Of a stretch of 64,000 nt of DNA, positions 1 through 64,000 are shown piece by piece. The notes under the pieces are model-generated. The model was not told the origin of the DNA. It saw nothing but the letters and a program-made list of their open reading frames with translations, and ran no database searches. The first letter of the stretch is position 1. The number at the start of each line of letters is the position of its first letter. Origin of the DNA: Schizochytrium sp. TIO01 (taxonomy: Eukaryota > Sar > Bigyra > Thraustochytrida > Thraustochytriidae); contig SMSO01000031.1 in assembly GCA_004764695.1 (NCBI GenBank), positions 4,077,048 to 4,141,047 of the forward strand. The letters run 5' to 3'. The translations under genes and the position numbers were made by a program.

Positions 1-64
1 GCCAGCGGACAAGCACGCAAGCAGGCAAGCAAGCAAGAGCACCAGCGAGGAAGGAAGCCAAAAT

Positions 65-103
65 GAGAAGAAGAAGAGGAGAAGAAGAAGAAGAAGAAGA
101 ACA
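65..103. repeat. (GAA)n microsatellite
   Basis: An imperfect GAA/GAG trinucleotide run lies in the leader region upstream of importin alpha. It is purine-only on the + strand. GCAA-type repeats precede it at about 15-36. Confidence 0.85.
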
Positions 104-194
104 CTGTGACCTCTAGTAGCAGTAGTCACTAGGGGCGGATAGCCTTAACTGCTAGGAGAGAAGAAGGCCAAGAAGACAGAGCGATGATATTAAA

Positions 195-240
195 GAAAAT
201 AAATAATAAAAATAATAAATAAATAAATAAATAAAAAGAA
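195..240. repeat. (AAAT)n A/T-rich microsatellite
   Basis: AAAT and AAT repeats lie between the GAA run and the importin alpha start. No coding potential is seen. Confidence 0.75.
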
Positions 241-565
241 AGAAAGTATTTGTTTGATGACTACTGCAAAATGGGTGAATGAAAGGAAGAAGTAGAAGAG
301 AGAAAGAGAGTGACAGAAGCAGCAGACCCTCTTCGACCGAGTTCGCTCATTCCGCGGCCCGCCGTCCCCGTTTCGCGCCCTTTGCAGCAGTAGCCCTCGG
401 CCTCTGCTCCCTCCCTCCGCCGCGTCCTCTATCTGTTCCGCGCGAGCCAGGCCTATCGAGGGATCACTCACCCTTCGTGAGACCGCTTTCTCGCCGCTTC
501 ACTCGCTTCATATCCTTTGATAGCACTCGACAAACAAACAAGGAGCTAATCAATCCAATCTAATC
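241..565 (+). promoter_or_regulatory. Putative promoter/5' leader of importin alpha
   Basis: This is the gene-free stretch directly upstream of the importin alpha ATG. The last 200 bases are C/T-rich and lead into an A-rich segment before the start codon (A at -3 would favour initiation). No canonical TATA box was recognised. The promoter role is inferred from position only. Confidence 0.35.
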
Positions 566-2191
566 ATGTCTGCCTTCGGAGATCTTGGTGGCCAGGCCGG
601 CCCCGGCGAGAGCGTCAAGGGCGGTGTGGATCTTCTTGAGGCTCGCAAGAACCGTGAGGAGACCTCTGTTCAGATTCGCAAGCAGAAGAAGGCCGATCGT
701 CTTCGCCAGCGCCGGCGCCAGGACCCCTCCACCGAGGCGCAGAGCTCTATGGGCGGCGCTGCCGCTCCTCAGCCGCGCCAAGCTGATATCCCCTTGTACG
801 TTCAGGGTGTGATGGGAAATGACCCGAACGAGTGGCTTGTGCACACCAAGAACTTCCGCCGTTTGCTTTCAATTGAGCAGGACCCCCCCATCCGCAACGT
901 TATCGAGAGCGGCGTGGTGCCGCGCTTCGTGGAGTTTCTCCAGTTTGAGTCTAACACTCGTCTGCAGTTTGAGGCCGCCTGGGCTCTTACCAACATTGCC
1001 AGTGGTACTCCCGAGGAGACCAAGGTTGTGATCGAGGCTGGCGCCATCCCTATCTTTGTGCGTCTTCTCGCCTCTCCCGAGGAGGATGTCCGCGAGCAGG
1101 CCGTCTGGGCCCTCGGTAACATTGCTGGTGACGGCCACGAGTGCCGCAAGCAGGTTCTCGACTGCAATGCTCTCCCTGCTCTTTTGGCTCAAATCAATAA
1201 CACTGCTAAGTTGAGCATGCTCCGCAATGCCACCTGGACTCTGTCTAACTTCTGCAGAGGCCGCCCGGCACCTAACTTTGAGACCGTCAGGCCTGCGCTT
1301 AAGACTCTCGCACTTCTCGTGTACCACGAGGACGTGGATGTCCTCACCGATGCCTGCTGGGCGCTCTCTTACCTCTCTGACGGACCCAACGAGACCAACA
1401 TCCAGGCTGTCATCGAGAGCGGTGTTGTACCCAGATGCATTGAGCTCCTCATGCACAACAGCACTGGCGTTAAGACCCCCGCTCTCCGCACCGTTGGTAA
1501 CATCGTGACTGGAGACGACTACCAGACACAGGTCGTCGTTGGTAACGGAGCTCTTGTGCACCTCCTCGCGCTCCTCTCCCATGAGCGCAAGGGTATCCGC
1601 AAGGAGGCCTGCTGGACCATTTCCAACATCACAGCTGGTAGCCGCGACCAGATCCAGGCTGTCATCGATGCGAAGATCATCCCTATTCTTATCCACCTTC
1701 TCGACCAGGAGGAGCTCGATATCAAGAAGGAGGCTGCTTGGGCTATCTCTAACGCCACATCAGGAGGCACGCCTGAGCAGATTAAGATCCTTGTAGAGGC
1801 TGGATGCATTCGTCCGTACTGCGACCTCATCCAGCTCCCGGATGTCCGTGTGCGCAAGGTTGCTCTTGAGGGACTTGATAACATCCTCAAGGTCGGAGAG
1901 CAGGAGAAGATGGTCTCCGGTGAGAACCCGTTTGCTCGTAGCATCATTGAGGAGCAGGGTGACGAGCGTATCATTGAGCTCACCCACATGCAGGACTCTG
2001 AGGTCGCGGAGAAGGCACACAAGATCTACCAGACCTATTTTGCTGATACCGACGATGACTACCTTGATGACGGTCCTGACGTCGATGAGTCTGGCCAGCA
2101 GTTTTCTTTTGGCCAGAACCCGCCTTCCCAGCCCTTTGGTGGCAACCAGGGTGGCCAGGGTGGCGGCTTCTCTTTCAACAACATGCAGTAA
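566..2191 (+). CDS. Importin subunit alpha (karyopherin alpha)
   Basis: This 541-residue single-exon gene encodes the nuclear-import adaptor that binds classical nuclear localisation signals and hands cargo to importin beta. The importin-beta-binding region occupies about residues 10-55, with the basic cluster [11 protein letters not shown] at 41-51. It is followed by tandem ARM repeats to about residue 500, each with the recurring W-x-x-x-N pattern that lines the NLS groove (for example [10 protein letters not shown] and [11 protein letters not shown]). The acidic, glycine-rich tail has FSFG/PFGG-like motifs and ends in GGFSFNNM, as in plant and fungal importin alphas. Length matches the family (about 520-550). 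The ATG at 566 sits just before the IBB region, and no upstream in-frame Met is needed. The codon bias toward C-ending codons suggests high expression. Family assignment is firm; which paralogue cannot be told. Confidence 0.97.
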
Positions 2192-4484
2192 GGTTAGCTT
2201 ACGATACATGGATCAATGGGTCTAATTATTGTTTGAGCCAACCGAATTCTGCACCTTGTTAATGTATATGTCTGCGTGAAAAGGGTCATCCGTTGACGAC
2301 ATATATAGACAGGTACAATATCGTGCAGTTCTGCTCGACATTCTGACCTGCTTTATCTATCATCAGATTTAGAATTACACACACTACACTCTTGCCTGTA
2401 TTCTTTTCGTACGGCAAGCTGAAAGATGGAAGAAGGCGGGAATTTATTCGCTCCAACTGTTCCCTCTCTTCTTTCTTCTTTCCTACTTTTTGTTTTTTGC
2501 TCAGTGCCCTTCCTTATCACCGCACGCTGGCCTCACATATAATGTGACATCTTCTTTTTCAATAAAAGGAAAGGAGATGTCGAAGAGGAGAATCCATCAA
2601 TTATTTCTCCTTTTTTCCAGTCTGCGACATGGTTTGGCGCTTGTAAGAAATAAAAAAACACACACACAAAACACAACCAAACACACACCAAAGTTGTACT
2701 GACCAGTCAAGGAGTTTGTATGACCTAAATATCAAACATGGAGAAAATTACAGTCGTCCTAAATCCAGGCTGTCTCTCTGATCTTTGATATTGGGGCTAG
2801 ATCTTCTAAGCTGCTGTAGGTTAGCTTTGCTTTTATGCGTACGCACAGAATACGTGAAGCCTCTAGAGTTCGGATGAAAGCTCTATATCTGCGTGGGTCC
2901 TGTTGTACTCCGTTTGCATGTATATTCTCTTCTTTTGAACCTTGTTCTATTTCATTGCACGTTTGTGCGTAAAATGGACTGAGTGAGCTCAAGAAGATGT
3001 TTTGATTACATACGGAAGGTAGTTCATTGGAATCCTCGTGTTTGTTTTCATTCAGTATTTTATGAGGCCACTCCGTATTTAACCGGGGGCAAGTGGGGGG
3101 TGGAAGGAGTTTGGCTCAAGTCTTGTTCCTGCAGTGGGAAGAATATCTCCTATCATATCGCTGATCCAAGAAGATCATTTTCCTTGGGCAGGCTCTGGTC
3201 CTGGTGCCTAGGGATTACAAGCGATTTGAAAGTTGGCTGAGTGGTTGATTTATTCTGTTCTACCAGGTTGCAAGTAATGCCCAAGCGTTCTTCTTTCTCC
3301 CTCTTTACCTCATCAGCTCGCAACATACACACTACACTTCTCTGTTTGGATCAGGGAAGCATTACACACCACATCCCTTTCAAAGATGAAAAATCAACAC
3401 AAACAAAATTTATAAGTAAAAGGAGGACTGGAAGCATCTGGCCTTCAGGAACTCCATCCTTCAGCATAATTGCTTTTGACATATGACACACACTCTTGTA
3501 GCGAAGTCCGGTGGTCCACTGAACCTCATGAGTAGTGACCTCGACTGGTAATTCCTTCTCATGGCATGCATCCATCAGACAGTGCTCATGAAACACCCTG
3601 TTGGACAACCACTTGGCTATGAGACAGACACACAAACAATGTTTGATGAAACACATATCCACAATCATTACTACTCACACTGTATAAAGACACACACACA
3701 GCATGCATCCAAGGTATGCATAGGCTTATTCCATGGCCAGTTCTTGCTGCAAAGCCAAGCAGATAAATTTTCGGGTGAACTTCTCGACCTGATTCCTTGA
3801 AAAATCCCCAGACATGAGCTCTATCTACATCATATGAGATTGACTGCGTAACACAGGTTTCGAGTTCGCATAATGCCAGGAAATCCGTCTGGCTTATTGT
3901 GCTTGTTGTCTTGTGTGTGTTCTGCTAGAATCTCATTCAATGGTGTGGGAAATGTCGAATCCTTAGGCTTGTTGAACATCTATCTATTATCATCACGCTT
4001 GCCTTGACTTGCGTATTCCTTGATCCTAATTCAAGTCCAGGTTTTATCTTGCACGGCCAGAATATTGTATTATTTTATTCTGAGTTATTGCATATGGGAT
4101 TGTCTGCAAACATAATGCTTGAATTCTCCTCGTGTGACTTTAGCTCTTGTTCTCAAAGCTTGCCTTTGTTAATTAAATAGGGAAAAAAAACAAACGATAA
4201 CTTGCTCCACACAAACCCGGTGCTCCCGGCATATATATTTTCGTTTTTTCTTGGTCCTCTTCACTAGGTACAGTACACAAAACAGAAGATCGACGAGTAT
4301 GGATTGCTCGCATGTGCCGTGTTTTCAATTTAAATATTACGATTCCTTTCCCGGGAGTGAGTGCTGCAGTGAATGCCCTGGAATAGAAACGTGTTCCAAA
4401 GGATTTGAAACCTCGCCCTTACAAAGAAAAAACATCCATATAAGTGATGCCCTCCCTTTCGTGTAAATGTGTGCATCTCTAGAA
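2192..4484. other. Intergenic region with importin alpha 3' UTR
   Basis: About 2.3 kb separates the importin alpha stop from the stop of the convergent RING-CH gene. It starts with a pyrimidine-rich 3' UTR and a poly(A)-like hexamer. Only short open frames (105 residues or fewer) without recognisable motifs occur on either strand. Several CA-rich runs (about 2655-2690 and 3690-3700) are present. Nothing else was recognised. Confidence 0.6.
2561..2566 (+). terminator. Candidate poly(A) signal of importin alpha
   Basis: AATAAA lies 370 nt after the stop codon and follows a T-rich tract. It is the first canonical hexamer seen downstream. Use is not proven. Confidence 0.35.
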
Positions 4485-5684
4485 TTAATCTTCATTTGTA
4501 GTGGATTTTGTGGGCTCCAGAATTTTCTCGCCGAACCGCTGCAGTAAGAGCAGCGTCGCGCTCTTGATCGCCATGAAGGCGGTATGAGCACAGAAAAGAA
4601 TGCCTACTGTAAACATTGTTCGGGAAAAAGTCTCGTTGGTATGCGTAGCAAGTGATGCTCCAATAAAGAGAACGTTAGGGTTTTCAAAAAAGAATGCAGA
4701 CAAATCTACATGTTGACGTATGCGCCAGTATTGCTGGTCAATGAGCCGGGCTAGATGCACAAATGCTCCTGTAGCACTTACAACGGCAAGGCCTGCTAGA
4801 TGGAATTCTACAAACTCCTTATAGCGCCCAAGGTAACGGTGCGTAGCTCGTCGCAAAGGCTGACTCATGCGATCCAAAACGACTTCATGAGTGCCTGTAG
4901 CGTGAAGAATGTGCGCCGTAATATGCACAGCAATTATGAGTACGATCGCAGCAACAAATGTGCAAACATGATCACTTGCAGCAAATTCGATGTATTTGGC
5001 AACCTTTGTTCGCGCAAACAAATACTTGAAGCCACATTGTGGGCACTTGTAAAATGCAGAGCTTGATGGAGAGTTTAAGCGCCATTGGTTGAGACATTCT
5101 ATATGCACGTATTGCATTGTACCGCGGCAAAGGCACGGTGAGATGAGTCGGCTTTGCCAAAATCCATCCTCCTCCTGATCTTGAAAGCAAATCCGACATG
5201 TTTTATTTGTGTCGCTGCTTCTGCTCTCTTCTATGCCTGAGTCTCGATTGGCAGTGTCAGTATTCCTTTCTGGTGCATTCCTTGGAGTATCGTTGCTTTC
5301 AAATGGGTTCTCTGGAGGTTCTTCGCCGGTCGGTGTGGCGTTTCCTTGCAGATTGAGTGAAGAGTGCTGTTGTGCCAGGTTTTGCTGATAAGGGCGCTTC
5401 GGAACAACCAAGAACACAGAGCTGTTAGAGACGATGTCTATGGAGTCCAGCACACCCAGCACACGACCTTGGTGCACAATTCTCGCTTCAGGCCACCCAA
5501 ATTCATCAAGTGCTGCTCTTTGCAAATCCAGAAGAGATACCGTGGGTGCTTCGCAAGCAATGGTGGCTCGCAGATCCCCAGTTACGGACCTCATCGTGAG
5601 CCAAAACTGAGGCTGGTCTCGAAGAAAGTCTTCGTCTTCTTCATCTTTTCCTTCTAGTTCGCTACCAACGCGTCGACGACGCAT
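4485..5684 (-). CDS. Membrane RING-CH (MARCH-type) E3 ubiquitin ligase with ubiquitin-like N-terminus
   Basis: This 399-residue protein is predicted to transfer ubiquitin to membrane proteins of the endomembrane system. Residues 163-217 form a C4HC3 RING-CH finger: C163-x2-C166, C184-x-C186, H194-x2-C197, C214-x2-C217. Four hydrophobic segments follow (about 240-260, 293-312, 328-346, 357-380), as in multi-pass MARCH proteins. Residues about 30-96 look like a ubiquitin-like fold: alternating hydrophobic strands, a helix around LLDLQRAALDEFG, then HQGRVLGVLDSIDIV, which resembles the ubiquitin QDKEGI..L.D pattern. Residues 100-160 are a polar linker. The start at 5684 has a basic MRRRR N-terminus and no signal peptide. 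It converges with importin alpha. The RING-CH call is firm; the ubiquitin-like call is by eye. Confidence 0.88.
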   Translation of the reverse strand: MRRRRVGSELEGKDEEDEDFLRDQPQFWLTMRSVTGDLRATIACEAPTVSLLDLQRAALDEFGWPEARIVHQGRVLGVLDSIDIVSNSSVFLVVPKRPYQQNLAQQHSSLNLQGNATPTGEEPPENPFESNDTPRNAPERNTDTANRDSGIEESRSSDTNKTCRICFQDQEEDGFWQSRLISPCLCRGTMQYVHIECLNQWRLNSPSSSAFYKCPQCGFKYLFARTKVAKYIEFAASDHVCTFVAAIVLIIAVHITAHILHATGTHEVVLDRMSQPLRRATHRYLGRYKEFVEFHLAGLAVVSATGAFVHLARLIDQQYWRIRQHVDLSAFFFENPNVLFIGASLATHTNETFSRTMFTVGILFCAHTAFMAIKSATLLLLQRFGEKILEPTKSTTNED

Positions 5685-7194
5685 GGTTCACTTTTACTGG
5701 CCTGTCAGCCCAATCTTAAACTTTGATCACTGCTGCTCCTGCTCCTCCTCCTCCTTCTTTAACTGTTGCTTTTACTGCTATCTCAGGAGGATATCTTAAA
5801 AGAAATTAAAAAAGCATCTTCTTGGTAGCCTAGAGGCTAGATTAATCTCCAGCTATTTTCGTCAGTAGGAGCATGCGAAGCTATGTGTAGCTTTCTATAC
5901 CATGTTCGCGAGGGGCCCTTCCTTAGTCACCACTTTGTAGCTTTTCAGCTTTTCAGCTCTTCAGTATTTGGCCCATTTCGCGGCCATATCACATTCCCGC
6001 AAACCAGAGATAAATCGCCTTGCCTAGCCACCAGAGGCTGCTCTTATCCGCCCTTCGACCCTGCAGAAAGAAACTCAAGTAAAGACAATCCTTCACGGGA
6101 TGAATAAATAAAATCACTCCTGCAACGAAGAAATCACCGCGTATGTCCAAGCTTGTGTGGTGCTTTGCCCTCCGTTACTGTGAGTGACAAGGCCAAGTGC
6201 AGACTGCGCAAGTGCAGACTGCGCATGCGAATCGTGGTAATCCCTGAAGAGGGTAATAAATTTGCCAGGAAAAGTCTCATGCACCAGACCTTGGCTGTCG
6301 AGCTAAAACGAACAGCGTGCACGAGGTGTTGAAGGACCTGGACTCATCGTTGATGAACTCAGTCAAGGTTGGTGGAGGTACTTACAATGAAGCATCCTTG
6401 TCAGCATCATTCAACTGACAGCTAGCTATCCAAAATCAGACAAAATGTAGGAACCTGAAACCTTCGTCTGTCGCAAGTGAATTGGTTAGTCCCTAGGCAC
6501 CTAGGGACGTACTGCGCCAGTTCACAAGATCTTGGAGAGAGCTCCCGCACGGGCAGCACAGCATTACCAGTGATTGGTCACCGTGGCACACCTCTGTTGT
6601 AAACTTGACTTTGAACAACGCAAATACATTAAATGAACAATTGAATAAATGAAGCAAATGAAGAAATGAAGCAAACGAATAAAGGAATAAAGGTAATGAA
6701 GGAAATGAAAAGCTCCCTCTGCATAGTAGAAGGTCTCAGCAGTTCTGCCAACTTCTATCCCACCACCACACAGCCAACTGAAAGCATAAGGGCGTAGGGA
6801 AGGGCCAGGTCGGCAAGCAGCGCGAGCAAGACCACACAACTGTCAGCCTCTGTGCTTGCGCGGCCTCGTGCTATATACGCGATTGATCTGATCGTGGATT
6901 CCTTCTGCTTTGTTTGTTAATGATAATAACAATAACAATAACAATAACTACGAGTCATGATAAAGCCTGAGTATCCCTTCAACCAAACAACCTGGAGATA
7001 GAAACCCTCGCAGCTCGAGGAGCTGGATGTCGCAAAGGATAGGGGTTGGAGTCCTGGGCGCTCAGCCTGCAGCGCAAGAGACTGCGGTGGTGCTGGTAAG
7101 AGCGGCTTGAGTAGGCAGCGGGGCGCAGCCGGCCGGCGCGGAAGGAGGCGACATCCATCACTCCTTCATCGGTAGATCCGCGGATACGGCTTTC
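5685..7194. other. Start of gene desert
   Basis: About 1.5 kb upstream of the RING-CH gene, holding its presumed promoter. Only short frames without motifs occur. Imperfect AATGAA repeats (about 6625-6710) and AATAAC repeats (6918-6946) are present. No gene was recognised. Confidence 0.6.
6918..6946. repeat. (AATAAC)n repeat
   Basis: A short hexanucleotide array of about four units, next to a GC-rich block. Confidence 0.7.
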
Positions 7195-8491
7195 TAATGA
7201 AGAATAAATACCGTCATCACTTAAAATACAATTTAATATAAACAAAAGTTTTTCAAAAGGTTTTGATAAGTTTTTGAAACCTCGTCATTAAAAAACAATT
7301 AAAAACATTTATTGTTTTAAATAATTTTAAAGATACTTTTTATTTATTCAATCGAAAACATTCTGGCGTGAGTATTAAAAAAAGAAAAGAAAAAAGATTT
7401 GTTATTTAAAAAGAATATATGCATTTGGTATTACTTCGCAAAGCAAAAGAACTAATAAAAACAGATGCATATATATAGTTTTCAATTCCGTTTAACGCAA
7501 GTCATTCATACGTAAGCGGCTGAAGAAAGAAGGCCGGCACTCAGCCGAAACAAGGCAGAGCGTAAAATCCCTCTGTGAGGAGCAGTAATTCAGCAAGTGC
7601 GTTCGTTATCATCCCATCGCAGTAAGCACCAGAATAGTCATCAGTCATTCAGAGGAGCGGATCGTAGTCACAGCTCGAATACAAACCTCAGAAGCAAGCC
7701 CCTCACAATCACAAGCAGCTGTATCAGTATACTTCTCTCTCCCCTTTCTCTCCCCGCTTTCCCATGGGGCCAAGAATCGATCGCAGCTTGTGAGGAGAGG
7801 CTGAGTTCTTGCCGCCCCTCTCGGAGAAACCTGCCTCCTGGAAGCGCAGTCCCTGAGGCCCGAGTGGGGAGGCTGCGCAGGCCCGAGCTACAGGATTTCC
7901 CGAGAGCAGGCGGGGCAGGATTTCCAGGAAGAGCGTCCTCTCTTGTGAGGGGCGCCGTGGGATGTAGATATGAGAGGCGCAGAGAGAAGAAACTCCGGTC
8001 TGGTCGTGACTGCCGCTGAGAGGTCAGGCAGCTCAGGCCTGGGAAAGTCCGGCGACCGCCCTGGTTTCTTGGCTGCGGGTCCCCCTGAAAAGGCTGGAGC
8101 GCTTTAGCTGCGAAGTAGTAGCTTTCCTCCAAAGCTTGTTTGCTTTGGTGCGAAAGCTAGAGCTTTCCGGCCTGCTCCCCGTCAGAAAGCTATTAGCTTG
8201 GGGCCAGCCCTCTCATCCGCGTGATCAGCGGACGCACAGCAGCCACAAGGAGGGCTAGCCTAGGGAAAACTTTGCCTCCCTGAAGTTGCTCTTTCGTGCA
8301 CTTTCTCGGACCTAGAACAGAATGGAGTGGAAGCAGCGACGAACTCACCTTTTTTGTTTGTCTTCCGTTTCTCCCCTTCTTTTAAAAATTAATTTTGAAA
8401 AGTACTTAGTGCTCTGGATAAACAGATAAATAAATGAAATAAAACCAGAAAACTCTAGCTGGAGAAAACGACTGCGAGATAACTGAAGGAA

Positions 8492-8522
8492 ATCCATCCA
8501 TCCATCCATCCGTCCATCCATC
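8492..8522. repeat. (ATCC)n microsatellite
   Basis: Seven to eight ATCC units with one variant, followed by ATTA repeats. Confidence 0.85.
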
Positions 8523-8830
8523 AATTAATTAATTACCCAATCGACCTAGACATCGATCCATCCCTTCGCATTACATCTCTTCGGTACGTATACTGCATTC
8601 CTTCACGCTCGCTCCCTCGCCGCCCCGCCCTAACAATCGCTCACACTCCTCGCTCGCTCGCTCTGCTCAAGAAACGAAGCCAATCGATAGAAATGAGGTA
8701 TTTATTACACAATAACTCAACGTAGCAGCTGCCAAAACCAAGAAGCGACAACGAGCAAGCTTCTTCGCCCTCCCAGCGAACGGGTTGGCTAGGCAGCCGC
8801 CTGATTGCAGTGCTCACAGGCAACGAGGCA

Positions 8831-8870
8831 ATGAATAAATGAATGAATGAATGAATGAATGAATGAATGA
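8831..8870. repeat. (GAAT)n microsatellite
   Basis: Ten tetranucleotide units with one variant at the left end. The same motif recurs at 13120. Confidence 0.9.
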
Positions 8871-9200
8871 GGTTGATTGATTGCTCAAGGGAGGACAGCG
8901 AAGGAGCGAAGGAGAAGAAAGCAAGCAAGCAAACGAAAAACTGAGGAACACTTTGCCTGCTTCTTTCTTTTGTGTTCGAAGTGGTGGTGCACTTGCACTT
9001 GCACTTGCTAGCATGCTTGCTTGTGCCTGCTGGTACAAAGAGGAGCTGAAGGAAGTCGTCAGCAAGTGAAATAAGATAGGATCAAAACCTGCCAATCGAT
9101 CTTTCATCTTTTTTTGTTTGTTTGTTTATCTCTCATCATTGATACCGACTGCTTCAAGGCGGCTTTTTTGCTTCCGGAGAAAACGGATTGCATATGGGGT

Positions 9201-9250
9201 TTCTTTCTTCTTTCTTTCTTACTTACTTTCTTTCTTTCTTTCTTTCTTCT
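9201..9250. repeat. (CTTT)n microsatellite
   Basis: A polypyrimidine run with CTTT units and one ACTT interruption. It is followed 50 bp on by the complementary-type (AAAAG)n run at 9301-9320. Confidence 0.85.
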
Positions 9251-9300
9251 ATTGTGTACGTACCATCTTTATATACGATTGAAGAGGAAAAGTAGCAATG

Positions 9301-9320
9301 AAAAGAAAAGAAAAGAAAAG
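9301..9320. repeat. (AAAAG)4 microsatellite
   Basis: Four pentanucleotide units. The motif recurs at 52922-52948. Confidence 0.85.
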
Positions 9321-9993
9321 AGTAGAAACGAAAAGAAGTTTCTCCGGTACTGATGAAAGCAACTGAGGAGCTTCGCCTCGAACCAGAAGAACTCACGTCC
9401 GAGCAGGCCTGCTTTGTGTTCCTCCCGCGGGCCAAAGCCTTCTGCGCCCACCCCTCCAGCTCCCGCTCGCGCCCTCGCTCCGCGCAGAATCCTCTGCCAC
9501 GAGCAAGCTAAAGCAGCGTGCTCTCTCGCTCGCTCGCTCGCCCGCTTGCTTGCTTGTTTCTTCTGCTTCAGATGGAGCCCTTTCCTTTGTGAATTAGTTC
9601 ACTTCTTCAATCTCATCGATGAATAAGCCCAAACAAACATACAGACTTAAATCTTTTCCCTTTTCCCCTTTTTCAATTGTTTTTTAAACTTTAAAAAATA
9701 AGATTTTTTATTTTTTTTTAAATATATATATATAAATATTGTATTTAGAAAAGATTGAGAACAGCATCGTTTAAAGAATAACACAAAAAGGGGGATAGAA
9801 AGAAGTCAATCATCGAAATCAGATCAAAGCTCAGAAGAAGAAGAATATGAAGAAATTGCAATGACAATCAGTCAGTCAAACAAACAATTGATACACATCT
9901 CTCTCTCTCTCCTCGCCTGAATCACAAAGCAGCGAGAGCTCGCTCACTCCTCAGGCAGCCCAGCCACCAGCCACGCTTCCCCGCCGCCCACTC

Positions 9994-10019
9994 GGTCAGT
10001 CAGTCAGTCAGTCAGTCAG
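9994..10019. repeat. (GTCA)n microsatellite
   Basis: Six to seven GTCA units. A shorter copy of the same motif occurs at about 17590-17612. Confidence 0.85.
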
Positions 10020-10163
10020 AAGGTGGGCAGGCAGAGCACAAACGAACCAAGCGGCCCCGGGCCCTCTCCATCTCTCCACGCCCTGCCCTGCCTGCTCTGC
10101 GGCAGCCTCGCCAGCGGGCCCTCTCTCCCTCCCTCTCACGCCAGCGAGCGAGGTCCCCAAGGC

Positions 10164-10290
10164 GATCAATCAAGACATCAACATATCAATCAATCAAGCC
10201 ATCAATACATCAATTTATACATCAAGACCTCAATTTATGCATCAATACATCAATACGTCAATCAATACATTAATCATACATCAGTTGATT
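10164..10290. repeat. Degenerate (ATCA)n repeat region
   Basis: About 125 bp of diverged ATCA/ATCAAT/ATACATCA units. The degeneracy suggests an older array than the perfect ones nearby. Confidence 0.75.
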
Positions 10291-10347
10291 ATTTCCATCC
10301 AACTCCGCGTTCCTGCGTGCGACTGACTGTTCCTTGGACCGAAGAGG

Positions 10348-10402
10348 CACTCACTCACTCACTCACTCACTCACTCACTCACTCACTCACTCACTCACTC
10401 AC
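10348..10402. repeat. (CACT)n microsatellite
   Basis: Thirteen to fourteen perfect tetranucleotide units. They create an apparent SLTH-repeat open frame that is not a gene. Confidence 0.92.
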
Positions 10403-11168
10403 GCATCACTTCCTGTCGGTCGGCTTCCAAGTTTTTAGTTTGTTTGTCAACAAATCCATCGATGGAAAGCCTCCGAGAGCAGGGAAACGGAGAGGACGGA
10501 GCTTCTGCTTTCTTTCTCCTCAAAGGCCGCGAGGAACTTTCACAAGTTTGGGGAAACATATTGAAGAAGTCCAATGGATTTCACTGCGCACCTAAACCAG
10601 ACCAATAAAATAATAAAATAATAAAATACTGAAATAATAAGAAAACAGCAAAAGCAATAACAGTAATAATAAAAGTAACAAACAGTAGCACAGATGTATA
10701 TATAAATAATATACCGGCTAATTCCATGTTTTAGAGCAAGTAAGGAGTGCTGATGACTGCTTCCGTGTAGGAGATGCTACAAATTGAGACGAGACTTGTA
10801 AGTTTCGAAGTGAATAGCTTCTTGCAAGCTCTGCAGAGCGCCTCTCCTCTTAGGGTCGGCACACACACAGTGGATTCAAAGCTACGGCGTCTGCTTCGAG
10901 GCGTATAACACCGCTGGAGGCCAGACTTCTTGGGTCTCAGTCTGCCAAGTCGGGCCAAGCAGAAGCACCAGCACAGGCAGCTTGAGCCCTGCCTGCCTGC
11001 CCGCCTGCCCGCCTGCCTGCTTGAGAAAGCCCGCGGAGGAGGACGAGGAGGAGGAGGAGAGAGACGATTCGCGCTTTGCAGGACCAAGTCTTGGATGTTA
11101 TGAGGGAGGAGGTGCGTACGAATGCGCTCCGTTGCAACGTCGTGAACTACGAGATTGGAAATGAACAC

Positions 11169-11234
11169 GTGAGTGAGTGAGTGAGTGAGTGAGTGAGTAA
11201 GTGAATGGGTGAATGAATTAATTAATGAATGAAT
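11169..11234. repeat. (GAGT)n to (GAAT)n compound microsatellite
   Basis: GAGT units grade into GAAT and ATTA units. It is the near-complement of the CACT array at 10348. Confidence 0.88.
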
Positions 11235-11733
11235 ACCCAGCTACGGGGAAGTAAGCAGCGCCACGAGCAAAAGGATGTACGCCTCCTCGAGATCGCTCGA
11301 GCTCGAGCTTGGGTCTGCGCGCCCTTGAAGGTAAGCGATGGGTTTGGCGAACAGCTTGGCCTGGGCGGATAAACTTGCGAAGCTAGTGAGTGCTGCCAGT
11401 TAGTTAGCTGGTGATGGCTCAGAAACCAGCGCCACGAAGGAGGCCAGCACAAGCCTGAACACAAAGCCTGAGCTGCCATCTCCATTTCGCCATAACGTCA
11501 CAACGCCCAACCTGTGCATTCTGGGCGAGACAACAGGCACGGGATGCCTTGAACGCAGCTCCTGTTTGTTTGCCAACCAGGCGACCTGCAGCCAGAACAT
11601 TGATCAACAAACACAGATTCCTGCGGACGAACGAGCGCTGCAGTGCGTTGACCAGCCAGGGTCTCGTCTCCTTCGTTCGTTTCCTGCGCCTGCGATGTTG
11701 TGCGCCCACATCAGTCAATCAATCAGCCAGCAA

Positions 11734-11772
11734 TGCTGCTGCTGCTGCTGCGGCTGCTGTCGCTGTTGCTGT
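11734..11772. repeat. (GCT)n microsatellite
   Basis: An imperfect GCT/GTT trinucleotide run in a GC-rich block. Confidence 0.85.
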
Positions 11773-12044
11773 GCCTTGTGAGTGAGTTGATTCCCAAGTC
11801 ATTCAATCATGGCCATCGAAAGGAGGTCCTCCTCCGTCCTGGCCAGCACCAGATGGAGCAGGTGATGCCAGCTGCAGCGAGGCTTCTCCATCTCTGCGAA
11901 ACCGAAGCCATCATCAGCCACAGATTCGCTCTTCTTCTGGTGCTTCTTGCCGCGCTCCGCCCTAAGTTAGCACTCGCGTGCGTGAGGAGAACAGCCGCAG
12001 ATGAGGGCGAGCTAGCTCAGGTGATCCTGCTTCCCGCTGATCAG

Positions 12045-12072
12045 TTCTCTCTCTCTCTCTCTCTCTCTCTCC
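12045..12072. repeat. (CT)n dinucleotide repeat
   Basis: Fourteen CT units. A shorter CT run occurs near 9898. Confidence 0.9.
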
Positions 12073-12568
12073 TTGTCTGCCTGTCCGAGGGCCTGAGAGC
12101 CTGAGAACCTGAGAGCCCGGCTGTCGCGAGCGGGTTGGCGCCGCGGCATACATAGTGTCACAGCCGCTCACCAGTCGAGCCTTGGCCGTTCCTGTGAACC
12201 GTCAGTCAGCAATCTCTCACAAATTGGTGCAGGAAACTAGCTAGTTTTTGGTGCTGGTACTCCTCGGTTTCTGTGTTATTTGCTATTTTTTAGTATTAGT
12301 AGTATTATTATTTGTTTTAAAACGAGAGGTTTTCAACCGGTTTTAAAATAAAAATTAGTTGCATCATATTTAGTAAAGAGATATATATTATAATCTATAA
12401 TATTATTATTAGTTAAACATTTTTTATCAAGACTTTTAATACAAAAATATAAAGTAAATTGTAAAATGGTTTTATCTATTATGAGAAAAGCACAATTTCT
12501 CCCCATTCCTTACCTTACCTTTCCTTTCCTTTCCTTTTTTTTTTTTTTTTTTTTAATTTTAATTTTAT

Positions 12569-12622
12569 TTTTAATTTATTTAAATTTATTTAAATAAAAA
12601 ACATATTTTAAATAAATTAAAA
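12569..12622. repeat. AT-rich inverted repeat, 16-bp perfect arms
   Basis: The arm TTTTAATTTATTTAAA at 12569-12584 has its exact reverse complement at 12607-12622, separated by 22 bp. It lies in the largest AT-rich island of the desert, where such matches are easier by chance. Confidence 0.8.
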
Positions 12623-13119
12623 CTTTTAAATTACAAATACTACTACCAAAAGCAACTACTTAATTCATCGTCTCATTCATCACGACTAGCGCCGCAACTA
12701 GCCCTCCTCCTAAGCATGAAGGGCAGGGAAGGAATTAAAAAAAAAGTCTACAGCTCTGGACCATCTATATAGCCGAGGCGCGGCATTTCTCCTAAGAGGA
12801 CGCCTCCCAGTGTGCGAGGGGTCCTCGAAGAGACACTGACGCGGCGTCTCTAGCGCGCTGCTAGGCGAGCGAGCGAAGAAGCGCAAAGGCAGCTGAAGGC
12901 AAAGAAGCTGACTGCGCCGGCAGCCCAAGCTAACAGCAGCAAAGGAATACAAAGGCCACAAAGAAAGCGCCTTCGCCTTGTCATGACTCTGTGCGGCGGT
13001 GCCCAAGCAGCCAGGGTAACTGCAGATATCCGGGGGTCGAGGAGCCCTGAGAGGAAAGAGCTGCGAGGGCACGCGAGAAGATCAACAGAGGCGGGGATGA
13101 GAACGAAAGAAAAATAAAA

Positions 13120-13184
13120 GAATGAATGAATGAGTGAATGAATGAGTGAATGAATGAGTGAATGAATGAATGAATGAATGAATG
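13120..13184. repeat. (GAAT/GAGT)n compound microsatellite
   Basis: About sixteen GAAT units with GAGT variants at regular intervals of three units. This hints at a 12-bp higher-order unit in its left half. Confidence 0.88.
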
Positions 13185-13254
13185 GACGTGAATGCCGCGC
13201 TTCACCGTAGTAGCAGCTAGCCTTCTCTTTGTTTCTTTCTACCTCTTTTATATT

Positions 13255-13279
13255 AGAATTTAATTTAGAATTAAATTCT
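13255..13279. repeat. Perfect inverted repeat, 11-bp arms, 3-bp spacer
   Basis: AGAATTTAATT at 13255-13265 and its reverse complement at 13269-13279 flank TAG. This could form a hairpin at the edge of an AT-rich island. Confidence 0.85.
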
Positions 13280-14251
13280 GTGAGAGTATGTATGTCGAAA
13301 ATGAATTACGGAATAGTATTAAAAAAGAAAATTAAATTAATAAAATTAAAAATATATAAATTATAAATCAAAGTGAATGAAGTTTCAAATGGCAGATATC
13401 TATCTGTTATATCTGTCTGTCTGTGAAAAGTGATCTGTTTTCCAATCTTATTTCTGCACCAAATACGTTTTATATAAAATAGAATGGCATATTTGAAGAA
13501 GACGAAGGGGCGCAGAAAAGAAGAAGGAGCCGCAGCAGAAAAAAGAGGCCTGGTTTCTGGCTGCATAGGATCCACTGGAGAACGACGTGGGAGGATGAGA
13601 TGCGAACGTAGGCGCCTATGGCCTGCTACCGCTGCAAAGTCTTTCGCTCGGGCAGAAGCATTTCTTTCCGCCTGCTCCACGGCCCAGTGGGGTGTTGAGG
13701 TGCTGGTCCCGAGCGAAGGAAGTTGAGGCCACATTTATCCATGTTCTAGGAGTACTTACCTACCTGCCTACCTACGTACCTTTTGACTTTCAGGCGAAAG
13801 AACTCGGACGAGGGTTTTTTATTACTATTACTATTACTTTTTCTTTTCTTTTCCTTTCTAGCGTTAAAAAGAAGGAGGATCAATGAAAAAAATAAAATGT
13901 TCAGGTTGTAGCTTTATAAATCGACTTGGTGATAGTAGTTTCTCCACTGCGCTTATAAAAGACGGTATAACAATAATACAGCGCTGTAAAGTCTTATTAT
14001 ATCTTATTGTAGCGCAGTAGGAGGCAGTAGGCACTACCCAATACCCGCCTGCGAAGAGGAGGAGGAGGAGGATCAAGTTCCTTGTGTTCCTTCTACGTGG
14101 CTCTACGTTGGGTTTGCAATAAGAACGGCGACACAGCGAAGGCTCAATTAGACGGAAGCTATAGCTAGCTAGCTTTATCTTCGCACTCCCAAACTAACCA
14201 TTTACTCGCGGTGGAACTTTGATGAAATAATCATCAAAAGAAGAGAAGCTG

Positions 14252-14278
14252 GCGAGCTAGCTAGCCTAGCTAGCTCGC
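14252..14278. repeat. Perfect GCTA-rich inverted repeat, 12-bp arms
   Basis: GCGAGCTAGCTA at 14252-14263 is followed by GCC and its exact reverse complement at 14267-14278. The AGCTAGC motif also occurs at about 14161-14175, and a related CTAGCTAGG at about 15690. Confidence 0.88.
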
Positions 14279-14725
14279 GACCTCGCGCTGAGTTCGTGGT
14301 GGCGGAGAAGCGCGCAGAGGCTGCTGAAGCCTTCGCTCAGTCTGCAAGCTGGTTGGTGGGCGAACCTGCACCGCCTAGCGCGGAAGGAACTCAGTTCTCT
14401 TGTAGATCTGTTCTCTGAGTCTCCTCGAGAGAAGCTAATTTTGGCCAACACACAGCTAACCGCTCATATTTAGAGGTGCTGTGAATGAGTCAGAAAGGAA
14501 GTGAGTGAAGGAATGAAGGAATGAGTGAAGGAATGAAGGAATGAAGGGATTTGGTGAATAGGGTGAACTAGGTCCTTCCTGTATTTTCCTGTTTGGGCGT
14601 ATGATGTTTTAAAACATGTTTAGAAGAACATACAAACAAATAGAAACTTTCATCTCATTTCTATAGAACATAAATAAGAACAGTCTAATGAGTGCTTCGA
14701 TCGATTTCGGCTGTGACGATCGTTC

Positions 14726-14770
14726 CTCTTCTTCTTCTTCTTCTTTTCCTTCTGCTGCTGCTGCTTCTGC

Positions 14771-14808
<38 letters not shown>
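14726..14808. repeat. (CTT)n-(CTG)n compound microsatellite
   Basis: A CTT run passes into a CTG run of nine or more units. It gives poly-Ser/Ala and poly-Gln open frames that are artefacts. Confidence 0.9.
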
Positions 14809-14811
<3 letters not shown>

Positions 14812-15373
14812 GCCTCGTCTTCGCGTCTCCATGGCCAGCTAGCAGCCTAGCTCATCGCTCGAAGAAGAAGCTTGGAGCCAAGGAAGGAGAAGAATCAGAA
14901 GCGGGAGCTCTAGTAGAAAGGTGCCTACTACCCTCTCCTCCAACTAGGAGCTTGCTACTGGGCGCTATTGAACCAGTAGGTAGTGTGGGAGCCCTCGTGG
15001 ACTATCTGTTGCACGTACTGTAAATGAATGAAGCCTCTGCAGATGTTAAAGAGAGAAGCATGAACCATCGTGCTTTCGTAGAATGTATGTGCTACGTACT
15101 ACCTCGAGGCCTATGCAGCCCAGCAGAAGAAGAATTAGCTGCGTGCTTACGAGGCAGAGGCTTTGTAGAGTAGTGCCCAGCTAAGCAGGCATAGCTAGGT
15201 AGCTACTCTACATTTTGTTTGTTTGTACTTTTCAAGTCATCAGGTTTCCCGTATTATGGCGTAGACATAAAGGTACTAGGACCCAAGGCAGATGCTTTAT
15301 GGCTGGAGGAGCTTAGAGGGATCCTACTGGCTGCTACTGCCATTAGAGAGATGGCTAGCCGCGCCTAGCTGGA

Positions 15374-15440
15374 GGTGTAGCGAAGTGCACCGCTAGGGAA
15401 TAGGCTAGCAGTAGCGCTCTACCCATCGAGCTACAGTAGC
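15374..15440 (-). other. Degenerate tRNA-like segment
   Basis: Read on the minus strand, TAGCTCGATGGG (15433-15422) closely fits a Pol III A box and D arm (GCTC...GAGC), with seven bases upstream. About 37 nt further lies a CTTCG loop inside a GGTG/CACC stem at 15391-15374, the right distance for a T arm. The T loop is not canonical, the anticodon arm has an eight-base loop, and the acceptor pairing is poor. So this is not a working tRNA: a decayed tRNA, a SINE head, or chance. Confidence 0.25.
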
Positions 15441-15528
15441 TATCATATAGGCGCTATTAGGAGTGGAGAGAGAGACGAAGAAGGTGCCCACCAGCACGTA
15501 CCTAGGGACGCTAGTGGCAGAGGAGGGA

Positions 15529-15542
15529 ATTGATTGATTGAC

Positions 15543-15620
<78 letters not shown>
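15529..15620. repeat. (GATT)n microsatellite
   Basis: About 92 bp of GATT with one GACT variant near the left end. It is one of the two longest arrays in the window. Confidence 0.95.
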
Positions 15621-15622
<2 letters not shown>

Positions 15623-16290
15623 GCGAGAGGGACTATCTATCTCCGCAGAGCAGAGGCAGAGCGGAGAGAAAGAAGGCCTGCGCGAGAGATACCTAGCTAG
15701 GTGGCAGCCGCAGTATCCTTAGCAATGCAGCGTCAAACAAACGACAACTCAAGGTTTTTGCGCATTTTCGAAGGACAAGCAAGCTCAATGTCTTGATTTA
15801 TTCTTTTATTCTCATATATATTATATATTATATAAATGTGAAAATTGTTTTTTAATTGTTTTTAACTTCTTTTTTTTTAATAAAGTAAAAAATAGTTTTC
15901 AAAAGGCACTAAAAGATAATGGTATGGTGGAAGAAAAGGGCCCTTTCTTCCTTCGCTTCCCTTTAAAAGCTTACACAGACTGCATATGCTGTGTACCTAC
16001 CTGCCTGGATGCTTGTGTTCTCTCTCTGCTGGCTAGTGTGGTCTTCTTCGTTCAACTCGAGAGGCTTGGAATCCGCTAAGCGATGTCTGCCTCGGAAGAG
16101 AGCACCGTCGGCGGGTATCAAATCGAACGCAGGTAAGAAAGTACAGCTGGAGGCTCGACAGCAGCTTCGTGAACTTGAAGGAGCTGAGACGAGCTTTCCT
16201 GGCGACTTCGAGTGAGGAAGGCAGGCTAGTCAGGTGGGTTGTAATGTACCTACCTACCTACCTCATTCAACTATGAAGTGCAAGAAAAGG

Positions 16291-16491
<201 letters not shown>

Positions 16492-16509
16492 GAAAAAGTC
16501 GGATTGAGA

Positions 16510-16510
<1 letters not shown>

Positions 16511-16550
<40 letters not shown>
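16511..16550. repeat. (CTG)13 microsatellite
   Basis: A perfect CTG array followed by a T7 run, only 20 bp downstream of the AAAG array. Confidence 0.95.
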
Positions 16551-16553
<3 letters not shown>

Positions 16554-17803
16554 TTTTGTTTCCGCTTCTCAAAGCTCGTTACTTGTCTAGGCTTACCTCC
16601 GTATTTTCAGATGATACACCTGCCCGCTCACCACTATCACGAGAGTCAGGCGGTATTCCCCTCCCCCACCAAATCTGTACATATTCAGGTGAAAACCTAA
16701 GGCAAAGCGTATCATTAACCAGGGCGAAGGGTGCCTTCTTTTGCCCCCTCGGAGAAACTTAGGAAGGTGGAAAAGGACCTTTCCAGAAATGGAGTAGTAT
16801 TTTTATTGTATTTTATTTGTTTATTTTTTTTTAAATTATAAAACTATAAGTGTCTATCTTTCTATGTTTTGCTTCTATGCTTTTAGAGATGCCCCTTATA
16901 CTACAGAAATGATCTTCTTGACTGCTGAAGCCAAGATAGAGGCGTAGAGCCCTGCACGTGCTTGCTAGCTTCGGCCCTACGAAGCCTACAGCAATGAGTC
17001 GAATATTCTCTCGCTTGTTGCTTTGCTTTGCCTTTTGCTTGGCTTCACGTTTGCATATTCGACTTATTAGTGAATTGATTACAACGGGATAATTGGTGCT
17101 ATGGACTTTTCTTTTCTACTCGACAAAGTGAAGGAAAAAAGGGGGAAATGCCTTATTAGCAGCTTTTGCAAAGGTGCAATTACCTTCATACAGCACACGT
17201 ATATCTATATAGTTATATATATAGATATTTTTATTTATTTAAATAAATTGAAAGTAAGTAAGAAGTAAAGCAAGCAAGTAAGCAAACTAACTCAAGAGAT
17301 CGTATGCCGCCGCTTGAACTCTGGAGAAAGTTGTCTCTCTATCCCTTTGTTGGTTTGCTTTGTCTGACGCTTTAGAAGCAGAGGAGCGAGGACGCAGAAG
17401 GGTGACCCTCTCCGGACAAAGGCACTGACAAGGGGACCACCAGAGTCCAGAATCAACGCGAAGCAGGGAAGAGGGGAACTAGCGCTTCGACGGAGTTTTG
17501 AGCCATCGACCAACCTCGAGGTGAGAGTGAACAATTTTTCATTTTTTCATGTTTTCATCTTCTCGTGTTCTCAATTATTCTTTCTTTTGTCAGTCAGTCA
17601 GTCAGTCACAGTCAGTCTGTCATTGCAATGAGAAATAATGCATGCATGCTATTTCATGATCAATCAACTCACTCCCGTTGAGTGAATGAACGCTATACTG
17701 ATGCTCAGCTCAGGGAATGAATGAATCATCACCCCTCCAGCTCCGGGGGATTGGAGAGACAGCGCGGGTTAGTGAAACAAGCAGTGAGGAGGGCAGCTTA
17801 AGT

Positions 17804-17886
17804 GTTGCTGTTGCTGTTGCTATTGCTGTTGCTGTTGCTGTATTGCTATTGCTGTTGCTGTTGCTATTGCTGTATTACTGCTGTTG
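17804..17886. repeat. (GTTGCT)n hexanucleotide repeat
   Basis: About 80 bp of GTTGCT/ATTGCT units with two single TAT interruptions. Confidence 0.88.
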
Positions 17887-18150
17887 TACGAGTTCGCTAG
17901 CTCTAGCTATCTATCTACCTGAGCGCTTAGGAGAAGTTGTGATGAGCAGGCACTCACTCTTTCAGCTTCTTCATTGCTGTAAGTCTAATACAAAGTCAAT
18001 CGAAGCCAAAATAGTATTTTTTACCATTTCTTGAAAGAAATAGTGCTCATAGTTTTTTGTTTTTTTTAAAAAACTAAATTAAAAACAAATTTGTATTTTT
18101 TTTAAAAATATATATAAATCTCTAAGGCGGTCCAGTTCATAAAATAAGTT

Positions 18151-18163
18151 TTTATTTATGTAT

Positions 18164-18195
<32 letters not shown>
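18151..18195. repeat. (TTTA)n microsatellite
   Basis: About ten TTTA units inside an AT-rich island. Confidence 0.88.
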
Positions 18196-18764
18196 ATAGT
18201 ACGAGATTATTTGTTTTTGAGAAAAAGTGGAATGTCGTGGTAATTGCAAGAAATGGCGAATTTTAACATGTTTTGTTTTTTGTTTTGTTTGGATTTTTAA
18301 AGAAAAAGAAGGATCAATAAAATTTAAGCAAAAGCAATCGACAGAGCTTTTAAACAAACTCGATCAATTCATTGTCTCGTCCTTCGATGGTTGCTGTATA
18401 TATTGATCCCTCGCGTATTCTCTGTGTGTCAGTCTGTGTGTGTTGTCAGTCTGGGCTGTCACGGTATGTCTGTTTGTTTATTAATTTATCTATTTGTCTC
18501 GCCTCTCTGTCTGTCTCTCTTTTATTTGTCTTTGCCTTTCTGCTGTCGGAGACTAACTGACTGACTGAATGACTGAATGACTGACTGAGCGTCGATCTAA
18601 TTTTATCTGTGTCTGTTTTCTTTTTGTTTCTTTGTTTCTTTGTTTCTTTATTAGTTGCTTTCATTTCTGTTTGTTTGTTTGATTGTTCCTCTGTTTCCCT
18701 GTTTCATTGTTTCAATTCTCAAGGCAGCAAACTCAAGCAGGCGGAGCGGCAGGCGGCCAGACTC

Positions 18765-18830
18765 GCTGCTGCTGCTGCTGCACTGCTGCAGCTGCTGCTG
18801 GCAGGCGGCGGCGGCCGCTGCTGTTGCGGC
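18765..18830. repeat. (GCT)n / GGC-rich repeat upstream of the hydroxylase gene
   Basis: CTG units grade into CAGGCGGCGG repeats about 160 bp before the hydroxylase start codon, so probably in its promoter or 5' UTR. Confidence 0.8.
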
Positions 18831-18987
18831 TTGCCCGTTCATTCCAGGTCTACTGGTGTAGATCAGCCCCGAGCCTTCGATTAGGTGACTTCGCGTTTCA
18901 TTTCATCCCTCCCTCCATCCAGCTAGGCATCCTCTCTTCTTAGCGGCGTTCGCTCGACGCAAGAGTGAGCCCACTTAAGCCGGAGCG

Positions 18988-21640
18988 ATGATGGGCGTCG
19001 AAGGCGAGGGAATGGCGACGTCGGGAGCTGGTGGCAGCGCGAGCAGGCTACTTGCACTGCCGGGGTCGGCGTTCGGACTTGTGGTGGGCTTCCTGGACGC
19101 CGACGACGAGCAGGCGTTGCGGGCAAGCTGCCGCGTCTTCGCGCTCATCCTTGCGCACCTCATGCGCGCAGCATCCGCAGGGTATGATGTACACGACGCA
19201 GACGAGTTCCTGCGTAGGCCCACTGTCGCCGTCGTACACCCGTGGGTCGCCGTTTCAAAGAGGTATGCGAGCCTCTCGCCGTACTCCGTGGTGGAGTGGG
19301 AAATCCTCGTACAGCTCGCATTCCTACGCGGAAAACTGTCCACCCTTCTCCTGTATAGGAACACAGACCAAATTGGGTCCATGGTTGTTGACTCACTCTG
19401 CATGCGCCTGCTGCCCACAGAGTTCTCCGAGCTCATCGCGCGCAGCTCTCTGGCTTGCATCGCTGCGCTCAACATCTCCGAGAACCTCGCGGAGATGGCG
19501 AGGAGCTGCCAGCGTCAAGTTTTTCTCGGCTCAGCGGGTAGCAGCGTGGGAGACGAGGATGTGGAAGACGAGGATGTGGAAGACATGGAGGACGATGAAG
19601 AAATAAGGGCCGCAAGGGGAGACGCCGAGGATGACATCGATGACGATCTCGAGGAAGACATGGACCACAGCGAGCTGAAAAACGAAGCCACGGACGACAT
19701 CATGGAGGAAGATACCTCTAGCGTTGGAGACTGGCGGGCCGTAGACGACAGTAAACGCCTCAACAGCAGCGGGAGTGGAGACGCGACGAGCACGAGTACA
19801 CCGCGGACGAATTCAAGGTCAGACGATGAGGAGATGCCAGCAAGGGCGAATGGAAGGAGGGGGGTTAGCAACTCAGACGATGGAGACGTAGAGATGATGA
19901 CAGCTTCTTCGAATGCGTCCTTTCAGGAAAAACCTTCTTCCTCGACCTCGTCATCACCACCAGCGCCGGGACCACCGGCGAACACGATATCTTCGTCATC
20001 TTCGTCGGAGTCATCTACAAGGAATTGCGGAGTGCGCCAGCAGCTACACCAGCATCAAAATACTGCAGGAGTACCCCAAAAAACTAAAATCACCTCGCCC
20101 AACGGGCGTCAGCACCAAAACAGCTTCCGCAACGGTGTCGCCAGCAATAGTGAATCTAGCAACGCTAACAATAACACCCATGGCGGGCCGATCAAAAACT
20201 CGCTCAGCAAATCAAGTAGCGACAGTAACATCACCTCCACCAATAGCTTTAACCAGAGCGAGGGCGCGAAGACAGAGAACTCGACCACCCCTAGTAAGTC
20301 TGATAACTTCCACGACCAATCTGACGAGGAAAAGGTCCACGCCTCCTCCTCCTCATCCACGCGCATCGACGACCAACTTATTGACCAAGACTATTTTGGC
20401 TCAGAGCTCAACGATGTGGTGGCTGAACGCATGGCTATTCTCAAGGGTTCCTCACGTAGCGAAGACTTTTATCACCAGAAGCAAGACGCCCTCAATGGCA
20501 TTGTTAACCTAGTGGAGAATCAATTCGCATACTGCAGCCGCGTTTTGCGGTTTCCCCTGTGGAATGCTGCCTGCAATGTAGCAACCGCTAGCGGAAACTC
20601 ACTCCTTACGTCTGACCGTGTAGCCAGCTTATATACAAACGGCTTTTGCATCATAGACAATTTTTTGACAGAAGGCACCGTGCGTGCTGTTTTCCAGCGC
20701 TGTGTCGATTTTGTGAAAATGACCAACTCAGTGCTTAATCTACCTGCTGATGAACTCGAAAAGCTTGGTCTCCCTGAGCCTTCCTCCTTTTTCATGATGC
20801 GCGGTGACCCACCTACTGCTCGCGGAGATTGCCTACTGTGGCTCAACCGCGAAGCCCCACCAGGCTCAAAACCACCCTTTTCTGGTGTCATGGATCGCTT
20901 TACACAACTCTACGAAGAGCTCGGTTCCGTCATCAAATTACAGGGAGGAAGAGAAGCTCAATTGGCGTTTTACCCTGATCAGGGAGAGGGGTACCGCCGC
21001 CACCGGGACTCCACACCCGACGACGGATCTCGCGTTTCAGACAACCGCAGAATTACCGCCATTTGTTATTGTAATCCCAGCTGGGATGAGTCCCACGGAG
21101 GAAAGGTAAGTAGTATACGTTGAAAACATAATGCGTCGACTTTTGTGAGCACCACCAGTACACTTTGTATTATTTCCTCTTAAAACCAAACAATTACAAG
21201 TAGAAGACATGGTTGACCACTTGTTGTTGGATTTATTACTGCCAGGGCAAGACCTTCCCCGAAGGAGAGTCCTGTGTTCCGATCGGTTGCTTGTCTTTTG
21301 TGTACAGTTTTGAGAAATTGGGTTCAAAGATCGATATAATGATCACATGCATTTTTTCATGGGAAAACTAACTGACATATATATTGTTACCGAACACCCC
21401 GCTTCGTGCACACTGAATTGAGTGAACTTTTCGTCTCTGGTGGATCAAATCTTTGGGGAAAAAAAATAAAAAAAACAATAAAAACAGCTGCGGTTGTGGC
21501 TTAGCCATTTACCGTCCGAACCTGTCATCGACCTGAGGCCTCTTCCTGGCCGCCTGGTCGTCTTTTTGAGTGGACTCTTGGACCATGAAGTGCGCCCCTC
21601 TTTCCATGGCCGCGTTGCCGTGACAAACTGGTTCTGGTAA
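18988..21640 (+). CDS. EGLN/PHD-type prolyl 4-hydroxylase with F-box-like N-terminus (two exons)
   Basis: This is a 2-oxoglutarate/Fe(II)/O2-dependent dioxygenase predicted to hydroxylate a prolyl residue, like animal EGLN and Dictyostelium PhyA. Exon 1 is 18988-21105 (706 codons) and exon 2 is 21488-21640 (50 codons plus TAA), joined in phase 0, giving 756 residues. The catalytic domain begins near residue 545 (LYTNGFCIIDNFL, EGLN-like). The iron ligands are H672 and D674 (YRRHRDS) and H739 in exon 2. R748, nine residues later, is the 2-oxoglutarate-binding Arg. The end, HEVRPSFHGRVAVTNWFW, matches the EGLN pattern HEVxPxxxxRxAxTxWxx. Residues 21-58 (LLALPGSAFGLVVGFLDADD and on) resemble an F-box. 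Residues 188-500 are acidic and Ser/Asn-rich, presumably disordered. Without exon 2 the enzyme would lack its last ligand. Catalytic call firm; F-box call tentative. Confidence 0.9.
21106..21487 (+). other. Spliceosomal intron of the hydroxylase gene
   Basis: The donor AAG|GTAAGT at 21106 is canonical. The acceptor AAAACAG|CTG ends at 21487. Removing 382 nt joins GGK to LRLWL in phase 0 and supplies the missing HEV segment, which is the main support. The bases before the acceptor are A-rich rather than pyrimidine-rich. Confidence 0.88.
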
Positions 21641-22420
21641 ATGTGGGACCTTATGTGGTATCCAAATTGCACATCTATGCGCGTTCTCTTGCCCAGACGC
21701 TCACATAGAGTGCGCCATTTGACGTCAATCGTCTTTATATAAACAGCCAACTGTAACCGCCTTGGATCACTCTGTATCATCGGCCTGCTCCAACGCGACC
21801 CGTTGTGTCTTGCCTCCCTCTGCTTACTAAACAAAACAAAGAAACAAAAAAGAACACAAACAGTCTTGAGTACACCTTTGCATGCATGTTGCAACGAACT
21901 TCTCTTGGTTAACACAACTTTCGTGTGCCTCGCACAAAGAGAGGCAGGACATCATTCATTCACTCACCCATCCTTATCCCAACCATCTTATATTCTTTTC
22001 TTCTTCTTCCTCTTCCTCTTCCTCTTTCTGTTGCATTTCTCGGCTGATTTCGATTGTACGTCTAGTTGATCTAGGTCTATGCATCATAGTCAACAACTGT
22101 TTCCAACCTAGTCTTGAATCACACCCATTAGTCACGAAAGACGGTGTCTCATCGTATAGAGAGACGGAAACGAAGAGATAAACCTGGACTTCAACTTATA
22201 TTTGAGACCACATACCATGGCAATCTATTTCTTTTTGTGACTTACTGAAACACGTTTTCTCCTGTGAATCACGATATACTAGGTTCACTGGCAACTTAGG
22301 ATTCTCGAGTGAAAAAATTAAAAAACTAAAAAAGACAACATTTCCGCATACTATCGTAGTATCAAGTTAATATTGCATCTGAGTTGTGGAATACGCACAA
22401 AAAGTATAAGCAAGAGTTTA
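21641..22420. other. Intergenic region between convergent genes
   Basis: This contains the hydroxylase 3' UTR and the 3' side of the sulfotransferase gene. A CRE-like TGACGTCA (21720-21727) and a TATATAA (21736-21742) lie close together, followed by a CTT-rich tract near 21996-22030. No convincing gene was recognised. Confidence 0.55.
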
Positions 22421-25400
22421 TTAATCAAAAGTTCTTTGTCTAGTAATACGTTCAATGCTCTCAAGCTGACGTGAAAATTTTTCTTGTGCGGCAGCATACA
22501 ATGCCATGTCACACTGGTTGTACTCCTCAATCAAAGCGCGAGCTTCATCGGATATAGTTTCAATAGTTTCGAAAATCACTGATCGACGATTTGATCCATG
22601 TGTTGATGCTGCACACCCTTTCGTAATGCTTGTCTCAAGCCATGGAAGAAAGTACCCAAATACGTCGACTGTTTCTTCCCACCGCTCCTGTATTCCTACA
22701 AGAAACTCGTCATTGAGACGTTTCACTGCAAGATCTACCGTACATCTACCCATTGTCTCAGCAGCAGATTTCAATGGAGCCATAAGGGGAGATTGTCCAC
22801 TATGAGTTTTTACACCACACACCATTTTACAACCTGCATCACTTAGGCCTTCATCCCGCCAGAGACTGTATGCAGAGCCACGCCAAAAATTTAATACAGT
22901 TCGAAGATCTCTGGCTGGCAAGTCGTTCAATTTGATGCCATTCTGAGGATAAACTCGCTCATAGTAATATGATATAGCACGCGCGACGGGGTGACGTTGG
23001 ATTGTGGACACATAAGCTCGAGGAACCCTAACTCTTCCCATGCTCCGTACGCAAAATGACCTCCAAACAAGTTCTCAGAGGCTGAGGCCTGGCGCAGGTT
23101 AAACGTCATACAGTCGACACCACCATGACAAGGAAGAAAGCTCTTCAAGTCTGGACTTTGTCGACCTGCATCCGCTAAGATATCCCTCAAGCACGTGCCA
23201 GCAGTCTTTTCAAGATGTAAGAATACAAACGGAAGGTCCTGGCTGGGTTGCCACAAAGGAACAGGATGCTTACTACCATAATATCTTTCCAAATGTCTCA
23301 CAAGCAAATACCGCTCCATATATGATCGCGACATCTTGATACAATCACATCGTTCAAGACGGTGCGCCGTACATGTGTCTGAGAGTGCATATGGTACGTC
23401 TTCACTTGCCATAACAAGTCTGCCATCACCTATAGAAAATGGTAATCCACTATATGGCTCAGGAAATTGCAAGGTACGACGATCTTGCAACTGGAAATGT
23501 CTTCGATTATGTCCTGATATCCACGACTCTACAGTTGCCAGAAACGACGATTTAATGACTTGAATTGAATGAGCAAACTCGTTGAATTCGAAGGAGTTCA
23601 TGCATCTCGTTGGGTGTAACAATTCACAAGTCTGAGAATCCCACAATCGAGTGCAAAATTTACGTTCGGCAATTGCTTCTTCTTGCACTCTTGTCGAAGG
23701 CATAAGACCATTCCCAGCCCACTTGAATTCAATCTTTGGCAATACAAAGTAAGACCATGACGTACTACCAGGAACCTGCCTGACTTCCGTAAGAGCCCAT
23801 GCTGAACCCACGACAGTCATATTAATATCATCAGCACATGTGTTCAAGAGTTCGCCAGAATCAATATGCAAGTCTTCTCCGTATATGACAGCATGATCAA
23901 GAATACTAAATGAGTTCACCGCAGTTTCTACACCAAGTCGTGCTAAATCTGGGTCTACATTTATGGGTATGTTCTTGGACCACCAAGGGCCCTGAAGCCA
24001 TGATTGCTTACTCCAACGAACGACAAAGGTTGGTTGGGGCTCAGGTTTTTGGCAAATTGCTATTGCGTTCTGAGAACCTACAAGAGCCTGAGATGTGAAT
24101 TGCCAGTGCCAGTCGCACCATCCAGGTTGCATGAACAAAACCAAACTTGTGCCACTGGGCATAAAAATTGCGTTATGCGCCGCAGTGCCTTGCTGACATA
24201 CAAGCACGTCAGTTTCGTGCGCAAATAAAGATAGCTGCTCTCTAAAACTTAGCTTTTCAAGGTGAGCAATTTGAACAATAATGTTTTTCATGCCAAGAAG
24301 GGAAGAAATTACCTCCGGAAAGTTCAGTATTGTTCGAGATCCTTCACGTGCAACCACAGTCACCCGATGAACATCTTCTTCCTTCTTTGCTTCCGTCTCT
24401 GCGGGAGGAGCATGGCGCAAAAGAAAATCTCGAAGAGACGAGTACCTTTGTCTTCTTTGGTCTAAATTACGAAGATCCGGGCCACGTACAGAAAATGTTT
24501 CCCTCACATCCAATTGAATATGAACCTCATCATCAAAGCAGGTGATACCAGGAAGCATATCCAAAGCCCGTTTTGAGTGAATTGTAAAACCAGTAAAGTG
24601 TCGCAAAAGAGAGAAAGCATTTCGCTCTCTGCCTATATAGGTTCCAAGCAATGCTGCAAAATATTCTCTCATGTTGTGTTGATCTGCAACTCCCATGAAC
24701 ACAAGTGGTTCCTTGCCCTCTGCCCGCAGCCTTTGTGTAACATCAAATAAGGCTTCAAATACGTCAATAATTAAATGACCAATATGCCACCCCAAAATGT
24801 CAAAGATTATGACCGGCTGCGTGATTCTTCGTGCGCAATATAAATGTTGGGGTGTTCTAGGAAGGACGTGCGCCGTTGTTAAATCTGAGTTGCCTGCTGC
24901 ACTGATAAAGCTTGACCAGCGACTAACTCCAACAATTGACCGATTCAGGTGTTCATGAGCACCCAAGGGGTCAATTACAAGAAGCCTAGCATTCCTCCCC
25001 TCAAGCATGCCTCCATCATACCCACATCCATGGCATTGAGCACTTCGATGCATGGAAGGAACACTATTGATACTTTGAACAGAGACGTAACGCGTATCCG
25101 GTAGTCTCAGGTCTAGTGGTGGGGGTAGCGGGCAAATATCTTCATATTTCAAAAAAGGCTCATCGCTACAATCTAAAGGTAAAGGCATCTTCTGCAGCTT
25201 GCGTTGCAAAAAATACTCACACAATATTCTGGTTTGTGGAGATGCAGAGTTCCAACAGTCACGAGTCACAAGTGTCTCTGATTCTAAGTGTTTCTGGCAG
25301 CTTTGAAGCAGTGATGTATCTAGGGTGAGGTTTTGGCTTTCGCTTGCATTCAGAATACAGGCTGGGCGGACAGACTCAGCAATTGCTAGGGCCATAAATA

Positions 25401-25479
25401 TAAATAACAGGGAGTAGCGAACTATGGGCTTCGCATATGGCCATCTTGTGCAAGGCTTTCTTAAGATTATAAAACCCAT
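22421..25479 (-). CDS. Golgi-type GT61-like glycosyltransferase fused to a sulfotransferase; reading frame broken once
   Basis: A type II membrane protein predicted to build and sulfate a polysaccharide or glycoprotein glycan in the Golgi. The frame from 25479 has a short basic N-terminus and a membrane anchor (about residues 20-35). A GT61/DUF563-like domain follows (about 205-470), with VVAREGSRTILN and GTAAHNAIFMPSG at 431-443. Residues 500-740 are of unknown nature. The sulfotransferase PAPS 5'-phosphosulfate-binding motif is at about 755-762 (HLEKTAGT). The frame is then lost near 23026-23028 (a GGG on the coding strand). The remainder continues in the next frame from about 23025 to 22421 and carries the 3'-phosphate-binding motif (QRHPVARAISYYYE). 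With one base supplied there, the protein would be about 1019 residues. It may be a sequencing or assembly error, or a recent lesion. It starts 600 bp from the divergent TOM6-like gene. Confidence 0.82.
23021..23040 (-). other. Frame change site in the GT61-sulfotransferase gene
   Basis: Upstream (25479 side) the frame reads GAWEELG. Downstream, the frame one base earlier reads VPRAYVSTIQRHP. The two halves are adjacent parts of one sulfotransferase domain with no gap. A GGG run at the junction is a natural site for a base-count error. No GT-AG intron of plausible length fits. Confidence 0.75.
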
Positions 25480-26079
25480 ATTAGCAACAATTCGACAAAC
25501 CCATTAATCTCTTTTCCCACAAATATTTGTTGATAATAGGCTCAAAATCTTGACGCAACGTAGTTTTAGGTTCTCCAACCACCTTCGTGCATGTCTCAAA
25601 CCAGTCACAGTCTTTACTCGCCTCTTGGTCAAGCTGAGAGAGGCTAAAAGCTAATATATGAGAAACGATCTTCAGACAGCCGTTCTGATGACAGCCACCT
25701 TGCAATCAATCCCCGAGCCTTACTTGGGTAGGTTGGAACTACAAGCTTTGTCTGGGATGGCAATCTTTGCATTCCAAAAGCCTACTACAAAAATCCAATT
25801 GCTAAGTGCTAAGCAGTTAACAGATTATATCAACTCCTAGTAATAAGGATAAGAACGCACAGAACAGAACCGGAACAGAAAGAGGGCTATCTCTGGATAG
25901 CCCACAAAGGCTAAAGCACGACCATTCATGGCATTGCTTCGGTGTCTTATTGTTTTTAATTACTGCGATTAACTAAGATTGATCAAGAATAATCTGACAA
26001 AGTAATCGTCAATCAATCAATCAACTAAAGACAAAGCTCCTGTGCTCGCAAGCAGTCAAACGAAACAACAACAGCCAAG
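25480..26079. other. Divergent promoter region (sulfotransferase gene / TOM6-like gene)
   Basis: 600 bp separates two start codons on opposite strands. No recognisable gene lies inside; a 74-residue minus-strand frame ending at 25481 has no motif. The last 100 bp before 26080 is AATC/AATCA-rich and presumably the 5' leader of the small gene. Confidence 0.45.
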
Positions 26080-26214
26080 ATGATGATGCAGCCGCAGATC
26101 GACTACGCCGCCGTGCGTCAGGACCTCAAGGTCAAGGCCGTCCTCCTTGTCACCTACCTCGCCATTGTCCGCGCTGCTCCCCTCGTGATTGACGCCATTG
26201 CCGGCAACAAGTAA
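26080..26214 (+). CDS. TOM6-like small mitochondrial outer-membrane translocase subunit (44 residues)
   Basis: A short frame, ATG at 26080 and TAA at 26212-26214, encodes 44 residues. TOM6 is a single-helix subunit that stabilises the mitochondrial TOM import complex. After a polar start (MMMQPQIDYAAVRQDLK) comes one hydrophobic helix ending in IVRAAPLVIDAI. This resembles the plant TOM6 signature: a helix then IRAAPYVLxY, after an LKxxVAxxG-like segment. Codons are strongly C-biased (GCC, GTC, CTC, CGC), like importin alpha and SmD2, which supports a highly expressed real gene. Three tandem ATGs open the frame. The end, AA|GTAAGC, could also be a splice donor, so a further exon is possible. 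Family call rests on a short match. Confidence 0.6.
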   Translation: MMMQPQIDYAAVRQDLKVKAVLLVTYLAIVRAAPLVIDAIAGNK

Positions 26215-26449
26215 GCAAGCCCTGGCTGAGCAGCAGTATGCCACGCCGACGCGAATTGGTGTCCTGTCAACTTGCTCAAAGGAGCGGATGTGTAGGTAGT
26301 AGTCCTGTGGACCTCGAACTCTTAAACTTTAAAGGAATAGCTAAGAGCTATCAAAAACTTCATCCCATCACCATCACAAAACAACAACAACAACAAAATA
26401 TATTCTGGCTATCAGCAATTCTCATACGAGATTCTTTCATTGTTATGCT
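26215..26449. other. Downstream flank of the TOM6-like gene
   Basis: Probable 3' UTR with an ACAACA-rich stretch near 26380. No further feature was recognised. Confidence 0.4.
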
Positions 26450-26929
26450 TTAGGTAGGAGACCATTTAAATACACTCTTGTTTGGGCGACGAGCAGCAAC
26501 ACCAGCAAGGTGGAATTGAGTTATACATTCAGTTTCACAGAGTTGTGGAGACAAATGCAAATGAAAGCGTGGCGCAAACTCTTTTCTGCATTTTGTTTCA
26601 AGCTGTACTTCTTCTTGAGCCTTCCTAATGGCTAAAAGCCTAACGGTTTGCGCTGTACTCAGGCTTATATAAACCGCATGGTTGCATTCTGTTAAAATTG
26701 GAATGGAAAATTGCAAAAGTTGATGTTTCGCTTGTCATGACGATGAACTGATCTCCAATGTCTTGGACTTGAAATCACCATTGCTACGTATTAATAAACG
26801 GTAAGTACTGGATGTTTGAGATTCTAATATATTTTGTTGAGTTTCGTCTACCGACAATATGTTATCCTGACAGGCCAGCTTAGTTATATGCATCTGCATT
26901 GTATCATTCTGCACATTCGTCAAAGTCAT
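26450..26929 (-). CDS. Possible small gene of unknown function, two exons or broken by a stop
   Basis: Two minus-strand frames, 26929-26735 and 26716-26450, lie in the same phase and are separated by a single TGA at 26737-26735. A 99-nt GT-AG segment (26787-26689; donor GTAGCA, acceptor TTTTAACAG) would remove the stop and keep frame, giving about 126 residues. The first part looks helical (TLTNVQNDTMQMHITKLACQ). No family is recognised. The ORF follows the PAP2 gene by only 110 bp, so it could also be noise in that gene's 3' UTR, or a pseudogene. The donor is not a strong consensus. Confidence 0.22.
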
Positions 26930-27038
26930 AAGTTGTTCAAAGCGAGGGAGGTTCTATCACACGCACGTCAAGTCAGAGGCACAGACCACTGAAAATATAA
27001 AGTCCAATTATTTTATCTCCCACGCTAACGATGCGGAC

Positions 27039-28145
27039 TTAAATACCAAAGAAACGGAAAGCAGCAGGGGCGATAATGAGGATAATGGGTGGTACAGATG
27101 CAAAGCGAAGATAGCACAGCGAAAGCGCACCAAGACGCGAGTATGGTTGAATAACCTTGTCTAGAGCGCGAATCGAAAGGAAAATGCTAAGCAAAATAGC
27201 AAGCCCCACTACAACTCGAGAAATTGAGTGAAGCACCTCCGTGGGCATTGCAAATGCCATATAATTACTTTCTCCAACTGCTAGGCCGCCAACAACACCG
27301 CACATTCCTACATAGAGACGCAGTGGAACCTCTGCAGGCTCAAGCTTCTTCCCAGGGCCAAGCCATTTGGTCGCATTCTCAAGCCATTCTGCAGGCACTT
27401 CAAACTTTCGGATCTTAGCGAACTCCAGAAATACAAGAGCGAGCAAAACAAATGAAAACATAAGACCGAGCCATGTTCTCATGAGGGCGCTATACTCAAA
27501 CAGCCTCATGTCTTGAACAACCTCTAAAGTGTATAACAACCCTGCTCCAAGTCCTACACCAATGAGTGCACCAACTGACACGTCATGCGGGTAGTGCATG
27601 CCCTCGAAGACGCGAGAAAAGCATACCATAGCAGCGTAAACGTACGGTAAAGGTGAACGCAGCTCATGCGCAAAGTAAACTGCCAGACTAAAAGTAAGCA
27701 TCGCATGGCTACTAGGGAAAGAGAGTTCATGCGCGGCGCTATGACCAAATTGACGCACAGATTTATCGACCCAAGTCGGTCGTGGGTGTCTGAAGGTCCA
27801 CTTAATGAGACCATTGAGGATTTCAGAAATGGGGATTAGCCAGATTGCTTCTGTTCCCCAGCGATTATCCACGCACCAGTTGAGGATTGCAAAAAATACA
27901 ACAAGGCCGTCACCGGTGCATGTCTCACCTAGAATATGCATGAAGGTGCAAAACCATGGAAATCCAAGCTGGCTTTGCATCGATACGATCCAGCCACGTT
28001 CATGCTGAAGTAGAGACTCCCATGGTGTCTTTGGTGACGGTTTTGTCATCTTTCGCAGTTCAGCAGCATCCTCCTTGGGTTTTGTAGACGCCTCCACAGC
28101 CTGCACCATTGTGCCAATCACCCCAACTGACTTCTTCGCGAGCAA
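27039..28145 (-). CDS. PAP2-family lipid phosphate phosphatase (multi-pass membrane)
   Basis: A 368-residue integral membrane phosphatase, probably acting on a lipid phosphate or isoprenoid pyrophosphate. All three PAP2 signatures are present: K115-x6-R122-P123 (KWTFRHPRP), P144-S-S-H147 (the usual PSGH with Ser for Gly), and S177-R-x5-H184-x3-D188 (SRVFEGMHYPHD). H184 is the expected nucleophile and H147 the acid/base. Several hydrophobic helices flank them, and about 150 residues of extra helices follow the catalytic core. The order and spacing resemble sphingosine-1-phosphate phosphatase/LPP-delta and dolichyl-diphosphatase relatives, but the substrate cannot be fixed from sequence. ATG at 28145 gives a soluble N-terminal tail of about 60 residues. 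It is followed downstream by the S28 peptidase gene upstream on the same strand. Confidence 0.9.
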   Translation of the reverse strand: MLAKKSVGVIGTMVQAVEASTKPKEDAAELRKMTKPSPKTPWESLLQHERGWIVSMQSQLGFPWFCTFMHILGETCTGDGLVVFFAILNWCVDNRWGTEAIWLIPISEILNGLIKWTFRHPRPTWVDKSVRQFGHSAAHELSFPSSHAMLTFSLAVYFAHELRSPLPYVYAAMVCFSRVFEGMHYPHDVSVGALIGVGLGAGLLYTLEVVQDMRLFEYSALMRTWLGLMFSFVLLALVFLEFAKIRKFEVPAEWLENATKWLGPGKKLEPAEVPLRLYVGMCGVVGGLAVGESNYMAFAMPTEVLHSISRVVVGLAILLSIFLSIRALDKVIQPYSRLGALSLCYLRFASVPPIILIIAPAAFRFFGI

Positions 28146-28780
28146 GCCTCCGCCACACCTCGCGAGAGCTTAACACGAACACGCCTCGCCAATGCAAGAG
28201 GTTTTTATTGCACAGTATTGAAGGTTTGCTGCAGCAGCCTCGCTGGATATGGCTTATCCTGGCAAGCTTTTACGCACTTTGGTCCTTTTTGCTTATCATC
28301 GAGCGAGCGAGTGAATGCGTAAATGTTTTCGTGTTTTCTCTCAAGAAAAAAGAAAAAGTTTCTGTTTATTAAAATTAATTAAAATGAAAGAATCAATCTG
28401 AAATATCTGTGTTTAGGATGGCTGTTAAATTCGCCCAAGTGAAGTGATAACAGAGGCAGTCTCGGAGCAAGATCATGGTATGATTGTCAGGCACGCTATT
28501 AAGAAAATCACCTTGAAGGAGTGAATCGGAAGTAAAAGGCGTACCTCTTCTTATTTAATTTTATTTATTTATTAAAATAAATAAAATTAAAGTATCGTCT
28601 TATTCCCACCATTTTAATTCAAAGAGCGTAATCTATCCTCAGGACATTTACGGTCCCCGCTTGGCGATCCAGAAATTAACGTGTGGCTTTGATAAAGGAA
28701 GAGAAAGATTCGAGTCCATAAGTAGGGTCTTGTCAGACGCTACCACTTATACTCAAGACTCAAGGTGATCAACGCCATAA
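28146..28780. other. Intergenic region with long AT hairpin
   Basis: This holds the PAP2 promoter and the 3' end of the S28 peptidase gene. Apart from the inverted repeat listed separately, nothing was recognised. Confidence 0.5.
28554..28591. repeat. Perfect inverted repeat, 17-bp arms, 4-bp loop
   Basis: TTTAATTTTATTTATTT (28554-28570) is followed by ATTA and the exact reverse complement at 28575-28591. It lies about 190 bp past the stop of the S28 gene, so it may sit in or beyond its 3' UTR. Confidence 0.85.
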
Positions 28781-30289
28781 CTAACGAAGGCGCTCTATGC
28801 GCTGTTGAACAGTGTGTTCTGGTGCCTGCGTCCAACGCCTCATCGCATCGAATTCCACAGACCTGGCGTGCTTCATTTGCTCAGTATCCCCAGGGTGAGA
28901 GAAAAACAAATCAACGTGGTGACCGCCCCCATCAATATTTACAATGGTCAGGTCTCGCTTTTTCTGCTGTTCAACAGATAAGACACCATCGAATGAGCGA
29001 ATCGAACCACTGCTCCAGGGATCTGCCAACCCGTTCGAAAACACCACATTGGTAACAGTGTTGAGCAAGACCTTCTTATTACCATAGCGCCGGCGGACCA
29101 ATGTCTCATCAGGTGTCAGGTTGAAAAACTTTTCACAAGCTTCACGCACCATGTCTGCTGAATTTGGGTAATCAAAGAACATATCTGAAGTTCCTGTCAT
29201 GGCAAAGTAAAACTCCTCTGGAAACTGCTCAGAACAGTATTGATGACTCCACAAGGGTCCAGAAAAACGGTCACCGGTCTCTGTGGTGTTAGGCACATCC
29301 AAGCATTGCTCCTTCTTTGAAGCATTTGCGAAAACTTCTGTTGCTGCCATCAAGGCTTCCACGGGATCAGACTTCACAGCTCCGGCCTTGCAAGCAGCCT
29401 TGATGGGAAACGCAGGGAGTAGGACGTTTGCATCTCCAGTCAAATATGAACTAGGGTATGGAAAGTTGCCCATAGCCATAGTGTCGAATGCGTTGGCCAC
29501 ATACAGGGCAACATCGAGAAACGATTGTGGTTCGTGGCAAAAGTTTCCAAGTTTTTGTAGCAACCGGAGTGACTTTTTGCCTTCTAGCAGGAGCTTAAAA
29601 CCCTCTCGAACCCACCCTTCACAATCTGGACCTGCAGTCTCTGTTACGACCCGCCAGTAAGCATTGCCTCCATCATTGTAGAAATCCAGGCCTTCGCCCC
29701 GAAATGCAAGAACAGGCGCACTTGCTGCAATCGCGCCGGATATGAGTCCAGGATACTGCATGCGGAAAAAACAAGCTAGCATGCCGCCATAAGATCCGCC
29801 TATTGCAATTGATCGAGATTTCCAGGCGCTATGATTAGCCTGGAAAGAGTATAAAACATTCGCAAAATCTGCTAAAGCTTGCTCATGATTGAGAAACTCA
29901 AGGTCCTTGTTATCGTGAATCTTAGACTCACCATAGTACCTGTGTTCTGCAAAAATAATTGCAGCATGCAGTTTAGGCGCAGATTCCCAAATTAGACCTG
30001 TAGCATTCACATAGAGAGTCACATCTGCTTCGTTGCCATTGTAAAATAGAATTGGATAACCATCGCCTTTCCAATGGTCCAAATTGATGAATAATCTTTG
30101 TGCATACACTTCACCTTCCTTGGCAGTGCCAAAATGGTCAACCTTGTTCATAAACCAGTGCTGTGTGACATGGTCCGAGGGCTTGAAGTTTCTCGGGTTT
30201 CCCACTTCATATGGCGTGATGCTCGAACTGCTGCTACCCTGGGCAAGAATGAGCAGTGTACTCGCGATGCAAGCAAGCACAGAGCGCAT
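28781..30289 (-). CDS. Family S28 serine carboxypeptidase (lysosomal Pro-X carboxypeptidase/DPP2-like)
   Basis: A secreted or lysosomal/vacuolar peptidase of 502 residues, predicted to cleave next to proline. An N-terminal signal peptide is visible (MRSVLACIASTLLILAQG). The catalytic triad is S166 in GGSYGG, D423 in NGLADPWSSG and a His at 457/458 in GGGHHVDL, all in the order and spacing of PRCP. Other family landmarks include FAEHRYYGES (115-122) and NHEQALADFA. Length matches PRCP (about 496). N-glycosylation sequons are present (for example NAT and NHS). The start at 30289 is chosen because it puts the signal peptide first. PRCP and DPP2 cannot be told apart by eye. Confidence 0.94.
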   Translation of the reverse strand: MRSVLACIASTLLILAQGSSSSSITPYEVGNPRNFKPSDHVTQHWFMNKVDHFGTAKEGEVYAQRLFINLDHWKGDGYPILFYNGNEADVTLYVNATGLIWESAPKLHAAIIFAEHRYYGESKIHDNKDLEFLNHEQALADFANVLYSFQANHSAWKSRSIAIGGSYGGMLACFFRMQYPGLISGAIAASAPVLAFRGEGLDFYNDGGNAYWRVVTETAGPDCEGWVREGFKLLLEGKKSLRLLQKLGNFCHEPQSFLDVALYVANAFDTMAMGNFPYPSSYLTGDANVLLPAFPIKAACKAGAVKSDPVEALMAATEVFANASKKEQCLDVPNTTETGDRFSGPLWSHQYCSEQFPEEFYFAMTGTSDMFFDYPNSADMVREACEKFFNLTPDETLVRRRYGNKKVLLNTVTNVVFSNGLADPWSSGSIRSFDGVLSVEQQKKRDLTIVNIDGGGHHVDLFFSHPGDTEQMKHARSVEFDAMRRWTQAPEHTVQQRIERLR

Positions 30290-31184
30290 TTTTCCGTCCC
30301 AAGGTACTCTTACAGAGCAAGAGAGGAAAACTTGACTCGGACAAGTAGGCTTTCTAACACGCGCCGTACTGACCCACGGAGCAGCTGTTTCAAAGAAAGC
30401 TACACAACGTTTGGAATAAGATTTTTCGATATCAGGCTCAAGACTTCGTTGCTTCCTTTTTTCCTCTTCTCTTTTTAGGTGGAGTAGTAGATGGTTAGTT
30501 AGCTTTATGTACTCTCAAGAATACAAGGTACCAGATAATGAAGTACGGTGGCTGGAATTTCAGGTCTGACGTACCGTCATAAGGGTTCATAAACCAAGAA
30601 GCAGTAACGATAAAGCCAACGCCAACGTCAAAGCCAAAGTTCAATTCAAACTTTGAAGCTAAGGATCAGGTTTAAGAAGCTTAACAAGTTGGCGTACAAA
30701 ATTATCTAACCTATAAAATGAGTAGATACGACTTGACAATCCTACTTGGTCTTCCTGTGTGCTTGTGGGTTTGTGCCACCAATAATCTTGAGGCTGAATT
30801 TGGCGAGGTAGTTTTTCCAAGTTTCCTTTGATTCTAGTCAATGACACTAGTCAGCAAATGATAATTGGTTTTTTACCATTCTATATGTTTGAAGATTATA
30901 TTATGTACAGCAACTAACTAGATCCGAACATAAAATAAAAAGAAATGCTGGTCTAGGTGGGCTTTCCACGTTAGCAGAACGTATAATATGCTCCTATTGA
31001 ATTTGCGAACCTAACGTGAAGAGGAGGAAATACTAGAGAGACTTTTTATATCATTATTCGTGATTCTATCCATTTTGTTTTCAATTGCAAAAGATAAGTT
31101 TGATAAAATCTCCTTGTCAGATCCGGTAGTTTGAAGCTGAATAACTCGTACAAATGAGTTGTTGGAATTGGTCTCAATAGAAAC
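30290..31184. other. Intergenic region between tandem minus-strand genes
   Basis: About 0.9 kb holding the S28 promoter and the 3' flank of the SNF2 gene. No coding frame above 62 residues on either strand apart from overlap with S28. No repeats stand out. Confidence 0.55.
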
Positions 31185-34094
31185 CTAAAGCCTGTTCATA
31201 ATAATACTGATAGGGTCGAGGTCCTTGGCGAGTGCAGCATCGAGTTCCGCATCAGTATCCTGCGACATGGACGAAGTCTGTTGTGAACTATTGCTCGTTC
31301 CAGCGCTGTTGATAAGCAAAGCAGCTTCAAGATGTTTCTTGCGCGTCTGAATTTGAAGGATGTTCTCATCTACAGTGTCGCGAGTGACCAATTTAATCAC
31401 AGTGACAGGCTTTGTTTGCCCAATTCGATGACAACGATCTTCTGCCTGGCGATCTGTAGCGTGGCTCCAGTCCAAATCATGAAGAATCACAGTGTCTGCA
31501 GAGGTCAGGTTGATACCCATGCCGCCTGCACGAGTGCTTAGCAAACAAGCAGAAATGGACATGTCTGTGTTATACTTGTCCACAATTGTTTGGCGATCAT
31601 GAATTGCTGTTTGACCATCAAATCGTACAAATAACATGCCCATAGAGTTGAGCATCTCCTCAATCAGATCCAGCAGAGTTGTCCACTGGGAAAAAATGAG
31701 GAAGCGATGGCCATCCTTCTTGAGTTGTGGCAGAAGAGTTTGCAACTGCCTTGCCTTTGCAGAAGTCCACAATGCCTCCTGTGGAAGAATCATTCCGCGG
31801 AGTTCACCATTGCGAGAGCCATACTCCAGTGCTAAAAGGTGAAAATCCCAATCCGAATAATTTTTTATTTCCTTTTCGATCATTCGCACCGTCGCAGCTG
31901 GGCCGAAGGCTTTCACACGGTTTAGGAGATCGACCACCTTGTCAAGAGAACGCGCGACACCGTCTGGACTCTCGTCAGCAGATTTGCCAAAATATTGGCG
32001 TACTAAGAGTGGATGATTGGCAGCTTTGCGAAGCTGAGAAAAAAAGTGGGTAGTCACTGAGTCTAGCTCGCGTGTTCCCCGTTTAGAATTCTTAGCATCC
32101 TCCTTCTTCTGGCGGTAAGACTTAATAATATCCTTATACACCTTGTTTTGTACATCGGGCATTTCAATCAAGCGAATGTCGTCAGTCTTCGGGCTCAATT
32201 GACCAAGAACGTCAGCCTTGAGACGCCGCAAGACAAAAGGCCGCATAGCATCGCGAATCCGACCGATTGAAGTTGACCCTCTGTTATCGGCATCGTTGAA
32301 ATATTCTGCAAGGCGGTCGCTCGATGCGTTAAAAACTTTCGGCATACAGAATGACATCAGTGCAAGAAGCTCTTGCAGATTATTTTGCACGGGGGTTCCA
32401 CTCAGCAGAAGGCGTCGACGTGAAGAAAGACGAACTAGACGCCTATAACGCGCTGAGTTCATGTTCTTCATACCATGAGCCTCGTCATAAATGATGTACT
32501 GGTAAGCAAACTTAGAGAGGAAAGCGCGATCAGCACCTGATGAGTCACGCTCAAAGTAAGTGTAAGTGGTGATGAGGATGTCCACTTCAGGATTCTTGCG
32601 TGCTTTTCTTTCGTAGCGTTGGGCGAGACCAGTGCGTGCTGCTTGAGAACCATGATAGACTTCGACTCGTGCCCACGGGACCCAGCGTTGAACTTCACGG
32701 CGCCAGTTCTCCAGAGTTGAACCCGGTGCGACGACAAGATGGGGTCCTCGAACATCTTGGGTTTTCTTGAGCCATGCAAGGATAGCAATGGCTTGCACAG
32801 TCTTACCCAAGCCCATTTCATCTGCGAGGATACCATTGAGGTTTTGCGAGTAAAGCAGTCTAAGCCAGTTCAGGCCTACTAGCTGATACTCTTTTAGAGA
32901 ATATCCTTCAGGGAAAAGAGCATCAGCAGCTTCACGCGTTACCAGGTCGTCCTTTGTATTTTTGTTCTTACTCTTCGACTTCAGAGCTGCTTCAGGAAGG
33001 TTGATGTCTTGCACACTCTTGGAGAGGCGTTTGGAGATGGCCTCGCAATTATCGAACATAGCTTGCACTTCATTGCTTTCATCTCCACTGCTGGCGTCGC
33101 TGTCAACACCTTGGTCATTGTTATCGTCGTCCTGCTCAATGTCCTCTGAATCTTCTTCGTCAGAAGAAGATGCAGCATCCATTAAGGCCTCTGCGCGGCG
33201 TTCGATCTCGTCTAGTTCATCGTCTCCGGAAATTTCCTCCTCCTTGAGAGCATCCGAATCACTATCGACAATAGCCGAGTCCTCATCATCATCCATGGAT
33301 ACACGTTGGCGCTTAACAGGGTTCTTGACCTGGCCACGCTGCAAGCGCTTAGACTTTGTGCTCTTCTGCGGTTCTCCACCTCCTTTGAGAAGTCCCCGGC
33401 CTCCACGCTGCAACGTCTTTGCACCTGTGCTGGAAGACTTCTTGTAGTTTCCGTCGCTATCGTCATCGCTGCCATCGCTGCTACTACTATCAGAGACGCG
33501 GCTGGCGCCCTTGCGAAGGGTACGCGAAGCGTTTCTCTTTCCTCTAACTAGCTTGCCTTTGCTACCCTTGCGAATAACCTCCACATCACTATCTTCATCC
33601 GATGATGAAAGCATGGTCACATCGAGGGGGTGACTCTCCTTGTGTGTCTTTGGTTTCAGAGCTGTCGATCCTTTCACGAGCTTCTTCTTGGCAGCAATAT
33701 TCTTGCTCACGATCTCAACATCAGAATCTGACGAATCCGAAAATGACATTGTCAAAGCTGAGGTATGTTGAGATTTGTTTTGTGGCTTGATGCCCAAGTC
33801 TTTTGATTCGGTTATGGATTTTTTCTTGTCCTTGTCCACACTCACCCCTTGCGAGTAATCTTCGTCGTTAGCGTGAGCGAAAGTTTTAGTTTGCGTGACT
33901 TGTTGTGAATTCTTATTGAATGGACTAGGGGCCTTGCCAAGAAGCTTGCGTTTTTCTGCCTCGCTGAGTCGGTCTGGCCTTTTCGACACCTCAAACTTGG
34001 AGAAAACGGCTTCAGACACAGCGTTGTCACCCAAACCGACGTGTTGCACAAGGGATGGCGACAGAAAGTACTTGGACTTCTTCTGCGAACTCAT
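31185..34094 (-). CDS. SNF2-family chromatin remodelling ATPase, Fun30/SMARCAD1/ETL1-like
   Basis: A 969-residue nuclear DNA-dependent ATPase. The N-terminal 390 residues are Ser/Asp/Lys-rich and disordered, with two near-identical acidic motifs DSDVEIV (about 123-129) and DSDVEVI (about 168-174) that resemble SUMO-interacting motifs. The helicase core starts at residue 395: GYSLKEYQLVGLNWL, Walker A DEMGLGKT (425-432), DEAH (537-540), SGTPVQNN (565-572). The C-lobe has FLIFSQWTTLLDLIEEML, RAGGMGINL and the arginine-finger motif DRQAEDRCHRIGQ. The stretch MKNMNSARYRRLV after DEAH and the short insert place it nearest Fun30/SMARCAD1, which act in heterochromatin maintenance and DNA-end resection. 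No CUE domains are evident. Divergent with the NCBP3-like gene. Confidence 0.93.
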   Translation of the reverse strand: MSSQKKSKYFLSPSLVQHVGLGDNAVSEAVFSKFEVSKRPDRLSEAEKRKLLGKAPSPFNKNSQQVTQTKTFAHANDEDYSQGVSVDKDKKKSITESKDLGIKPQNKSQHTSALTMSFSDSSDSDVEIVSKNIAAKKKLVKGSTALKPKTHKESHPLDVTMLSSSDEDSDVEVIRKGSKGKLVRGKRNASRTLRKGASRVSDSSSSDGSDDDSDGNYKKSSSTGAKTLQRGGRGLLKGGGEPQKSTKSKRLQRGQVKNPVKRQRVSMDDDEDSAIVDSDSDALKEEEISGDDELDEIERRAEALMDAASSSDEEDSEDIEQDDDNNDQGVDSDASSGDESNEVQAMFDNCEAISKRLSKSVQDINLPEAALKSKSKNKNTKDDLVTREAADALFPEGYSLKEYQLVGLNWLRLLYSQNLNGILADEMGLGKTVQAIAILAWLKKTQDVRGPHLVVAPGSTLENWRREVQRWVPWARVEVYHGSQAARTGLAQRYERKARKNPEVDILITTYTYFERDSSGADRAFLSKFAYQYIIYDEAHGMKNMNSARYRRLVRLSSRRRLLLSGTPVQNNLQELLALMSFCMPKVFNASSDRLAEYFNDADNRGSTSIGRIRDAMRPFVLRRLKADVLGQLSPKTDDIRLIEMPDVQNKVYKDIIKSYRQKKEDAKNSKRGTRELDSVTTHFFSQLRKAANHPLLVRQYFGKSADESPDGVARSLDKVVDLLNRVKAFGPAATVRMIEKEIKNYSDWDFHLLALEYGSRNGELRGMILPQEALWTSAKARQLQTLLPQLKKDGHRFLIFSQWTTLLDLIEEMLNSMGMLFVRFDGQTAIHDRQTIVDKYNTDMSISACLLSTRAGGMGINLTSADTVILHDLDWSHATDRQAEDRCHRIGQTKPVTVIKLVTRDTVDENILQIQTRKKHLEAALLINSAGTSNSSQQTSSMSQDTDAELDAALAKDLDPISIIMNRL

Positions 34095-34786
34095 AAGCCA
34101 GCTCTCAAATCACCAGCCAGGGCCAATCGCGGCCTCTCAGCCTTGAAAATTCTTTGCTCGGGACCCCAAATCGATGTTCTCACGTTCAGACGGAAGCTTC
34201 GATTTGAGGTTTAGTGGACTCAAGCTAACGTGAGGTTTCTTGCGTTCCGCTTTACTAATCAATTCTTTCTTTACTCAGGCCTTCTTGTTTTACCACCAGT
34301 AAATCCTATGTCCGCGCTACCCACTTCTACTCCAATGACGCAGTCGTTAGGTCAACCCTCCATTCTCCACTTGCCATCTTTAAAACCCATTTGGGATACT
34401 GAGCCTACTGTGAGTTATCCTGTATTATGCTCTCTATAGCTCTACTGTAGAGTATACTTGTGGATACTGTGGCCTTCAACGGCCTGCCTTGCAAGTGCAC
34501 TATCCGATCTACAGTGAGGTATACGAGCTATAATTGACTTGAGATTCCTATACCCCACTTTGCTCAAGGCTAAAACCCAGTTTGTTAACCTATAGCTGTA
34601 GCTGTAGGTACCTAGGTACGATATTTTCATCAACAGGAAATATTCCCTCGATGAAGGTGACCTTCGCAAAGCTTGCATCGCACTGACAAATCGGAAAAAA
34701 AGTCGCTCTTGCGCGAGCTCTACTTCTGGTTGGTAAGCTCAGGTTCTCTCAGCTCCGGAGCGACCTCTTCCGACCCTTTCGCGAGG
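34095..34786. promoter_or_regulatory. Divergent promoter region, SNF2 gene / NCBP3-like gene
   Basis: About 690 bp between the two start codons. An upstream in-frame ATG at 34673 would add 38 residues (LYFWLVSSGS...) to the NCBP3-like protein. The ATG at 34787 is preferred, since conserved low-complexity N-terminus begins there and GTAAGC at about 34733 hints at a 5' UTR intron. The promoter role is inferred from position. Confidence 0.4.
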
Positions 34787-36533
34787 ATGGACTTCGACAG
34801 CCTCCTGGCAGCACATCAGGAGCAGTCAGATGCGCCTCCGCAATACGGCGGCGCCCCCGTGGCTGGCCTTGATCGCGCTCTAAGCGCCTCTCGCGACGGT
34901 GGTGGGTACTCTGATGGCGGTGATGGATTTCACTCCGGCCGCAGGGATCACCGTGGTGGGGGGCGCCGTGGCCGCGGCGGCAGGCGACGCAGATACGATA
35001 ATGGCGGCCATGAGCAAGATATGTACGCGTACAACCCTGAAGCTGGCCTTCTGCTTGAGCCAGAGCCTGGTGTTGTAAAGTGTTGCGAGCTGATGGGAGC
35101 ATACCTGAAGTGGGATGAGTCTGCGTGGAGCTCACCAACTGCTGGAGACCTCGTGGTCCAGTTTGAGGCCAAGGCGAAAGACAACATTGTTGTGGCTATG
35201 TCGCCAGAGGCCACTCAGGTCTTCCCCATGTACGAGATCATTGTCGGCGGTTGGAAAGACTCTAAGTCAGCCATCAGACGCGGCGCTCAGGACGCAGAGA
35301 GAGCCCTAAGTGTCAAGCCCAGACTCTGCTCTGAAGCGGAGTACCTTCCGTACTGGGCTATGCTTTGTAAAGGTGTCGTCAGCGTTGGCGTTGGCAACGA
35401 ACCTGGCAAAGGCCTTATTCTCGCGTGGAGAGACCCAGAGCCTATTAATGCGAGATTCGTGTCATTTACAACGTGGGATAATACGACGTTTTATAGAAAC
35501 ATTAGAGTTTCGCAAGTCCAGAGCGGGATGGAGATGGACGATGGTTTTGATGAAGATAACTTCGTGCCAGAGTATATGAGAAAACTGGAGGAGGAACGTA
35601 AGAGACGCCGCGAGAGGGCTGAGAGGTTTGATCAGGTCTACACGGAGCCATCAATGGAAAGCTTGGCAAGAGAAGTGCTTACCCCGCAGGAGTTGGCAGA
35701 GATGAAGGCGAACTCAAGAGATCCTCTTACAAGCAGTGCCGGGAACTGGATTTGTGACCGGATTTGACCCAGAATCTGCTGAGGAAAAGGAGAAGGCGAA
35801 GTTGCGCGCGGAACGATTTGCGGTACCCGGAGCGAAGGAGGAGCTGGAAAACCTGATGAGCAAGGATCGTGAGATTCGAGAGGCGAGGGCTAAGAGATTC
35901 GAGATCCCCGTCATTGAGGATCTGGAGATGATCAAGGGTGTGGTTAGGGATCTTAGTGGACTTCGCGTACCACGTAGGGATCCAGAGGATGATGAGCAGC
36001 TGCGCCCTGAGGCTATTCATATCTATGGCTCATTTGACAATGTTTACTCGTCTGACATTATGCAGTGGTTTGGTGAATACGGGGCGTCACGCATTGAGTG
36101 GTTACACGATTGTGGTGCGAACATTGTCTTCAATGACGAGATTACTGCAAAGCGGGCCATGCGTGGGCTTTCGAGAGATCTTCCGCATGTAGAAGAGTTT
36201 GCTGAGCAGATTGATGAACTTCGTTCGAAAAACTACTACACTGCTCCTTTCCCTCTGCGTGACGATGCTGGTATGCGCTTCTTTTTGATCCGTGTGGCTG
36301 GTGTCTCTGACGTCAAGGCTGACAAGCTCTCGGGATACTGCACAAATATTGGCTACAGCCGACGAGGACGTGGCGGCCGCAGGGGTGGTCCCCGCAGGTC
36401 TTTACCTCCTCGCCCGCCTTCCACCGAAGAAGCTCCTAACATTACTGGTCGCCGGCGTGCTCGTAGTGAGGCTGAAATGGATGACGATGGTGACGATGAT
36501 GATGACGATGACTTCAAGCGTCGCCGCCACTAA
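34787..36533 (+). CDS. NCBP3-like RNA-binding protein with farnesoic-acid-methyltransferase-like domain; frame changes once
   Basis: Predicted nuclear mRNA-export/cap-associated factor of about 581 residues when read across a frame change near 35741. N-terminus: Gly/Arg-rich RGG-type tract (about residues 40-75). Next is a domain resembling Methyltransf_FA/DM9-linked FAMeT modules (NIVVAMSPE, YEIIVGGWKDSKSAIRR, VSVGVGN, ARFVSFTTWDN). A basic helix (YMRKLEEERKRRRERAERF) follows. After the frame change come repeated AERFxVP/AKRFEIP motifs and an NCBP3-like RRM region (EAIHIYGSFDN, IEWLHDCGANIVFNDEITAKRAM). The tail is RG-rich then poly-Asp/RRRH. One extra base in GGG (35740-35742) or a 37-nt GT-AG segment (35736-35772) could explain the change. 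FAMeT and NCBP3 calls are by motif; the fusion is not known to me. Confidence 0.78.
35736..35772 (+). other. Frame-change site or minimal intron in the NCBP3-like gene
   Basis: The first frame ends LTSSAGNWICDRI at 35767. The next frame is open from 35706 and reads TGFVTGFDPESAEE. Skipping one G at GGG (35740-35742) gives a smooth SAGTGFVTG join. Alternatively, removing GTGCCG...GACCCAG (37 nt) also restores frame. The other clear introns in the window are 125-382 nt, so a base-count error is likelier. Confidence 0.6.
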
Positions 36534-37722
36534 AAGTTATGAATTTTGTCCTTAATTACAAAGAGCGAAGCACATTTGTATGCCTCACATCTTCCTTTGC
36601 CTATTTATACATTGAAAACAAAAGAGGCAAACACATTACTTCAGTCATTCACGACGACCCACAGATAAACAATTAAATACTAATAGACACCGATACTTAC
36701 TACGTTCTTTTATTTATGTTTCCTTAATTATGATAACTTACATCGCATAATACCATCTTTAAAAGATCTTATGCTGGAAAAATTGTGTAGTTCCTATGTG
36801 ACCCTTGCATCTTGCTTTGAAGCCTCCTCTTCATTTAGACGGTGTTGATGATTTGTGAGCCGTGCAAGCATTATTATTTACCAAAGAATTATATTATTAT
36901 TATAAAGATATTATTATTATTTAGGTAATTTTATTTTTATAAAAAAGAGGATGTGCTTCGAAAAAGCGTGCTAGCGTGGAAATGAACATCAAAGCAGGAG
37001 AAAAGGCACAAGAAACAAGTGTAGACAACCAAGTAATATATTGGCATGTAAATTCAAGAAAATTTTCGCGTTTACTATCAAGGTCTCTAGATGTTAAGGT
37101 ATTGTTGCAATACGAAAGACTTCCCCACAACAATTTTCGATGAAGCACTAACTTTTAAGTCAGTAATAGTGATGTAAAAAACGGGATGGGAACGAGCAAC
37201 TGTGCGACAAATTAAGAATGGGGTCTCTAACTACTCAAAATTAGAAAGTTAGGTTGTCGCCAACCACCATCGCAGTTTAAGCTTTTGTTTATATGGTGTC
37301 TGTTTTTTGTGTTATCCAATTATTTGTTCGAAAAGCACGCAAGGGTAGCTTAATTATTTAAGGTAGCCGTGACTACAAGCTACATTAATAGCTTGTAGAA
37401 ATGCCAATTTACACAATTACCATGCATCATCCTATCACATACAACGCTTCGAAGCTCTAGGTCAGATCTTTGTTTCGGCCACATGTACTACTTTATGAGA
37501 TTCATACTCTCCCTGTCCTGTACAAGCTCGCTACAGAAAGCCAGCCAAGGAGGAGTTAATGAGCACTTGAACAAAAATCTGCATGAGGGTCCAGAAGCGG
37601 GGAAAGCCAAAGACGAACTTGCAGCAAGCTCAACTTTGCAAAAGGCCACGTGAGCACACCAATTAAGATTTACTCACATACCATGGCTCATCAGTTGCGC
37701 TCAAGCAGAGCAGCAAAACAGC
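36534..37722. other. Intergenic AT-rich region
   Basis: About 1.2 kb between two convergent genes, with ATT-rich runs near 36868-36920. No coding frame of note or motif was recognised. Confidence 0.55.
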
Positions 37723-38739
37723 TTAAGATCGGCGCCGCCGTCTGCGCGTGCGCGGGCCTTCGTTGCTGTTGTTGTTGGACGGTGAGGAGCACTCATCTCG
37801 TTCATTGCTTTGACGAGTTCGCTTGAGTCGCTTCTTGGACGCAGAGCCCTTCCGGTTGGCTACTTCAGCTATAGTGGAAGAGGAAGAATCGCCGCTACTG
37901 CCTTTGTCACCTTCTGTTTTACTGAAAGTACTTGTCAGGTTGGTTTTTGCCCCCTCCATAGACTCGCTTTCAAAAGCTTTTAATCTGTGAACTTCATCAA
38001 AATTTGTGGACATTACATCATCGTTCTCACATTGTTTTTCAACATCCATTGCCGAACTCGAGGAAGAGGCGTTGCCAACATCTTGCGCACGGGCCATCGA
38101 AGACTGCGCCGTCCATACTTTTGCTGCAACTTCGCGAGGCAAATCTTGGAAAAGTGCCTTCTGCTCAATCTCGCCAAAGTAGTTGTGGTTCTCCAAGCTC
38201 TGTGATGCCCCCAAAGACGACGAAGACGATGAAGACGAAGAAGAGGAAGAAGTAGGTCCTTGCAACATAGGTGCAGGAGACGGCATCGCAGATTGCTCGG
38301 CATGCGACTTGCTCACGAGGCGTTGAAGGCGTTTAGCTAGACGTGAAACCGCCGAGCCTGACGCAGAATCTGGACGAGCTCGCTTCCGGGTAGACCTCGC
38401 ATAGATCGTAGCCGTCTGAACCTGCTTGGTGAGACGCCTGACAGCCTCGAGGTCCGTGAGGCCCTCCTCGGCCCTAAGTCGACGCATCTCTCGCATGACA
38501 GTGAGGGCGCGAATGGCGTCTTGTTCGCCGACGCCGTGTCGTTTCATGAGTTTGGTGATCTCAGAAGGGTCCGTGACAGGAACAGCGCCACCAAGACGCT
38601 CCAAAAGTACTCGAACTGCGTAATCTTGAGGAAGCCCACACTTCTCCAGGCGCACAAGCTCAGCCTGCACGGCATCTGAGAACTCCTTCTGGGCTTCCGC
38701 AAGCGCTCGTTCCGCGCCAGATGCAGGGACCCTTGTCAT
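37723..38739 (-). CDS. Uncharacterised basic, Ser-rich, probably nuclear protein (338 residues)
   Basis: No family is recognised. Residues 1-110 are charged and helix-forming, with two similar short blocks: LPQDYAVRVLLERLGG (36-51) and VGEQDAIRALTVMREM (70-85). These recall UBA-like or other small helical bundles but are not assignable. Basic clusters KRARPD (119-124), KRLQRLV and KKRLKRTRQ (302-310), and a C-terminal RTRRRRRR, suggest nuclear localisation. A 13-residue poly-Ser run lies at about 164-175. The middle is low-complexity and Asp/Glu/Ser-rich. It is a clean single frame, and the C-rich codons in the N-terminal third support coding. Its start is only 145 bp from the divergent start at 38885. 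Confidence 0.75.
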   Translation of the reverse strand: MTRVPASGAERALAEAQKEFSDAVQAELVRLEKCGLPQDYAVRVLLERLGGAVPVTDPSEITKLMKRHGVGEQDAIRALTVMREMRRLRAEEGLTDLEAVRRLTKQVQTATIYARSTRKRARPDSASGSAVSRLAKRLQRLVSKSHAEQSAMPSPAPMLQGPTSSSSSSSSSSSSLGASQSLENHNYFGEIEQKALFQDLPREVAAKVWTAQSSMARAQDVGNASSSSSAMDVEKQCENDDVMSTNFDEVHRLKAFESESMEGAKTNLTSTFSKTEGDKGSSGDSSSSTIAEVANRKGSASKKRLKRTRQSNERDECSSPSNNNSNEGPRTRRRRRRS

Positions 38740-38884
38740 TTTGCAAGACCCAAGCTACACTGGTTTATTAGAACCGAAGCGGTTCTTGTGAAGCCTCGAA
38801 GAGTCACGAGAACCTAAGGTTTTCCAGACCTCTTTGCCGCTAAGGTCCACTCGCGAGAGCGCTCTTGTTTCGCTTTAGCGGAAA
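38740..38884. promoter_or_regulatory. Short bidirectional promoter candidate
   Basis: 145 bp lies between opposing ATGs, with AACCGAAGCGGTT near 38770, a short palindrome. A shared promoter is inferred from spacing only. Confidence 0.35.
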
Positions 38885-39527
38885 ATGTCCAAATCTGGCA
38901 AACCCCACACAGCAGGAGCGGCGACGCCACAGTCGGACGCCGTCAAGGGCTTTGTAGGTGGGATGCCGCGAGGTATTCGCACAAGTAAACCCCTTTTACG
39001 AGGCCACCGCGCCCGCACTAGCCGGGCCTGAGCTCCTCGGGATGCGTGTCTGCCGCCACCGAAGCCAGCCTCTTAGCTATCTAGCACCCAGAGAGGCTGC
39101 TGCTTTAACCTACTTGCGATCTCTATTCTCTATTGTAGCAGTATACATAACTCACTTCGACAAAATAAACTCTACTTCAACAGCCCTTACTCTACTTTGA
39201 GCAGCTGCCTCCTGTAGAAAGTGCAGTTTGTTTTAAAGTTGTATAACTAATAATGTGCCTGAGATAACCCACTTAAGAGGCGTATAAACCACTTGCAACT
39301 ACAGTAGACTATACCGCTTTAGCTCACTTAAGCGGCGGACCTTCTTTCCTCGCCTTTCTTTCCTTTCTACTCTCAGAGACGCTCTGGAAGAACAGATGAA
39401 GAGAAAACACCTGAAGGGCGAGGTTCCGGAACCCAGCAGGCAGCACGAGGCGGCGACTCTGGGCTGGCGCCGGGGCCTGCCATTCGTTTCTAGGCTCTCG
39501 TCACCCCAGCAAAATCGAGAAGCCTAG
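38885..39527 (+). CDS. Candidate small two-exon gene of unknown function
   Basis: An ATG at 38885 (A at -3) opens a frame of GC-rich codons that runs only 48 codons. Joining 38885-38972 (donor GAG|GTATTC) to 39379-39527 gives about 78 residues, MSKSGKPHTAGAA... then ALEEQMKRKHLKGEVPEP... to a TAG. The acceptor lies behind a long pyrimidine tract (39341-39374) ending CTCTCAG, the best-looking 3' splice site in the window. Other donors (38954, 38985) and the alternative acceptor at 39376 give a different second-exon frame (RRSGRTDEEK...), so the exact model is unresolved. No family was recognised. Confidence 0.3.
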
Positions 39528-40303
39528 CTAGAATTGCTGAAAGAACAAAATAAAAATTATACTCTACTAGGTTGCTACTATTATACTTTTTTAATTTAAA
39601 ATATAGGACAAATCTATAAAGCGTTGCACAAAACAGCCAGACTTTAGAACGTTCTTGGAGAGTTCTCAAATGGTTCTGAGGGCGCCATGTGAGATGTGAG
39701 ATGCAAGCAAGCGCCATAACGGTGACAGCCTTCGTAGGATTGACGCGCAAGTGCTCAAGATATGCGCTTTGGCTGCCTGTGGAAAAGGCCAAGCATCATT
39801 TGCACAAGGTCCTGCTTGCTTACATGCAGGGAATTATTTGGCCACTCAGCATTTTGGTAACGAAACCCACCAAGCCAAATTATGGGATTGCTTGGTCTTC
39901 TACGACAAGATGGCTTTCACGCTGCCAGCAGATCGATTCCTAGTTGAGAAGAAGTGAGCCAAAAAGAGCAGTGCTGGGTTTCATGTTCCTCTGACGACGG
40001 ACAAAGACGCTCGCCTTGGAGGCGGCATGTGCTGTACTGAAATCCTGAAAATAGATGCACGAAATATCGACTTGAAGAGTACTGTTTTGGGGTACTACTA
40101 CAGACTACGGAGAGGGAGGGAGGGACCCGGGTACGTACTGAGGTGAAAGGAGTTTTGGAGGACAAAAACTCGAGAGCGTTTATAAGTAGGTAAACACAAC
40201 GTAAATTTTGCTTTTCCGAGGACCCTGTGTTGGACACGAGCCACGCACTTGACCCCTAAGGCAACTGCACAAACTTTCTCGAGCTTTTCAAGAAGTAAGT
40301 AGG
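39528..40303. other. Intergenic region
   Basis: Only short frames are seen. One + strand frame, 39751-39957, reads protein-like (HQAKLWDCLVFYDKM) but has no clear homologue or start and overlaps a minus-strand frame of equal length. It may be a gene remnant. No firm feature. Confidence 0.4.
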
Positions 40304-42571
40304 GTGTTTTCGGTCTGGATGACTCAGAAATGCCAAGGCTGGGACTTGGATGGCCCGGATGACGGCGACTACACCGCGCTTTCGAGGCGCCAGAAGAGCG
40401 CGATCCGCGCTGCTATGGCTGGTCGGCATGTTTTTGTGACTGGCGGGGCCGGTTGTGGCAAGTCGAGAACCGCCGCAGCGCTTGTGGCGGCTCTGAGGAG
40501 GCGATACGGCGTGGAACGTGTCGCGGTGACGGCGGCTACGGGTCTGGCAGCAACTTCTTTGGATCAGGCGACTTCTCTGCACGCATTTGCGGGCATTGGC
40601 CTCGGAAAAGGATCTCGCGAGGACCTCGCAGTCCTGGTACGTGGTAAAGGTGATGCCCGGCGACGATGGATGCGAGCCCGGGCGCTCGTGATTGATGAAA
40701 TTTCACAGATTGACGCCGAACTACTCGATGCTTTAAGTTTTGTAGCGCGAAAAGTGCGGCCAGCAAAGAACAAGGGTGCCTTTGGCGGACTTCAGATCAT
40801 CCTTGTGGGAGATTTTGGGCAGCTACCGCCGGTTCGTAGCGAGGCAGGACTTGCATTTGAAGCGGAGGTCTGGCAAGAGCTGTTTGGTAAGGAGAAAGGA
40901 TTCGTGGTGAACCTCGATAGGTGCTTCAGACTGCAGAGTGTCTGTGAGATCAACCACCAGATAAACTCCGATTCACAAAAACAAAACAAAAGTCAGGATC
41001 GTCGGAACGACACAAGGTATCAGAAGCAATTACAACATGATGACCATCACCATCAAACAGATCAGCGAAACCTTGGGAAGCGCGAGAAACTGCAAGATCA
41101 AGAAGCCCAGGCCAATGATATATTTCTGGAGCATTTAAATGCGCTCCGGATGGGGAAATTATCAATTGAGGGTGCACGCTGGCTCAAAAAGACTTGTCCA
41201 GTTCGTAGAGCTGAAGATGAACCAGAACCTACACAGCTCTGCGCACGCAATGACCAGGTGAATCGTATTAACGAAGAGCGCGTGGACACATTGGCTAGAG
41301 ATGGTGCAATTGTTCATGACTTTGTGGCACATGATTCTCTACAAACCCCAACGATAAAGAAGGATATAGATTGTGCAACGCGATTTCCACGATATCTACG
41401 CCTTGCGGTGGGGGTGCCCGTGATTCTTCTTACCACACTTGATATGCGACGAGGACTCGTGAATGGCACACAAGGGACTGTGATACGATTCGAAAGATGC
41501 AATGAGAATGGCAAGACGCTTGACCTTCCTTTAGTATCGTTTAGGACTTACTCTCAACAAGGACGAATTGAACGTATTATTTACCCTTGCAAAACAGAAG
41601 TGCCTCTGCATGGCTGTCAAGGCTGCGTGTCAGTTTCTCGTGAACAGCTGCCACTAGTTCCAGCATTTGCTATGACTATTCATAAGGCTCAAGGCCTGGA
41701 GTTGTACCGAGTACGAGTGAATCTTTCTGGTATGTTTAGTTGTGGGCAGGCCTACACTGCATTATCACGAACTAAGTCAGTGGCTGGATTGGAGATTGAA
41801 AATCTTAATGAGAGGTCTATCTGTGCGCACCCGAAAGTTGTTAAGTTTTATAATAACTTGCTGGGTATCTCAACAAGACACATGACGCATGCGAGAGAAA
41901 CTTGTAACGAAGCTGGCGACTCTAGTGATGAGAACATGAACGACGATCTAAAAAATGGTTTTGAGAATAAAGGCCGTCACGATCTCTACCAGTCATTTTC
42001 TAAAATCGAAGAAGATAATGAAACCTCTTCCGAGAGATCTGTGTCAACAAATTATGCTGATGACTCTGCTCTTCAAGAGCAATGCAATCTTGTGTTTAAA
42101 ACTGAAATCGATACATCCAACGAAACTTCAACACTAGACTTTGCGACGAGTCCGTCTAACACCGCACGCAGAGGAATTCTAATAGAGACCTCCCACTCAC
42201 ATGGCATTGCTGTGCACGGTAAGTGCGATGGGCCATACAACATTAATGATGCGAGGTCGAGCAATTCGGAAAAGAATTCTGATTACCAGCTCATTAAGCG
42301 AAGCAAAAGTAAAAAGCGAATCTCTTCAACTCCAGGGAATGAGAGCAAGCAGTCTAATAATCATCCTCGTAAATTGCAGTGGCGTCGCCGGCCTGCAGGC
42401 CCGGATTGCAGTGCGGCATCCTCTTGTAATACTACTATGCCTGCTGAAATTGATCTAACTGATTCGCCAATTCCCGCATCTCCGGATGACGAATGGGAAA
42501 GTACGGTGATCCCTTCTACCCCAAACAATGGAGAAGAGAATGTGGTAATTCCAGAGTCGCCATTCCCTTGA
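40304..42571 (+). CDS. PIF1-family DNA helicase
   Basis: A 755-residue SF1B 5'-3' DNA helicase predicted to unwind DNA, as at forks, telomeres or G-quadruplexes in nucleus or mitochondria. Walker A GGAGCGKS (47-54), Walker B VIDEISQID (129-137), motif III ILVGDFGQLPPV (166-177), and the C-terminal helicase motifs FAMTIHKAQGLELYRV and AYTALSRTKSVAGLEI are all present. A Gln/Asn/His-rich insert (about 222-265) sits between RecA folds. Residues 540-755 are disordered. The last 43 carry EIDLTDSP (about 715-722) and ENVVIPESPFP, which resemble a SUMO-interacting motif and a phospho-SP site. The start may be the Met at 40304 or the second Met at 40319. It converges with the ATG10-like gene, stop codons 125 bp apart. 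Confidence 0.93.
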   Translation: MFSVWMTQKCQGWDLDGPDDGDYTALSRRQKSAIRAAMAGRHVFVTGGAGCGKSRTAAALVAALRRRYGVERVAVTAATGLAATSLDQATSLHAFAGIGLGKGSREDLAVLVRGKGDARRRWMRARALVIDEISQIDAELLDALSFVARKVRPAKNKGAFGGLQIILVGDFGQLPPVRSEAGLAFEAEVWQELFGKEKGFVVNLDRCFRLQSVCEINHQINSDSQKQNKSQDRRNDTRYQKQLQHDDHHHQTDQRNLGKREKLQDQEAQANDIFLEHLNALRMGKLSIEGARWLKKTCPVRRAEDEPEPTQLCARNDQVNRINEERVDTLARDGAIVHDFVAHDSLQTPTIKKDIDCATRFPRYLRLAVGVPVILLTTLDMRRGLVNGTQGTVIRFERCNENGKTLDLPLVSFRTYSQQGRIERIIYPCKTEVPLHGCQGCVSVSREQLPLVPAFAMTIHKAQGLELYRVRVNLSGMFSCGQAYTALSRTKSVAGLEIENLNERSICAHPKVVKFYNNLLGISTRHMTHARETCNEAGDSSDENMNDDLKNGFENKGRHDLYQSFSKIEEDNETSSERSVSTNYADDSALQEQCNLVFKTEIDTSNETSTLDFATSPSNTARRGILIETSHSHGIAVHGKCDGPYNINDARSSNSEKNSDYQLIKRSKSKKRISSTPGNESKQSNNHPRKLQWRRRPAGPDCSAASSCNTTMPAEIDLTDSPIPASPDDEWESTVIPSTPNNGEENVVIPESPFP

Positions 42572-42696
42572 TGATTTGTTTAAATCATGAAAACTCTAGC
42601 AATAGTATAGGTGTGTCGTTTGTAAATATGAATAAGATTGAAAGGTATGGAGCTATAATATGCCTGAGGAAAAAAATTTAACATTTGATGAAGTCA

Positions 42697-43676
42697 TCAT
42701 CGAAGCTTTACCTTTCGCATCTGCTGCTCAAATTGAATCGTCTTGGATACATCCTTCGGATCAAGTCGAATTCCGGTACTTGGCGCAACCATTGACAACC
42801 ACGATACAATTGAAAGGGTTGCTGAATCGCCAGAGTACATGAGCATACTTTCGGTATCGCACGCGTGAACCATGAGAGTAGTAGTAAAAGGATCACAGGG
42901 GTGCTCGACCTCGGAAATTGGAAGTTTCACCTATATTTTGTTACACGAAGATTTCATTCACCCATGTTAATTACTCAAACACTCACACAATCCCTTCAAA
43001 GTGCTTTCTGCAGCTACGGTCCATTGTGAAGATTGCAAGATGGGTTGAAACTTACAGATGTTGGTAGATATAAATCATCGACCTCCTCGGGATGTAATCT
43101 TTGTTGGTTTCCCACTTGATCAATCACTGAAAAACAAAGAACTGGGACACCATAGGGTTTCGAGTATATGATTTCTGGAGCAATATGTAGGATTCTCAAT
43201 TGAGAAGTAGTTTTAAGAGGCTCATGGTCATCACATCCTGGCAAATGTGCGCTATCCAGAAGAGGTTCTTCAAGGTCTTTCAAGGAGAACTCACCAATAT
43301 TGTTATCTATGCCGACCTCTCGAGACAATTTTGTAGATATTGATCCACTCGATATTAAAGCGTTTTCACCAGACTTCGAGCTGGATCTTAAACTTGGTGG
43401 TCCAGAATGAGCTTCCCAAGTAGCGGCAAGCTTTGACTGGGCGTCAATCGCAAACCCAGTCTTATGTTGCAGCCAGCTTTCTCGAGGATTGGTTGAAGAA
43501 GATACCCAAGCCCAACCACGAAAGGTGGGGATTTCCTCACAAGCAAGTCGAAAGCATTCGCATGCATTCTCAAATTCCTCAAACGTCACTCTCATTTCGC
43601 TTGTCGCTACAAGAGGTAATACTGGGATTGTTGAGGAGCTATAGAACAGCGGAAGCCTTTCCATCTTTTTATTCAA
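42697..43676 (-). CDS. ATG10-like ubiquitin-like-conjugating enzyme (two exons)
   Basis: The autophagy E2-like enzyme that conjugates ATG12 to ATG5. Exon 1 is 43676-43056 (207 codons) and exon 2 is 42930-42697 (77 codons plus stop), joined in phase 0 to give 284 residues. Exon 1 has FEEFENAC...GWAWVSS, the SYxVPVL-type strand PYGVPVLCF (175-182), and ends YLPTS. Exon 2 opens with ISEVEHP (212-218) then VHAC231DT, aligning with human ATG10 EHP...LHPC, where Cys is catalytic, and ends with SWLSMVAPSTGI, matching SWLS(I)VGPxxG. An acidic/Ser linker (about 90-150) is longer than in animals. The start at 43676 is the longest; Met28 (43595) is an alternative. The exon 2 end AAG|GTAAAG might be a further donor. 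Convergent with PIF1, divergent from the phosphodiesterase. Confidence 0.82.
42931..43055 (-). other. Spliceosomal intron of the ATG10-like gene
   Basis: Donor CT|GTAAGT begins at 43055 and the acceptor AAATATAG ends at 42931, 125 nt. Splicing in phase 0 joins the VPVL half to the EHP...Cys half of one known domain, which is strong support. Unspliced, translation stops 13 codons into the intron. Confidence 0.85.
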
Positions 43677-44773
43677 TTTCTTTTGTACCCATGCTTTTCT
43701 TTCTAATAGATGGTAACAAGGGGAACAATCTTCGGCGCTTATCTACACCGAATTTTCAATTACCGTTGAGAAGCTGGATTCTTGTAATTTTAATTTAGTG
43801 ACAAAGCATGTAGCATGTCCAGATTGGATACCAAAGTGAGTCTTGGAATCAATTTCAGAGCACTGTATAGTTAATCAAAATTAAAATTGTGTCTTCAAAA
43901 GTTGTTGATTTCAGTATAAACATGAAAAGGACTACAAGTTCAATACAAGCATATTATATATATTTAAAGCTTGCCACGCTGCGCGGAGGCAGAGATATCT
44001 ACCTGATGTCTTAATGTATCCTTGGGTGTGATCATAGGACATAGAGAAAAGGTCATGCAAGCTGGGCAAGTTGAGCTAACAAGTCAACACCACGTGATCA
44101 GGGTTTAACCGTGATAATAATCCGTAATATTGTAAATGTGCAAGCTCTGTTGGTAACGGATTTTTAAGAGAGGTATTGCTAGCTTTAAGCGCCATGTGTT
44201 GTGGAGTGAATGCGTGCATGCGGGGGGGGGAGTGTACCAAAGAAAGGGAACGCGCGGTCCTGCTGTATAACACAATGTGGAAGACTACGCAACCTGCGCG
44301 TCCGTGAAATAGAGCTGGTGTCTTCACACAATTAAAGAGAGACAGAAAAGAACTCAAATATTGCAGAATATTTGATGACCAAAAACTAAGCAAGCGCCTG
44401 ATAGCAGACGACGGCGCGGCTGACTTTAGCTATTGACTGAAAGCAAAGGTACAGGAGACGGCTCGGTTGCAAAGAACAAGTTAATTTCCTTGCGCTTGAT
44501 AGTCGACAACATAGTAGTCAGTTTGAATCACCCAGCCTTCTCGGTCATTGCTAGCGAAGTCAGGCACCAGACTTCACTTGTTAAATCGTACAAACTTGAG
44601 GTTTATTGCACAGACTTTATTTTATTGTAGTCTAGAATATTGAATTTGAGCATCGCGAGGGATGGAGTAGTCCGTCATTGGTTAGACCGTCAAAAAATCG
44701 ACTGCGCTACTCTTCCTTGGTTAAACCAACAAACAAATTCTAATCATTTTCTTTGAAAGTTGATTGCGACACG
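43677..44773. other. Divergent region, ATG10-like / phosphodiesterase
   Basis: About 1.1 kb, partly A/T-rich (43900-43980), with a G9 run at 44221-44230. No coding frame with motifs was recognised. Presumed promoters of both flanking genes. Confidence 0.5.
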
Positions 44774-47700
44774 ATGGGCGGGGCGTCCTCTGTTGCGGAC
44801 GCCCGTGACCATACAGCGTCAGCATTGAGAGAAAAGGCTGAAATTCTCCTCACCGAAAAGGCAAGGCAACCAAGTGAGACGAGTGAAGTCCTTCGACAGT
44901 ATGTCGAACTTTATGATAATAGTGAGGCTGGCCTTCGACAGCATTTGATGCGATTCCAAAGCCTCATGGAAAGCGTTGTTCAAAGCAGTGGGGCTCCGAT
45001 GCCATTGCAAGAAACTAGTCAAGCATTCATAGAACATGCTCATCAGTGGTTGGACATGGACGCATTCCCAACACTCATAGGAGTGTTCGTCAACAGTGAT
45101 ATTTTAATGCCTGGGGAGAGCGACAAAAAGGGTTATGGACTCGTTTCTGTGAAAGGTGACATAAAACACTTTGAGGACTTCAATCAAATACAGGATATCT
45201 TTTTGAGTGAAGGGCAAGTACTCTCTGAAAAATGTATAAACTTGAGCGAGGTTGAAGAGCATGTCACAAAGGAGTATGGGAAGAATAAAGTTAAGCTGCA
45301 CATGCTAGGAATTCCAATCTTTGGTTTTGGCGGGCACGATCTTGATGTATTATCCTATAGCCACCATCAAAGTAGTTGTTCATCACGAATCACACAAACT
45401 ATTCAGACTGTTGACTCAAAAATTTACGCCGACACACTTCACGAGGTCCCGGAAGAAGGTGTAGAACCATCAGAAGAAAAGGCTGCAGAAGAAAAACACT
45501 CCACTCAGGAAGAAATTTACACTGGACGAACTGATGAGTCTGAGGCTGTGGCTCCACAGATTGGCGCTGTAATGGTATTTTGTCAACGTTATAAAGAGGA
45601 ACAATCATCCCCTTCTAAGGAAAAGCTTCGGATGATTCGAGAGACGTTGCGACTCTTTGTTGATGCCGGTGGATTCCTGAAGCAAGCTGTGAAGGCTGAG
45701 GTGCGACAAGAACAACTGCAGAGGTCTCACCAACTCCTAGCAACATCAATGGACTCCTCGTATCTCTTCAACAACACGGAGAATGTTTTTAGAGCCTTGC
45801 AACTTTACGAAAGCTATCTTCAAGACACGCTTTCCGCAGAGTATTGTCTTGTGTTGCTAGTTGACGACACTAAAATGCAGCTCTGGCGGAAAATGGGCAA
45901 CAAACGAGTCTTACAAGTACCAATTTCTGGAGATTCCATCATTGGGGAGGTGGTAACAAGTGGAATTTCTATGCGAACCAACAAAAGAACACAATTGGGA
46001 ACAGCAGATTTTGAAGTCTTCAATTTTCTGAGTGCTAATAGTTCTTTGAATAGCGAGTTGAGGTCGATTATGTGCGTGCCGATTGGTAGCGATGTAGAGA
46101 CTTTTGGCGTCGTCGCAGTCTTCAATAAGCATGAATTCCATCAGCTTTCTTGGCCTAAACAATGTACAAAGCACCAGAGCTTGCAAGGGCGTGGATATAG
46201 CTCAAAAAGTCTTATGACGAAGGTGCAAATTTCCAAAACCCTCGACAACTCGTTTAGAAGATCTCCAGTTCAAATGCACAGTATCCGTGAATCCAAGTTC
46301 TGCAAATTCGATGAGGATCTTCTTTATGTAACGATTGAGGACCTTACAGGACTGATTGCATTCAAATATCTGGACTTGATTTATATGATGCAGGCGTCAC
46401 ATACCTCGGAACATGACGGAGATGACCATTTACGGTCTCTACTTGCTATGTATGACCCTTTGAAACGGAAAATAAACTCTCGTAGTGCTTATGGAAGTAG
46501 TACAACATCTAAAATACGCAAAGAAGGAAGTACCAACACACTACGTAGTGGAACTGAGGATATATTGGGGGTATTAGCGCATGCTCAACCTGATATCTCT
46601 TCCGAGCTTGCTGGAACTCATAGTAATGATCGGGACAAACTTGGGAATAAAGTCGACTGCCACGAGGACGAACTTGAGTCCTGGGACTGCGATGTGCTTG
46701 CTATTCCCGAATCACAACTCGATAAGTGTAGCATATCTATCTTTCAAATGTTTCACTTGCATGACTATTTCCAGATGAAGTCCTCCACCCTGGCATCATT
46801 CGTAGAGGAGGTACGTAAAAATTATCTACCAAACCCATATCACAATTTCGCGCATGGCTTTAGTGTCCTGCTTGGCTCATCCATGATGCTGCGAAAAGGC
46901 TGTGCAGAGCTTTTGAGGATGGATGACATTCTCGCTTTACTCGTTGGTGCGCTTTGCCATGACGTTGGTCACCCTGGAACGAATAACGATTTCCAAGTAG
47001 CTAGTGGCTCGAGTCTGGCTCTTTTATACAATGACGTATCTGTACTTGAAAATTTCCATGCAAGTAAAACATTCAAGATTCTACAGAAGGACTCCTGTAA
47101 TATTCTTAGCGGCATCTCAGAGAGAAGCAAGGTTCGAAAAATCCGTGAAATGATCATTAAGGCTATTCTCTCAACCGATATCTCCAAACATTTTCAGCTC
47201 ATTGATCAGCTTAAGACAAAATATCAAGCAGCTGTTACGGAGCAAGTTAATGCTAAAATAACTACTGTAGACAATGGGCAGATCCATGAATCATCTGTTC
47301 TATCAAATGAGATAATGTCGCCTCCCTCTGCACACTCCCCAAAGACTCGAGCAACACTCATGCAAGCGCGCCGTGGGACTTTCACGATGGGTTCGGGCAT
47401 CAAACCTCGTCCGAACAAGTTAACGTTGACAAAAATGAATTCTGCAGCCTCCTTTCGAGAAGGTCTTCTAAGTCCTAAACCAAAGAGCGCTCGAGCTTCG
47501 GGTGCAAGTCAGCCTTCGCTTGCGACTGTTCGAAGCGCAGACGTTTTTGACCGCAAAGAGTTCTCGGATCGTATGTTACTTGTAGAAATGATTATCCACT
47601 CTGCAGATTTGTCCAATCCAATTCTTCGATTTGACTTATACCAAGGATGGACTGACTTGGTTGTTGAGGAATTTTATAATCAAAGTCTACAAGAAAAAGC

Positions 47701-48022
47701 TCTAGGCCTCGATTCGCAGCCGCACATGTGCAATCCTCCTTCAGATGACCTTGCCAAGGCCAAACTCCAAGTTAGTTTCATTGATTTCGTTGTTGCACCA
47801 CTCTGGGTTGTGGTACAAGAAATTTTTCCGTCTCTTGCAGATCGTTACGAGACTTTGGAGAACAACCGTGATACTTGGAAACAACTCATACGTGAGATGT
47901 CTGAAGACCCAGGTAGAGCACATCGCTCTAGCACAGCATCTGCCCGCTCGAACATTGACAATAGTGAGAGCAAACAAACTGAAAAATCAGATGAATCACG
48001 TAGTGCTGAATCGCAACGTTAA
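44774..48022 (+). CDS. Class I 3',5'-cyclic-nucleotide phosphodiesterase with GAF domain
   Basis: Hydrolyses cAMP or cGMP, ending second-messenger signals. In the frame from 44753 (1089 residues; 1082 from the preferred start) a GAF-like domain spans about 330-460. The metal-binding catalytic domain holds H697-N-x2-H701 (YHNFAHGFSV), H736-D737-x2-H740 (CHDVGHPGTNND) and D952 in HSADLSNP, the full set of class I ligands. An insert of about 100 residues (about 830-930, Ser/Thr/Lys-rich) splits the two halves of the catalytic domain, unusual for the family. The start 44774 gives MGGASS, a good N-myristoylation signal, whereas the upstream Met at 44753 would hide it. The C-terminus is a Ser-rich tail. 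Substrate preference cannot be read. Confidence 0.94.
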   Translation: MGGASSVADARDHTASALREKAEILLTEKARQPSETSEVLRQYVELYDNSEAGLRQHLMRFQSLMESVVQSSGAPMPLQETSQAFIEHAHQWLDMDAFPTLIGVFVNSDILMPGESDKKGYGLVSVKGDIKHFEDFNQIQDIFLSEGQVLSEKCINLSEVEEHVTKEYGKNKVKLHMLGIPIFGFGGHDLDVLSYSHHQSSCSSRITQTIQTVDSKIYADTLHEVPEEGVEPSEEKAAEEKHSTQEEIYTGRTDESEAVAPQIGAVMVFCQRYKEEQSSPSKEKLRMIRETLRLFVDAGGFLKQAVKAEVRQEQLQRSHQLLATSMDSSYLFNNTENVFRALQLYESYLQDTLSAEYCLVLLVDDTKMQLWRKMGNKRVLQVPISGDSIIGEVVTSGISMRTNKRTQLGTADFEVFNFLSANSSLNSELRSIMCVPIGSDVETFGVVAVFNKHEFHQLSWPKQCTKHQSLQGRGYSSKSLMTKVQISKTLDNSFRRSPVQMHSIRESKFCKFDEDLLYVTIEDLTGLIAFKYLDLIYMMQASHTSEHDGDDHLRSLLAMYDPLKRKINSRSAYGSSTTSKIRKEGSTNTLRSGTEDILGVLAHAQPDISSELAGTHSNDRDKLGNKVDCHEDELESWDCDVLAIPESQLDKCSISIFQMFHLHDYFQMKSSTLASFVEEVRKNYLPNPYHNFAHGFSVLLGSSMMLRKGCAELLRMDDILALLVGALCHDVGHPGTNNDFQVASGSSLALLYNDVSVLENFHASKTFKILQKDSCNILSGISERSKVRKIREMIIKAILSTDISKHFQLIDQLKTKYQAAVTEQVNAKITTVDNGQIHESSVLSNEIMSPPSAHSPKTRATLMQARRGTFTMGSGIKPRPNKLTLTKMNSAASFREGLLSPKPKSARASGASQPSLATVRSADVFDRKEFSDRMLLVEMIIHSADLSNPILRFDLYQGWTDLVVEEFYNQSLQEKALGLDSQPHMCNPPSDDLAKAKLQVSFIDFVVAPLWVVVQEIFPSLADRYETLENNRDTWKQLIREMSEDPGRAHRSSTASARSNIDNSESKQTEKSDESRSAESQR

Positions 48023-49271
48023 ATATTACGAAGAAATGTTAAATATCACCTTCTGCTGCGAAGCTTAGTTACAAACAGAGTGAAGTCGTTGAAATAGCTT
48101 GAATCTCAAAACACCTTTTTGCTTCTTGCTAAACTTTTGGTATTTATATAGACTCCAAATGTTGGTTTCTTCTTAAAGGTCATACACCTAATTAATGAAC
48201 TGGAAAGTTAATATTTAACTCTTGTCTGCTAAAATCTCTAGATGAAGGGCCATGCGAATAAAATGCAGCTCATGGGCTTGTCAAACGTGTTTAAAACTAT
48301 GAGGTACAGTTACATTTACATGAGAATCCACACAATCTGACTGAAGTCTACGCTAAGTCGATCAGGTGCAGCCTCTGTTGATTTTTTAAAACTGACGAAA
48401 GTAATCTGGAACTTCATTCAATATGTGAAAATCAACATAACATGAGAGAAAGTTTTGTACCCATGCAAAATGATCTTCATCATCCTATGTGTTTCGAAAG
48501 GAACGAGTAGGTGCCATATTTTTATATACCCTTCCCAACGCAAAAAATAAACAAATTGAAAACATAGACCTTTTCAGAAGTTTGCCATCAACATAATTTC
48601 TCAACTTAGACTGGGCGCGACCTTCATAGGAAGAGAGAATATGACTTGGCACATAAGTTAAGACAAGATCAAAGATGTTATCCCAGCAAATATCGCGTGT
48701 TCAAGGCTAATACTCGTACACCGACTCCCCAGCATATTCCAGAACTGCCCCCGTTCAATATAATGTATAATAAGAAATAAACAAGCAAAAGAAAATTAGA
48801 GAAAAAAACGTCAAAGATTTATCCATAGCTCTAGCTTGGTTTAGCAACGTCAGAATTGACCCCGGAATATCTTGTTTGAAAGTGTTTATCAGCTTCTGAA
48901 ATCCATAACTGATGCAGTATGAAAATGTGCTTGTGTGTGAAGGCTTCGAACAGGTCTCAGCTAAGGTTAAGCTTACATAAACACAATCTCTAAGATCTGG
49001 CTGAGTAAATTTAGGTCTTTATTTACTCTTCTCTTCAGAATATCCGAGATAAAAGGTTACAAATTCGTTTGCCATCGCAAATGAACAAACCATCAAAGTA
49101 GTAAAAGATAACACAATTAGGAACTGAAGTGGAGTGACACTAGAAAATGAACTCCGAAAAGGAGATGAGACAAGGTCGAAAATAGAAAAAACAGAAACAC
49201 AGCGGAATGCTATGAAAAGCCACCAGTGCACTACAAAGAGATATAGCAAACGCGGGAATGACATATGTGAA
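48023..49271. other. Intergenic region between convergent genes
   Basis: About 1.25 kb of 3' flanks. A 90-residue minus-strand frame (49291-49019) has two hydrophobic stretches and begins inside the lectin gene's last codons. It is probably fortuitous, in the 3' UTR. Nothing else was recognised. Confidence 0.5.
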
Positions 49272-50948
49272 TTATGCCCGTCCTGGGCCATATTCCTTGC
49301 GGTCTGACTTGGCTGGAGCCTGCATTGTGGTGTAAGTGGTCTTGAGAGCCTCCTCTTGCTGCGCCTCGCGCTTCAACTTGTTCATCTCCTCACGAAGGGC
49401 TGCGTTCTGCTTCTGCAGGTCCTCGATCGTACGTGCATCGTCGAAACGAGAATCCTTGCCGTTGCGAAGACGCTCCAGCTCTCGTTCGTTTTCGGCAAGC
49501 TTTCGCTTCATCTCCTCTGGTGTACCAAGCATAGGATTTACTGAGTACTCGACCTCATGGTCAAGAGCGTCAAGGCGGGCCTTTTCCTTTCCAGCCTCGA
49601 TATTCTCTTCGTTCTCCTTGAGCTTGTTGCGGTAGCGTTTGAGACGCCAGACTGCATAAATAAGGCCGAGCACAATGAGAACAATCAGCACGATGAGGAG
49701 AGCCAGACCCCAGGTAGGGAGACTCTTACCGCCTGATGGCTCTTTGGTGTAAACAGCGCCGTCATAAGGCATATTAGCTGCAGGTACTCCGTTGTACTCC
49801 ACTGAGAGCTGCCAGTCTGCTGATACTTGATTAGGAAGATCAAAGCGAATATCAAGCATGCCATCATTGTAGGTGATGGAGACCGGCTCGTAGTAGTCAC
49901 TATTGAGGGTGTAGTCACTTGTGTCTGTGAGGTTGTTTGCAGTGACGTAATTCATATTGGTGAGGTTAGCCCAGATGGGGTAAGTCTCATTAGTAGCAAC
50001 TTCATCAAAGTCAATGGTCTCACCGCAGCTGTTACGTCTGGCCAGGGTGAAAATGTACGTAAGACCCCAGTTAATTGTTTCCCCCAAATCAGACTCAATA
50101 AACGTGTCAGAAGGCAAGGCAATCACATCCAGACTGGTGATATTCATGCTACCAGTAGTGCTGCCAAGTGATACAACAGAGCCGCCAAAACCCATGTAAC
50201 CATACCTAGAGTCCAAGATGTCCTCGAGACTCTCAATAGTTGTTGAGATGACCTGAACTTGGTCTCCGGAAACTGGGCCAACACTGACAGTGAGACTTTG
50301 GTCGTAAGCTGAGTATAGGATAGTGGCTTGGTACGGCTCATCCGAAACGAAGCTCATAGCATCCATGTCAGCCTTTTCAGCACCGGCAACGAGGGTATAG
50401 GTAGAGTCATCAGCACCGTACGTGTACACAGTCACATTGGGGCCACCACAAGATGAGTCGAAATCACGACAAGCCACAAAGCCAATTCCAAGGTATTTGG
50501 TGAGCGAATTGACAAAGGCAAGACTAGAGGCAGCACCGCCCATTACATTATCAATATCGTCATTCTGAATGACAAAACTAAAACCATCAACGTATCCGTC
50601 AATTTGAAAGTCGATAGTTGCCTGAAATCCATCAGCTAATCGATATTGTTCGCGGTACCAAGCCTGGTTAACAAATCCACCAGCGGTATCACTTTCGATG
50701 AGATTAAGAACACCATCATCTGTGATTTGCAGCTTTTCGCCAATCAGCTTGATCTCGCTCGTAGAAAAGGTTGACTCGCTAATAATTGTAACAGAGTCCC
50801 CAGATGATTCTACATTACAGTTATCTGCTGCATTGGTGTAGCCTGTAGCGGCCAATGCTACGACAAGGGCACTTGCAACCCAGGTTCGCATCTGCATTGT
50901 ATATTTGCTTACAGTCTGAGTTTGATTAGCCAATGCGATCGACCACAA
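49272..50948 (-). CDS. L-type (legume-like) lectin, type I membrane receptor with cytosolic coiled coil
   Basis: A 558-residue-frame protein, likely a sugar-binding receptor at the secretory pathway or surface. The longest frame starts at 50948, but the signal peptide MRTWVASALVVALAATGYTNA begins at Met20 (50891), or Met18, which is the likelier start. The lectin domain spans about residues 48-280 (GGFVNQAWY, DGFSFVIQND, YLGIGFVACRDFDSSC, YGYMGFGGSV), with the DGFSF/GxGF strands of legume lectins. About 125 extracellular residues follow. One membrane helix lies at 411-436, then an 120-residue cytosolic tail predicted as coiled coil (475-540, heptads such as LAENERELERLR). ERGIC-53/VIP36 have a short tail instead, so it is not a simple orthologue. 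Several NxT sequons are seen. Confidence 0.88.
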   Translation of the reverse strand: MWSIALANQTQTVSKYTMQMRTWVASALVVALAATGYTNAADNCNVESSGDSVTIISESTFSTSEIKLIGEKLQITDDGVLNLIESDTAGGFVNQAWYREQYRLADGFQATIDFQIDGYVDGFSFVIQNDDIDNVMGGAASSLAFVNSLTKYLGIGFVACRDFDSSCGGPNVTVYTYGADDSTYTLVAGAEKADMDAMSFVSDEPYQATILYSAYDQSLTVSVGPVSGDQVQVISTTIESLEDILDSRYGYMGFGGSVVSLGSTTGSMNITSLDVIALPSDTFIESDLGETINWGLTYIFTLARRNSCGETIDFDEVATNETYPIWANLTNMNYVTANNLTDTSDYTLNSDYYEPVSITYNDGMLDIRFDLPNQVSADWQLSVEYNGVPAANMPYDGAVYTKEPSGGKSLPTWGLALLIVLIVLIVLGLIYAVWRLKRYRNKLKENEENIEAGKEKARLDALDHEVEYSVNPMLGTPEEMKRKLAENERELERLRNGKDSRFDDARTIEDLQKQNAALREEMNKLKREAQQEEALKTTYTTMQAPAKSDRKEYGPGRA

Positions 50949-53900
50949 CAGAAGACTGCGGATTGGGAGCTGGTAAGCACTTAGTAATAATCAGCTGGGT
51001 GACGGCACGTGTGAAAATAGTCAGCCAGCTCAAGCGATCCTCGACTGCTGATCGTCCACAGCCACGCCCTGGGACTGCCTCCACAGGGACCCGCTTTCCA
51101 AAGACTTCCTTGCTAAAGTATGTGCTCGTTCGGGCTCGCCCCCTTGGCGCCGCGCGAACCAAGCAGGCAACCAGCTTCTGCCGCAACCAGCTGCTGATTG
51201 ATTGATGTTTGTTTGTTTGTTTGTTTGACCGATTGTTATTTTTAAAAAGAAATTTGTTGTATTATTATTTCTATTTTCCATTCGATGTTTACTTTATGAG
51301 TTCTCACTTTCTCTTTTTTTTTTTTTTTGCACTTTAAAGGGAGATGAAAGCAAAGGCCAAACCTTTCTTCTTTCTTCACTTACTTAAATTGATCAATATG
51401 ATAGCTTGTCAACTTAGTGTCTAGCGCAAGCTCAATTGTCTGACTGCTAGGTACCACCACGCATAGCACCTCCCTTCCATTGGAGCGGTATTTGTTTCTA
51501 ATGGAATTCCTTTATCGTGTGATGGCTTCAAGTTGTGCACACGCCGTCAAAAAAGAGGAAGAAAGAATTGATTAAAAGGAGGTACCTCTTATTTATCATG
51601 ATCTAAAGTTTATTTTATTACGGCCTAACTTCCTAAACATCTCAGGTGAAAGAGAAATTGCCTTCATCCGGTTCTTGGCCTTCTCACGCTTCAATGGGTA
51701 AGCTCTCGCTGGCTAGCGTGCTATGCGGGATACCTTCTCGAGGGCGGTTCACGAGCGCTAAAACTAGTCGCGTGGCAATCTCAGAGCCCTGCGTTCCCTC
51801 GCACGCAGAAGTCGTCTTCCCTCGCTCGGCGCGGAGCCGTGCGCCCCTTTATATTCACCTATTATCACATTTTCACGTGCAACAATATGATACTATTTTT
51901 TATTAATAAAAAAAAGAAAGGAAGTAAGACTCTCTCCATTTTCCGTTTTGCCTCTCATGATTGACAAAGGAACTCGCCCCCCTTATGACATGCCAATGCC
52001 TCCAATTCAATGCTCTAAGAACCTATTCGCAAACGCGCTGCCAGAGACTTTGTGTATCGCCCCTCGAACGCGCTCGTGGCCGTGAGGCGAGATTGACGCG
52101 AGTCCATCTAATCTATAGTTCAGACGTCCGTCTTTTTCGTCAAATCCTTTCCAGTTCTTGCCATGAGAAAAAAATCAAATAAAAGTATTTTATTTTCAAT
52201 TATGTATAATATGTACTTGTTAATGCAACCTAAAAAAGACGGTTTACACTTCAAGATCTTCACATCGACAGTGTTGGGTTTGGTGTTATAAAATAGTAAC
52301 AATAAGAATAATAGTAATTATACTTTAGTCAAAATTGCTTTTTAATTAAAAATATAAAAGTTTATGAAAGTAAAGCTAGTTCTAAATTTAAAGAAGATGG
52401 GCTGGATTCACCACATAAGAATTCATGTGTCAACTTTGCTTCTTTCGTACCCTTCTTCCATTTAAAAGCTACAAGAGCTGGCCACACGACGCCATAGCTA
52501 GCTAGATGACAATGAATAATAGGTGTTTACCCGAGTATAGATAGCTTAATTAATTGACAATTGCTCATTGAGGAATAAGCAAATTAATAGTTTATATGGT
52601 CCATTCCACTCTGCATGCCTTGTGTGGATCTTGGACTTCATTGTTTTCAATAGTCTAGATAGTACCTAACCTAATAATGTCTATGTTGTCAAAGATGTCC
52701 TTCTGGTTAAGCTGCCCTCCAAAGTGCTTGGTGGACTTCTCCACACTTTTAATAAATTAAGCATGGGCTTTTGCAGAGTTTGTGGAGATATACATCTTTG
52801 ATCGCAAATTGTCCAGCAGAAATACAACTTGGCTGCACGTGAGCAAAAGGAAGCCGGCCAATGAATTGGTTAGAAATCCTACTTTTATAAAAGCTTTTAT
52901 TTATTTATTTATTTTAAATTGAAAAAGAAAAGAAAAGAAAAGAAAAGGTAGAATAATGATGGGAAATAAATAACAAGTCTCCGCAAGCTTCCTCTTTGTG
53001 TCAAAACAAGAACGACAGGTTGAGCGCCACATTGATAATATCTGAAAGGTGAACATGCACCATATACACACGATTTTGTTCGTCAACTCGAATCGTGTAT
53101 CAATTAACTGATGGCCATACTTGAGATTGCCTTTACATATAAAAACTATGTTCTGTGATTGCTAGGAACAATGGTTGGACCAACTAGAAGGTAAAGATCT
53201 CATATTATATTTATTCATGAAGCTTTGCTTTAGGCCTCCGAGTAACAATCATTTGATAGTGATTTGGCTGTGTCTATGGAATGTGCGTTTTCTCATTTGG
53301 GTCACCTATTCGTGGGGAATTCCCCTAAGAGTATCTCGGAGGTCAACAACAAGCGCTAGATGTTATTTAAGAAATTAGTACTAGATACAACATAGTTTAC
53401 ACATGTATGATTGTGGGATTCATTTCTATGCACCCGAAAAATTGTCTAGCTGGTCCTGCCATAGCTCCAGTTGCAATTCTATAATATAGTATGAATGAAT
53501 TGAATGCAGAGAATCAATCATTGTCATGACCAAATGCACATTCTTCGTCATCAGGTCAGGTCAATTCATTGCTTCTCTCCGCCTGAACATTTCTCCGTGT
53601 GGAGTGTTACAAACCAGGGCGTCACATATATTTGCTTCCAAAGACCTTCTTGTTATGGTGACCCAAGTAATAGAATCTTTATCGTGAAGACAACGTCAAA
53701 GGCAAACTATGTATTTGTGAAAACAAAATACAGCAGATGTAAAACGAGAAATATCGTGCACATTGATCTGCGAGCCAAGCCTTTGTAACGTATATGCGGA
53801 ATTGTCTGGAGATATACACCTAAACTTCAGGATGTTGAAGAACATGCGGTCAGATCTCCTTCGTCAAAGTAAAATAGAAAGCTCAATTAAATAAAAATAA

Positions 53901-56900
53901 AGTATTATTTTTATTACAGAATATTTTTCTTTTTTGCACGTGGTAATAGAAGGTACCTAGTGTCTATATAGCAACTAGTAGGAAGATAACACTAAGGCAC
54001 GTGTGCTTGCTTGACCGCACAAATATGCTTCAGTGTATACACCTCCTGTGCCACTGGAATAAAATAAAACATCCTCCTTGTTCACCACTAAGATTGTTTT
54101 ACAGGTTAATTGAATTACGTAAGGACTAAAAGTTTGTTAAAAACAGACTCTTACTCACTACAAACACTAGAAAACTTTGTGACTGCACACAAAATTTTGT
54201 AATCAGTGGAGAAGAGTGTATAAATTAAACTTTTAATTTAGATTCTACTCACAAACTCCACTGCTTTATGCCTTTAAGACAAGCACGCGCGTGCACAGTC
54301 TCGAATTCACAATAGATTTTGACAAGAACAGAACAGAATGAACGAACCTTGCCAAGGGAAGGAAAGCCTCCGAAAACCGGCCCAGGGCAAGACCTCGCGA
54401 GACTGATTGCAGCACGAAGGCCTTTCCTTATTCTCAGCCACTATACGGTCCAAGATCGAGGATTATACAGTCGTCGTTCATTTCCTGCGCGCGTCGTTGC
54501 TGTATCCTCTATCAACCAGTTGTGCGCCGACCGTGACAATATAACGTCTCCAGTAGGTCCGTCGAGCTGGAGTCCAGTTGTGCACAGCCCGCACTTAAAG
54601 AAAAAAAGTTTGAGTGATTTAAAAAAAAAGTTGGTGATTCTAGGCTATGGCCTGTATCCACCATTCAACTCTTTCTGAAAGGCTTCTTTATTTTGTTTAT
54701 TATTTATCATAAATTGAGCATCATGGTCATTACGTTTTTTTCGTGAAACATGTTTAGCTTTAAAATTAAAACTGAAGATAATGATTAATAATAGTAATAG
54801 CAGTAATAGTAGTAATAGAAAATAAAAGAGGCTTAGTTCGAATGTAAGTAGGTACGTACGTACGCGCCTAGGTAGATCCTAATTGCTATGTTAATTTAAA
54901 AGTTTTAAAATATAGAAAGAAAAAAACGGAGGTGGACAAGGAGAATCTCGTTCCCCGGATGTTGTAGAAATTGAGAGGATAAGGAATACTGATTGATGAT
55001 CAGGAGGCTGCTAAATTTGAGTGACTTGGCCATTTGTTCCATTAATATGTTCAATATTTTCTACAACATGGGCAAGAAATGCAGATAATCCCTAGTTGTG
55101 AAAAACCATCAGAACATTTTCACGAAAATTGCAATTGTAGCTAGAGCGCTTACTCTACTAGAAAGTAAATGAATCTCAGGAACACGTGCAGTACCTATCC
55201 TCAAACCTATCGAAGGACTCTGTAAGTCAGATTTATCATTGCTGTTCCTTGAAATCGTGCTTAAAACTAGTGTCATACGCGAGATACCCCAACCCTTACT
55301 CCCGCATGTTTGTAAATCGACAGTATATGCAAGTCCAGCAAGAACGCTGGGGTCCTTGATTTACTAATATGAAACTCCAGATTGTTCTTAAAAGGAGCAA
55401 CGACAAAGGAAGTACTACATACTAGCAAGAGAAGGTTTGTTTTGGGTGCCAGCTCTACAGTGTGCACTAAAGTAGTTTTGATGATCATCTCTCCGACGTC
55501 GCGCCTCAAGCCGATGTGAGCAAGCAATCTAAAAGCAATTCGAAACGTTCTTGCTGCTACAATCAATATGGGTATGTCACTTTATAATTCTCAAACGAGG
55601 AACACCAAAATTCCAAAAAGTACTCCCACCTTTGAGTTTTTTGTTGTTAGCATCCCTCAAACAGGTGATTAAAATTACGATTGTCATCGAAGTTGCAGCT
55701 TATCAGGACTTCTTTCTAATTTTTTATTTTTTTTTCCCTCAAAGAGCATTTGATTTCAATTCGAGCTTTTCGAGGTTTATTCTGACGCCAGTGTGGTAGG
55801 ACCTTCCAGTAACCAACAGCGGTTTTCCCTCCCTGGGATTAGTAGTAGAGATCTGTTATAGCTTGAAGATGTGCGCACGCACATCATACGCGCGCGACCA
55901 GAAAATGTGACGACTCGGAGCTTAAGGCCTATCTAATCATAATCATGGCAAGACTCGTGGCCAGATTTGCGCACATTGAAAGTCAAAATACCTTCAATTT
56001 ACAACACTCCTTTCCACTCAAAAGCGGATAAGTACCCACGCTCACTCAAGCAAGTTCGTTCACTCTCTCAATGAGGATTCCCTAGTAAACGATTGCCTTC
56101 CGTACGTAGAGTCCCCTGCGCACAGACAAATGCTACGAGTCGATCAATTGAAGTTCAAGATGTTGAACTCGTTTGCACCTCGTCTCGTTTGCACTGTATA
56201 CTGGATCTGAATGACTATTATGGACAACAAACACACTCTGGTGATATCGTAGCTAAATCGAACCCACTCCAGTTTGAAGGCAAGCAGTATATTCAATGCC
56301 AGCGAAATCCTGATAAACTAGCACGCACGAGCTCGCATCCTTTGTTAGTCCGAATCTCAATATTATGCAAAGCTGTAGTGGTCTTAGCACATTGACTTCA
56401 AAGTTCTGCTATTGCCTAAAGCCAAGCTGCATTTATTTTAAATACTCTACAAGCTTGTTCATTGAAGTATAATATCAAGTCATCTGCTATCTGGTCTTGA
56501 ATGCTCATATCGCATAGAAGCCTTCGACAGTGCGCCATTTTTATTGATGTTAGGTTGAACGCACCCCCCAATACTGATACGAATACAACACGGGATCGTG
56601 CAGTGTGCTGAGAAAGAGATATCTCTCCACCTTGATTCTTTCACTTATACAGAAGTGTTAGAGCTCATGTTGCACTTGGCGTACTGGGAGCGTCTTCAGT
56701 TGCCACTTAATAATATTTTCTCCCTTTCACATCTTCTCAAGAAATTACAAAGCATCATTTTCAAGCGACTTGTGACCTAGCTGATCATGAATTTTTCTCA
56801 AATGGTAAAAGCTCATATTCTGTTTTCGTATTACCTGAAATGCCTGGCAATGCAGCCAGGAGTTCCTCTCAATTGACACCTGACAAAGTTTGTAATATCT

Positions 56901-57328
56901 TTCCATCTTTGATCTAGACACTTTAATTCTAAACTTTATATCTTAAGAAAATTACGAACCAGCATCAAAACGCTCACAAGTATTGTCTTTCGCTTTTCGA
57001 GGCTTCTTACATCACTACTAATAGCCTCAACTCAAATCCGCACTTCTACAGAAATTACAACTCAAATTAAAACTCCATTATAATTCATGATATCCTGTAA
57101 AATCAACCCGCGAGTTGATATTCCAACCTTTGTTGTATCCTTCATGTTAAGCAATTAAAACGTAGAAAAAAGAGTGGCGAAGGAAGCACTCACGAGTAGA
57201 CCTTTCGGCAAATCCTTGCGCGACTCAGCAAGATCGTGCGACGTTCACGCCCTCAACGCCGCTACAAAAACCTCTATTTGAGTCTACACGAGAGCTCTCT
57301 CCCACACACTAGCTGAAGGCTATCAACA
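50949..57328. other. Second gene desert, AT-rich
   Basis: About 6.4 kb without a convincing gene. Longest frames are 119 (54319-54678) and 100 residues (56093-56395), with no motifs. AT-rich islands (about 51230-51330, 51890-51960, 52150-52400, 52880-52960, 53880-53940, 54690-54920) alternate with mixed sequence. It has fewer long microsatellites than the 5.7-18.9 kb desert. A multi-exon gene with short exons could be missed here. Confidence 0.5.
52922..52948. repeat. (AAAAG)n microsatellite
   Basis: Five to six pentanucleotide units after a TTTA run, the same motif as at 9301. Confidence 0.85.
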
Positions 57329-57673
57329 ATGGCGGCCATGGTGAGCAATGGCAACGGCGCTGCGGCTGCCGGCGGCGACGAAAAGGATATGATGACCACA
57401 GGCCCGTTGAGCGTGCTCATGCATAGCGTGAAGAGCGGAACTCAGGTTCTGATTAGTCTTCGCAACAACCACAAATTGCTCGCCCGCGTGAAGGCCTTCG
57501 ACAGACATTGCAATATGGTTTTGGAGGACGTGCTCGAGATGTGGACTGAGGCTGGCAAGGCTGGCAAAGGTGTCGAGCGCGCAAAGTCGGTGGAGAAGGA
57601 CCGCAAGATTAGTAAACTCTTCCTCCGTGGGGACTGCGTCATCATGGTTGTTAAGAATCCGCAGGCAGCATGA
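57329..57673 (+). CDS. Small nuclear ribonucleoprotein SmD2
   Basis: A 114-residue core spliceosomal Sm protein, part of the heptameric ring on U1, U2, U4 and U5 snRNAs. The Sm1 motif ([29 protein letters not shown]) and Sm2 motif ([13 protein letters not shown]) are present, with the long SmD2-specific linker [12 protein letters not shown]...KDRKISK between them. TGPLSVL at 31-37 is the SmD2 N-terminal helix, and the protein ends at KNPQAA. An Ala/Gly-rich 20-residue start ([16 protein letters not shown]) precedes the conserved part, so the second Met is possible. Single exon, C-rich codon bias. It converges with the P450 gene. Confidence 0.97.
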
Positions 57674-58391
57674 TCACGTAAACGACCCTCCCTGCTTGCT
57701 TGCTTGCTTGCTTGCTTGACCTATCTTGTTCCTTTTCGAATTCGAAGTCAATTCAGTTCTCTTGCTAACACTGCACCTTCCACTCTCGCATATAGGGTTG
57801 CGAGAATACGCATCGTGTGGCTGTCGCGATACTTCCGCCATCATATGACCTATTGTTTCTCTATTTACGTGGCCAAGTTGTGTCTCTTATGCTTAAATTT
57901 TGAAGTGCTTGTTATTGCTGTTGCTACGTCGTATGGACGAGCTTCTGGTAATAAGGAATATGCGTGGCGAATCCGTTTGAAACAGCTAGCTCGCTGGTCT
58001 GCATTCTCTACCCATAATTTAAGCTTATGCCTCCTAGCAATGGCTAAACTTGGTACATTTCAAGTTATATGAATAAAGGCTCTGCCGTCGGTACTTCTCG
58101 GTATTTTCGATTACTTATAGACAATAAATAACAACTGTATTGCATCTCAAACAATTTTATGATGTTTCTTCTCATAAAATAATTCCAAGGCGTGACATTC
58201 AGAAATGCTGTTGCCCATTGTTTAATTTTAAAATATACTTAAGCTCATAATGCCGAAATTCAGAAACAAATTAAAGGCAACATTGGGCCGCAACGAGAAG
58301 TTGAGAAGTTATGAAAAGAAGGCGTAATATGCTTGGTCGAAATAGAGTGAGTTCTATTGTTAAAATGAAGGGAAGAGACTAAGAGTGCAAC
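57674..58391. other. Intergenic region, SmD2 3' flank
   Basis: This starts with (GCTT)n at about 57692-57717 inside the SmD2 3' UTR. A 122-residue frame (57704-58072) is non-coding in appearance. AATAAA at 58072 is the likely SmD2 poly(A) signal. Confidence 0.5.
58072..58077 (+). terminator. Candidate poly(A) signal of SmD2
   Basis: AATAAA about 400 nt after the SmD2 stop, followed by T-rich sequence. Use is not proven. Confidence 0.35.
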
Positions 58392-60074
58392 TTATTTCCG
58401 AGCTCGCGGATGAGCTCTGACGAAAAGTCCGTCTTTAGGACCCAGCGTTCCAACGTTTACACTGATTTCAGACAAACTTTTTCCTGCCGAGGCCTCTGCA
58501 AGCTCAAATGTGAAACGACTCAGGAAGCTAATCAAAATTGTACGGGCTTCCAACAAAGCAAATGCCTTTCCAATGCAGTCTCGCGGAGCAAAGGTGAATG
58601 GGCAGAATCGGTATGATGAAGGGTTATAAGCTTTAAATTCGTTTTCGCTGCCCCATATCTCTTCAGGCAACCATTCGCGGTCTGGGTTGAATTCATTGCA
58701 ATCAGCTCCCCAGAGGTTAGGGTTGTAATGTAGACTCCATACGGGAAGTACAAAAGATATACCTCTAGGGACATGTACTTCTTCACCATCAACGCCATGA
58801 ATTGTATCATCAAACATGGTCTCTCGAAAGGTACCATTAGGCACAGATGGTGCTATTCTTAATGTCTCAAGAATCACTTTCTTCATCACAACAAGATCTG
58901 AGAGATCTCTGTATTCAGGTCCTTGGGGATGCCGCACCAGGAACTCGTCAACTTCTTTTTGCATTCGGACTTGCCACTCAGGATTTTGACATATATAATA
59001 GATAATGTGGGTCAAAAGGTTCGCTGTGGTATCATGCCCAGCAAAGCTTAAAGTACTGGCGTTATCACGAGCAATCTTGTCTTGTTGAAATTCTTTATTC
59101 ATGGGACAAAAGTCAGCAATGCGAGCTGCTAGCGGGCCAATGATACATTTGCCTGGGTCTTCCATGGCTTCTGACGCACCGACACGTCCCTGCTCCCGAC
59201 TACGTGCCACGAGGGTGTTGGAGTAATCTTGCACAACTCGTCGCGCTTGGCTACGCTTACGAGCCGCTTCAAGGGGGTCACCACCAAGGGTAAGCGCTTC
59301 TTTAAATGCAGCGCGCAGCGGCACGTTTGTTTTTTCCATGTGTTCTTCAGATTCGCCAAAAAGTGCCAACTGAAGTTGAGCCATAGTTTCAAACAAGAAG
59401 AGCTCGTTAATATTGAAGACGCCGCGGCCTAGCTCTGATAAGCCCTTAAGCTTATGCTCAGCTGCATATTCGGCTCTAGATAACGATACAGGAAATATCT
59501 TGCCTAGCGACGCTTCAGGCAAGAACGCCTCGATCAGATGTTCACGCTGTTCACGCCAGTGGTCTACATCGCGGGTGGCCAGAACACCATCCCCAAGGAA
59601 TGCAATGCCATATGTTTCTGCCTTGCGCACGTGTAGTCGAGCCATTCGAGCACAGTCGTCTGGATGTGAGATGACGAGCATGTAATCAATGTATGGCAAA
59701 GATCCCTTTGGAATCACAGCTGTTGGGAACAAAATGTTGGTACCCGGATTGCCATTGCCAGCTCGTTTGCTCCAGTTCAACCAGAATTCATGCAAGTGGC
59801 CATTTCGTGCAGCGCGTTGCACTGCCAGTATAGCCCCATCATCACCCAGCTCTCGTACAGGTCCCGGTATAGCATTTGCCAAAGCTTGACGCTCCGGTTC
59901 ACTGATTCTGTTCTCTAGCATTTCCAGTAAGCCCATAACACCTTGCACACCAGGCAAAGAAGAGGAATTTACCGTATCGTTTCCAGAAGTACTCTCGACC
60001 TGAATGTTGACAAAACGTTCCGAGCTAGCGCTGCAAGCTGCGAGATGCTGTGACAGTTTTTGTAATCGCTCCAT
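58392..60074 (-). CDS. Cytochrome P450 monooxygenase (family unassigned)
   Basis: A 560-residue haem-thiolate monooxygenase. Key motifs: I-helix AGHDTT (345-350), K-helix E403-T-L-R406 (ETLR), the PERF-like FNPDREWLP, and the haem-binding loop FTFAPRDC500IGKAFALLEAR with Cys500 as iron ligand. The usual Gly of FxxGxRxCxG is replaced by Ala-Pro (FAPRDCIG), a variant close to the CYP4/CYP86/CYP97 clan loops. The length is normal, but no N-terminal membrane anchor or clear transit peptide is visible. The first 40 residues are polar, so localisation is open. The start at 60074 is the first Met. Substrate unknown. Confidence 0.93.
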   Translation of the reverse strand: MERLQKLSQHLAACSASSERFVNIQVESTSGNDTVNSSSLPGVQGVMGLLEMLENRISEPERQALANAIPGPVRELGDDGAILAVQRAARNGHLHEFWLNWSKRAGNGNPGTNILFPTAVIPKGSLPYIDYMLVISHPDDCARMARLHVRKAETYGIAFLGDGVLATRDVDHWREQREHLIEAFLPEASLGKIFPVSLSRAEYAAEHKLKGLSELGRGVFNINELFLFETMAQLQLALFGESEEHMEKTNVPLRAAFKEALTLGGDPLEAARKRSQARRVVQDYSNTLVARSREQGRVGASEAMEDPGKCIIGPLAARIADFCPMNKEFQQDKIARDNASTLSFAGHDTTANLLTHIIYYICQNPEWQVRMQKEVDEFLVRHPQGPEYRDLSDLVVMKKVILETLRIAPSVPNGTFRETMFDDTIHGVDGEEVHVPRGISFVLPVWSLHYNPNLWGADCNEFNPDREWLPEEIWGSENEFKAYNPSSYRFCPFTFAPRDCIGKAFALLEARTILISFLSRFTFELAEASAGKSLSEISVNVGTLGPKDGLFVRAHPRARK

Positions 60075-60840
60075 GATTCACAATTATCAGCGTAACCGCA
60101 ATAGACGGCGATGAGCTATATGTACCAACGAACAGTAATGTCTCGTAGTGACAATACTAAATATACTCCTTACTTTCTGTAATTCAAACCCTAGTCTCTA
60201 TGGTATAGGTTTATATATATTGGGTCTCTGGACTCTGGCTTCAACGTTTCTGTTCTGCTATGGTTTGTTTTGGAAACACAAGTCAATGCACGTGTTCACT
60301 GTGGGGTGGTAGGTACTGGTACATAACACTGTGCCTAGGTAGAATTATAATAATGCATTATACCCAGCCTAGCCTAGGCTAAAATTTATGATTAATGTAC
60401 CCTGGGATTGCGAATGTATTCGCCAAACTTTCAGTTTGGCGAGAAATTTGGCTACAACAGATTAAAACTTAGATAGAGAAGGAAGCAAGAGCGCTGATAG
60501 GCATACTAAGAATATGGTGATGGTTTTTTTCTCCTTTTTTCTTTTTTAATATCCAAGCATGACGACATCTGACGCACCAATCCACCCGCTCACAAGAGAA
60601 GAACTTTCAAAGACACCCCAACGGACTGAGGAAAAGAGATTTACTTTCTACCTCAATAATGCGATATTAAGCTCAATCTTGAACCCACATGTTGTAGCCG
60701 TGCACAGTCACACCTGTCCATGAAATGAATGAGTCAATATGTGCTCTTATATCCTCCTGCATGTGGTCGACATGTTTCCAGAGGAGAAGACAATATCGAA
60801 ATGGAAAAAAATGAATACACCACGTAAATGAAAAATTAAA
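60075..60840. other. Intergenic region between P450 and CDC27
   Basis: This holds the P450 promoter and CDC27 3' flank. A TATATATTG-like site near 60212 and CCTAGG-rich palindromic repeats (about 60333-60380) are present. No gene recognised. Confidence 0.5.
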
Positions 60841-63408
60841 TTAGAGCTCATCTACTTCATCCATATCATCAGAGTCTAGTTTGTCAATTGCAAGCTTGAT
60901 CAGGTTAGCATCCTTAGGGTCAAGGTCTAGTGCTGTTGTAAAGTGTATCATGGCTTCGTCCCGGCAGTCGAGCTGTTTGCAAAGCTTGCCCATGAGAAAG
61001 TGCACACTAGATTCATGAGGAGCAAAATCGCGAACTGCCTCCAGCTCGTTGAGGGCAGCCTCATAGCATTCCATAGTGCGGAGCACTAATGCTCGCTGAA
61101 AACGGGCTTGTGGGTTACCTGGCTCCAGGCGGCTTGCACGCAACAAGACATCAAGAGCTTCTTCGCAGCGGTCGCTCGCATGCAAAACCATGCCCAAATA
61201 GCAGTACAGAACCGAAGAGCGCGGATTAATCGCGACTGCGCGGCGAAAGTGAAATTCAGCCACAGAGTACTTTTCCTGACGGTAGTAGATAGTACCTAAA
61301 CCATACCATGCCGGGTAATGACGTGCATCGCTAGAAATTGCTGCTCTGTAACAAGAGGTAGCCTTTTCAAAGTCCTCATTTGACACATACTCATGCCCTG
61401 ACAGAGTTGATGCATATGTGAATGTTGGATCAAGCATCAGAGCTCGTTTGAAAAACTTGATAGCGAGATCGTGCTCCTTTTGCAACGAAAAGCAATTGCC
61501 GAGCACACACCACACCTCTGGTGAACGCTTGTCAATCTCTACAGCTTGTTGAGCCAAATAGCACAATTCCACTTCCTCCTTGAGATGCCAAAGATTTGTG
61601 CTATAAATTTCCAAGCCTGCCGTACGATCAGGCGCGTAGGCTCGCATGTTCTCGAAATAGGCTTTGGCTCGTCGATAGTCAGCCATCTCAAAACAAGCCC
61701 TTCCTTGCTGGTGCGCAACCCAGCCTGTAGCTTGCTGGGTAAGCGGAAGCCGTCCAAACGCTTGCAAGGCCTTGTCACATTTGTACTGGTTCAGAAAGCG
61801 AAATCCCTGACCCATAGCACGGAAAAGATCAAGCACACGCAAAGATCCAATAAGCGCGTCCACATTAACTCCACCTCGTCCGAGGCCATCAAATCTACCA
61901 GAACCAAATGGATCTCCTGAGCCACCACCATCGTCACCGGGATTACCGTGGTCAGCAGGCTTTTCCGCATTCTCAGCATCCTCGTTGCTGCGAACATTAG
62001 CGTAACCCATCTGCTGGTTTTCGGTATCCACATCTGTGCCACGACCTCTTGCGACAGCTCCAGTGTTACCTGCTGCGACAGTTCGGCGAGAACTGCGGCG
62101 AGTTACTGGTCGGTTGCTTGCTGGATTAGAATCTGGACCAGGAGCTCCGCCGTCTGGACCTGGAGTGTTAGTTGTCCCACCAGACACCGGTTCAACAGGC
62201 TCCCCGTCTTTGCAGAATCGAAGGTAATTGAGATCTTCAGAAGAGTTTATGCAAAGCTCCTGACCATCGGCGAGAGTTGGATTCGGGTGCCATGGAAACC
62301 TTGTTGTTCGGCGCAAGCTAAAACCAGTACCAACTAAGGCTGACTGGATTCCTCGTACTACGCCTGGTACCGTCCTACTCCGTGAGCGTGAACGAGTGCG
62401 TGCCCCAAATCCTGCTGCATTGTTTGTACCCGAATCATCCGTGGATGCAGACCCGTCACTTGAAGATAGACGCAAAGATGACACATATGAGATTCCTGAT
62501 AAAAGCTCGTTAGTAGAGCTTTCGAGAGGAACAGGAATTGGCGCTGGGTCATCAAAACCTTGATCATTCAATGTCTCCACTTGTCTACGTGACGGTTCTC
62601 TTCGCCCCCTCCGATGGGGCGTTGGGGTGTGACCACCCGCATTTTCCTCATCTACAAGATCCATATCCTTGTTATCTCCATCCTCATCTTCACTTCCTGA
62701 TAGTAGCTCAAGGTCATCCTCGTCAGAAAATGCCTCCTCGTCTTTAACAGCCTGTGGGTTAGTTTCCCAGGTCAAGACATTACGACTCGAATCAAATTGT
62801 AATGGAGTACGTCCAAAGAAACTTTCTGGCGGTACATCCACACCGAGCTTGCATAAATGTTCATAGGCGTCCCACAGAAATGGATCGAGTCTAAGGGCCA
62901 GTGCGAAGTATGAGATAGCATGCTCTCTACGATTATCCCTCTCGCAAATTAATCCAAGAAGATAAAGACCAGCTGCACCGTTGGGAATTTGTACCTTGCC
63001 CCGCAAAATATCATCTTCCATTCGTTGTGGACCTTGCTGCGCCAGCAGAGTACCTTTTATCAAAGCTGACTCTGCTTCTCGAGTGTGACCTAACATCAGA
63101 CAAGCCTTCGCAAGCAGGTATCGGTTTTGCATAAGCATAGGGTCATCAAGACCCATAGCCTCGACAACATCCATACTCCGTGTAAGAGCACCGTATGCTC
63201 TCTGCGGGGCATTGGATCGCAGGTAGCATGTGGCTAGCAGATTCAGGTTCACAGAGCTCTCAGACTGCGCATAAAGCCTCTCAGCAAGAAACGTAGCATT
63301 TTCATACAGATATTGCTGCAGGTACTTTGTCACTAATTTGCGTAGTGTGTTCTCCAATGCCGAGTCCCAGCGGCCTTCCGACATCATTGCCAAGCTTTCC
63401 ATAACCAT
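60841..63408 (-). CDS. CDC27: Anaphase-promoting complex subunit CDC27/APC3
   Basis: An 855-residue TPR scaffold subunit of the anaphase-promoting complex/cyclosome. It binds the Cdc20/Cdh1 C-box/IR tails so that mitotic cyclins and securin are ubiquitinated. N-terminal TPRs (about 1-190; LYQQYLYENATFLAERLYAQ-type dimerisation motif) are followed by a long acidic, Ser/Arg/Gly-rich disordered loop (about 225-500). A second TPR superhelix occupies about 525-830, with classical motifs (WCVLGNCFSLQKEHDLAIKF, ALMLDPTFTYASTLSGHEY, AWYGLGTIYYRQEKYSVAEF). The tail is acidic. TPR number, the split by a disordered loop and the length (human 824) all fit. The start at 63408 has MVMESLAMM; a later Met is possible. 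Confidence 0.95.
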   Translation of the reverse strand: MVMESLAMMSEGRWDSALENTLRKLVTKYLQQYLYENATFLAERLYAQSESSVNLNLLATCYLRSNAPQRAYGALTRSMDVVEAMGLDDPMLMQNRYLLAKACLMLGHTREAESALIKGTLLAQQGPQRMEDDILRGKVQIPNGAAGLYLLGLICERDNRREHAISYFALALRLDPFLWDAYEHLCKLGVDVPPESFFGRTPLQFDSSRNVLTWETNPQAVKDEEAFSDEDDLELLSGSEDEDGDNKDMDLVDEENAGGHTPTPHRRGRREPSRRQVETLNDQGFDDPAPIPVPLESSTNELLSGISYVSSLRLSSSDGSASTDDSGTNNAAGFGARTRSRSRSRTVPGVVRGIQSALVGTGFSLRRTTRFPWHPNPTLADGQELCINSSEDLNYLRFCKDGEPVEPVSGGTTNTPGPDGGAPGPDSNPASNRPVTRRSSRRTVAAGNTGAVARGRGTDVDTENQQMGYANVRSNEDAENAEKPADHGNPGDDGGGSGDPFGSGRFDGLGRGGVNVDALIGSLRVLDLFRAMGQGFRFLNQYKCDKALQAFGRLPLTQQATGWVAHQQGRACFEMADYRRAKAYFENMRAYAPDRTAGLEIYSTNLWHLKEEVELCYLAQQAVEIDKRSPEVWCVLGNCFSLQKEHDLAIKFFKRALMLDPTFTYASTLSGHEYVSNEDFEKATSCYRAAISSDARHYPAWYGLGTIYYRQEKYSVAEFHFRRAVAINPRSSVLYCYLGMVLHASDRCEEALDVLLRASRLEPGNPQARFQRALVLRTMECYEAALNELEAVRDFAPHESSVHFLMGKLCKQLDCRDEAMIHFTTALDLDPKDANLIKLAIDKLDSDDMDEVDEL

Positions 63409-64000
63409 GATCTCCTCAGTAAATGATTAGTCTATTCAATTTTTGCTGTCTTGAAACGGGTCCCAAGTCACCTAGGGGTCCTGCAACTTCACACGACAAT
63501 TTCCAGTTACAGATTCAAGAGAGTCACCCAATTACTTTGGAAAGCCTGCGTCAATAATCCAAACAAGAGGCACTTGAGTTTGCTTTTTGCCTGCGCTTTG
63601 GAAGAGCGGTTGCAAAGGCAGCAGGGCTCGCTGCAGGAAAGTCGATGCACCAAGCCCACCTCTGACCAGCCTCAAGAGCCGTCGAGGTCCGACCTACGAG
63701 CAGGCAGATAAGATTGGTCTCCAAACAGACCACAAACCGCAAGCGGACTGGGGCGGTCTGTTGTGAGATAAAGTATTGTGCTTCGTCAGCGAGCTTCTCC
63801 CCGTCGTTGTGCTTTTCCTTTTAGTAGCGTATATTTGCATAGTATTTACTAGTAGTATGTGATAGGCGTAGCATGAGAAAGCGTTATACATTTTAAAAAT
63901 ACTTGTAATATGCCTTTTATAGCTATTAGCACGAGAAATGGAAAAAAATCGAGAGAGCAGGTACCTCTATACTATTCTGACAGGTACATTCGGAGGAACT
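63409..64000. promoter_or_regulatory. CDC27 upstream flank and end of window
   Basis: About 590 bp with presumed CDC27 promoter sequence and the window edge. No complete gene or recognisable partial gene is visible. A frame at 63451-63711 lacks motifs. Confidence 0.4.

Follow-up and report, generated by a model that had tools for sequence, protein, structure and literature searches.

Does a protist oxygen-sensing enzyme carry its own F-box, and if so, what does it hydroxylate? The question is raised by one gene in a 64,000-nucleotide stretch of contig SMSO01000031.1 of Schizochytrium sp. TIO01 (the window; positions are counted from its first letter), part of a genome of 64 Mb in 37 contigs whose introns, Skp1, F-box proteins and other families mark it as eukaryotic. 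The initial annotation proposed an EGLN-like prolyl hydroxylase joined to an F-box, which could bind Skp1 and hydroxylate it. The explanation that we favor overall, and to which we would give an even chance, is a divergent PHD-clade hydroxylase with an N-terminal anchor, a tether and a client other than Skp1. Articles are cited by PMC number.

The gene lies on the + strand at 18988-21640, and the coordinates first assigned to it are exactly the ends of its two exons, which join into a product of 756 residues as read from the sequence. The features of the gene and its product are as follows.

18988 to 21105, + strand: exon 1, 706 codons, from the ATG to a GTAAGT donor, encoding the N-terminal helical region, the disordered linker and most of the catalytic domain
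21106 to 21487, + strand: intron of 382 bases, GT...AG, starting with GTAAGT and ending with ACAG, read from the sequence
21488 to 21640, + strand: exon 2, 50 codons and TAA, encoding the end of the catalytic domain with the HEV and the 2OG arginine (PF13640 positions 55-98)
18988 to 19542, + strand: residues 1-185, N-terminal folded-looking, helix-rich region, from the hydropathy profile and low-confidence AF2 helices
19057 to 19140, + strand: residues 24-51, candidate F-box-like segment (PSSM 17.7 bits, hhalign P 0.0035, without a Pfam match)
19543 to 20367, + strand: residues 186-460, low-complexity linker rich in Ser, Asp, Glu and Asn, disordered by composition and by the hydropathy/charge profile
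20368 to 20619, + strand: residues 461-544, pre-catalytic region from the hydropathy/charge profile, a possible D2 counterpart
20620 to 21637, + strand, intron inside: residues 545-756, PHD-type 2OG/Fe(II) prolyl hydroxylase domain with ligands H672, D674, H739 and R748

The frame of exon 1 runs for 714 codons from stop to stop, against the 706 of the exon, and because a stop thus lies just upstream of the ATG at 18988, the N-terminus of the protein is probably complete. The TAA stop occupies 21638-21640. Once exons 1 and 2 are spliced, PDB sequences match a PHD domain that runs through the junction. Judged by its frame, its GT-AG intron and the joining of its exons, the gene model is real. 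The order of parts in the product is a helical module (1-185), a tether of about 275 residues (186-460), the pre-catalytic region (461-544) and the PHD domain (545-756). The composition of the linker was counted over residues 186-500, and the hydropathy/charge profile gives a folded appearance to about residues 481-544 of the pre-catalytic region.

Pfam model PF13640, which has a cut-off of 27 bits, scores 27.9 on the final 245 residues encoded by exon 1 and 27.8 on exon 2 by itself, and falls below the cut-off on the undivided exon 1 (25.8 bits). A PDB search with the spliced domain found 39 distinct sequences at E <= 0.01. The best of these is the Trichoplax HIF prolyl hydroxylase (E 8.6e-16), followed by EGLN2 (2e-15), by 6t8m (2.5e-15; its PDB label is “Prolyl 4-hydroxylase subunit alpha,” and we take it to be Dictyostelium PhyA), by 4iw3 (2.7e-15; presumably the Pseudomonas PHD) and by EGLN1 chains at 1.7e-13 to 4e-12, together with two weak other matches. 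By these matches the domain is a PHD-clade (EGLN/PhyA/PPHD) enzyme, with no clear preference among EGLN, PhyA (6t8m) and the bacterial PHD (4iw3). The EGLN-like catalytic end first described is thus present in its HxD, its HEV, the arginine nine residues on and its general PHD similarity, but it resembles EGLN no more than it resembles PhyA or a bacterial PHD. With the EGLN/HIF prolyl hydroxylases the protein shares the HxD...H...R signature and the PHD core (the Trichoplax match at 8.6e-16 and EGLN2 at 2e-15); it differs from them in having its own N-terminal module and a long tether.

The Fe(II) triad HxD...H and the 2OG arginine are all present, as H672, D674, H739 (H739-E-V) and R748, the last being nine residues past H739. 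Since these four residues are present and invariant in the alignment with the two nearest PHDs of the genome, L005 and L006, the domain is expected to be active as a prolyl hydroxylase. That the gene is instead a catalytically dead or decaying PHD copy appears very improbable, as the catalytic residues, the open frame and the splice signals are all intact. The domain does reach just 61.3 bits against the Trichoplax HIF PHD 6ey1, compared to 123.7 for L006, but as a sign of decay this is a weak point because L005 stands there at a similar 62.2 bits.

PF13640 is found at 17 places in the genome at E <= 0.1, the gene studied here included, and 16 of them are above the cut-off. The nearest relatives of the domain are L006/L066 (blastp 7e-16) and L005/L065 (5e-15), and then L073 (7e-6); with identities of 30% to L006 and 34% to L005, it is about equally distant from both. 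L006 (1240-2835, contig 35), a further PHD of the genome with E 8.5e-35 to the Trichoplax HIF PHD, carries a long C-terminal extension, and its bit score makes it far more EGLN-like than the protein described here. L005 (1108-3057, contig 24) is one 649-residue frame in which PF13640 (3e-21) is followed by the GlcNAc transferase model PF11397 (1.5e-43). Many PHYa genes are reported to be fused to Gnt1-like regions, and such fusions have been described as Skp1-modifying enzymes of protists (PMC6437050). A dual-function P4H/GlcNAc transferase is known to modify Skp1 in the plant pathogen Pythium (cited in PMC8724618). From its domain content L005 is likely to be the Skp1-modifying enzyme of the organism, of the PhyA-Gnt1 type. 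The protein studied here has in common with PhyA of Dictyostelium and Toxoplasma, and with the PhyA-Gnt1 fusions of Pythium ultimum and other protists, a PHD-clade domain and a protist host. It differs from the fusions in that a Pfam search found no glycosyltransferase model in it, the fusion of this genome being the separate gene L005, although Skp1 could still be a substrate of an enzyme that lacks a Gnt1 fusion.

Skp1 with its target proline, to which the initial annotation had pointed, is indeed encoded in the genome. Three divergent Skp1 genes, L001 to L003, stand in a row within about 8 kb (contig 33, 1652284-1660587). The canonical one, L001, contains ...NITNDFTPEEEARVRDENKWCEE, with the target proline in NDFTPEEE, which by its motif we take to correspond to the Dictyostelium Pro143 target. 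An aligned Pro-Glu at the hydroxylation site is common to all three genes, and their C-terminal ends differ.

If the protein bound Skp1 through an F-box and hydroxylated that same Skp1, it would be a self-contained oxygen switch on the SCF. The target proline of L001, the aligned Pro-Glu in the three paralogs and the combination of a PHD-type domain with an F-box-like signal are all consistent with such a switch, yet we consider it improbable. The F-box is a candidate only. When Skp1 is bound to an F-box, its C-terminus is ordered around the F-box. In free Skp1, by contrast, the C-terminal 40 residues, target proline included, are thought to be disordered (PMC7864055), and we infer a block of the reaction on F-box-bound Skp1. 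Hydroxylation of its own bound Skp1 is therefore less likely for this protein, also because L005, a known kind of Skp1-modifying enzyme (PMC6437050, PMC8724618), fits that role. A function as the genome's Skp1 hydroxylase, the original proposal, is accordingly disfavored and was rejected as the main reading, with L005 (PF13640 plus PF11397) the better fit. Since the genome already has this PhyA-GlcNAc-transferase fusion, the protein is probably a further PHD with a substrate other than Skp1.

No Pfam F-box model, PF00646 and PF12937 included, matches residues 1-200 or exon 1 at E <= 10, or any of four N-terminal fragments, residues 16-70, 20-65 and 1-90 among them, in searches whose HMMER filters may drop weak matches; the sole Pfam listing in the N-terminus is a finger model of DNA polymerase III that falls well short of its cut-off. 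The genome has F-boxes of its own, with 12 of 29 listed places above the cut-off for PF12937 and 18 of 29 for PF00646, the two lists overlapping. A first lineage HMM was built from 21 of the 29 PF12937 matches, omitting L020, L025, L027, L029 and L033 to L036, which are short, weak or stop-bearing. This HMM gave the query an i-E of 0.0035 for one sequence, and the score was reached by 1.1% of 20,000 shuffles. It is the longer of our models and fails to separate the site, as one non-F-box scored above the query and one level with it among 159 real segments, a set in which the F-boxes are counted along with the query in three copies.

We also made a gapless 28-column PSSM from 17 of the 21 F-boxes of the HMM, with the query excluded; L008, L016, L017 and L023 were omitted for lack of a clean gapless core, and L010, L012, L019 and L024 were set by hand against the MAFFT gaps. 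The top site of the whole protein on this PSSM is at residue 24, with 17.7 bits. Held-out F-boxes score 13.9 to 37.6 bits, two of the 17 lying under the query, and the query score was reached by none of 83 real segments and by a fraction of 0.00035 of 20,000 shuffles. A larger decoy set comprised 148 ORFs (98 from E. coli, 20 from the window and 30 from elsewhere in the organism's genome), and with it we also used a 9-sequence PSSM, made from those 9 of the 12 F-boxes above the PF12937 cut-off that have a clean gapless core. The query score was reached in none of the 148 ORFs with the 17-sequence PSSM and in one with the 9-sequence PSSM, and the corresponding shuffle fractions were 0.00045 and 0.0023. 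A control with rotated PSSMs was discarded as uninformative because small rotations keep the register.

Profile-profile comparison gave a similar picture. An hhalign profile of 10 F-boxes (L022 included, though it is below the PF12937 cut-off) aligned to residues 19-50 of the 1-185 region with P 0.0035 and a probability of 9.3%. Two F-boxes outside the profile, both above the PF00646 cut-off, served as positive controls: L030 gave P 0.0029 and a probability of 10.8%, and L026 gave P 3.8e-5 and 70.7%. Two non-F-box controls gave P 0.45 and 0.56. None of 236 decoy ORF segments did better than the query (best P 0.016), and 3 of 1,000 shuffles did.

Models of the N-terminus add little to this. AF2, run without relatives, gave low-confidence models of residues 1-185 (pLDDT 43.9) and 17-128 (pLDDT 44.1), with tentative helices at 15-36 and 41-63 in one and at 21-36 and 41-63 in the other. 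The first loop of an F-box would sit where these helices break, between the end at 36 and the restart at 41. Foldseek with the 1-185 model (pLDDT 44) returned 142 matches at E <= 10 and none at E <= 0.001; among the best 50 of the 142, designed helical repeats and beta-catenin stand at the top, which is meaningless at such model confidence. The best other match of residues 1-185 in the organism's own genome has E 0.43. Searches that reach close relatives only confirmed none for the N-terminus or for the catalytic part of exon 1 in viral contigs, and none for exon 1 in the genome contigs collection. With phmmer against the PDB, the 200-residue N-terminus matched nothing at E <= 10, and a 56-residue piece had one irrelevant match at E 1.4.

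The F-box pattern first placed near residues 21-58 is thus found at 24-51, where it stands above most of the controls run with F-box models from the organism's own genome, but Pfam does not recognize it and the first HMM does not separate it. Likewise, a profile and structure check of the N-terminus gives the claim the hhalign result, and withholds from it both a Pfam match at E <= 10 and a confident AF2 model. The signal suggests a segment level with the weakest accepted F-boxes of the genome. The share of F-box genes in a genome lies between a fraction of a percent and one percent, and at so small a share a tail of about 0.003 is not sufficient alone to call one. The case is raised by the N-terminal position of the site and by the precedent for F-box dioxygenases. 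On balance, we put the chance that residues 24-51 are an F-box slightly below even.

That precedent is JcdI/FBXO13 of Dictyostelium, Toxoplasma and other protists, which would share with the protein, if its F-box is true, an N-terminal F-box and an O2-dependent dioxygenase in one chain (PMC9485057, PMC11570480). Their catalytic domain is of the JmjC/JmjD6 type, whereas that of our protein is of the PHD type; a Pfam search found PF13640 in it and no JmjC. JcdI is an O2-dependent dioxygenase whose binding to Skp1 requires its F-box, as seen by mutation (PMC9485057), and it was proposed that FBXO13 and JcdI act as enzymes regulated through Skp1 rather than as canonical substrate receptors (PMC11570480). 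In the work on JcdI, overexpression had an effect that was independent of the F-box, and removal of jcdI and jcdH left development unaffected (PMC9485057). The genome has such a gene in L013 (1342-2787, contig 13), with an F-box (3.3e-6) and a JmjC domain (7.4e-14) in one frame, which by these matches is the JcdI/FBXO13 architecture. KDM2A and KDM2B also combine a 2OG dioxygenase with an F-box in one chain, as our protein would if its F-box is true, but they are JmjC histone demethylases and their F-box lies nearer the C-terminus.

Under our preferred reading, a client protein would be hydroxylated on a proline by the C-terminal domain, with Fe(II), 2-oxoglutarate and O2. The enzyme would be anchored to a partner through its N-terminal helical module, and the disordered tether of about 275 residues would give the catalytic domain its reach. 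A catalytic domain on a tether would suit a client held elsewhere in a complex. The partner may be Skp1, bound through a degenerate F-box, with a probability that we likewise place a little under one half. If the F-box is true, the likeliest role would be that of JcdI and FBXO13, a Skp1-bound dioxygenase, with the SCF setting either its level or the ubiquitination of its client; the enzyme would not modify the Skp1 that holds it. The full form of this idea is a PHD-type oxygen sensor that doubles as an F-box protein: tethered and bound to Skp1, it would hydroxylate a client and either hand that client over to the SCF of which it is part or itself be limited by this SCF. We advance this form tentatively, with the balance against it.

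If there is no F-box, the protein might be a PHYb-like (group B) PHD whose N-terminal and pre-catalytic parts form its own scaffold and whose client may lie in translation, as proposed for TgPHYb, for which a translation phenotype is described. Protist PHDs split into group A (PHYa and the animal PHDs) and group B (TgPHYb and others), and group B, which takes in stramenopile sequences, has a 120-residue D2 domain of unknown function right before the catalytic domain (PMC6437050). The protein described here resembles Toxoplasma PHYb and the group B PHDs in having its C-terminal PHD domain after an unassigned domain, and residues 461-544 are a possible counterpart of D2. Since it is divergent from both L005 and L006 and has this pre-catalytic region, it may belong to group B with its catalytic residues intact, and the failure of Pfam to find an F-box also fits. 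However, the stramenopile subgroup B3 has had its catalytic residues replaced (PMC6437050), whereas this protein keeps them, and membership in group B would leave the F-box-like signal to chance (3 of 1,000 shuffles). We regard the group B assignment as possible but doubtful.

The consequences differ with the outcome. In protists, oxygen is sensed through Skp1 hydroxylation and, as proposed, through JmjC-type F-box dioxygenases. An F-box and a dioxygenase in one chain are already known from JcdI/FBXO13, so that the “new direct link” between enzyme and SCF claimed in the initial annotation has a forerunner that binds Skp1 (PMC9485057), with L013 a similar case; a PHD-type variant would be new, provided that the F-box is true. 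By wording of titles and abstract starts, we found no natural protein with an F-box and a PHD-type hydroxylase among the papers listed from the open-licence PMC library; one of those listed, PMC13223302, has an engineered plant system as its subject. If true, such an enzyme would place the fold of the HIF hydroxylases within the receptor of a ubiquitin ligase itself. Two steps that are divided between EGLN and VHL in animals would be joined in one chain, and this in a genome with both a Skp1 switch of the PhyA-Gnt1 type and a JmjC dioxygenase that has an F-box. Hydroxylation-coupled degradation outside animals would gain a simple protein on which it could be tested. Should the F-box be wrong, the protein would extend the protist PHD family by a new member whose N-terminus is unassigned. 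Even then the genome holds three PHD-clade enzymes of different architectures (this protein, the PhyA-Gnt1 fusion and the EGLN-like L006), which suggests that the PHD family is split by task in this protist.

Elsewhere the window contains a PIF1-like helicase frame of 755 residues at 40304-42568 on the + strand (PF05970, 1.4e-30) and, by Pfam, ordinary eukaryotic genes: an Arm/importin-alpha-like gene (566-2188), a GT61 glycosyltransferase (22930-25479), an S28 peptidase (28784-30289), an SNF2 helicase (31188-34094), a cyclic-nucleotide phosphodiesterase (44753-48019), a cytochrome P450 (58395-60074) and a TPR protein with an APC3-type match (60844-63408).
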